Positions 1-37,407 of a DNA stretch of 37,407 nt are shown piece after piece (position 1 is the stretch's first letter; the number at the start of each line of letters is the position of its first letter). Under the pieces are notes generated by a model. That model saw only the letters and a list, made by a program, of their open reading frames with translations, had not been told where the DNA came from and did not search any database. The DNA lies in assembly GCA_020350405.1 (NCBI GenBank), contig CP070715.1:2119413-2156819 (forward strand). Reading direction: 5' to 3'. The translations under genes were made by a program, and so were the position numbers. This DNA is from Planctomycetota bacterium (GTDB lineage: Bacteria > Planctomycetota > Phycisphaerae > Sedimentisphaerales > Anaerobacaceae).

Positions 1-270
1 GCCATTGTTGCACAACACATTATAGCCCTGCGAACTCATTGAGTCGGCGACCGCCTTTGCTATTCTGCCGAGGCTCGAACAGACCCGGCCGAGAAGTTCA
101 GGAGGACAATCATGCAATCTCTCAAAATGCTGCTTGGGAATCACCAACGTGTGTCCATCGCTTACGGGGCCAATATCTAAAAAAGAAAGAACCACGTCAT
201 CTTCATAAATCTTTGTAACGGGAATCTGTCCGGCTACCATCTTACAAAAAATGCAGTCGTCTCTACCCAT
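1..270 (-). CDS. HIT-family nucleotide-binding protein, 3' end outside the window
   Basis: Ninety codons are visible from an ATG at 270 to the window edge. The N-terminus has the CIFC zinc-type pair (residues 6-9), then KIYEDDVVLSFLDI and a GHTLVIPKQH segment, which are the hallmarks of the HIT (histidine triad) fold. The catalytic HxHxH triad would lie beyond base 1 and cannot be checked. Family members hydrolyse nucleoside phosphoramidates or dinucleoside polyphosphates in the cytoplasm; the exact substrate is not deducible. The gene lies 27 bases downstream of rplQ in the same direction, so it may be the last gene of the ribosomal transcript. I see no strong Shine-Dalgarno. Family assignment is firm, substrate unknown. 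Confidence 0.88.
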   Translation of the reverse strand, partial: MGRDDCIFCKMVAGQIPVTKIYEDDVVLSFLDIGPVSDGHTLVIPKQHFERLHDCPPELLGRVCSSLGRIAKAVADSMSSQGYNVLCNNG

Positions 271-297
271 TGATGCGGTTAATCTCCACAAACAGGC

Positions 298-861
298 TTA
301 GTGTTGGTCTGTTTTCTCCGCTTGGTTATTGGTTTCGCCAACTTCTTCCGCCTCGACGGCCTCTTCGACTTCGAGAGCTTCTTTGGCCCTGGCAGTTTGC
401 CTGGCCTTTCTACGATGGGTTCTTTTGGTAGAAGCCCGGCCCTGTTTTTTTGAATCTTCGTCCTCGCCGATGAGCTGCAGCAAAACCAACCGGCCGTTAT
501 CACCCAATCTCCTCAAAGACAAACGAATGATTCTGGTATAACCCCCCGGCCTGTCAAGGTACCGGGGTCCAAGCTCACTGAACAATTTTCCGATTATTGT
601 GCCCTTCTTGACGGCTTTGCCATCTTCATAACCTATAATGTCACGATTGCCAAGCATCGCGATGGCTCGACGTCTGGCGGATAACGTACCTTTCTTGGCC
701 AGCGTAATCAACTTTTCGGCAAAAGTCTTAACCTCCTTGGCTTTTTCGGGAGTCGTTGAAACCGTCTCGTGCTGGATGAGTGAAGCGACTAAATTCCGGC
801 GCATAGCCAGGCGGTGCTGCCCTGTTCGCCCTAATCGACGCCCTGCTACTCGATGACGCAT
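298..861 (-). CDS. rplQ: 50S ribosomal protein L17 with long C-terminal tail
   Basis: The protein is 187 residues. Residues 1 to about 125 match bacterial L17 (RHRVAGRRLGRTGQHRLAMR start, then the LITLAKKG and PGGYTRI elements). L17 is a large-subunit protein near the exit tunnel. Most bacterial L17 proteins are about 115-130 residues. Here a tail of roughly 60 residues follows, first very basic (KRTHRRKARQTARAK), then acidic (EVEEAVEAEE). The ATG at 861 has AAGGA about 10 bases upstream. It is the last ribosomal gene of the alpha group, directly after rpoA, as in most bacteria. Confidence 0.96.
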   Translation of the reverse strand: MRHRVAGRRLGRTGQHRLAMRRNLVASLIQHETVSTTPEKAKEVKTFAEKLITLAKKGTLSARRRAIAMLGNRDIIGYEDGKAVKKGTIIGKLFSELGPRYLDRPGGYTRIIRLSLRRLGDNGRLVLLQLIGEDEDSKKQGRASTKRTHRRKARQTARAKEALEVEEAVEAEEVGETNNQAEKTDQH

Positions 862-904
862 ATGCGTAAATTCCTTTAGAGAATACGAACTTCTGTAACT
901 ATCA

Positions 905-1912
905 TTAAATTAAATCATCTATACCCGTCATGCCCAGCGATAAGCCGATATCAGCAAGTTTTCTTTTTACCTCCCGCAAGCTTGTTTTACCGAAGCTGCG
1001 AACCTTCAACAAGTCGGCTTCCGCCATCTTCACGAGTTGCCCAACCGTTTCGACCTTTATTGATTCAAGGCAGTTGCCAGCCCTGACAGACAACTCCAAC
1101 TCGGCAATGGGGGTTTTCAGCTTTTCGGCCAATTCCCTGGTAACTTCCTCCTCGGACATTTCTTCCGTAAGCTGCTCAGCAACAGTCTCTTCACCAAGCT
1201 CGAAATACTGCACGAACGGATTGATGTGCTTGCGCAATATCTTAGCGGCTTCTGTAAGCGCCATCTCCGGCGTAACTGTTCCGTTCGTCCAGATCTCCAG
1301 AATCAGCCTGTCGTAATTGGTTCGCTGGCCCACCCGCGTGTCCTCAGTTGTGTAGCGCACCCTTGTAACCGGCGAATACAGCGAATCAACTACTATTCGT
1401 CCGATCTCCTGCTCAAATCTATCTGCGGCGGCGATTCGTTCGGAGGCAGGCACATAACCGCGGCCGTTCTCGACTACCATTTCCATCTCAAAGTTAACAT
1501 TTTCAGTCAAAGTGGCCAGCACCGCATCCTTGTTTACCACCTCTATGGCAGGGTCCGCAACAATATCAGCCGCCGTTACGACCCCGGCTTTTTTTGCCGA
1601 AACAGTCATTGTCTTCGGTCCCTCGCCCTGGAGCCGAACAACAAGATTCTTGACATTTAGAACTATCTCGGTGACATCCTCCATTATGCCCTCTATCGAG
1701 GTAAATTCATGGTCGGCACCTTCTATTTTGATTGACGTCACAGCACTTCCCTCCAGAGAAGAAAGCAGCACGCGTCTTAAGCTGTTGCCAACCGTGGTGC
1801 CAAAACCGCGTTCGAAAGGCTCGATGACAAATTTGCCATACTTGTTGTTCGATACTGTTATATCTCGTTCTACACGAGTCGGCAATTCCAGCCCACGCCA
1901 TGTAACTCGCAT
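905..1912 (-). CDS. rpoA: DNA-directed RNA polymerase subunit alpha
   Basis: The product has 335 residues, a normal length. The N-terminal domain (about 1-235) carries the dimerisation and assembly signature FERGFGTTVGNSLRRVLLSS. The C-terminal domain (about 255-335) carries RAGNCLESIKVETVGQL and KVRSFGKTSLREVK, the helix-hairpin-helix module that contacts UP-element DNA and activators. The ATG at 1912 follows an AGGAGG with 5-base spacing, one of the clearest ribosome-binding sites here. It lies between rpsD and rplQ, the canonical alpha-operon order. The intact C-terminal domain is relevant to the A-tract-rich promoter upstream of tRNA-Thr/tuf. Confidence 0.98.
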   Translation of the reverse strand: MRVTWRGLELPTRVERDITVSNNKYGKFVIEPFERGFGTTVGNSLRRVLLSSLEGSAVTSIKIEGADHEFTSIEGIMEDVTEIVLNVKNLVVRLQGEGPKTMTVSAKKAGVVTAADIVADPAIEVVNKDAVLATLTENVNFEMEMVVENGRGYVPASERIAAADRFEQEIGRIVVDSLYSPVTRVRYTTEDTRVGQRTNYDRLILEIWTNGTVTPEMALTEAAKILRKHINPFVQYFELGEETVAEQLTEEMSEEEVTRELAEKLKTPIAELELSVRAGNCLESIKVETVGQLVKMAEADLLKVRSFGKTSLREVKRKLADIGLSLGMTGIDDLI

Positions 1913-2008
1913 ATAAACCTCCTACAAGTAACGTCTATTAACAATTCGCCATTAACCAGCAAAACCTAAAATACAAAATAGCCAATCGGCCCCTTGGACG
2001 CGCTATTC

Positions 2009-2023
2009 AGCGTCAGGGACGCT
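2009..2023 (-). other. Hairpin just after rpsD
   Basis: AGCGTC-CCT-GACGCT (minus strand) forms a perfect six-base stem seven bases after the rpsD stop, within the 117-base rpsD-rpoA gap. No T-run follows, so it is not a convincing terminator. It may protect or process the mRNA, or be chance. Confidence 0.3.
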
Positions 2024-2029
2024 CCGGTA

Positions 2030-2662
2030 CTACCTCGAACAGAACTCCACAACCAGCTGCTCCTCAACGGGAATCTGAACATCATCTCTTGTGGGCAGTG
2101 CGACAACAGTAGCCTCGGGCTTTTCGTTATCCAACTGTAACCAACCTTGCGTGGCAAAGTTGGGATTGCTCTCCAACTGCTCTTTGACCTTTTTGCTGCT
2201 TCTTTTAGAATCCTTGAGTGTTATCCTGTCGCCGATTTTTGTGGTATAGTCGCCGACACTAACCTTGCGTCCCTGTACATAAATATGGCCATGGGTAATT
2301 AGCTGTCGGGCTGCTTTGCGAGACGGCGCAAAATTTAATTTATAGACAACATTATCCAAACGTCTCTCCAGCAACTGCAGCAGAGTCTCACCGGTATTAC
2401 CCGTCATCCGCTCGGCCCTATGAAAACACCTCATAAACTGTCGTTCCAGAAGTCCGTAGTACCTTTTGATTTTCTGCTTTTCTCGCAATCTAACGGCGTA
2501 TTCACTGGTCCTGCCTCTACGCCAACCATGCACACCGGGCGCCAAGTTGCGCTGCTTTTTCTCGATTGGACACTTAGCCGTCTCACACCTGATGCCCTTA
2601 AGCATCAACTTCACTCCTTCACGACGACAATACTTACAAGATGAACCAAGATAACGTCCCAT
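2030..2662 (-). CDS. rpsD: 30S ribosomal protein S4, zinc-binding type
   Basis: The product has 210 residues. It has the zinc-ligand set Cys9, Cys12, Cys26, Cys31 (CKYC ... CETAKC), spaced as in the Thermus-type C+ form of S4. The S4 RNA-binding domain follows from about residue 96 (RRLDNVVYKLNFA, ARQLITHGHIYVQGRKV). S4 is a primary 16S rRNA-binding protein that nucleates 30S assembly; in E. coli it also represses the alpha operon at the translational level. Here it sits between rpsK and rpoA, so similar feedback is possible, but I see no recognisable pseudoknot target. Confidence 0.98.
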   Translation of the reverse strand: MGRYLGSSCKYCRREGVKLMLKGIRCETAKCPIEKKQRNLAPGVHGWRRGRTSEYAVRLREKQKIKRYYGLLERQFMRCFHRAERMTGNTGETLLQLLERRLDNVVYKLNFAPSRKAARQLITHGHIYVQGRKVSVGDYTTKIGDRITLKDSKRSSKKVKEQLESNPNFATQGWLQLDNEKPEATVVALPTRDDVQIPVEEQLVVEFCSR

Positions 2663-2682
2663 CCTTTTTATCTATCTCCAAA

Positions 2683-2697
2683 AAGCCTTTTCGGCTT
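2683..2697 (-). other. Short hairpin with T-run between rpsK and rpsD
   Basis: On the minus strand AAGCC-GAAAA-GGCTT is followed by TTT. The stem is only five bases, so at most this is a weak pause or attenuator upstream of rpsD. A chance occurrence is quite possible. Confidence 0.25.
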
Positions 2698-2733
2698 ACA
2701 CTAAATGGACCAATTTAATACGCGGACCTCTTT

Positions 2734-3114
2734 TCATACTCGTCTTCTCTTTGGCGGCCGACAGCCGTTATGCGGCAGCGGCGTTACATCCTCTATCGAG
2801 GCGATGCGCAATCCCACCTGCTGAAGGGCTGAAATGGCAGATTCGCGCCCAGAACCAGGGCCCTTGACCCTAATTTCAATCTCACGCACGCCATTACGCA
2901 TAGCGGTAGTGGCACAACGCTGTGCAGCCTGCTGTGCGGCAAAAGGCGTGCTTTTGCGCGAACCTTTGAAACCTACACAGCCAGCTGAACTCGAGCAAAT
3001 CGTGTCACCATTTGGGTCCGTAACCGTAATCAACGTATTGTTAAACGTCGCTTTTATGTGCACTATAGCCTTCGCGACATTTCTCCTAACTTTTCGCCTT
3101 ATACCTTTTGCCAC
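2734..3114 (-). CDS. rpsK: 30S ribosomal protein S11
   Basis: The product has 126 residues. S11 signatures include [19 protein letters not shown] near the N-terminus, [12 protein letters not shown] in the middle, and the C-terminal [19 protein letters not shown]11 lies on the 30S platform near the E-site mRNA. The start is GTG at 3114, preceded by AAGGA about 11 bases upstream; an ATG is not available at a suitable position. The gene lies between rpsM and rpsD as in the alpha operon. Confidence 0.98.
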
Positions 3115-3171
3115 TATCAGAAAAATCCTTAATCAATAAAATTATCATTCTTTGCCAACAAATTTGAGCTT

Positions 3172-3555
3172 TTAGCGTTTCTCCTTCACACCTTTCTTGC
3201 CAGCCACGGTCTTTCTGGGGCCTTTGCGGGTTCGGGCATTGCTCTGAGTGCACTGGCCCCGAACAGGCAAACCTCTTCGGTGACGAATACCTCTATAACA
3301 AGCTATATCACGTAATCGTGCGATATTCTGAGCGACTTGCCTGCGAAGCTGGCCTCCGACGATATAATTGCGGTCGATAATCTGCGTTATGCGGCTCAAC
3401 TCATCCTCGCTGAGTTTGCCGGCCTTGGTGCTTTTTTCGATTTTGGCCTCCTTCAAAATCATTTCCGAGGTATATTGACCAATGCCATGAATGTAGGTCA
3501 ACGCAATCCATATGGATTTTTCATTGGGAACATCGACACCAACTATACGCGGCAT
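3172..3555 (-). CDS. rpsM: 30S ribosomal protein S13
   Basis: The product has 127 residues. It begins [20 protein letters not shown], contains the helix-two-turn-helix element [13 protein letters not shown], the [14 protein letters not shown] block and a basic C-terminal tail ([14 protein letters not shown]) that reaches toward the P-site tRNA. S13 forms intersubunit bridges in the 30S head. AGGAG lies five bases upstream of the ATG at 3555. It heads the alpha-type block after rpmJ. Confidence 0.98.
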
Positions 3556-3625
3556 ATCAGCTCCTTTTTATATCTGCTACTTCGCATTTCATATTCGACT
3601 TCACGCTTTACCATTTATGGTACAA

Positions 3626-3739
3626 TCAACCCTGACGTTGTTTGTGCCTCGGGTTGGTACAAATTACCCGGACAACACCTTTACGACGAACAATCCTGCA
3701 ATTCTCACATATTCGTTTTACGGAGCTTCTAACTTTCAT
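3626..3739 (-). CDS. rpmJ: 50S ribosomal protein L36
   Basis: A 37-codon gene (ATG 3739 to TGA 3626). The product begins [20 protein letters not shown] and ends [10 protein letters not shown], matching L36 at full length. The zinc ribbon is complete: Cys11, Cys14, Cys27 and His32, the C-X2-C-X12-C-X4-H pattern. L36 is the smallest large-subunit protein. It sits between infA and rpsM, its classical place. Confidence 0.97.
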
Positions 3740-3792
3740 CTCTTGAAAACACCTTTGGCATTGGCGATTCGCACCACATAAGTGTCAAACTG

Positions 3793-4008
3793 CTAATTTC
3801 GGAGGACTATTCGGCCTCTATTCAAGTCATACGGTGACATTTCAACTGTCACGGTATCGCCCGGTAAAATCCGAATAAAATGCATTCGCATTTTGCCTGA
3901 AACATGTGCCAAAATCCTGTGACCGTTTTCCAGTTCCACTCTAAACATCGCATTTGGTAGCGCATCAATCACGGTGGCCTGCAATCTTATTGTGTCCTTT
4001 GCCGCCAT
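3793..4008 (-). CDS. infA: Translation initiation factor IF-1
   Basis: The product has 71 residues, the normal length, with a single OB-fold (S1-like) domain. The signature [20 protein letters not shown] and the [20 protein letters not shown] block are conserved. IF-1 binds the 30S A site and supports IF-2 and IF-3 during initiation. The gene is six bases downstream of map and 53 bases upstream of rpmJ, the usual spc/alpha boundary order. Confidence 0.98.
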
Positions 4009-4014
4009 AGCTAT

Positions 4015-4794
4015 CTATTTTACAGTCAGCACTTCACAACCATTTTTCACTATTGCAATTGTATGCTCAAAATGCGCCGAACATTTTGCGTCTTCTGCTA
4101 CCACTGTCCATCCATCTTTCAGTGTTCTGACATCACTGCTGCCGGCATTAATCATAGGCTCAATTGCCAAGACCATACCTTCGGCCAGAACGATATCACC
4201 GGCGAGTAGCTCATCACTGACAAAGTTCGGCACTCTGGGTTCTTCGTGCATTTTTCTGCCAATGCCGTGGCCGACAAAATCCTTTACTATTGAGAAGCCG
4301 GCCGATTCAGCGCAACTCTGCATTTCAGCAGCTACACTGCTCCATTTAACGCCCGGGGCGGATTTTGCTACTGCTATATCGAGCACGTGCCTTGTCACAT
4401 CCATCAGCCTGCGTCTGTCACTGGGAATCTTACCTATGCCAATAGTGACAGCGGCATCTGCACAATAACCATCGAGCTTGGCGCCGAAATCGATGCTCAG
4501 GATATCACCATCTCTGAGCACAACGGTCTCGGAAGGAATCCCGTGAACGACCTGCTCATTTATTGAGGCGCAAATCGCACCGCGGAACGGCTCCCGAGAC
4601 AGCGGGCTGGGTACACCGTTAAACAAGGCCTCGGCGCCAGCGTCAGCGGCAATCCGTGACGCCACGCTGTTTAATAGGCCGGTGGTAACTCCGGGCTCAG
4701 CAATCTCCTGCAATTTTGAAAGAACGTCGGCTACAACGGCGCCCGCTTTACGAATCAACTCAATCTCTCTTCGGCTTTTAAGCGTTATAGCCAT
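4015..4794 (-). CDS. map: Methionine aminopeptidase, type I
   Basis: The product has 259 residues with the pita-bread fold of type I enzymes. It removes the initiator methionine from nascent proteins. The substrate His is at residue 84 (NEQVVHGIP). Metal ligands are Asp102 and Asp113 (DFGAKLDGYCAD), His176 (GHGIGRKMHE), Glu212 (IEPM) and Glu243 (HFEH). All are present, so the enzyme should be active. It lies between adk and infA, as in many bacteria with an extended spc operon. The ATG at 4794 lacks a clear Shine-Dalgarno. Confidence 0.97.
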   Translation of the reverse strand: MAITLKSRREIELIRKAGAVVADVLSKLQEIAEPGVTTGLLNSVASRIAADAGAEALFNGVPSPLSREPFRGAICASINEQVVHGIPSETVVLRDGDILSIDFGAKLDGYCADAAVTIGIGKIPSDRRRLMDVTRHVLDIAVAKSAPGVKWSSVAAEMQSCAESAGFSIVKDFVGHGIGRKMHEEPRVPNFVSDELLAGDIVLAEGMVLAIEPMINAGSSDVRTLKDGWTVVAEDAKCSAHFEHTIAIVKNGCEVLTVK

Positions 4795-4858
4795 TTAATC
4801 AAGCAACTCTTATCATCGCGATTAAGGCTTCCCGTAGTGAGCTGCAAAATACGTAATT

Positions 4859-5512
4859 CTACACCGAGACAAGTACATCCAGATTCTCAAGCACTAAAGA
4901 TGTTACCTGGTCGGCGTCCTTGCTAGCATCGATATCATAGACCGTGTTGTTCTTTTTATAATAATCCACCACCGGCCTTGTCTGCTGGCGGTAGGTCTTA
5001 AGTCTATTATTTACTACTTCACGGCTGTCATCCGAGCGATGGATTAGTTCGGCGCCATCGTTATCGCACAGCCGGTCGGCTTTAGGTTTCAGGTTCTTAA
5101 CGTGGTAAACAGCACCGCACTGAGGACAGCTTCTTCTGCCGGTAAGTCGCTCAACAACTACCCGGTCACTCACCCTCAAGTTCAAAACAGCGTCTATTCT
5201 CTGTCCGTTGCGAGCTAACGATTCATCAAGTTCGACGGCCTGATTAACCGTCCTGGGGAAACCATCCAGTATGAAACCGGCTTCGGGTGTCTTCTTTATC
5301 GCAGCGGCCATCATCTCAACAATTATATCATCCGGCACGAGCGCACCTGAATCCATATAGTCCTCGGCCTTTTTGCCAAGCTCGGTGCCCGCGGCTCTTT
5401 CCTGGCGCAAGATGTCTCCGCTGGACAGATGCATCAGACCATACCTGGCAACGATGCGCTTGCACTGCGTTCCTTTGCCTGCGCCCGGAGCACCCAACAA
5501 AACTATTCTCAT
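4859..5512 (-). CDS. adk: Adenylate kinase, long zinc-binding form
   Basis: The product has 217 residues and interconverts AMP + ATP and 2 ADP. The P-loop GAPGAGKGT is at residues 7-15, the AMP-site LDGFPRT at 82-88. The LID domain carries a zinc site, Cys129-X2-Cys132 ... Cys149-X2-Asp152, the CCCD variant of the usual four-Cys set. The ATG at 5512 overlaps the secY stop (ATGA), so translation is probably coupled. The next gene, map, follows after 64 bases. Confidence 0.98.
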   Translation of the reverse strand: MRIVLLGAPGAGKGTQCKRIVARYGLMHLSSGDILRQERAAGTELGKKAEDYMDSGALVPDDIIVEMMAAAIKKTPEAGFILDGFPRTVNQAVELDESLARNGQRIDAVLNLRVSDRVVVERLTGRRSCPQCGAVYHVKNLKPKADRLCDNDGAELIHRSDDSREVVNNRLKTYRQQTRPVVDYYKKNNTVYDIDASKDADQVTSLVLENLDVLVSV

Positions 5513-6864
5513 CCATACGCTCCTTTAATTCTGCCGGTTTCGCTGAATCCTTCGTAGCTGCGCATCAAGAGGTTGGCCTCGATCTTCTGAACCAAATCCA
5601 GCGAGACGCTGACAACAATCAATAAGGCAGTACCACCCAAAAAGGTTGCTACTATCCAGGGGATTCCCAACAATACCGAAACGAGGGTAGGCACAACTGC
5701 AATAATGGCCAAGAACGAGGCTCCGAAATAAGTGATTCTGGTCATTACTTTTTCCAGATATTCAGCCGTTCTGCGACCGGGGCGAAGCCCAGGAATGAAG
5801 CTGCCTGAGTCGCGCAGGTTTTTGGCCATTTCCTTCGGCTGAAATTGCACTGTGGTCCAAAAATAAGCAAACAAGAATATCAACAACATATACACGACAT
5901 TGTACGTGTAAGCAGATGGAGCCAGAGCATTTTGCAAACTCTGAAGAAGTACCGAGCCGCTGAACCTCTCGATTCTTGCCAACTGACCAACTATCACCGG
6001 CGGAAATATCATAAAACTCGATGCGAAAATTATCGGCATTACTCCCCCGTGATTTACCCTAAGCGGCAAATAATGTCTCTGGCCACCGTAGATTCTGCGG
6101 CCTCGCATCTGCTTTGCCTGCTGAATCGGTATTCGGCGCTGGCCCTGTGTTATCAGTATGGCACCAGCAACAACGGATACGAACGCTGCTATCAGGAACA
6201 GTAGTTGTGCCGGTCCTATAGTGCCAACAGGTGCGCCAACCCTGAGGTCGACATTCTGCCGAAGCATATTTACTGCCCAGGGCATTCTCGAGATAATACC
6301 TGCCATAATTATCAAACTAATACCGTTTCCTATGCCATACTCATCTATCTGCTCGCCGAGCCACATCAGGAAGATGGTGCCGGCCGTCATGCCGACAATT
6401 CCCATCGTCAACGCCTGCACACGCATACCGGCATAAGTATAGCCCCCCAACATCCTCATATACATCATCGACTGAATAATACATATCAGCACCGTAAGGT
6501 AGCGTGTGTACTCCTGTATCTTTTTGTAGCCGGTTTGGCCCTCCTGGCGCAATTTTTTCAAAGCGGGAACAACCTCACCAAGGAGCATAAGAATGATAGA
6601 TGCGGTAATATAGGGCATAATTCCCAGACCAAACAAGCTGCTGCGGCTCAGGGTCCCGCCGGTGAATATTTGCAGGTATTCGGCGGCTCTGCCCAGAGGG
6701 CTATCGGTATCTCTTGTGTTGACGGCGGCTTCTATCTTCGACTGGTCAAAACAGGGAACAGGAATATGAAAGCCGACCCTGTATATTATGAGCAGTGCTA
6801 TGGTAAAAAGGACCTTATTTCGCAGGTCCGGAATTCTAAATATGTTAAATACTGTTCCAAGCAT
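5509..6864 (-). CDS. secY: Protein translocase subunit SecY
   Basis: The product has 451 residues, a full-length channel subunit of the SecYEG translocon in the inner membrane. About ten hydrophobic segments are visible. Family signatures include FGLGIMPYITASIILML (TM2/plug region) and RRIPIQQAKQMRGRRIYGGQ in the cytosolic loop contacting the ribosome and SecA. The ATG at 6864 is preceded only by an A-rich stretch. It follows rplO by 91 bases and overlaps adk by four, the normal spc-operon position. Confidence 0.98.
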   Translation of the reverse strand: MLGTVFNIFRIPDLRNKVLFTIALLIIYRVGFHIPVPCFDQSKIEAAVNTRDTDSPLGRAAEYLQIFTGGTLSRSSLFGLGIMPYITASIILMLLGEVVPALKKLRQEGQTGYKKIQEYTRYLTVLICIIQSMMYMRMLGGYTYAGMRVQALTMGIVGMTAGTIFLMWLGEQIDEYGIGNGISLIIMAGIISRMPWAVNMLRQNVDLRVGAPVGTIGPAQLLFLIAAFVSVVAGAILITQGQRRIPIQQAKQMRGRRIYGGQRHYLPLRVNHGGVMPIIFASSFMIFPPVIVGQLARIERFSGSVLLQSLQNALAPSAYTYNVVYMLLIFLFAYFWTTVQFQPKEMAKNLRDSGSFIPGLRPGRRTAEYLEKVMTRITYFGASFLAIIAVVPTLVSVLLGIPWIVATFLGGTALLIVVSVSLDLVQKIEANLLMRSYEGFSETGRIKGAYG

Positions 6865-6902
6865 CTTTTGTATCTTCTGATATCTCTCTTACTGGTACCC
6901 TG

Positions 6903-6908
6903 ATTATA
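6903..6908 (-). promoter_or_regulatory. Isolated TATAAT upstream of secY
   Basis: A perfect TATAAT lies 39 bases upstream of the secY start on the minus strand, in the 91-base rplO-secY gap. No good -35 hexamer is found 16-18 bases further upstream, so an internal promoter here is only a possibility. Confidence 0.2.
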
Positions 6909-6955
6909 GGAATGCCATTCTGCAACAAGCTGCAAAACGGCTACCAAATTGGCTA

Positions 6956-7399
6956 CTATATCAGCTTGGCCGTGCCGCCGGAAGCTACAATCTTCTGCTC
7001 CGCGGTTTTGCTGAATTTATGAGCCATTACCTGCAACTTTTTTGTCAACTCACCATCACCAAGAATCTTGACTCTGTTTTTCAAGCTGTCAATCAGTCCG
7101 GCGCTGGATAACTGCTCCATGCCAACGGTAGCACCTTCGTCAAACCTTTCCAACTGTGACACATTTACGATTTTGTAGCGTGTTTCGAACTTATAATTAC
7201 TAAAGCCGCGTTTGGGCAATCGCCTAAACAAGGGCATCTGACCACCTTCATAAAGTGATACTGACATGGCTCCTGCCCTGCTGCCGCTACCCTTGTGGCC
7301 TCGGCCACAGGTCTTTCCTCGCCTGCTGCCCGTGCCTCTACCAGCGCGCCTGCGAGCTTTATCCTTGCCTGCAACAGAAGTTATCTCGTAATTCAACAT
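6956..7399 (-). CDS. rplO: 50S ribosomal protein L15
   Basis: The product has 147 residues from the chosen ATG at 7399, which begins MLNYEITSVAG and aligns with the family N-terminus. The RNA-binding glycine/arginine-rich block RRAGRGTGSRRGKTCGRGHK follows. An in-frame ATG at 7408 overlaps the rpsE stop (TGATG) and has AAAGG five bases upstream, so it is a real alternative adding three residues. In many bacteria rpmD (L30) stands between rpsE and rplO; it is absent here. L15 binds 23S rRNA late in 50S assembly. Confidence 0.96.
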   Translation of the reverse strand: MLNYEITSVAGKDKARRRAGRGTGSRRGKTCGRGHKGSGSRAGAMSVSLYEGGQMPLFRRLPKRGFSNYKFETRYKIVNVSQLERFDEGATVGMEQLSSAGLIDSLKNRVKILGDGELTKKLQVMAHKFSKTAEQKIVASGGTAKLI

Positions 7400-7407
7400 A
7401 TAAATCA

Positions 7408-7926
7408 TCACCACCTTTTCACAGCTTCAACCTCAACACCGCGAAGCGATTCAACCATATCTTTGCTGCGCAACCTTAACAGTCCGTCCATCGTGGCTTT
7501 GACAACATTTTTGGCGGACGTGCTTCCATAAACCTTAGTAAGCACATCCTGGACGCCGGCCAACTCAAGCACAGCTCGAGCACCGGAGCCTGCGATAACT
7601 CCGGTTCCCGGGCTGGCCGGAACCAGTGCTATCTTTGTGGCCCTGTACTTGCCGTTAATTCGGTGTGGAATCGTCCGGCCTACCAAGGGTATTTTATGCA
7701 GGGCCTTCTTCGCATCTTTTACGGCTTTCTCAACCGCCAAAGGAACCTCATTAGCCTTGCCGTAACCGATACCTACAGTACCTGCCCGGTCTCCCGCTAC
7801 AACTAATGCAGCAAAGCTGAACCGGCGCCCTCCCTTGACTACTTTGGAACAGCGGAATACTTTTACGACCGTATCTTCCAGCGGCTGTTCCTCCCGAGCA
7901 GATATTTTAACCGGTTGTGCTACCAA
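7408..7926 (-). CDS. rpsE: 30S ribosomal protein S5, probable TTG start
   Basis: S5 motifs are clear: VVKVFRCSKVVKGGRRFSFA, GYGKANEVPLAVEKA, and ASPGTGVIAGSGARAVLELA. S5 sits at the mRNA entry channel and influences decoding fidelity. I place the start at TTG 7926, giving 172 residues, because GGAG lies exactly seven bases upstream (7934-7937) and the position is 34 bases after the rplR stop. The open frame continues upstream to an ATG at 8016 and beyond to 8091, but that part lies inside rplR and has no family counterpart. Confidence 0.95.
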   Translation of the reverse strand: MVAQPVKISAREEQPLEDTVVKVFRCSKVVKGGRRFSFAALVVAGDRAGTVGIGYGKANEVPLAVEKAVKDAKKALHKIPLVGRTIPHRINGKYRATKIALVPASPGTGVIAGSGARAVLELAGVQDVLTKVYGSTSAKNVVKATMDGLLRLRSKDMVESLRGVEVEAVKRW

Positions 7927-7960
7927 TTCTTTTCTCCAAACTTCTTTGTGTCGATTTTCC

Positions 7961-8326
7961 TCAAAAAACCAGCCCGGCTTTTCTCGCGGCCTCAGCCAAA
8001 GCTTTGACTCTGCCATGAAACTTATATCGGTTCCTGTCAAAACAAACGCCCTGGATGCCGACGCCGAGCGCCTGCTTTGCGATTGCTTCACCTACAATTT
8101 CAGCAGCTTTTTTGTTACCGCAATAGTTCAATTGGTCGCGCAATTGCCTGGCCCTTGTGCTGGCAGAAACAAGTGTCGCCCCTGCGAGATCGTCTGTAAT
8201 CTGGGCGTAAATATGTCTGCTCGAGCGAAACACCGACAGCCGGGGCCTGTCCGGTGTTCCAAAGACTTTCTCTCGCACGTGATATTTACGTCTCAACGCC
8301 GCTCTTTTTGTCTTGCCAGCTTTCAT
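7961..8326 (-). CDS. rplR: 50S ribosomal protein L18
   Basis: The product has 121 residues. It shows the L18 pattern: basic N-terminus (KRAALRRKYHVREKV), GTPDRPRLSVFRSSRHIYAQ, and the C-terminal VCFDRNRYKFHGRVKALAEA. L18 binds 5S rRNA with L5 in the central protuberance. It lies 16 bases after rplF with only a weak ribosome-binding site, so translation is likely coupled to rplF. Confidence 0.98.
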   Translation of the reverse strand: MKAGKTKRAALRRKYHVREKVFGTPDRPRLSVFRSSRHIYAQITDDLAGATLVSASTRARQLRDQLNYCGNKKAAEIVGEAIAKQALGVGIQGVCFDRNRYKFHGRVKALAEAARKAGLVF

Positions 8327-8342
8327 AAGGACTCAATCACAA

Positions 8343-8924
8343 CTAAATTGTTCCTGAGGTAAACGCCTTGCCGACTTTGCGTCTTACATATTCATCAGCA
8401 TAGCGAATGCCCTTGCCTTTATAAGGCTCCGGTGGCCTTATCTTTCTCACGTCCGCAGCAAATTGCCCCAGCAGAGACTTGTCTATTCCCGAAAGCGTAA
8501 ACTTTGCGGGAACCTCATCGCCCCTTGTCGCGCCGGTTTCAATGTTTACTTTTATGCCTTTTGGCACGGGTTTTTCTACCGGATGACAGAAGCCCACCTG
8601 GAAGACCAGCTTGCCTCCCTGCTCCTTGACACTACAGCCCGTGCCGTATATTTCCATTTTCTTTTCAAAACCTCTACTGACTCCGGTCACTATATTGGCA
8701 ATCAAGGCGCGTGTCGTGCCGTGTAACTGTCTGTCCTGGTGTACTTCAGGACGCTCATTTTCAACCACCACTTTTTCCGCGGAACTGTCAATTTTGACTT
8801 TTATCCGCGGATGACAATTCATCTGTAAGCTGCCGAGCGGACCGGAAACCTTGATGGACAGACCACTCCACTCAACCTTTACTCCCTTGGGGATAATAAT
8901 TGGTTTTTTGCCAATACGACTCAT
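8343..8924 (-). CDS. rplF: 50S ribosomal protein L6
   Basis: The product has 193 residues from the ATG at 8924 (MSRIGKKPIIIPKGVKVEW). An upstream in-frame start at 8939 lies inside rpsH and is rejected. Both L6 repeats are present, with the C-terminal signature PPEPYKGKGIRYADEYVRRK. L6 lies near the factor-binding site at the base of the L7/L12 stalk. The start overlaps the rpsH stop as TGATGA, which suggests translational coupling. Confidence 0.98.
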   Translation of the reverse strand: MSRIGKKPIIIPKGVKVEWSGLSIKVSGPLGSLQMNCHPRIKVKIDSSAEKVVVENERPEVHQDRQLHGTTRALIANIVTGVSRGFEKKMEIYGTGCSVKEQGGKLVFQVGFCHPVEKPVPKGIKVNIETGATRGDEVPAKFTLSGIDKSLLGQFAADVRKIRPPEPYKGKGIRYADEYVRRKVGKAFTSGTI

Positions 8925-9322
8925 CAGCTCACCATACAAAGTATCTCGCCGCTTACTTTGTCCTTTCGGCAGTTTCTGTCACTCATTACACCCTTGCTCG
9001 TCGAAACAATCGCCACACCCATACCACCTAAAACACGAGGTAATTTCTCGACGGATGAATAGACTCTCCTGCCGGGTTTACTTACTCTTGTTATTTCACT
9101 AATAATAGGCCGGCCATCTTGGTCATACTTCAAACTAATTCTCAATATCCCCTGTTTGCCGTCATCGATTCGGTCAAAATCCTCAACGTAACCTTCCTGT
9201 TTTAGAACAGCCGCTATACCTTCACATATTTTCGATGCTTTAATATTAACCTGTTCGCTGTTTATTCGCAGCGCGTTGCGAATTCTCGTCAGCATATCAG
9301 CTATTGGGTCGCTCAAACTCAT
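8924..9322 (-). CDS. rpsH: 30S ribosomal protein S8
   Basis: The product has 132 residues from the ATG at 9322 (MSLSDPIADMLTRIRNA), with GGAG seven bases upstream. The open frame extends further upstream to 9370 without family similarity. The C-terminal STSKGVMSDRNCRKDKVSGE matches S8. S8 binds helix 21 of 16S rRNA and in E. coli represses the spc operon through a mimic of that helix within rplX-rplE mRNA. I did not find an obvious copy of that mimic here. Confidence 0.98.
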   Translation of the reverse strand: MSLSDPIADMLTRIRNALRINSEQVNIKASKICEGIAAVLKQEGYVEDFDRIDDGKQGILRISLKYDQDGRPIISEITRVSKPGRRVYSSVEKLPRVLGGMGVAIVSTSKGVMSDRNCRKDKVSGEILCMVS

Positions 9323-9338
9323 AATCAAGCTCCGAACC

Positions 9339-9358
9339 AATCCTGATAAATCAGGATT
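9339..9358 (-). other. Perfect hairpin between rpsN and rpsH
   Basis: An eight-base perfect inverted repeat, AATCCTGA and TCAGGATT around a four-base spacer, sits in the 60-base rpsN-rpsH gap, just upstream of the rpsH ribosome-binding site. No T-run follows. It could modulate rpsH translation or mark a processing site. Confidence 0.4.
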
Positions 9359-9382
9359 GCAATCTTTCAATCGTGAATTGCA

Positions 9383-9568
9383 TTACCAACTGGCCTTTTT
9401 TACTCCTGGTATTTTTCCTTCATTAGCCAAGGTTCTGAAACAAATCCGGCAAATTTTGAATTTGCGATAAACGGCCTTGCTTCTTCCACAAAGCTTACAA
9501 CGTGTATACTGTCTAACGCGAAATTTTTGTTTCTTTTCTGCCTTATTTTCCAGCGCTTTAGTCGACAT
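9383..9568 (-). CDS. rpsN: 30S ribosomal protein S14, short zinc-binding type
   Basis: The product has 61 residues, the length of the zinc (C+) form. The zinc ribbon is CKLC ... CRIC, followed by [18 protein letters not shown], the canonical S14 end. S14 is in the 30S head near S3 and S10. GGAG lies eight bases upstream of the ATG at 9568. Since this copy needs zinc, a zinc-independent paralogue may exist elsewhere, but none is in the window. Confidence 0.98.
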
Positions 9569-9588
9569 TCACACGCTCCAAATCAAAG

Positions 9589-9606
9589 GATTCCACTTTT
9601 GGAATC
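9589..9606 (-). other. Perfect hairpin between rplE and rpsN
   Basis: A seven-base perfect stem, GATTCCA and TGGAATC with a four-base loop, lies in the 82-base rplE-rpsN gap, about 20 bases upstream of the rpsN start. No T-run follows on the minus strand. It is the second intergenic hairpin flanking rpsN. Confidence 0.4.
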
Positions 9607-9650
9607 ACGTCAAAACACAAACCCGGCATTTACCCAGGCTTCGGCAGCTG

Positions 9651-10208
9651 CTACTGTTTCGCAACTGCCAACTCTCTGAACGGCATGCCAAAGAGCGACA
9701 GCATTTCTTTCGCCTCCTCATTGGTATTTGCCGTTGTTACAAAGGTTATATTCATGCCCTGCTGAAACTCGAGCTTTGCAGGGTTAATCTCCGGAAAAAC
9801 TGTTTGCTCAGCCAGACCCATCGAGTAATTCCCTCTTCCGTCGAAACTGCCTGGGCTAAGGCCTCGAAAGTCTCTTACCCGCGGGATCGCAAGGCTAATC
9901 AGCCTATCCATAAATTCATACATCCGCTCTCTGCGGACGGTCACCTTCAAGGCGGTTTCCATACCTTCGCGGACCTTGAAATTCGAGACGCTTTTCTTGG
10001 CTTTGCACACGATAGGCATCTGGCCGGTAATCATCATCAGGTCCTTTTTGGCAAGTTCCAGAAATTTCTTGTCCTGTGCTGCTCTGCCTACACCCATAGA
10101 AACAATGATCTTTGCCATCCGGGGTACAGCCATAGGATTCTTATAGCCAAATCGACCGGTCAATTCCGGCACTATCTTGGACTTATATAAATCTCTTAAA
10201 CGTGCCAT
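9651..10208 (-). CDS. rplE: 50S ribosomal protein L5
   Basis: The product has 185 residues. It matches bacterial L5 in MARLRDLYKSKIVPEL, the PRMAKIIVSMGVG element, RVRDFRGLSPGSFDGRGNYS and the C-terminal NEEAKEMLSLFGMPF. L5 binds 5S rRNA and bridges to S13 in the 30S head. The ATG at 10208 has AAGGTG five bases upstream. It follows rplX after 75 bases. Confidence 0.98.
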   Translation of the reverse strand: MARLRDLYKSKIVPELTGRFGYKNPMAVPRMAKIIVSMGVGRAAQDKKFLELAKKDLMMITGQMPIVCKAKKSVSNFKVREGMETALKVTVRRERMYEFMDRLISLAIPRVRDFRGLSPGSFDGRGNYSMGLAEQTVFPEINPAKLEFQQGMNITFVTTANTNEEAKEMLSLFGMPFRELAVAKQ

Positions 10209-10283
10209 AATGCACCTTGTTGATTGATTACCGATTATTCTCCATTTGCTTTTCTGAGTTTCTCAATGAGGAACTATCCATTA

Positions 10284-10619
10284 TTAAGTTTTTGCTTTCC
10301 TAATAACGCCGATCTCGCTGCCATCGGTTGTGACCCGTTTTTTGCTCCCATCCTCACTTATTTGAAAACGAACCCTGTTGCCTCTCGAACTTTTCGGGTT
10401 TATGGGCAAGACATTGCTTATATGTATCGGCTGCTCGACGTCAATCCGGCCTCCCTGCGGGTTCTTACGTGACGGCCGAACGTGCTTCTTTGCTATATTG
10501 TGGCCCTGAACAACTACTTTGTTCTTTTTCGGTATGACCCGCAGCACCCTGCCGGTAGCACCTTTATGGTCGCCAGCTACAATCTCGACCATGTCACCTT
10601 TTTTTATATGCAGGGCCAT
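10284..10619 (-). CDS. rplX: 50S ribosomal protein L24
   Basis: The product has 111 residues. It starts with a KOW motif (KKGDMVEIVAGDHKGATGRV), then KVVVQGHNIAKKHVRPS and NPQGGRIDVEQPIHISNV. L24 is an assembly initiator that binds domain I of 23S rRNA near the tunnel exit. AAGGA lies six bases upstream of the ATG at 10619. It has the normal place after rplN. Confidence 0.98.
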   Translation of the reverse strand: MALHIKKGDMVEIVAGDHKGATGRVLRVIPKKNKVVVQGHNIAKKHVRPSRKNPQGGRIDVEQPIHISNVLPINPKSSRGNRVRFQISEDGSKKRVTTDGSEIGVIRKAKT

Positions 10620-10677
10620 TTAAAATCCTTAACAGTCAAAACCAAGTTTCAAACAATTATTTACGATGGTTAATTAT

Positions 10678-11064
10678 TCAGACTACTTCGCTCGCGAGTG
10701 AAATAATTTTCATGTAGTTTTTTTCACGTAGCTCACGAGCGACCGCACCGAAGATTCTTGTTCCTATGGGGTTCCCTTCCGGGTCAATCATCACCGCGGC
10801 GTTGCTGTCGAACCTTACATAGCTTCCGTCAGGTCGTTTCACAGGGTGCTTGGTGCGCACGATAACACAGCGATGGACTTTCTTGGTATCCAACTGGCAG
10901 GTCGGCAGTGACTTCTTGATGGCAACACAGACAACGTCGCCCACGCTCGCCACGGGCCGAGTTGCGCCGCTGCGGGACGCACCCCTGCCAAGAACTTTGA
11001 TGCACAACGCCGACCTGACACCCGAGTTGTCGGCTATATCCAACATTGTCTCCTGCTGAATCAA
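10678..11064 (-). CDS. rplN: 50S ribosomal protein L14, TTG start
   Basis: The product has 128 residues if begun at TTG 11064, which gives the family N-terminus [23 protein letters not shown] precedes it at about six bases. An ATG at 11046 would cut off the conserved MIQ and sits only three bases after its GGAG, so I prefer the TTG. The remaining sequence ([42 protein letters not shown]) is typical. L14 forms intersubunit bridges and is the first gene of the spc block. Confidence 0.96.
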
Positions 11065-11111
11065 CTTCTACACCTTTTATTAGAGGTCGCGCACAAAAAA
11101 TTTGCGTGCTT

Positions 11112-11372
11112 CTATTCCTGAACGGCTTTTTCCACAACCCTGACAAGGCGCCAACTTTTGGTTTTGCAATAACGCCTGCATTCAGCGACCTCAACAACAT
11201 CGCCCAAACCAGCTTGATTGTGTTCGTCGTGGACCCCAAGTTTTGTCCTGCGCTTTATGTACTTGCCGTACTGTGGGTGCTTGACTTTAAAGTCGATAGC
11301 AACTTTGATGCTCTTGTCACCGCTGTTGCTAACTACCACACCTGTCGCCGTTCTTACTTTCTCATTCTGCAT
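11112..11372 (-). CDS. rpsQ: 30S ribosomal protein S17
   Basis: The product has 86 residues with the S17 OB-fold pattern: [39 protein letters not shown] and [21 protein letters not shown]17 binds 16S rRNA early in 30S assembly. It lies 21 bases after rpmC and 47 bases before rplN, closing the S10 block. The ribosome-binding site is weak and A-rich. Confidence 0.98.
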
Positions 11373-11393
11373 TTTAGATTTTCTTTTCGTAAT

Positions 11394-11588
11394 TTATTGC
11401 GTTTGAACCACCTGGCACATTATCGTTTTAAGCCTGGCGATATCGCGTTTAACGTTCATTAGGGCCTTAGAATTCTCCAGCTTCTCCGTAACCGACTGCG
11501 CGCGTAAATCAAACAAATGCCTCTGCAGCTCCTGAAGTTTGCTTTCGAGCTCGTCGGGGCTCATTTCACGATAGTGTTGAGCTTTCAT
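11394..11588 (-). CDS. rpmC: 50S ribosomal protein L29
   Basis: The product has 64 residues from the ATG at 11588 (MKAQHYREMSPDELESKLQE), with AGG six bases upstream. The open frame continues upstream to 11690, but that overlaps rplP and lacks similarity. The two-helix L29 fold is apparent, with LFDLRAQSVTEKLENS and KRDIARLKTIM. L29 lies at the tunnel exit beside L23, a docking area for nascent-chain factors. Confidence 0.97.
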   Translation of the reverse strand: MKAQHYREMSPDELESKLQELQRHLFDLRAQSVTEKLENSKALMNVKRDIARLKTIMCQVVQTQ

Positions 11589-11601
11589 CTGAAGCCTACC
11601 T

Positions 11602-12021
11602 TTATAATAAATGCCTTCTCTTAACAAACCTACATCTGACGGGCATTTTATGAGCGACTCTAACCAACGCCTGCTTTGCGACGTCTTCACTTACGCCGCC
11701 GATTTCAAACATAACCATCCCCGGCCTGACCCTCGCAACCCAAAACTCCGGCTCACCTTTACCCTTGCCCATTCTCGTCTCCAGCGGCTTGGCAGTTACC
11801 GGCTTGTGCGGGAACAGTCTAAGATATACCTTGCCTTCACGATGCAAAAAATGAGTTGCCGCAACTCTGCCAGCCTCAATGTGCTTAGCGGTTATCCAGT
11901 CGCTCTGCAGCGCCTGTAGGCCGTATTCGCCAAACGCCACATAATTGGTTCTTGCGGCCCTGCCCTTTATTCTGCCTCGCTGGCTCTTACGGTATTTAAC
12001 TCTCTTTGGCATCATTGCCAT
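11602..12021 (-). CDS. rplP: 50S ribosomal protein L16
   Basis: The product has 139 residues. It has [56 protein letters not shown] and the VRCRFVKR C-terminus. L16 organises the A-site region of the 50S subunit. The start at 12021 gives [10 protein letters not shown] and has AAGGG about seven bases upstream; the ATG three codons later is also possible. It sits 24 bases after rpsC. Confidence 0.98.
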
Positions 12022-12045
12022 TTTTTAAGCCCTTACAAATTTCAC

Positions 12046-12897
12046 TTACGCCTTGCCAGCCGAAGTCGGCGAGTTTTGACTTTGCTCCTTGGTGTTTTGC
12101 TCGCCGGGGGCAGCTGCTTCTGCTGAAGCGGCTGCATCAGCCTCACCGCTACCTAACTGATCTTTTGCCGGCACAGCTCTGGGCTGAACACGAACCCTTG
12201 ACTCTGCGCTGGTACGTCTGGGCAAACGACGTCGGCGAGTTTGCCTCGGCTCGATTTCCTCGCCAAATTTCCCTTTGTAAATCCAAACCTTAACACCAAT
12301 TGTCCCATAAGTTGTCCTCGACGTCGCCGTGGCGTAATCAACATTTGCGTCCAAGGTCTGCAACGGTATACTGCCGAGTTTCTGCGTTTCCTTGCGTGCC
12401 ATTTCTGAGCCTGCCAAGCGTCCGGCGCAAATAATCTTAACCCCCTTAGCGCCGGCGTTTATCGCGGACTCACAATATTGCTTCATTGTGCGCCTGAACG
12501 AGGCCCGTTTAGAGAGCTGCTCGGCAATTGCTTCTGCTACCAACGTAGCATCCAAGTCTGGCTCCTTTATCTCTATAACATTGACGCTCATCTTTCGCCC
12601 GGTCATCTCTTCGAGCTCTTCTCTCAACCTATCGACTTCGCCGCCTCTGGGTCCAATGACAACACCGGGACGAGCACTATAGAGTGTCACTTTCACCTCG
12701 TTGCGTGTCCGTACTATCTCAACCTTTGACACTGCTCCTCTAGGCATCTGACGGTTAAGTTTCTTGTCGATATATTCACGAATCCTCTGGTCCTCAATGA
12801 GAAAATCGCCGTAATCAGCCTTGGAGGCGTACCACGTGCTCTGCCATCCGCGCGTTATCCCCGTTCTAAAACCTATTGGTGATGTCTTCTGGCCCAT
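12046..12897 (-). CDS. rpsC: 30S ribosomal protein S3 with C-terminal extension
   Basis: The product has 283 residues. The family part (1 to about 225) includes MGQKTSPIGFRTGITRGWQS, the KH domain (about 40-110, VIGPRGGEVDRLREELE) and the SGRLAG-like CAGRLAGSEMARKETQKLG. S3 lies at the mRNA entry channel and takes part in helicase activity. Bacterial S3 usually ends near 210-240. Here an Ala/Glu/Gln/Ser-rich tail of about 50 residues follows, with no recognisable domain. It is located between rplV and rplP as usual. Confidence 0.97.
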   Translation of the reverse strand: MGQKTSPIGFRTGITRGWQSTWYASKADYGDFLIEDQRIREYIDKKLNRQMPRGAVSKVEIVRTRNEVKVTLYSARPGVVIGPRGGEVDRLREELEEMTGRKMSVNVIEIKEPDLDATLVAEAIAEQLSKRASFRRTMKQYCESAINAGAKGVKIICAGRLAGSEMARKETQKLGSIPLQTLDANVDYATATSRTTYGTIGVKVWIYKGKFGEEIEPRQTRRRRLPRRTSAESRVRVQPRAVPAKDQLGSGEADAAASAEAAAPGEQNTKEQSQNSPTSAGKA

Positions 12898-12939
12898 AAT
12901 TAATTTCGCTTGTCCCTTGTAATATATCGCCTCGAAAAA

Positions 12940-13488
12940 TCACACTTCTGCCACCGTTATATATATGTGACAGGCCTTTTTGCTAATAGGATGCGCTCTT
13001 CCTCTGTCCTTCGGCCTCCACCTTTTGGTGCCAATGCGTATCCCGGCGTCGTCAACGCGAGCCTGAGCAACATAGAGATTATCAACCTCGGCCTGTTGCT
13101 CATCGGCGTCTGCCACAGCACTTTTCAGGACTTTATCAACTATTGTTGCGGCACGTTTTCTTGTGAACCTCAGGATATCCATTGCGTCCTGGACGCTCCG
13201 GCCAATTATCAACCCCGTAACCAATCGGGCCTTACGAGCCGAAATGGGAGCAAAGCGACAAGACGAACGCCACACAAGCAAATCATTTAGCTCAGCAGAT
13301 AAAATGCTCGCCAGTCGGTTAATGTCCTCTTTACGCGGTATAGGCTTTAGAAGTCCCTTCTGCCAGTTTTTAACAGCCGCGGCCGCTTCCTGCATGTTCA
13401 GGCCTCCTCTGACGAGCTGACCGGCCAACTGCTCTACGCTCATCTGGCGCTGTTCACAAAGCCTTTTTAACTTATCAGCACTTAGCAT
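12940..13488 (-). CDS. rplV: 50S ribosomal protein L22 with N-terminal XRE-like helix-turn-helix extension
   Basis: The 182-residue product is two parts. Residues 74-182 are a complete L22: RFAPISARKARLVTGLI, RFTRKRAATIVDKVLKSAVA, VDNLYVAQARVDD, and a RWRPKDRGRAHPISKKACHI end covering the tunnel-lining hairpin. Residues 5-71 precede it and resemble a lambda-repressor/XRE fold: DKLKRLCEQRQMSVEQLAGQ, then a third helix NMQEAAAAVKNWQKG, then INRLASILSAELNDLL. Normal L22 has only a few residues here. The frame is open from ATG 13488, 28 bases after rpsS. Alternatives are an ATG at 13395 with a perfect AGGAGG seven bases upstream, and a GTG at 13275 that would give a standard L22 but has no Shine-Dalgarno. 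L22 identity is certain; the HTH call rests on pattern only. Confidence 0.93.
   Translation of the reverse strand: MLSADKLKRLCEQRQMSVEQLAGQLVRGGLNMQEAAAAVKNWQKGLLKPIPRKEDINRLASILSAELNDLLVWRSSCRFAPISARKARLVTGLIIGRSVQDAMDILRFTRKRAATIVDKVLKSAVADADEQQAEVDNLYVAQARVDDAGIRIGTKRWRPKDRGRAHPISKKACHIYITVAEV
13403..13408 (-). promoter_or_regulatory. Internal AGGAGG within rplV
   Basis: A perfect AGGAGG lies seven bases before an in-frame ATG (13395) inside the N-terminal extension of rplV. It could produce a 151-residue form lacking the first two predicted helices. The codons read Arg-Gly-Gly, so it may equally be coding coincidence. Confidence 0.3.
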
Positions 13489-13516
13489 ATCCCGTATCTT
13501 GTTTCACAACTTATCG

Positions 13517-13786
13517 TTATTTTATTTTCTTGCTTGAATGACCTTTAAAAGTCCGCGTAGGCGAAAATTCACCTAACTTATGTCCGACCATATCCTCCGT
13601 AACGAAAACCTTATTGAAGATTTTGCCGTTATGCACCAAAAAGGTAAAACCCACAAACTCTGGAATTATGGTGCACCTTCTCGCCCAGGTCTTTATTGGC
13701 TCGCGAGAACCCATATCAGTTAGTTTGCTAACCTTAGCAAATAACTTTTCATTAACGTATGGCCCTTTCTTGAGAGACCTTCCCAT
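13517..13786 (-). CDS. rpsS: 30S ribosomal protein S19
   Basis: The product has 89 residues: [19 protein letters not shown], then [20 protein letters not shown] and [20 protein letters not shown]. These are the standard S19 signatures. S19 pairs with S13 in the 30S head and contacts the A-site finger. It is 54 bases after rplB. Confidence 0.98.
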
Positions 13787-13840
13787 AAAATCTGTAACCT
13801 CAAATACCTAACTCAAGTCCCAGTGTGCCGGGAGCATCAA

Positions 13841-14692
13841 TTATAAAACTAATTGTCCTTGTCTTTTATTTTTTCGTCTTCGAATAATCCTCTTGTTACT
13901 CGGCTTTCGCGGGTTTCTTGTTTTTCCACCTTTCGACAGCACGCCTGTGGGCGAACAGGGATGTCGCCCGCCGTTCGCCCTGCCTTCGCCGCCGCCCATC
14001 GGGTGAGCAACGGGGTTCATCGCCTTGCCCCGAACATGCGGTCTCCGACCTATGTGGCGTTTCCGCCCTGCCCTGCCGAGCTTAATATTTTGGTGGTCAG
14101 CGTTGCTAAGCTGACCAATTGTAGCCCTGCATTCCTTGCGAACCATCCGCATCTCACCGCTGGGCAAAACGACGCTGACCCAATCGCCTTCTTTGGCCAC
14201 AATCCTCGCGGCATCACCTGCACCTCTGACCAGTTTTCCTCCCTGTCCCGCAGTCATTTCGATATTATGAATCTCCAGGCCACTGGGAATCGCCGCCAGC
14301 GGCATTGCATTACCTACCTTAGGCTCGCAAAAGGGACCGCTTTCCATCCGGTCACCTACCCTCACACCCTGCGGGGCCAATATGTATCTTTTTTCACCAT
14401 CGGCGTAGTCCAGCAGTGATATGAAGCAATTCCTGTTCGGGTCGTATTCAACCGTTGCGACCTTTGCAGGCACACCATCCTTATCGCGCTTAAAATCGAT
14501 GATGCGGTAAATCTTCCTCGTCCCCCCGCCTCTGAAACGGGTAGTTGTGATGCCGTAATGATTTCTGCCGCCGTTCTTTTTAATCCGTCTGCAAAGCGAT
14601 TTCTCCGGTTTAGCGGTCGTCAACTCAGCATAATCGTTTACCGAACCGTTCCGACGTCCGGGAGTAGTCGGTTTATAAATTCGAATACCCAT
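13841..14692 (-). CDS. rplB: 50S ribosomal protein L2
   Basis: The product has 283 residues, close to the usual 273-280. It begins [18 protein letters not shown] and has [40 protein letters not shown] and the C-terminal [11 protein letters not shown]2 is one of the proteins closest to the peptidyl-transferase centre. The near-invariant DHPHGGGEG loop reads AHPMGGGEG here: the His corresponding to E. coli His229 is kept, while the flanking Asp and second His are replaced. The rest of the protein looks intact. Confidence 0.98.
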
Positions 14693-14723
14693 AATTTCTT
14701 CTCTCGTATCAGCTCTTTGTTTT

Positions 14724-15005
14724 TTAGAACAAATCTATGTGATAGTCCGGCTCCAGAACCACAACGGCCTTTTTCCAGCTCGGCGTCATACCAAATGTTC
14801 TGCCCCTGCGCCGATACTTACCGCTACAATTAGCCGTTCTGACTTTACTTACTTTAACGCTGTATATTCTCTCGATGGCGTTTTTTATCTGGGACTTATT
14901 AGCTTTCTTATTTACCTCAAACGAGTACGCACTTCTTGTATTTGCAAAGTGCATCCCCTGTTCGGTTATCAAAGGCCTAATTATTACGTTACAATCGTCA
15001 AACAC
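14724..15005 (-). CDS. rplW: 50S ribosomal protein L23, GTG start
   Basis: The product has 93 residues, starting at GTG 15005 six bases after the rplD stop. Family features are [32 protein letters not shown] and [20 protein letters not shown]23 lies at the tunnel exit and is the docking site for trigger factor and SRP. No strong Shine-Dalgarno is visible, so it is probably translated by coupling to rplD. Confidence 0.96.
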
Positions 15006-15011
15006 TGGCTA

Positions 15012-15647
15012 TCAATTCTCACTTACATTGTCTTCATTCAAAAGAGACAAAAACGCCTCCTTTGTAAACAGCATCTTTCGATGGTTGCAGATATCACCTG
15101 CGTTCAACTCAGCCACCGGCATAACATCCACCCTCGGAATGTTTCGGGCCGACCTGTAAAGATTCGTGTCCGCCGAGCCAATCGTTATAAGACAACTGCG
15201 GTCAATCTTTAAATTACCCAAGATGCCTACAAAATCCTTGGTATGAGGCTTTTTAAATTTTAACTGGTCAACCAACACAACATCATTGCTTAAAAGTTTT
15301 GCTAAAATTGCCGAATCCCGCGCCAACTTCCTCTGCTTTCTGGGCATCCGTCTACTGAAATCCTTGGCGACTTTGGCAAAAGTAACACCACCACCAACTC
15401 GCTTTCCAGTCCTGATACCCCCTACGCGGGCCCTGCCCGTACCTTTCTGCCTAAAGAGCTTTGCAGTCGAGCCAGTCACCATACTCCTGCCCCTGGTTGC
15501 TGCCGTTCCTACGCGCTTATTTGCATGGTACATGACAATCGCCTGCTTGAGCAACACATAGTTAACCGAACCTCCAAAAACCTGCTCGTCAACCTTCAGG
15601 CTGTCAACCTCCTGGCCATCTCTGTTATAAACTGACAAATCAACCAT
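15012..15647 (-). CDS. rplD: 50S ribosomal protein L4
   Basis: The product has 211 residues from the ATG at 15647 (MVDLSVYNRDGQEV), with GGA nine bases upstream. An upstream in-frame start at 15704 lies inside rplC and is rejected. RQKGTGRARVGGIRTGKRVG is the tunnel-lining loop, followed by RRMPRKQRKLARDSA and SARNIPRVDV. L4 lines the exit tunnel with L22; in E. coli it also represses its own S10 operon through the leader RNA, which is relevant to the long rpsJ leader here. Confidence 0.97.
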   Translation of the reverse strand: MVDLSVYNRDGQEVDSLKVDEQVFGGSVNYVLLKQAIVMYHANKRVGTAATRGRSMVTGSTAKLFRQKGTGRARVGGIRTGKRVGGGVTFAKVAKDFSRRMPRKQRKLARDSAILAKLLSNDVVLVDQLKFKKPHTKDFVGILGNLKIDRSCLITIGSADTNLYRSARNIPRVDVMPVAELNAGDICNHRKMLFTKEAFLSLLNEDNVSEN

Positions 15648-15672
15648 CTTTAAATTTCCATTCCCCAATGCC

Positions 15673-16320
15673 CTAAGCTTTCTTGGCGCTGCGAACGACC
15701 ACATAGCCGCCGGCAGGACCCGGCACAGGGCCCTTGACCACTAATAAATTCTTCTCTTCATCTATCGCCACCAAGCCATGGTTCTTTGTCGTTACTCTGC
15801 GGTTACCCATGTGACCCGCCATTTTCTTGCCTTTCTTGGGGCTTCCACCGTGGCCAGCATCACTGGCAAAACTCGATATTGACCCGGGCGCCCTGTGTTT
15901 TCGTTCCGTACCGTGCGAGGCCGGGAAGCCGTGAAAACCGTGGCGTTTCATAACACCTGCAAAGCCTTTACCCTTGTTCGTGCCCACCACATCTACATAC
16001 TCGTCTTCGGTAAAGACGGAGACCGTGATAGAGTCTCCAGCCTTATACTGCGGTTCAGCGTCATTGGAAAAACGTATCTCTTTGACAAATCTCTTCGGCA
16101 CCGAATCGGCTTTCCGCGTGTGTCCAATCTGTGGATTTTTTCTGCGGGACGGTTTTACGTCATCAAATCCCAGCTGGACCGCATTGTAGCCGTCCGTATC
16201 TACCGTTTTGACCTGTATAACGGCGCAGGGACCAGCTTGTATGACTGTAACAGGCAGTAGTTCGCCTGTTTTGTCATAGACCTGAGTCATACCCACTTTT
16301 TTGCCCAGAAGCATTGCCAT
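15673..16320 (-). CDS. rplC: 50S ribosomal protein L3
   Basis: The product has 215 residues from ATG 16320 (MAMLLGKKVGMTQVYDKTGE); GGAG lies 11 bases upstream. An in-frame ATG at 16353 would add 11 residues without family counterpart. The GKGFAGVMKRHGFHG block is followed by the loop AGHGGSPKKGKKMAGHMGNR, which reaches to the peptidyl-transferase centre. It lies 45 bases after rpsJ. Confidence 0.97.
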   Translation of the reverse strand: MAMLLGKKVGMTQVYDKTGELLPVTVIQAGPCAVIQVKTVDTDGYNAVQLGFDDVKPSRRKNPQIGHTRKADSVPKRFVKEIRFSNDAEPQYKAGDSITVSVFTEDEYVDVVGTNKGKGFAGVMKRHGFHGFPASHGTERKHRAPGSISSFASDAGHGGSPKKGKKMAGHMGNRRVTTKNHGLVAIDEEKNLLVVKGPVPGPAGGYVVVRSAKKA

Positions 16321-16365
16321 TGAACTGAATGCTCCAACAACACAAAGGCCCATGATTTCTTTCTT

Positions 16366-16680
16366 TCAGGCCTTAATTTTCACAAAGACTCCAGCTGGTA
16401 CCACCAAACGGTTCAGCACTTCCACCGTACGTGCATTGGCCTCGTGAATATCTATCAGGCGCTTATGCGTTCTCAACTCAAATTGCTCACGCGACTTTTT
16501 ATCAATGTGGGGACTTCGCAGAACGGTGTATCGCTCGATCCGCGTAGGCAGCGGCACGGGCCCACTTACACGGGCATTGGTCCTTCTTGCGTGCTCTACT
16601 ATCTCCTTAGCAGACGCGTCAAGAGCCCTGTGGTCATAGGCTTCCATTTTAATTCTTATTCTTTCGGTTTCAGTAGCCAT
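16366..16680 (-). CDS. rpsJ: 30S ribosomal protein S10
   Basis: The product has 104 residues, the normal length: [59 protein letters not shown]10 is in the 30S head and in E. coli is also NusE, which joins NusB and NusG in antitermination. GAGGA lies six bases upstream of the ATG at 16680. It is the first gene after the 516-base gap and its promoter. Confidence 0.98.
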
Positions 16681-17111
16681 AACTTTCCTCTACGCCGCAG
16701 GTGAGGAAACACACCTTTGCAGATTCACGCCTCAAAATTTACAAAGCCCTGTATGCTATCAACTTATAAACAAAACGCAAAACAAAAAATCCTGTTCTTA
16801 GCGTACAGTTTCCTACTGGTCGCTATATCCAGATCGCTTAATTTTTGGCAGGAAAGGCACTTTTTACTGGCCGACTTTAATTGGCCTGTCAACGATTAGC
16901 AACGCAATATCAAGTCAATAAATTCGCCTTCCTTAAAGAATTGGGGTTCGGACCAATTTGTGACCCTTCCAATGCCATTTATCGGCTTTGGTGTACCCCT
17001 AAATCTCACAGAGTACCTATATATACCATCCCTGACCACTACCTTGCAGATATGCAACAGCCCAACTCGTAAACGCAAGGTCGTCCTTGACAATGCTCGC
17101 TACGGCTGAAA
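16681..17111 (-). other. Long untranslated leader before rpsJ
   Basis: If transcription starts about 7-8 bases after the -10 element at 17119, rpsJ has a leader of about 430 bases. It holds several short hairpins on the minus strand: CAAGG-ACGA-CCTTG (17079-17092), a TTGCA/TGCAA stem (17044-17057), and AGGTG/CACCT (about 16700-16717) shortly before the rpsJ ribosome-binding site. In E. coli the S10 leader is about 170 bases and binds L4. No homologous structure could be verified here. No tuf gene or fragment was found in this gap. Confidence 0.4.
16896..17093 (-). CDS. Possible small hypothetical protein in the rpsJ leader
   Basis: A 65-codon open frame starts at TTG 17093 and ends at TAA 16896. 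The residues near the end (GRVTNWSEPQFFKEGEFIDL) look protein-like, but I recognise no family, there is no good Shine-Dalgarno, and the start would be a TTG. It lies wholly inside the putative leader. It may be a chance frame. Confidence 0.2.
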   Translation of the reverse strand: MSRTTLRLRVGLLHICKVVVRDGIYRYSVRFRGTPKPINGIGRVTNWSEPQFFKEGEFIDLILRC

Positions 17112-17118
17112 AACTCTT

Positions 17119-17147
17119 AAGATATCACATAAACCTACTACTGTCAA
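17119..17147 (-). promoter_or_regulatory. Strong sigma70-type promoter for the S10 operon
   Basis: TTGACA (17142-17147), a 17-base spacer and TATCTT (17119-17124) read on the minus strand. The -35 is a perfect match and the -10 matches at four of six positions. It lies about 50 bases downstream of the fusA stop and points toward rpsJ. This is the best promoter by sequence in the ribosomal part of the window. Confidence 0.75.
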
Positions 17148-17196
17148 TAAGATGTCGGTAAAAATTTTCCTACAAATACAAAAAATAATGCTGTTT

Positions 17197-19284
17197 TTAC
17201 AGGATAATTTCCTTTGCAACCTGCTCCGGCACCTTTTCGTAGCTTAATGGCTCCATAGTGAAGGTCCCCCGACCTGCTGTCGCACTTCTAATTTCGCTGG
17301 AATACCCAAACATTTCAGCCAGAGGCACCCTGACATCAATTACACGCATATTACCATGGACGCGGCAATCTGTAATCAGGCCCCTTTTTCCAAGCAAACC
17401 GCCCTGTACTGCCCCAAAATTGGCCTCGGGGACGATTGTCTGAAGCCTCATGACCGGCTCAAGGAGCACCGGCCCGGCCTTTTTGCCTGCTTTTTCCACT
17501 GCGATAGCGGTGGCCTGTTCAAATGCCAAATCCGAAGAATCCACCGAGTGGAACGAACCGTCAATTAACGTAACTTTAACTCCCACAACAGGATAGCCTG
17601 CCAACACACCGCTGTTTAGGGCATCTTTGGCTCCCCTTTCCACAGCGGGGATATACTCTTTCGGCACCTTGTCAGAACCCACTTTGCTCTCGAATTCAAT
17701 ATCACGGCTCCAATGGCCGTCTTCGGTAAACAGCGGCTCAACCGTCAAAACCACGTGTCCATATTGGCCGTGACCGCCTGTTTGACGCACAAATCTGCCT
17801 TCGGCCCGCGACAATTTGGAAATGGCCTCCTTATAGGCTACCCTCGGCTTGCCGACCCTGACATTAAGTCCCTTTTCTCTTGTCAGTTTGTGCTCCAGTA
17901 TTTCCAAATGCAGTTCGCCCATTCCACTGATGATTGTCTGGCCTGTTTCGCTGTCTACTTTACACTCAAAAGTTGGGTCTTCGCGCCTCAAGGCGGCCAG
18001 AGCATTTGCCAACTTTGCCGCTTCGGTACCACTCCTGGGTTCTATCGACATGCTAATAACGGTTTCCGGAAATGTAATACTCGGTAGAGACACAGGATGT
18101 TTGGGATCGCAAATCGTATCACCTGTAAGGGTCTCTTTCAGGCCTACCACCGCTACAATATCGCCGGCGCTCGCTGAGTCCAATATCTTCCGCTCGTCGG
18201 CGTGCATCTCAAATATCCTGGTTATATTTTCCCGTTTGTTGCGATTTAGGTCTAAAACTCTCGTACCTGACTTCAATGTTCCCTGGTAAATTCTCAAAAA
18301 GTGCAAATCCCCGTGAACATCACTGGTAATCTTAAATGCAAGAGCAACCAGACTGGCATCTCTGTCACACCTGACCGATATCTTCCTTTTCTTGTCGGTC
18401 GATTTACGTCCTCGGCCCCAGCCAACTATGTCAGGTTTGTCCAGCGGTGAAGGAAGGTATGCCACAACGGCATCAAGCAGTCTCTGCACCCCAATATATT
18501 TCAGGGCTGAACCGACAAACACTGGATGAAGCTTGTTAGCCAATGTTGCCTTTCTAATCGCGTTATCAATCGTTGCAGTGTCTATCGGCCTGTCGTGGAC
18601 GTAGGCATCCATTAGCTCTTCGTCGTACTCGGCCGCAAGCTCAATCATCCGTTTTCTTTGCTGGTCCGCCGTTTCTCGCAATTCGGCCGGAATTTCGGTC
18701 TCCTCAAAAACCGCTCCCAGCTTCTCGGGCTTATAGAAAAGCGCCCGCATCTTTATCAGGTCTACTATCCCCTCAAAAGAATCTTCCGCCCCGATAGGAA
18801 TCTGCAACACAATCGGATCAGCAAGGAGTTTATCATAAATACTTTGGATGGTCATTTCGAAATCGGCGCCGATTTTATCCATCTTGTTCACAAAGCAAAG
18901 ACAGGGCAGGCCGTATTTCTGCCCCTGTCTCCAGACAGTCTCGCTTTGGGCCTGTACGCCTTCGCTGCCATCAAACACCGCTATCGCACCATCGAGAACG
19001 CGCAGCGACCTTTCAACCTCAGCGGTAAAGTCAATGTGTCCCGGCGTGTCGATAAGGTTGATTTCAAACTCCTTCCAAGGACACTTCGTTGCGGCCGAGG
19101 TAATCGTAATTCCCCTTTTTTGCTCCTCTTCCATAAAATCCATTACCGCTGTGCCGTCATGGACTTCTCCCATCTTGTAGGTCTTGCCTGTATAATAAAG
19201 TATGCGCTCGGTAACCGTTGTCTTGCCGGCGTCAATATGGGCCATAATCCCGATATTACGTAATTTTTCCAACTTGCTCGGCAT
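17197..19284 (-). CDS. fusA: Elongation factor G
   Basis: The product has 695 residues from the ATG at 19284 (a TTG codon sits just before it). EF-G is the translocase GTPase. G1 AHIDAGKT is at residues 15-22, the switch [11 protein letters not shown] at 58-66, G3 DTPGH at 79-83, G4 NKMD at 133-136. Domains II-V follow, with domain [19 protein letters not shown] and the C-terminal [20 protein letters not shown]. Length and motifs are those of a functional EF-G1. It is separated from rpsG by a terminator-like hairpin and is followed by the rpsJ promoter, so it may form its own transcript. No clear promoter was found in front of it. Confidence 0.98.
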
Positions 19285-19349
19285 CAAACAAATCCGTATC
19301 AGTATCTAAAGCTTGGTTTTCGTTCCTTGTTGTATGCCATTTTCTAAAT

Positions 19350-19393
19350 ATAAATAAAAAACTGCCACGGTTAACGAACATACCGTGGCAGTT
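19350..19393 (-). terminator. Rho-independent terminator between rpsG and fusA
   Basis: On the minus strand a perfect 12-base stem (AACTGCCACGGT, 19393-19382; ACCGTGGCAGTT, 19371-19360) with a ten-base loop is followed by TTTTATTTATA. It starts 14 bases after the rpsG stop. The T-run is on the minus-strand side only, so it terminates the rpsL-rpsG transcript rather than an opposing one. Confidence 0.85.
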
Positions 19394-19407
19394 AAAAACG
19401 ACTGCTA

Positions 19408-19920
19408 TTACCAGGCAAAGTGCGCGAACGCCTTATTTGCTTCGGCCATTCTGTGTACATTCTCCCGAGTAGCCATCGCGCCACCGTGCCCATTATAAGC
19501 ATCGATCAATTCGGAGGCCAACCGCTCCGACATAGGCTCGCCTTTTTTGGCCCGGGCCGACTGTATTATCCACCTGAAGGCAAGAGACTGCTGGCGTTTG
19601 GGTCTGACCTGCATCGGAACCTGATAGCTGGCTCCGCCGACACGTTTGCTCCGAACTTCAAGCAATGGTTTTACGTTATTAACGGCGGTCTCAAACACTT
19701 CAATAGCTTCGACAGACCCCTGCTTACCATCCTTAGCAGGCGATGCAGCGGCATCCTTCATCCTTTCGGATATAATATTCATAGCGTCATTAAAAACCTT
19801 CTGGGCAACGCTTTTCTTGCCGGTCCACATCAAACAGTTGATAAACTTTGAAACCAGCTTACTATTGTATACAGGGTCCGGCTTTAACTGGACACTTGAA
19901 GCAGTAAACTTTTTCGCCAT
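19408..19920 (-). CDS. rpsG: 30S ribosomal protein S7
   Basis: The product has 170 residues (E. coli 155-178 depending on strain). S7 features: [20 protein letters not shown], a [21 protein letters not shown] core, [13 protein letters not shown] and [20 protein letters not shown]7 nucleates the 30S head and contacts E-site tRNA. An insertion-like [13 protein letters not shown] stretch lies near residue 60. It is 62 bases after rpsL and precedes the terminator. Confidence 0.98.
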
Positions 19921-19982
19921 TGGTCTTTATCACCATCATTACCATTTACCATTGCGCGGCGCAAGATACGCCTGACGCTATA

Positions 19983-20354
19983 TTACTTCGTCCCTTTCGC
20001 ACCATACTTACTCCTGCCCTGTTTGCGATTGGCAACGCCGGCACAATCAAGTACACCGCGGACAATATGATACCTAACACCCGGTAAATCCCTGACCCGG
20101 CCGCCACGAATCACAACCGTGCTGTGCTCCTGTAGGTTGTGGTCGATGCCTGGTATGTAGGCCGTAACCTCCTTGCCGTTGGTTAGTCTGACGCGGGCGA
20201 TTTTTCGCAAAGCGGAGTTCGGCTTCTTGGGGGTTTGAGTTCTCACAATCAAACACACGCCTCTCTTCTGTGGGGAGCCGCTAATCTCAGATATCCTTTT
20301 CCGACCCTTCGATTTTGCTCTTGGACGTCTAACTAACTGGTTTATAGTGGGCAT
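19983..20354 (-). CDS. rpsL: 30S ribosomal protein S12, Arg at position 88
   Basis: The product has 123 residues, starting [12 protein letters not shown]. The decoding-centre loop [11 protein letters not shown] has the wild-type Lys43. The second loop reads [13 protein letters not shown], with Arg (AGG codon) at position 88, where E. coli and Mycobacterium have Lys; Lys88Arg is an established streptomycin-resistance substitution in those species. Asp89, the site of beta-methylthiolation in E. coli, is present. The gene follows rpoC by 42 bases, the ancestral rpoBC-str junction. Confidence 0.98.
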
Positions 20355-20396
20355 AACTCACTTTCGCCTTAATTTTCGATTTCCAATCACTATCTG

Positions 20397-23300
20397 TTAA
20401 TCAATTCCCAAGACCTCTTTAATGGCGGCCTCTGCTCTAGCTTCTGCGTCTTTAACTTCTTTAACTTCGGCAAATTCCTTTGGCAAGGGAGCTTCTGCAA
20501 GATGCTTGACCTTAATGTCCAGGTGCGGCTTGAAAGCGGTACCGGCCGGTATTAGGTGACCAAGTATTACGTTTTCCTTCAGGCCGCGGAGCCTATCTAT
20601 CGTACCAGACAATGAAGCCTCAGTCAAAACCTTAGTTGTTTCCTGGAAGCTCGCCGCTGCGATGAAGCTGTCGGACTGCAGCGAAGCTTTTGTTATGCCT
20701 AAAAGCAATGTGTTAGCAGTTGCGGGCTTTGGTTTTCTCCCCTTTGCAGGCGTGCCACCGAGCGTTTCAATTCTGTCGTTGATATCGGCAAGCTCATCCT
20801 TGTGGACAATCTGCCCTTCACACAAATCCGTCGCATCTCCAACCTTGGTAATCCTGAGACTATTGGCCAATCTTTCGTTCGCTCCTCGGAATGTGAATTT
20901 ATCAACTACCTCACCCGGCAAAAATGAGCTGTCACCAACAGAATCAATCTCAACTTTGCGCATCATTTGGGAACAGATAATCTCAATGTGTTTATCATTA
21001 ATATTTACATTTTGTGAACGGTAGACATTCTGAATTTCCCCAATTAAATATCTCTGCAATGCTTCTTCGCCTTTAATTCGCAAAATATCGTGCGGCACCA
21101 GCGGACCATCTGTTAAGGAGTCTCCGGCCTCTGTCATATCTCCTGTGTGAACGTTCAGGTGCCTATCACGTGGAATGTGGTGTTCTTTCTCCATTCCGGA
21201 TTCGGAGCGAATTATAACCGTCATTTTACCCTTGCGCTTATCACTTCGCAATTCGACCCGACCACTAATTTCCGCCATCGCCGATGGGTCTTTGGGCTTT
21301 CGCGCCTCAAACACTTCGGTTACTCTCGGAAGGCCGCCCGTAATATCCTGGGTGCCGCCGGTCGCTCTGGATTGATGGGCGAGCAATTGGCCAGCCTGCA
21401 CCTGCTGGCCTTCGGCAACCTCAATCCTAGCTCCTGCAGGCAGATAATGAACATCGAGTATCTTTCCGTTGGCATCTTCGATGATAATTTGCGGGTGCGT
21501 ATCCCCTTTATGCTCGATTACCACGGGCCTGCCGATCTGACCTTTTCGCTCTTCCTCAAGTCGAATTGTTTCGCCTTCTATAATATCCACAAAGCGGATC
21601 AGACCCGGCACTTCCGCCAGAATTGGGGTACGGTGCGGGTCCCACGCGAAGAGTTTGAGTCCGGCTTTGACTTTCTGGCCGTCCGCAACCAAAACAATAG
21701 CACCATATGGCACTTTGAACTTGTCGAGCTCTCGTTTTTTTGCGTCAACAATAGCTATTTCGCCGTTACGTTTGAGAGCTACTGTCTGCTCACTGCCATC
21801 ATCCTGCTTAAAGGAAACCGCATTAATATCGCGATACTGAATTGCTCCTGCCTGTGTAGCCCTCTGCTCGCGTTCAAGGATGGCTCTAGCGGCGATACCG
21901 CCGGTATGAAACGTACGCAGTGTCAATTGCGTCCCGGGCTCACCAATTGACTGTGCAGCAACAATTCCAACCGCTGAACCTTGCTCGACAAGAGTACCGG
22001 TGCTCATATCCCATCCATAACACTTCGCACAAACACCAAGTGGACTATCGCAGGTTAGAGGACTTCTGACTCTTATGGCATCAAGCCCCAAAGCCTCGAC
22101 CTTTGCCGCCGCCTCGGGTGTGATAACTTCGTTCTCAGAAACAATCATCTCGTCAGTGATCGGATTGCGAATATTGTCTCTGGCGGTTCGGCCAACAATA
22201 AGCCGAGAAAGCGGAACATCAACCTGTTCACCCCTGCTGACCGTACTTTTTGTGATCCCCTGTAGTGTCCCGCAGTCGTGCCCAGTGACAATAACATTTT
22301 GGGCCACGTCGATTAGTTTGCGGGTGAGATAACCGGAATTGGCTGTCTTCAAGGCCGTATCCGCCAAGCCCTTACGTGCCCCATGAGTGGAACTAAAGTA
22401 CTCAAGAACCGTCAAGCCCTCCCGGAAATTTGACTTGATTGGAGTCTCGATAATCTCACCGCTGGGCTTGGCCATCAACGCCCGCATCCCTGCAAGCTGC
22501 TGAATCTGGTCGACGCTGCCTCTTGCGCCGGAATCACTCATAAGGAATATCGGGTTCAGGTACGGAGAGCCATCTTCTTTGGTATCCTCTCTAAGGGCAC
22601 GCATCATCTCGCCGGTAACCGCCACACGGGCATGCGTCCACGCATCAATAACCTGATTGTACCGTTCACCCTCTGTCAGAACACCTGCCTGATAATTCTT
22701 ATGGATTTTGGTGACCCTTTTTTCGGTCTCATCGATAATTCTTTCTTTCGCCGCCGGTATTTTCAGGTCCGTAATACCAAAGCTCAAGCCCGCAAGCGTG
22801 GCATATCTGAAGCCTAAATCCTTTATTTGGTCAAGCAAATCCACCGTCTTGGCGCTGCCAGCCATGTCGAAACAATCACTAATCACCTGGCTTAAGCTCT
22901 TCTGGGACATCGTCATATTGTAGAATGGCATCTCCTCAGAAAGCATGTCGTTAAATATGCACCTGCCGGCTGTTGTCTCAACCAGCGTGTTGCGTTCAGT
23001 GCGTGGCCCGGGGCCCAACTTTTCCTCGCCCTCTGTGCCACCTGCCCCAACGATTCCCTTATTAACCCGCACTTTGACCCTTGCATGCAAATTAATCTTT
23101 CCCATTTCATAAGCCATTATTGCCTCGAAGGTGTCTCGAAACGCCATCCCCTCGCCTTTTTCGCCCTCGACTGCACAAGTCAAATAATAGTTGCCCATAA
23201 CCATATCCTGAGAAGGCCCAACCATCGGAGCGCCATTGGCGGGCGAGAAAATATTGCTGGTTGGCATCATCAAGGTATGACTTTCAGCCTGCGCCTCGAT

Positions 23301-24704
23301 ACTCAGCGGCAAATGCACCGCCATCTGGTCACCATCAAAGTCGGCGTTGAAACCCTTGCAGGCCAACGGGTGAAGCATAATGGCGTTGCCCTCCACAAGA
23401 ATCGGCTCGAAGGCCTGAACACCCATTCGATGCAGGGTAGGCGCACGGTTGAGCAAAACAGGATGCTGATGAATGACCTCCTCCAGAATATCCCATACCT
23501 GCTCATCCCGGCGTTCGATTATTCTCTTGGCACTTTTGATAGTATCGGCAAGGCCGTGCTGCTTGAGTTTTCGAATAATGAACGGCTGATAAAGTTCCAG
23601 AGCTATCTTCTTCGGCAAACCGCACTGATAGAGTTTAAGATTAGGTCCCACTACAATCACCGAACGTGCTGAGTAGTCCACGCGTTTGCCGAGTAGGTTT
23701 TCACGGAACCGGCCCTGCTTGCCCTTAATCATATCGGTCAAACTCTTCAACGGTCGATTGTTACTGCCCAAGACCGGTCTGCGGCACCGGCCGTTGTCCA
23801 GCAGCGAATCGACTGCCTGCTGCAGCATTCTTTTCTCATTCCGGATAATCACCTCAGGGGCATTAAGGTCCATTAGCTTCTTCAAACGGTTGTTACGGTT
23901 GATAATTCGCCTGTAAAGGTCGTTTAGGTCGCTGGTTGCAAAGTTGCCGCTCTCAAGAAGCACCAATGGACGCAAATCCGGCGGAATGACGGGAATAACC
24001 TCGAGCACCATCCACTCAGCTTTGTTATTGCTACTTTTGACTGCGTTGACTGTTTTAAGACGTTTCGTGAGATCCTTCATTTTCTGCTTGCTGTTGGTTT
24101 TGGCTATGGCAGTCCTCAGTTCCCTGCCCAAGGTGTTCAAGTCAAGGTTTGCCAACAGAGCCTTGATAGCTTCGGCGCCCATTAAAGCCCTAAGCGAGCC
24201 GCCGTATTTATTTGTTGCCTCGCGGTATTCTTCTTCGCTAAGCAACTGGCCCACTTTCAATGGGGTTTGGCCCGAACTAGTAACTACATAATCTTGAAAG
24301 TAAACAATCTTCTCAAGGTCCGCCGCCTTCATCGCCAAAAGAGTGCCGAGATGGTTTGGTATAGCCTTGAAAAACCATATGTGCACCACTGGCGCTGCAA
24401 GATTGATATGTCCCATTCGCTTGCGGCGAACTCGACTGTGGGTGACCTTGACTCCGCAGCGGTCGCAGATGATTCCCTTGAACTTGGTGCCTTTGTATTT
24501 TCCACAAGCACACTCCCAATCCCGCTCAGGACCGAAGATTCGCTCACAGAACAACCCGTCCTTCTCCGGCCTGTAAGTACGATAATTGATGGTCTCGGGC
24601 TTGCGCACTTCGCCAAAAGACCAGCTCCGAATATCGTTGGGGCTCGCCAATGAAATCTTGACCAAACCATAGTCATTAATGCGGTCATAAATATTTGCTA
24701 ACAT
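20397..24704 (-). CDS. rpoC: DNA-directed RNA polymerase subunit beta'
   Basis: The product has 1435 residues. The N-terminal zinc ribbon is CACGKYK ... CDRCGV (about residues 70-88). The catalytic Mg-binding motif [12 protein letters not shown] is near residue 455. The bridge-helix region follows, and a second zinc site [12 protein letters not shown] lies near 890. Trigger-loop sequence [16 protein letters not shown] is present. This is a complete single-chain beta'. AAGGAG lies ten bases before the ATG at 24704. It follows rpoB after 91 bases. Confidence 0.99.
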
Positions 24705-24795
24705 TTAAGGTCAACTCCTTAAGTCGATTAAAACCAAAAACCGTCGTATTTAGCTTCACCACCTCTCATCCACAGCACTTTCACTTGTCATCATT

Positions 24796-27700
24796 TTACA
24801 GCGTAGCGCCTCCGAGGCGTTTCTTTTCAAGCTGAATGTTCAATCCCAATCCTCTTATCTCATTGCACAACACGTCGAAGGAAAGCGGGGTACCAGCCTC
24901 GAGCGTATTTGCGCCTTTTACCATTGACTCATAAATTTTCGTGCGACCCTCGACATCATCGCTCTTGACCGTCAGCATCTCTTGCAGGGTATAAGCCGCT
25001 CCGTAGCCCTCCAGAGCCCAAACTTCCATCTCGCCGAACCTCTGTCCGCCGGTCCTGGCCTTGCCACCTAACGGCTGCTGGGTAATCAAGCTATACGGCC
25101 CGGTTGCCCTGGCATGTATCTTGTCATCAACAAGATGATGCAGTTTCATCATATAGATGCATCCTATGGTGGCAGCCTGGTCAAATGGCTCGCCTGTCCT
25201 GCCATCGTACAATTGGGTCTTCAAGGCAGGTGGGACATTCACAAAAAACTCATCATGGGGGGGCATTTGCTTGTTTTCTTCCAGTTCGGCCTTTCGCCGA
25301 CTCATAAGCTCATTCGCCTCGGTAGTAAGCTCCCGAATATCAGCTTCAGTGGCACCATCAAAAACCGGCGTAATAGCACTAAAGCCTAACACCTTTGCAG
25401 CCCAGCCAAGATGTGTTTCCAAAATCTGACCGACGTTCATTCGGCTCGGCACCCCCAGAGGATTCAGTAATATGTCAAGACTTGTACCGTCTTCAAGGAA
25501 CGGCATATCCTCCTCGGCCATAATCTTGGCAATCACACCCTTGTTGCCGTGACGCCCGGCCATCTTGTCTCCGATTGACAACGTCCTTTTGGTCGCAACG
25601 TAAACCTTTACCATCTCCAGCACACCGCTGGCCAGCTCATCACCATGCTTGAGACTGTCAATCCTGCGATTCTTTTCCTCCTGAATTTCCGCAATCTTCT
25701 TCCAGAATTTGTCTGCGATTTTCTGTACTTCATCACGGACCGACGCCGGTTTGACCCACTTGATATCGAAGTTCTCTATCTGCTCATAAACAACCTCATC
25801 ATCTTCGCTGACACCGACTTTCTGTCGCGTGGATGAATCGACGATATTGACATCGAATTTCTTATGAACGGCCTTTATCATTTGCCTAAATACAAGGCAC
25901 TCTTTGGCCCGCATTTCTCTCTCATAATGTTTTATCTGTGCCCTGAGAGCCTTTTTTTGTTCCTCACTACCCGCCCCCCGTCTGGTGAACCGCTCAGTTT
26001 TTATCACCACTCCTTCATATCCGCTGGGCAGTTCCAGTGAGTCATTTTTGACGTCCTCTCCCGCCCTTCCAAATATGGCGTGCAGCAGCTTCTCTTCGGG
26101 CGTAAGCTCGGTCTTGCTCTTCGGCACGACCTTGCCCACCAGAATATCACCGGGGCAGACTCTCGTTCCCTCACGGATTACTCCATGCTCATCAAGGTTT
26201 CGAAGCGCCCTCTCGCTGACATTGGGGATATCACACGTAAATTCTTCTCTTCCAAGACGGGTCTCACGAACTTCTGCTGTGAATTCGTCAATGTGAATAC
26301 TCGTGAAACTGTCATTCTTGACAAGTTTTTCACTGATAATAATAGCATCCTCAAAGTTAAAACCGTCAAAAGAGACAAAACCCACAAGCACATTCTTGCC
26401 AAGGGCCAACACGCCGTCCGCAGCGCCCCCGCCGTCTGCAATAATCTGGCCTTTCTGAACTTTGTCCCCGAGTCGAACGATCGGCTCTTGATTCAGACAG
26501 GTCCTCTCGTTCAACCCGACAAACTTGGCAAGTTTATATTCGTCGGTATGATTTATGACTATTTTGGTGGCGTCCACCGCCGTCACGACACCGCCGGTCA
26601 CCGCCCGCACGACCATACTTGAATTTCGACCAACCACCTCCTCCATACCGGTACCGACCAAAGGTGGCTCGGTTTTTAGAAGCGGAACGGCTTGACGTTG
26701 CATATTCGAACCCATCAACGCCCGGTTAGCATCGTCGTGCTCCAAAAACGGGATAAGCGAAGCTGAAACACCCACGATCTGCTTGGCGGAGACATCAACG
26801 TAGTCAACGTCATCACTCGAGACCTGTGCCAATTCACCGCCCTTCATGGCCAAGACCATGCCCTCCTGAATACCGCCCGTTTCGGGATCGACTATACTCG
26901 GCGCCGCAATAATTGCCGTCATATCCTCGTCAGCGCGCAAATAGTCCACCTCGTCGGTGACTTTACCACCCTTGACTTTACAGTACGGTGTAAGCAAAAA
27001 CCCGTACTCGTCCACCGTTGCAAATATCGCTAACGACGCAATCAACCCAATATTCGTACCCTCCGGCGTTTCAATAGGGCACACTCTCCCATAATGACTG
27101 ATATGCACATCCCGCACCTCAAATCCCGCCCGACGCCTGTTCAGCCCGCCCGGACCAAGAGCCGACAGGCGTCTTTCATGGGTCAACTGACTTAAAGCAT
27201 TGGTCTGATCGACAATCTGGCTCAACTCACCGCGGCCGAAGAAATAATTAATACTGCTCGATACACTCTTGGAATTCACCAGGTCTGCTATGCGCATCGA
27301 TTCATCAATTTCCCTTTTTAAACTCATCCGTTCCTGGACGGTCTTGCGAAGTTTTAGCAGCCCCTTTCTGATTTCATCAGATGCCAGCTCGTCAATCGTA
27401 CGCAATCTTCTGTTGCCCAAATGGTCAATATCGTCAACCGCCCCTTCGTTATTGCGTAAGGCAATTATGTACTTCATTGTATTGAGGAAATCTTCAGGTC
27501 TAAGCGTCATCTCGTCCTCATCTGCTGTCTGCTCGAACTTCCGATTCAACCTGAACCTGCCGACTCTGCCCAGACGGTAGCGGTTGGGATCAGAGAATTT
27601 CTCGGTAAAGAAGGTCCGTGCCTTTTTCTCATTGGGTGGATTGCCGGGTCTCAATCTCATATAAAATTTTAACAACGCCTGCTCGTGGCTTTGACAGTCA

Positions 27701-28554
27701 TCCTCTGCAAGTGTGTTTAAAATGATAGCATCGCGCGCTTGCTCGATAACTTCGAGTTTCTTTATACCACTTTGCTGTATCAAAGAGACCCTATCGCCGA
27801 TTTGCCTGCCGGCTTTTACAATGATTTCGCCGGTCCCTGAGTCTACAACTGGCCCGACTGCCCACATAGCGGGCGTGAGTTTGTTAGCCGGAATAGTTCT
27901 TGTCGGATAAAAAAGCCGCAAGATTTGCTCACTGGTACCGTACTCAGGCGCTATTGCTCGTAGAAAAAGGGTTGCCGGTATCCTGCTGGATTGGTCAATC
28001 TTTACGACCAGAACATCCTTGCGTGTCACGCCGATCTCTATCCAACTTCCCCTTTCGGGTATGATTCTGCCGCCGTGCAACACCCTGTCGCCCTCCTTGC
28101 TCTCGATGAGGAAATCAACACCGGGACTTCGGTGCAGTTGGCTGACTATGACACGCTCGGCACCATTAATGATAAACTCTCCGCCGCCTATCATAACCGG
28201 CATCTCACCAAGGTATATTGACTGCTCAGCTAAATCTTCACCCTCCTTGACATGCAATCTACAACAGATTCTTAGCGGATACCCGTAAGTCAGCCGTAAT
28301 TGCCGGCACTCAGTGGGCGCATAACGTGGTTTCTCCAGCTCATAATACAGATATTCCAAACGCATCGTCTTGTCGTAGTTTACAATGGGAAATATCTCGC
28401 GGAACAAACCTTCAAGCCCAATGGCCTTTCTCCTGGTTGGTGCCACGTCTTTCTGCAAAAAGGACGCGTAACTTTCTCTTTGTACGGCTACCAAGTCCGG
28501 AATCTCAACTACATCGCGGACTTTTCCAAAATTACGGACGGTCGTGGCAACCAT
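24796..28554 (-). CDS. rpoB: DNA-directed RNA polymerase subunit beta
   Basis: The product has 1252 residues from the ATG at 28554. I chose this start because AAGGAG (28561-28566) lies six bases upstream; the first in-frame ATG (28572) has no ribosome-binding site and that AAGGAG would lie within its codons. Signatures: [15 protein letters not shown], the rifampicin region near residue 450 ([20 protein letters not shown]), [17 protein letters not shown] and [15 protein letters not shown]. Relative to E. coli the rifampicin pocket has Gly for Ser509 and Ile for Phe514, while Gln513, Asp516, His526, Arg529 and Ser531 are kept. Confidence 0.99.
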
Positions 28555-28609
28555 CTCAAACTCCTTCGTCATTCACAAACTACGAGTTCATAACCCATAA
28601 CCACAAACC

Positions 28610-29158
28610 TTACGCTAACTCAACCACCGCACCTACGGCCTCAAGCTGCTTCCGGGCGGCTTCAGCCTCCTCTTTGCTCAGGCCTTGCTTAACCGGTTTG
28701 GGAGCGCTATCTACAAGGTCCTTGGCCTCTTTCAACCCAAGCGCGGTCAAAGCCCTTACTTCCTTGATAACCTGAATCTTCTTGTCACCAACTTCCTTGA
28801 GGATTACGTCAAAGCTGGTCTTCTCTTCAGCTTCCTCAGCCGCTGCGCCTGCCGCCACAGCTGGCCCGGCCATCATAACGGCTCCGCCCGTGGCCGGCTC
28901 AATACCATATTCCTCCTTCAGGTAATCGCCAAGCTCCTTGGCCTGCATCAAAGTCAGCGCAACTATCTTGTCACCAAGCTTCTTAACCTCGCTGCTCCAT
29001 TTCTTTGCTCCTTCGGTTTTCTTGGCCTCTTTGACTTCTTTCTTCTCCTTGGTTTGCTTTGGCTGCTCAGGCTCCTTTGCCTTTTCGGCCTCCGGTGCCT
29101 CCTTAGCTTCCTGCGTTTTTTCCGATCCTTTGGTTTCCTTTTCTTGCTCTTTCGCCAT
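28610..29158 (-). CDS. rplL: 50S ribosomal protein L7/L12 with long charged N-terminal extension
   Basis: The product has 182 residues against about 120-130 normally. Residues 56-90 form the dimerisation/L10-binding domain ([20 protein letters not shown]), 91-113 an Ala/Gly hinge, 114-182 the factor-binding domain ([20 protein letters not shown] ... [20 protein letters not shown]). Ahead of this lie about 55 residues made mainly of Lys, Glu, Gln, Ala and Pro. The ATG at 29158 has AGGAG nine bases upstream and no better internal start exists, so the extension appears real. L7/L12 forms the stalk that recruits GTPase factors. Confidence 0.97.
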
Positions 29159-29292
29159 CTCTGTTAACTCCTATCAGCAAAGGCTTGATGGTAGCCGAAA
29201 CTCCACCGTTTCGTTTAACCCCATTACCAAAGAGAGGGGGCAACCATACAAGCAACATAATCCTTGGTTTTTCAATCTCTCCTTTTTGCTAT

Positions 29293-29308
29293 TCCCACGA
29301 ATGTGGGA
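29293..29308 (-). other. Hairpin in the rplJ-rplL gap
   Basis: TCCCAC-ATTC-GTGGGA on the minus strand, 31 bases after the rplJ stop in a 181-base gap. No T-run follows. L7/L12 is needed in excess over L10, so this gap is a plausible site of processing or differential expression, but nothing in the sequence proves that. Confidence 0.35.
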
Positions 29309-29339
29309 TTCCTTTGCACCTTTGAGCTTTTACTTTTAC

Positions 29340-29873
29340 TTAGGCCGCCTGCTTTTCGCACCTTTCTATGACAGCCTCTATACAACCTGCGATGATACCT
29401 CCAGCAGTTTTTAAAGTGGCAGCTAACCTGCCCGAAGGCGAGTTCACCAAGCCAGCAAGCACACCTTGCAGTTCCCCCCGCGTAGGCATTTTTGCAAGCC
29501 CTTTCGCCGCCTCCGCGTCTAATACCGAGCCATCCAGAAAACCGCCTTTAATCTCTATCACCGGAACCTTCTCGCCCCACTCAACCATTTCTTTAGCAAC
29601 GTCGACTATGCTGTCGCCGCCGTAAGCAACAGCACAGGGCCCGCTGAAAAGAACCACTGCCGGCTCCATAAGGCAATTCCGCAGAGCTTTTATGAACAGC
29701 GAATTCTTCACTATCGATAATCTGATGCCTTTTTCTCTCAGCTCACCACGCATCAGATTATTGTCAACACCGCCGACGCCTCTGGTACTGACAACCAAAA
29801 AATCCTTTATATTCTCGCTGGCAATTTTCTTTTCCAGTTCCAACTGGAGTAATTCTTTTATGTATTTACTCAT
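29340..29873 (-). CDS. rplJ: 50S ribosomal protein L10
   Basis: The product has 177 residues. It shows [40 protein letters not shown] (the family's YRGLTV-like segment), [11 protein letters not shown] and [10 protein letters not shown]10 anchors L7/L12 dimers to the 23S GTPase-associated centre. It follows rplA by 110 bases, a gap that in E. coli holds the L10 autoregulatory leader; I could not identify a matching structure. Confidence 0.97.
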
Positions 29874-29983
29874 CTTATTGCTCTCAACAGTACGCCACCA
29901 AACACAGTAAACGGCGTTGAAACCCTTTTTTAACAGATCTTGACTTTCAGCTAATCGCTAAACTCCGAACAGAAACTCTTTTC

Positions 29984-30661
29984 TTAAACATTGACCGCTA
30001 TGCTGGGGCTCATTGTCGCAGATAAACACATTTTTTTTATGAAAGCTCCTTTGGCCGCGGGTGGCCTGATCTTGTTTATATGCGAGAGAAAAGCCTCGAT
30101 ATTGTCGATTAGTTCAGCAGCCCCGAAGCTCTGCTTGCCGACTACTACGTGAACATTACCTCCCGCGTCATTCTTAAATTCGACTTTGCCGGCAGCAAAT
30201 TCAGCTACGGCGGTCGCCACATCCGCGGTCACCGTCCCGTTTTTAGGCGTAGGCATCTTACCCAGCGGTCCGAGAACTCGACCAAGCTTGCCCACCTTGC
30301 TCATCACTTTTGGCGAGGCGATAGCCACATCGAAATCCAGCCAGCCATCAGAAACCTTTTTTATCAGATCATCGCAGCCGGCCTCAACAGCACCAGCCGC
30401 CCGCACGGCTTCAACATCCGAGTCCTCGCAGAAAGCGACAACCTTTTTCTGCTTACCTATCCCGTGAGGCAAAGACACTGACCCGCGGACCAGCTGGTCG
30501 GCCTGTTTGGGGTCGATGCCCAATTGCAGTACGCATTCTATGCTCTGGTCAAATTTAACCGAGTTGAACAACTTGATTTTTTCAACCGCCTCGGCCAAAC
30601 TCATCAGCTCTTTACTTAGCTGCTGCGATTCCTGTTTGTACCTTTTACTCCTAACTACCAT
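29984..30661 (-). CDS. rplA: 50S ribosomal protein L1
   Basis: The product has 225 residues. L1 signatures: FNSVKFDQSIECVLQLGIDP, VRGSVSLPHGIGKQKKVVAF, ASPKVMSKVGKLGRVLGPLG, KMPTPKNGTVT and the C-terminal IRPPAAKGAFIKKMCLSATM. L1 forms the mobile stalk that releases E-site tRNA; in E. coli it represses the L11-L1 mRNA. It follows rplK by 27 bases. Confidence 0.98.
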   Translation of the reverse strand: MVVRSKRYKQESQQLSKELMSLAEAVEKIKLFNSVKFDQSIECVLQLGIDPKQADQLVRGSVSLPHGIGKQKKVVAFCEDSDVEAVRAAGAVEAGCDDLIKKVSDGWLDFDVAIASPKVMSKVGKLGRVLGPLGKMPTPKNGTVTADVATAVAEFAAGKVEFKNDAGGNVHVVVGKQSFGAAELIDNIEAFLSHINKIRPPAAKGAFIKKMCLSATMSPSIAVNV

Positions 30662-30688
30662 AAAGACACTTTCAACCGGCCGCCTAAT

Positions 30689-31120
30689 TTATCCGCTATC
30701 AATTATCTCTATACCCATACTTCGGGCGGTTCCTGCAATAATTTTCTCGGCGCCTTCCAAATCATACGCATTCAAATCCTTGAACTTGGTCTCGGCAATT
30801 TTACGCAGTCGCTCGGAAGTAATTTGGCCTACCTTTTCCTTATTCGGGACACCGCTTCCCTTCGCAAGGTCCGCGGCCTGCTTCAGCAGAACCGCCGCCG
30901 GCGGACTTTTGACCTCAAAGGTAAAGCTCTTGTCCTTAAAGAAGGTTATTACAACCGGCACAATTGTACCGTTGAGCTCTTTGGTTCGTTCATTGAACTG
31001 TGAAACGAACTGGCCGATATTGATACCGTGCTGACCCAAAGCAGGTCCTATCGGCGGGGCCGGAGTCGCCTGCCCGCCCCGTGCCTGCAATTTAATCTTC
31101 GCCACTACTTCTTTGGCCAT
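30689..31120 (-). CDS. rplK: 50S ribosomal protein L11
   Basis: The product has 143 residues. The N-terminal domain [20 protein letters not shown] with its prolines, the target surface for thiopeptides, is intact. The C-terminal rRNA-binding domain has [20 protein letters not shown] and [11 protein letters not shown]11 is part of the GTPase-associated centre and senses uncharged tRNA with RelA. It follows nusG by 52 bases. Confidence 0.98.
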
Positions 31121-31172
31121 TACTCCACCTGCAGCTGGTATATTGCCCTACACAAACGCGACAAGACCTGAC

Positions 31173-31715
31173 TTACAATTTTTCAATCTGCCAATACTCT
31201 ATATCCAGCGGAGTACTCCGCCCGAATATCGTAACAATCACTTTCACAATCCCCCGCTCCTCATCGATCGACTCGACCACACCTTCAAAGTTCTCAAAGG
31301 CGCCTTCCCGAATTTTTATCAAATCACCTTTCTTAAACTCGACCTTGATGCTTGGTGCCTCCTCCGGCTTCTCCGCCTCCAAAAGCATCTTGGCCACATC
31401 CGTGTCCCGCATCGGTGTGGGGACCCCTTCCGTGCCAATAAAATCACCTACTCCCGAAGTCTCCTTGATGATAAACCATGCCTTTTCCGGGACTCTGCCA
31501 TCATCCGTGGGCTCTACTTCCATAAAAACATAGCCGGGATAGAGCTTTCGCTTGTGAACCGTTTGTCTGCCGCTTCTGATACGCTTAATCTGCTCAACCG
31601 GAACCTCTATCCTGCCCACAACACCACCCATATCCTCTCTCTGCACCTTTTGCGAAAGGGCCTCTTTAACCTGCTCTTCTTTATTTGCCGCAACTCGTAA
31701 GACGTACCATCGCAT
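31173..31715 (-). CDS. nusG: Transcription termination/antitermination protein NusG
   Basis: The product has 180 residues from the ATG at 31715 (MRWYVLRVAANKEEQVKEAL), with AGAGG seven bases upstream; an in-frame ATG at 31730 is less well placed. The NGN domain covers about 1-110, with KLYPGYVFMEV. A KOW domain ends the protein (FKKGDLIKIREGAFENFEGV). NusG binds RNA polymerase and couples it to the ribosome or Rho. It lies between secE and rplK. Confidence 0.98.
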   Translation of the reverse strand: MRWYVLRVAANKEEQVKEALSQKVQREDMGGVVGRIEVPVEQIKRIRSGRQTVHKRKLYPGYVFMEVEPTDDGRVPEKAWFIIKETSGVGDFIGTEGVPTPMRDTDVAKMLLEAEKPEEAPSIKVEFKKGDLIKIREGAFENFEGVVESIDEERGIVKVIVTIFGRSTPLDIEYWQIEKL

Positions 31716-31756
31716 ACTAATGCCTCTCATTAGCAGACAGGATTGAGTTTCCTTTC

Positions 31757-32155
31757 CTATACGCTAAACTCCGATCGCAGAAGCCATCCAAAAAACACCT
31801 GGAACACTAAATCTGTGATTCCCAGAAGCACTGCCATAAGAATCACAACCATAATAACGATAAATGTCGAAACCGCTATTTCCTTCCTGCTAGACCAGCT
31901 GACCTTTTTCATTTCACCTTCAGCGGCGACCATAAAATCCGCAACGGATGGTTTATTAGCCAACCAGAAAATCAAAAGGCTCAAGCCAACAAACAAACCC
32001 GCGGGAACCATGGTCTTTACCCACAATCCCAAATCAGTGCCTTCCAACTTTTTATAAAGCTGAAGACAACCTAATACTGCAACGATCGCTGCCCCAAAGG
32101 CACTATAGAGCCTTGTGTACTTGCCCTGACCACGCTTATAAATATCAAAAACCAT
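31757..32155 (-). CDS. secE: Protein translocase subunit SecE
   Basis: The product has 132 residues. Two hydrophobic segments lie at about 18-32 and 48-66, followed by the conserved amphipathic SecE helix (AAEGEMKKVSWSSRKEIAVS) and the final membrane helix (IVIMVVILMAVLLGITDLVF). This resembles the three-span E. coli form rather than the minimal one-span form. SecE clamps SecY in the membrane. It is directly upstream of nusG. Confidence 0.96.
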   Translation of the reverse strand: MVFDIYKRGQGKYTRLYSAFGAAIVAVLGCLQLYKKLEGTDLGLWVKTMVPAGLFVGLSLLIFWLANKPSVADFMVAAEGEMKKVSWSSRKEIAVSTFIVIMVVILMAVLLGITDLVFQVFFGWLLRSEFSV

Positions 32156-32219
32156 AATAAACCAGCCTTTTTCGACTCGCGACTCTTCAATTCTTTATCG
32201 ACAACCGGCTCTCACAAAA

Positions 32220-32292
32220 CAGGCCAGGAGGGAATCGAACCCCCAACCTTCGGTTTTGGAGACCGACGCTCTGCCAATTGAGCTACTGGCCT
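32220..32292 (-). tRNA. tRNA-Trp (CCA anticodon)
   Basis: A 73-base cloverleaf: acceptor AGGCCAG pairs with CTGGCCT, D-arm AGCTCAATTGGCAGAGC, anticodon stem around CTCCAAA giving CCA, T-arm GGGGGTTCGATTCCCTC. The discriminator is G, as usual for tRNA-Trp. The 3' CCA is not encoded. It sits between rpmG and secE, a frequent arrangement in bacteria. Confidence 0.97.
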
Positions 32293-32329
32293 ATACCTTC
32301 TTTCTTACCACCAGAAGGTCGGGTTGGTT

Positions 32330-32500
32330 CTATTTACGCCGTATCTTATGAACAACATGCATACGTTCGTTTTTACAAAACTTCTTTAATTCCAATTTGG
32401 GCGTACCTTCTGCCACACTAACACTCGTGCGGTAATTCCTTTGCCCGCACTGCTTACACTCAAGCCAGACATACTCCCTTTTGCTCTTCTTTTTAGCCAT
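32330..32500 (-). CDS. rpmG: 50S ribosomal protein L33
   Basis: A 56-codon gene (ATG 32500, TAG 32330). The product starts MAKKKSKREYVWLECKQCGQ and ends KKFCKNERMHVVHKIRRK, with RNYRTSVSVAEGTPKLEL between. The first zinc pair is Cys15/Cys18. The second pair, normally C-X2-C, reads CKNE: Cys42 is present and the fourth ligand is Glu, with His48 nearby as a possible substitute. AGG lies six bases upstream. Its place between tuf and tRNA-Trp is common. Confidence 0.96.
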   Translation of the reverse strand: MAKKKSKREYVWLECKQCGQRNYRTSVSVAEGTPKLELKKFCKNERMHVVHKIRRK

Positions 32501-32644
32501 AAAAACCTATCCACACCAACCAGGTTCGCTCACCTGAAAAACACCTACTTGCCCTCCAGGTACATCCGACCAGCCCAGACCCGGCTGACACAAGCACCCT
32601 TTCTTTTAACGCTCGTGGAGTTCAACAGCTATTCAAAGATATGC

Positions 32645-33859
32645 TTATTCAACTATCTTGGTTACCACACCTGCGCCAACCGTCCGACCGCCTTCACGAA
32701 TAGCAAAGCGAAGACCTTCCTCCATCGCTATCGGGGCAATAATACCTACTTCCATAGTAATATTATCGCCCGGCATACACATCTCCGCACTCTTACCTTC
32801 TCTGCTCATAAGCGCATGAACTGAACCGGTGACGTCGGTCGTCCTGAAATAAAACTGCGGCTTGTAACCTGGGAAAAACGGTGTGTGGCGGCCACCTTCT
32901 TCCTTGGTCAGAACATACACTTCCGCATGAAACTTGGTATGGGGAGTAATACTGCCGGGTTCTGCAACAACCTGGCCTCGCTCTAACTCTTTCTTTTCAA
33001 CACCGCGCAAAAGCAAGCCGATGTTATCACCAGCTTGCCCTTCATCAAGCGTTTTATTAAACATCTCTACACCCGTAACAACCGTTTTGCGCGTCTCCTT
33101 CGAAAGTCCAACTACCTCGACCTCCTGGCCCACTCGAATCTTGCCACGCTCAACTCTGCCTGTACCTACCGTGCCGCGGCCTTTGATGCTGAAAACATCC
33201 TCAACAGGCATAAGGAACGACTTGTCAACATCACGTTCAGGAACCGGCAGGTAATCATCGACAGCATCCATCAACTCATCAATGCACTTGCAGGCCTCAT
33301 CATCTTTACCCTCGCTCTCCATCGCCGCTAAAGCCGAACCTTTAATAATAGGAATCTTGTCGCCGGGGAATTCATATTTATTCAGCAGCTCTCTTATCTC
33401 CAGTTCAACTAATTCCAGCAGCTCAGGATCATCAACCTGGTCCACTTTGTTCAGAAAGACCACTATCTTGGGCACATTGACCTGACGAGCAAGAAGAATG
33501 TGTTCACGGGTCTGAGGCATAGGGCCGTCGCTGGCCGCCACTACCAGAATAGCTCCATCCATCTGAGCTGCTCCGGTAATCATATTCTTGATATAATCGG
33601 CGTGCCCCGGACAATCAACATGGGCATAATGGCGTTTGTCAGTCTCGTACTCCACGTGCGCAGTATTTATCGTAAGGCCACGCGCCTTCTCCTCCGGAGC
33701 ATTGTCAATGTCTTCAAACTTCTTGACCTTACCCGTACCGGCTTTGCTTACCAGCCGCATTGTGATTGCAGCCGTCAGCGTCGTCTTGCCGTGGTCAACA
33801 TGACCGATAGTTCCAATATTGATATGTGGTTTTACCCGCTCATATACCGCCTTAGCCAT
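32645..33859 (-). CDS. tuf: Elongation factor Tu
   Basis: The product has 404 residues from ATG 33859 ([20 protein letters not shown]); GGAGG lies 11 bases upstream. G1 GHVDHGKT is at residues 19-26, switch I Thr in RGLTINTAH near 63, G3 DCPGH at 82-86, G4 NKVD at 137-140, and SALAAM completes the nucleotide site. Domains II and III are complete. EF-Tu delivers aminoacyl-tRNA to the ribosome. It is the only tuf gene in the window, placed after tRNA-Thr rather than between fusA and rpsJ. Confidence 0.99.
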
Positions 33860-34009
33860 CTTACTACAAACCTCCAATCTGCCGGGTCACTAATTACTTT
33901 GCTGTCTACCCGATTTTAAAAAAACCGTCTTTAATCCTTTATAACCAACCCACAGCCAAGACTTTCAATAAGTACTCCCAAGTTATCTCAGCCTGACCTG
34001 CTTGCATTT
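33860..34009 (-). promoter_or_regulatory. tRNA-Thr to tuf spacer with a possible second promoter
   Basis: The 150-base spacer contains TTGAAA followed 18-19 bases later by TTATAAA on the minus strand (about 33955 to 33925). This is a fair but not strong promoter match for tuf alone. The rest shows no clear hairpin; the tuf ribosome-binding site GGAGG ends the spacer. Confidence 0.3.
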
Positions 34010-34081
<72 letters not shown>

Positions 34082-34121
34082 GATTTCCGAACATGCCGCT
34101 CGCCGCCTTATTTGCGGTGAT

Positions 34122-34202
34122 TCAAAACAACGCAACAGTATTTCCACCTGCTCCCTTTAAAGCTGCAACAAACGCGCTACCCTGGTCTATCAAGCTAAAC
34201 AC
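34122..34202 (-). other. Short open frame in the tRNA-Thr leader
   Basis: A 26-codon frame from GTG 34202 to TGA 34122 ends in [17 protein letters not shown], an oddly non-random sequence. There is no Shine-Dalgarno and no known family. It lies between the promoter and tRNA-Thr, in otherwise empty sequence. It may be a leader peptide, a decayed gene end or chance. Confidence 0.2.
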
Positions 34203-34260
34203 TCTGTAGGAACAGCGCAGGGACTCCAAACTGCCAATAGTTTTTAAATATAAAACCAAC

Positions 34261-34289
34261 AGTGTACAAAGATGGTACTATGATTGCAA
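34261..34289 (-). promoter_or_regulatory. Promoter for the tRNA-Thr/tuf transcript
   Basis: TTGCAA (34284-34289), 17-base spacer ending in TG, and TACACT (34261-34266) on the minus strand. This fits a sigma70-type promoter. It is the first good promoter upstream of tRNA-Thr and probably drives the tuf-secE-nusG-ribosomal protein-rpoBC chain. Confidence 0.7.
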
Positions 34290-34357
34290 ACACAAAAAAC
34301 ACGAAAAAATGCAAAAAAATTCAAAAAAACAAAAAATTTTGATTTTTTTCCAAAAAA
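34290..34357 (-). promoter_or_regulatory. Helically phased A-tracts upstream of the tuf promoter
   Basis: Runs of six or seven A (plus strand) begin at 34294, 34304, 34313, 34323 and 34331, then a T-run at 34343 and an A-run at 34352. The 9-10 base spacing matches the helical repeat, which bends DNA. The first two tracts fall at about -40 to -56, where UP elements bind the alpha C-terminal domain. Remaining gap sequence down to the lipoprotein stop (34358-34429) shows nothing else. Confidence 0.65.
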
Positions 34358-34429
34358 TCACATCAAAACCAGCCTCACCGCCCTACCACACCTACAAATC
34401 ACCCGCCGACAACAAACCAAATATATGTG

Positions 34430-36679
34430 TTAATTACTACCGGCCCCGGACTTAGCCGCATCTTGAGTCTGTCCGAAACGTCTGCGCCAGCGCTGCAGCT
34501 GCTCGGCCCACATCGGTCTGCTCTCGGAGGTTCTTATCTCAACAAGTACCTCCAATATCGCGCTGGGGTCAGATGTTGCAGGAGGCTCGGCAAAATAGTT
34601 CTCAATTGAAAGCACTATCACGTTGTTAGGCCCTAAGTCCTTCTCCAGCAAGCAATTATCCACCAACTGGCTCGCGCCTTCCACATTTGGCCATCTCAGA
34701 TACACCTCCAGCAGTTCAGCTAAAATTGCCTCTTTCTCCTCGGCTGAGTGGGCTACTTGACGCAGCATCCCCAAATATTCTGCCGCCTGCTCAAATTTAC
34801 CGCTTCTAGCATACAGTCTCGCCAACCGCTCCCTGACACTCTTGAGCATTTCCGCCTTATTCTCGGCGACAGCCTTTCGCTCTGCCATCTCAAGAAAAGA
34901 TATCCTCTGCTCATCAGACAGCTTGGCTTTTGTGCCCTGCGAGTCGAGCCTGCCTGTCCATTCATCCAGTACCGCGGCATCAGAGCCTTTGAATATTTTT
35001 AGCATCGCCTGCCAGGCCGGCTCGCTTTCAGCGGTTGACCCTACCTTCTCTGCCAGCCAGACCAAATCCTCCTGGCCGCCAACTTCACCGGCAAGGTCTA
35101 TCAGCTTCTTTCTTACTGCTATGCTGCTGTCATTGACGAAATCTTTCCTCAATATTTTCACCGCCCTTGCTTTGTCAATGTAGATAAGCCCATCCACCGC
35201 GGCTTCCCTGACCAAATTTGCCTCATCACGCAGGGCCTCTTCAAATAGGGGCTTAAAAATCTTAGCTGCTTCAGCTCTGTAAACGCTTTGTGCGCACAAT
35301 CCGGCCATCGCACTAAGCAACTCTCCGCGCAGGCTGCCTTCTGCCCTACCTCTTTCCTGTTTGTATCTCTTCGCAAGCAAACTAAGATATCTGTCAACCT
35401 CAGCCGAAGCTAATCCATCCTGCTCGAGCAGCTTTTTTACAACCTCCGCGCCCTTTTGGGCCTTCTCAATGTTCTCGTCCAGAAGATACTTTGTCGCCCA
35501 TCCAAGGGTCTGTTTTCTCACCTCCTCGGGAACCCTGATTTCGGAATTAGGCAAAAATGCATAGTAGCACGCCCAGCCAAGCGCAACGAACAGCTCCGTT
35601 TTAATCTCATCGTTCTGCTCGACTTCAAGTTGCTCCAGCAACCGCCGGGCCGAATCCAACTCCCCCATTAAAGACAGCAGCTTGGCCGCTTTTAGCCGAA
35701 CGTCCCTATCGGGGTCCGAAATCAAATTCACCAAAAGTGGCCCAAGTTCAGCTGGCAACCTTGATTTCGTTCCTACCCGCCATTGAGAAACCTTCTCCAA
35801 CGCCCACAATCTCACCGCCGCTTCCGAACTAGCCAAACTCTCGGCCAAAAATACACCTCTGGCTGCATCATCGCTGATACCATCATATATTCTGCCCGAT
35901 GCGGACAGATACTCTTCTCGCCACCGGTCCCTTTCACCCTGCAGGTCTCGCATCTTTGCTTCTTGGCGAATTAACAAATCCCTGAAGAACTCGTCTCTAC
36001 CTCTGCGTTTAAGTTCGCTTCTGATTTGCTCCCGAGCTTCGGCGTCCTTGCCTATCGGTGTGCCAAGAAAGCGCAGCGCTTTCTCCGCCTCTGCGGCTAC
36101 CTGTTCATCAGAATCATCAAGCCGGTCAATGAGCTTAAAGATGGCCCTCATATCGGGCTGAAGTCTCAGAGCATATATTGCATTCAATCTGGCTTCGACG
36201 GGCAGTGAGGGGTCTGTAACCATACCCTCAAGTCGCTTGGATATCTGGTCATATTCAAAAATCAGCATTGCCTCCGCGGCAAATTTGGCACTATCGTCGA
36301 CCTCTGTGGTCAAGATATCAAACAGCGGCGCAATAAAGTCTTCCTTATTGGCTACAACTTTTTGCTCTGCCCTGGCCTGACTCAGCGCCTTGCACACAGC
36401 GACGCGTGCACCCAGATTCTCGGATTGCCGTAGTGCGTCAAGCAGGATTTTCCTGGCCAGCGGATCCTCGCTGAACAACATCACAGTTGCGGCATCGATG
36501 CGTATCTGGTCCGTGGAACCTTTAAACAAGCCTTCCCTGTTGATTTTCAACTGCCTGCTGAACTCGGCCTCAGCGATTGTTTCATCAACCGGAAAGGCAG
36601 GTTTCTCCGGCCCGACTTGAGCCTGCTCACAGCCTATAAGCAAGAGTAATATTGTCAGACAAAACCACTTTGCACGCAT
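34430..36679 (-). CDS. HEAT-repeat lipoprotein of unknown function
   Basis: The product has 749 residues. The N-terminus MRAKWFCLTILLLLIGCEQ is a lipoprotein signal with lipobox LIGC and Cys17 as the lipidation site, so the protein is probably anchored on the outside of the cytoplasmic membrane. From about residue 60 to 550 it is mostly paired helices with HEAT-like units (for example PDRDVRLKAAKLLSLMGELD and DEANLVREAAVDGLIYIDKA). A TPR-like unit follows (RLARLYARSGKFEQAAEYLG). No catalytic motif is visible. Such repeats are protein scaffolds. It has its own promoter and is not functionally tied to the neighbouring translation genes. AAGGT lies nine bases upstream of the ATG. Confidence 0.85.
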   Translation of the reverse strand: MRAKWFCLTILLLLIGCEQAQVGPEKPAFPVDETIAEAEFSRQLKINREGLFKGSTDQIRIDAATVMLFSEDPLARKILLDALRQSENLGARVAVCKALSQARAEQKVVANKEDFIAPLFDILTTEVDDSAKFAAEAMLIFEYDQISKRLEGMVTDPSLPVEARLNAIYALRLQPDMRAIFKLIDRLDDSDEQVAAEAEKALRFLGTPIGKDAEAREQIRSELKRRGRDEFFRDLLIRQEAKMRDLQGERDRWREEYLSASGRIYDGISDDAARGVFLAESLASSEAAVRLWALEKVSQWRVGTKSRLPAELGPLLVNLISDPDRDVRLKAAKLLSLMGELDSARRLLEQLEVEQNDEIKTELFVALGWACYYAFLPNSEIRVPEEVRKQTLGWATKYLLDENIEKAQKGAEVVKKLLEQDGLASAEVDRYLSLLAKRYKQERGRAEGSLRGELLSAMAGLCAQSVYRAEAAKIFKPLFEEALRDEANLVREAAVDGLIYIDKARAVKILRKDFVNDSSIAVRKKLIDLAGEVGGQEDLVWLAEKVGSTAESEPAWQAMLKIFKGSDAAVLDEWTGRLDSQGTKAKLSDEQRISFLEMAERKAVAENKAEMLKSVRERLARLYARSGKFEQAAEYLGMLRQVAHSAEEKEAILAELLEVYLRWPNVEGASQLVDNCLLEKDLGPNNVIVLSIENYFAEPPATSDPSAILEVLVEIRTSESRPMWAEQLQRWRRRFGQTQDAAKSGAGSN

Positions 36680-36766
36680 TATGATGACCTTACACAGAAC
36701 CTTACTTGTTTCATTCTACGGGCTGCGACAATCGCCTGCTGTGATTTACTTGCCCTGCCATTTCGC

Positions 36767-36783
36767 GGTCTCTCAGCGAGACC
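36767..36783 (-). other. Hairpin in the 5' leader of the HEAT lipoprotein gene
   Basis: GGTCTC-GCTGA-GAGACC on the minus strand, a perfect six-base stem about 16 bases after the predicted transcription start. It may stabilise the mRNA or regulate it. Confidence 0.35.
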
Positions 36784-36805
36784 CCTTCTAAATTTAGCTA
36801 TCGTC

Positions 36806-36835
36806 ATAATAACCACCAAACTCCACAGAAGTCAA
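36806..36835 (-). promoter_or_regulatory. Promoter of the HEAT lipoprotein gene
   Basis: TTGACT (36830-36835), 18-base spacer, TATTAT (36806-36811) on the minus strand; five of six matches in each element. It lies 127 bases upstream of the lipoprotein start. Confidence 0.7.
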
Positions 36836-36839
36836 CCGC

Positions 36840-36859
36840 CTATTGCTTATTTGCAATAG
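36840..36859 (-). promoter_or_regulatory. Inverted repeat abutting the lipoprotein promoter
   Basis: CTATTGC and GCAATAG with a six-base spacer, a perfect 20-base dyad ending four bases upstream of the -35 hexamer. The position suits an activator operator. As RNA it could form a hairpin downstream of the recombinase gene, but no T-run follows, so a terminator is less likely. Confidence 0.4.
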
Positions 36860-36920
36860 TAGCGCACCACTCCGCCAAAAAGTATCTTCACCATTCGCGA
36901 GCAGCCCTGGCGCATGGGAA

Positions 36921-37407
36921 TCACGGCCTTGGGTGGAATTTCTTGTGAATCCGGCGCAACCTTTCCTGGTCAACATGTGTGTAAATCTGGGTAGTGGCAA
37001 TGTCGACGTGGCCGAGCATCTCCTGGACGCTTCTCAAATCCGCACCGCCAGCCAACAGATGCGTCGCAAAGCAGTGTCTCAGTGTATGAACTGTCAGATT
37101 TCTGGGCATACCTGCACGAATCGCGTATTTCTTGATTAATCTCCAAATCTCAATACGACTCATAGGCTGGCCTGTTCGAGACAGCAGCAGAAAATCGCCG
37201 CTTTCGGGCTTGGCCAATTTCGGCCGCAGGTCTGCGAGGTACTCGATCGTAGCCGCGAGCGCAGCTTTGCCAACCGGTATTATGCGTTCCCTGTTACCCT
37301 TGCCCAGGCATCGTACATAGCCAATATCGATGTTCAAATCGGATATTTTCAGGTGGGCCAGCTCACTGGCGCGGAGGCCGGTGGCGTAGAGTAATTCGAG
37401 TATAGCC
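36921..37407 (-). CDS. XerD-like tyrosine recombinase, C-terminal part
   Basis: The gene enters from the right edge and stops at 36921; about 161 codons are visible. The catalytic set is complete: Arg in ATGLRASEL, Lys in LGKGNRERIIP, His-X2-Arg in HTLRHCFATHL, His in LGHVDIATTQIYTHV and the nucleophilic Tyr in the same motif. The end DQERLRRIHKKFHPRP resembles XerD more than XerC. Such proteins resolve chromosome dimers at dif. The N-terminal DNA-binding domain is outside the window, so xerC or another integrase remains possible. No att site or mobile element is seen nearby. Confidence 0.93.
   Translation of the reverse strand, partial: AILELLYATGLRASELAHLKISDLNIDIGYVRCLGKGNRERIIPVGKAALAATIEYLADLRPKLAKPESGDFLLLSRTGQPMSRIEIWRLIKKYAIRAGMPRNLTVHTLRHCFATHLLAGGADLRSVQEMLGHVDIATTQIYTHVDQERLRRIHKKFHPRP

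Follow-up and report, generated by a model that had tools for sequence, protein, structure and literature searches.

Does the gene for ribosomal protein L22 in a planctomycete genome encode a helix-turn-helix (HTH) domain at its start, and what could such a domain do on the ribosome? This question arises from the window analyzed here, a stretch of 37,407 nucleotides from contig CP070715.1 (assembly GCA_020350405.1), for which a preliminary description had proposed about 73 extra residues of XRE-like HTH type in front of a complete L22.

The HTH-L22 Gene and Its Reading Frame

The frame at 12940..13488 (minus strand) is rplV and encodes a uL22 of 182 aa that starts with an XRE-fold domain, in agreement with the coordinates and the length of the extra part as originally described. 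The XRE/lambda-repressor-like domain comprises residues 1-73 (13270..13488, minus strand; AlphaFold2, Foldseek and Pfam HTH matches), while residues 74-182 with the stop codon (12940..13269, minus strand; PF00237, Foldseek) form the L22 core including the tunnel hairpin. The gene occupies the position expected for L22 in the S10 operon, between its upstream neighbor rpsS (S19; 13517..13786, minus strand), from which the long rplV start is separated by a gap of 28 nt, and its downstream neighbor rpsC (S3; 12046..12897, minus strand). The core matches PF00237 over residues 78-179 with 101.5 bits (cut-off 28), which fits the proposed onset of L22 at about residue 74, and L22 also matches TIGR01044 with 95.7 bits (cut-off 73.65). 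The fold of the core retrieved L22 chains in Foldseek with E-values down to 3e-10; the tip of the tunnel hairpin was modeled with lower confidence (pLDDT 68-76). The HTH-fused copy is the single L22 in the whole 2.96-Mb genome.

The domain was compared among 80 named relative loci, all from Phycisphaerae (Planctomycetota) metagenome genomes, several of which are titled Sedimentisphaerales. All 80 exhibit an ATG at residue 1, N41-W42 and W73, and the frame, for which the preliminary description had envisaged a search for stops and frameshifts in relatives, is intact in each of them, with zero stops and zero indels. Full-length matches to the fusion were found in all 38 genomes with any match (the genome of the window and those of the same order). 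With median dN/dS values of 0.24 for the N-terminal domain and 0.09 for the L22 core (pairs with dS < 1.5), and with mean pairwise identities of 52% and 74%, respectively, the domain is, judged by its sequence, under purifying selection and evolves as a protein, faster than L22 yet clearly constrained.

A wrong start, with translation of L22 from about residue 72 and an upstream frame that is open by chance and untranslated, could be read from the GTG codon at 13275 (Val72) in the window and from the merely weak Shine-Dalgarno-like sequence preceding the long start, but this reading has to be set against an ATG conserved in 80/80 loci, a gapless frame and an omega of 0.24 across a large divergence, by which it was ruled out as a candidate. 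Moreover, no internal start is conserved: an ATG or GTG within residues 67-77 occurs in just 17 of the 80 relatives, and the start at GTG 13275 which the preliminary description had weighed against the fusion thus finds no backing in the alignment. At the level of these comparisons the wrong-start reading is nearly refuted, and the probability left to it is negligible. The HTH-L22 fusion is real and old.

Fold and Conserved Residues of the N-Terminal Domain

AlphaFold2, provided with 50 sequences (the window and relatives), yielded a pLDDT of 95.2 for the domain and of 88.9 for the whole protein. DSSP assigned four helices to the models, all encoded on the minus strand: helix 1 (residues 4-13; 13450..13479), helix 2 of the HTH (residues 18-25; 13414..13437), helix 3 in the position of a recognition helix (residues 32-44; 13357..13395), which contains the invariant residues A38, N41 and W42, and helix 4 (residues 53-62; 13303..13332). 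Together they form a lambda-repressor-like helical bundle, as is also indicated by Foldseek, and in the model the last HTH residues continue without any linker straight into the strand formed by residues 71-80. Against the PDB, the domain matched the XRE/lambda-repressor folds of C.AhdI, P22 c2, SinR and 434 Cro; further listed matches were phosphonate-processing enzymes, which presumably carry an attached HTH, and Mbf1 on the yeast disome (9f9s_CN). TM-scores were about 0.6-0.74 and probabilities 0.99-1.00, with E-values of just 0.04-0.2, in keeping with the short length of 73 residues. Single-sequence matches to the XRE families of Pfam are weak: the domain of the window reaches 19.4 bits with HTH_26 (E 0.0013), which is below the gathering threshold of 22 bits, the best alignment member matches HTH_19 with E 4.2e-6, and HTH_31 is matched by 13 of 20 alignment members.

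With the Cro/C1-type XRE families (HTH_26, HTH_31, HTH_19, HTH_3; Pfam clan HTH) the domain shares the order of helices, the fold and a WxxGxxxP motif after helix 3. It differs from them in about seven extra residues between the Leu-Ala of helix 2 and the Trp, in a longer helix 3 (12-13 residues), in a variable reading face and in being fused to a ribosomal protein. From Ala22 to Trp42 there are 20 residues, where a typical XRE domain has about 13, and the domain therefore lacks the short canonical turn between helix 2 and helix 3; in family f110 this region is three residues shorter. The models thus support an XRE-type HTH fold with an altered HTH core. Of the XRE-like HTH originally proposed, the fold stood up in profile, structure prediction and fold search of residues 1-73, while a standard core did not, given the long helix 2-helix 3 region and the unconserved DNA-reading residues.

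At positions 6, 27, 40, 44 and 48 (K6, R27, K40, K44 and K48), a basic residue, K or R, is present in no fewer than 43 of the 50 sequences. Further conserved residues are A38, N41, W42, G45, P49, P51, L59, A60 and W73 as well as the acidic positions E54, D55, E66 and D69; the net charge of the domain averages +3.5 (range -3 to +9). The beginning of helix 3 (residues 31-37) is variable except for A35, which suggests that specific reading of DNA may have been lost.

Distribution and Evolutionary History

A profile search for the domain yielded matches in 42 of 198 genomes of the class (E 0.01 or better), all of them in the frame of L22 and with one copy per genome; genome G411 exhibits a second, very weak match. 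Carriers are every genome of the order (Sedimentisphaerales) in which L22 was found and, in addition, the families f8 and f110, and several other Phycisphaerae families do not have the domain. In G399, a genome of the order without any L22 match, the candidate S10 leader RNA discussed below was located near the end of a contig, an indication that L22 is missing due to a contig break. No further domain-bearing L22 was detected by a profile search of 392 genomes of the phylum, in which a weak domain match (E 4.6e-4) in G214 lies within a frame of 912 residues. Between S19 and the L22 core there are 24-180 nt in domain-lacking relatives and about 220-320 nt in carriers, so that the former leave no space in front of L22 for an HTH gene in split or vestigial form. 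Nor was a stand-alone paralogue detected that could have donated the domain, the next-best matches in carrier genomes having E-values of about 0.04 or worse.

On a quick tree built from eight other S10-operon proteins of 59 genomes, the distribution of carriers requires at least three changes, and carriers as one clade were rejected (p 5e-10). In a profile-profile comparison, the domains of Sedimentisphaerales and of the other carriers match each other over 71 columns with E 6.4e-26. A profile restricted to Sedimentisphaerales matches the L22 domains of the other carriers with E 1e-10 to 1e-17. By these sequence comparisons, the carriers are separate lineages, the domains of which are nonetheless homologous. 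A transfer of the whole rplV between the two lineages is unsupported, as the L22 cores group by species, albeit in a short alignment. The history would be either that of an ancestral fusion with several later losses or that of a domain which moved by itself.

Possible Functions of the Domain

For the extra domain, the preliminary description had considered binding of rRNA near the tunnel exit and autoregulation by free L22. The evidence leans toward the former, because of the conserved basic residues, the lack of a linker, the lack of indels and the fact that the genome has no second copy of this protein, which is essential and acts early in assembly. The first step of 50S assembly requires L22 (PMC10931766), and a Cro/C1-type HTH which binds rRNA has a precedent in EDF1/Mbf1, which is wedged between h33 and h16 (PMC7486125). 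The absence of linker and indels in the sole copy of such a protein is also the reason why we favor a structural role of the domain within the subunit. We regard it as somewhat more probable than not that L22 of Phycisphaerae acquired an XRE-type HTH at its N-terminus, which turned into a permanent, rRNA-binding domain of the large subunit by the tunnel exit. After its fixation in the large subunit, the domain would lie on the subunit surface, adjoining the globular part of L22 at the tunnel exit, where K6, R27, K40, K44 and K48 would grip the backbone of 23S rRNA. It might aid early binding of L22 in 50S assembly or shape the exit platform, and it would no longer read a specific DNA site. On the other side of the balance stand the modest mean net charge of the domain (+3.5) and its absence from several Phycisphaerae families, and the conserved basic residues could equally hold mRNA or DNA. 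In a comparison of 23S rRNAs no insertion or deletion segregates with the domain, which rules out a compensating indel, and a search for a ribosome structure from the class Phycisphaerae found none.

A docking platform, by which a nascent-chain or assembly factor would be recruited to the tunnel exit through a protein-protein contact with the domain, appears rather unlikely. It would fit the place of uL22 as one of the four exit-site proteins around the tunnel (PMC5071890) and the conserved acidic residues E54, D55, E66 and D69 beside the basic positions, but no partner was identified. Somewhat less likely still is an autoregulator, i.e., a free HTH-L22 which binds DNA or leader RNA of its own operon and represses it at ribosome surplus. 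The XRE fold of the domain as well as two elements directly ahead of S10 in the order, a conserved promoter-like block and a new structured RNA, would be in line with this idea; the would-be DNA-reading residues are, on the other hand, variable, the HTH core is longer than the standard one, and no inverted repeat common to the relatives turned up when the region in front of the S10 operon was scanned for palindromes, by which a palindromic operator was rejected. In addition, f8, the second family with the domain that was sampled, yielded no match to the RNA element, so that this element does not track the domain and provides no evidence for binding of L22. The specific version in which L22 doubles as a sensor-repressor, with unassembled HTH-L22 binding the structured RNA between fusA and rpsJ or the promoter, is given a slim chance only. 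If true, it would represent a control of the S10 operon unlike that of E. coli, which is based on L4.

The conserved structured RNA lies in the fusA-rpsJ intergenic region (whole element about 16840-17110, 51-nt 5' part 17058-17108; minus strand), about 3.4-4.3 kb upstream of L22 where the position of L22 is known. It is preceded by a promoter-like TTGACA-17-TATCTT and exhibits covariation, with double changes in 6 of 14 pairs. Among 120 class genomes searched it was present with one copy per genome in 16 genomes of the order, and outside of the order there was one weak match. Rfam yielded no match above gathering and insignificant ones below, and no sequence resemblance to 23S rRNA was found. 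It is a candidate for an S10-operon leader or a small RNA. The promoter-like block TTGCGTTTTGTTTATAAGTTGATA upstream of rpsJ (about 16755-16785, minus strand) is conserved within the family; in the genome it is virtually unique, with one exact match and one with 3 mismatches.

Comparison With Known Systems

Mbf1/EDF1 also places a Cro/C1-type HTH on the ribosome, between h33 and h16 of the small subunit (PMC7486125). It is, unlike the L22 domain, a separate protein of the small subunit in eukaryotes and archaea, and the likeness between both is at the level of the fold only. Its stand-alone layout of an MBF1/zinc-ribbon N-terminal domain followed by a C-terminal HTH is not shared by the L22 domain, which is itself N-terminal with nothing before it. 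Extensions of ribosomal proteins are common and include L22; uL22 of Mycoplasma pneumoniae likewise carries a lineage-specific extension on this exit-site protein, which is described there as forming secondary structure and not as a folded HTH domain (PMC9534751). Chloroplast uL22 has extensions too, which are largely unmodeled and not described as a folded HTH domain (PMC5071890). A search of the open-access literature retrieved no published description of an HTH-L22 fusion.

The gain of a whole folded domain is rare among universal ribosomal proteins, and here gains or losses of the domain occurred repeatedly inside a single class. If fixed at the bacterial tunnel exit, a repressor-type fold would show the recruitment of a DNA-binding fold into the ribosome.

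Some minor observations concern the 23S rRNAs and the L22 cores. The sole 23S rRNA match in the genome of the window (L210 9423-9987; G000:C1:1147422-1147986) ends at model position 565 of 2925, probably due to a faulty assembly join. The 23S rRNAs of G027 and G386 (L212, L226) contain large insertions, which are possible intervening sequences: that of G027 measures about 290 nt and lies near E. coli position 1870, that of G386 measures about 450 nt and lies near E. coli position 1170. In the region of the tunnel hairpin, the L22 proteins of Sedimentisphaerales (L002-L035) carry three inserted residues around AGxRIGTK, and the domain-bearing L22 proteins of f8 (L036-L041) apparently use GTG as start and have the usual DEGP-type hairpin.
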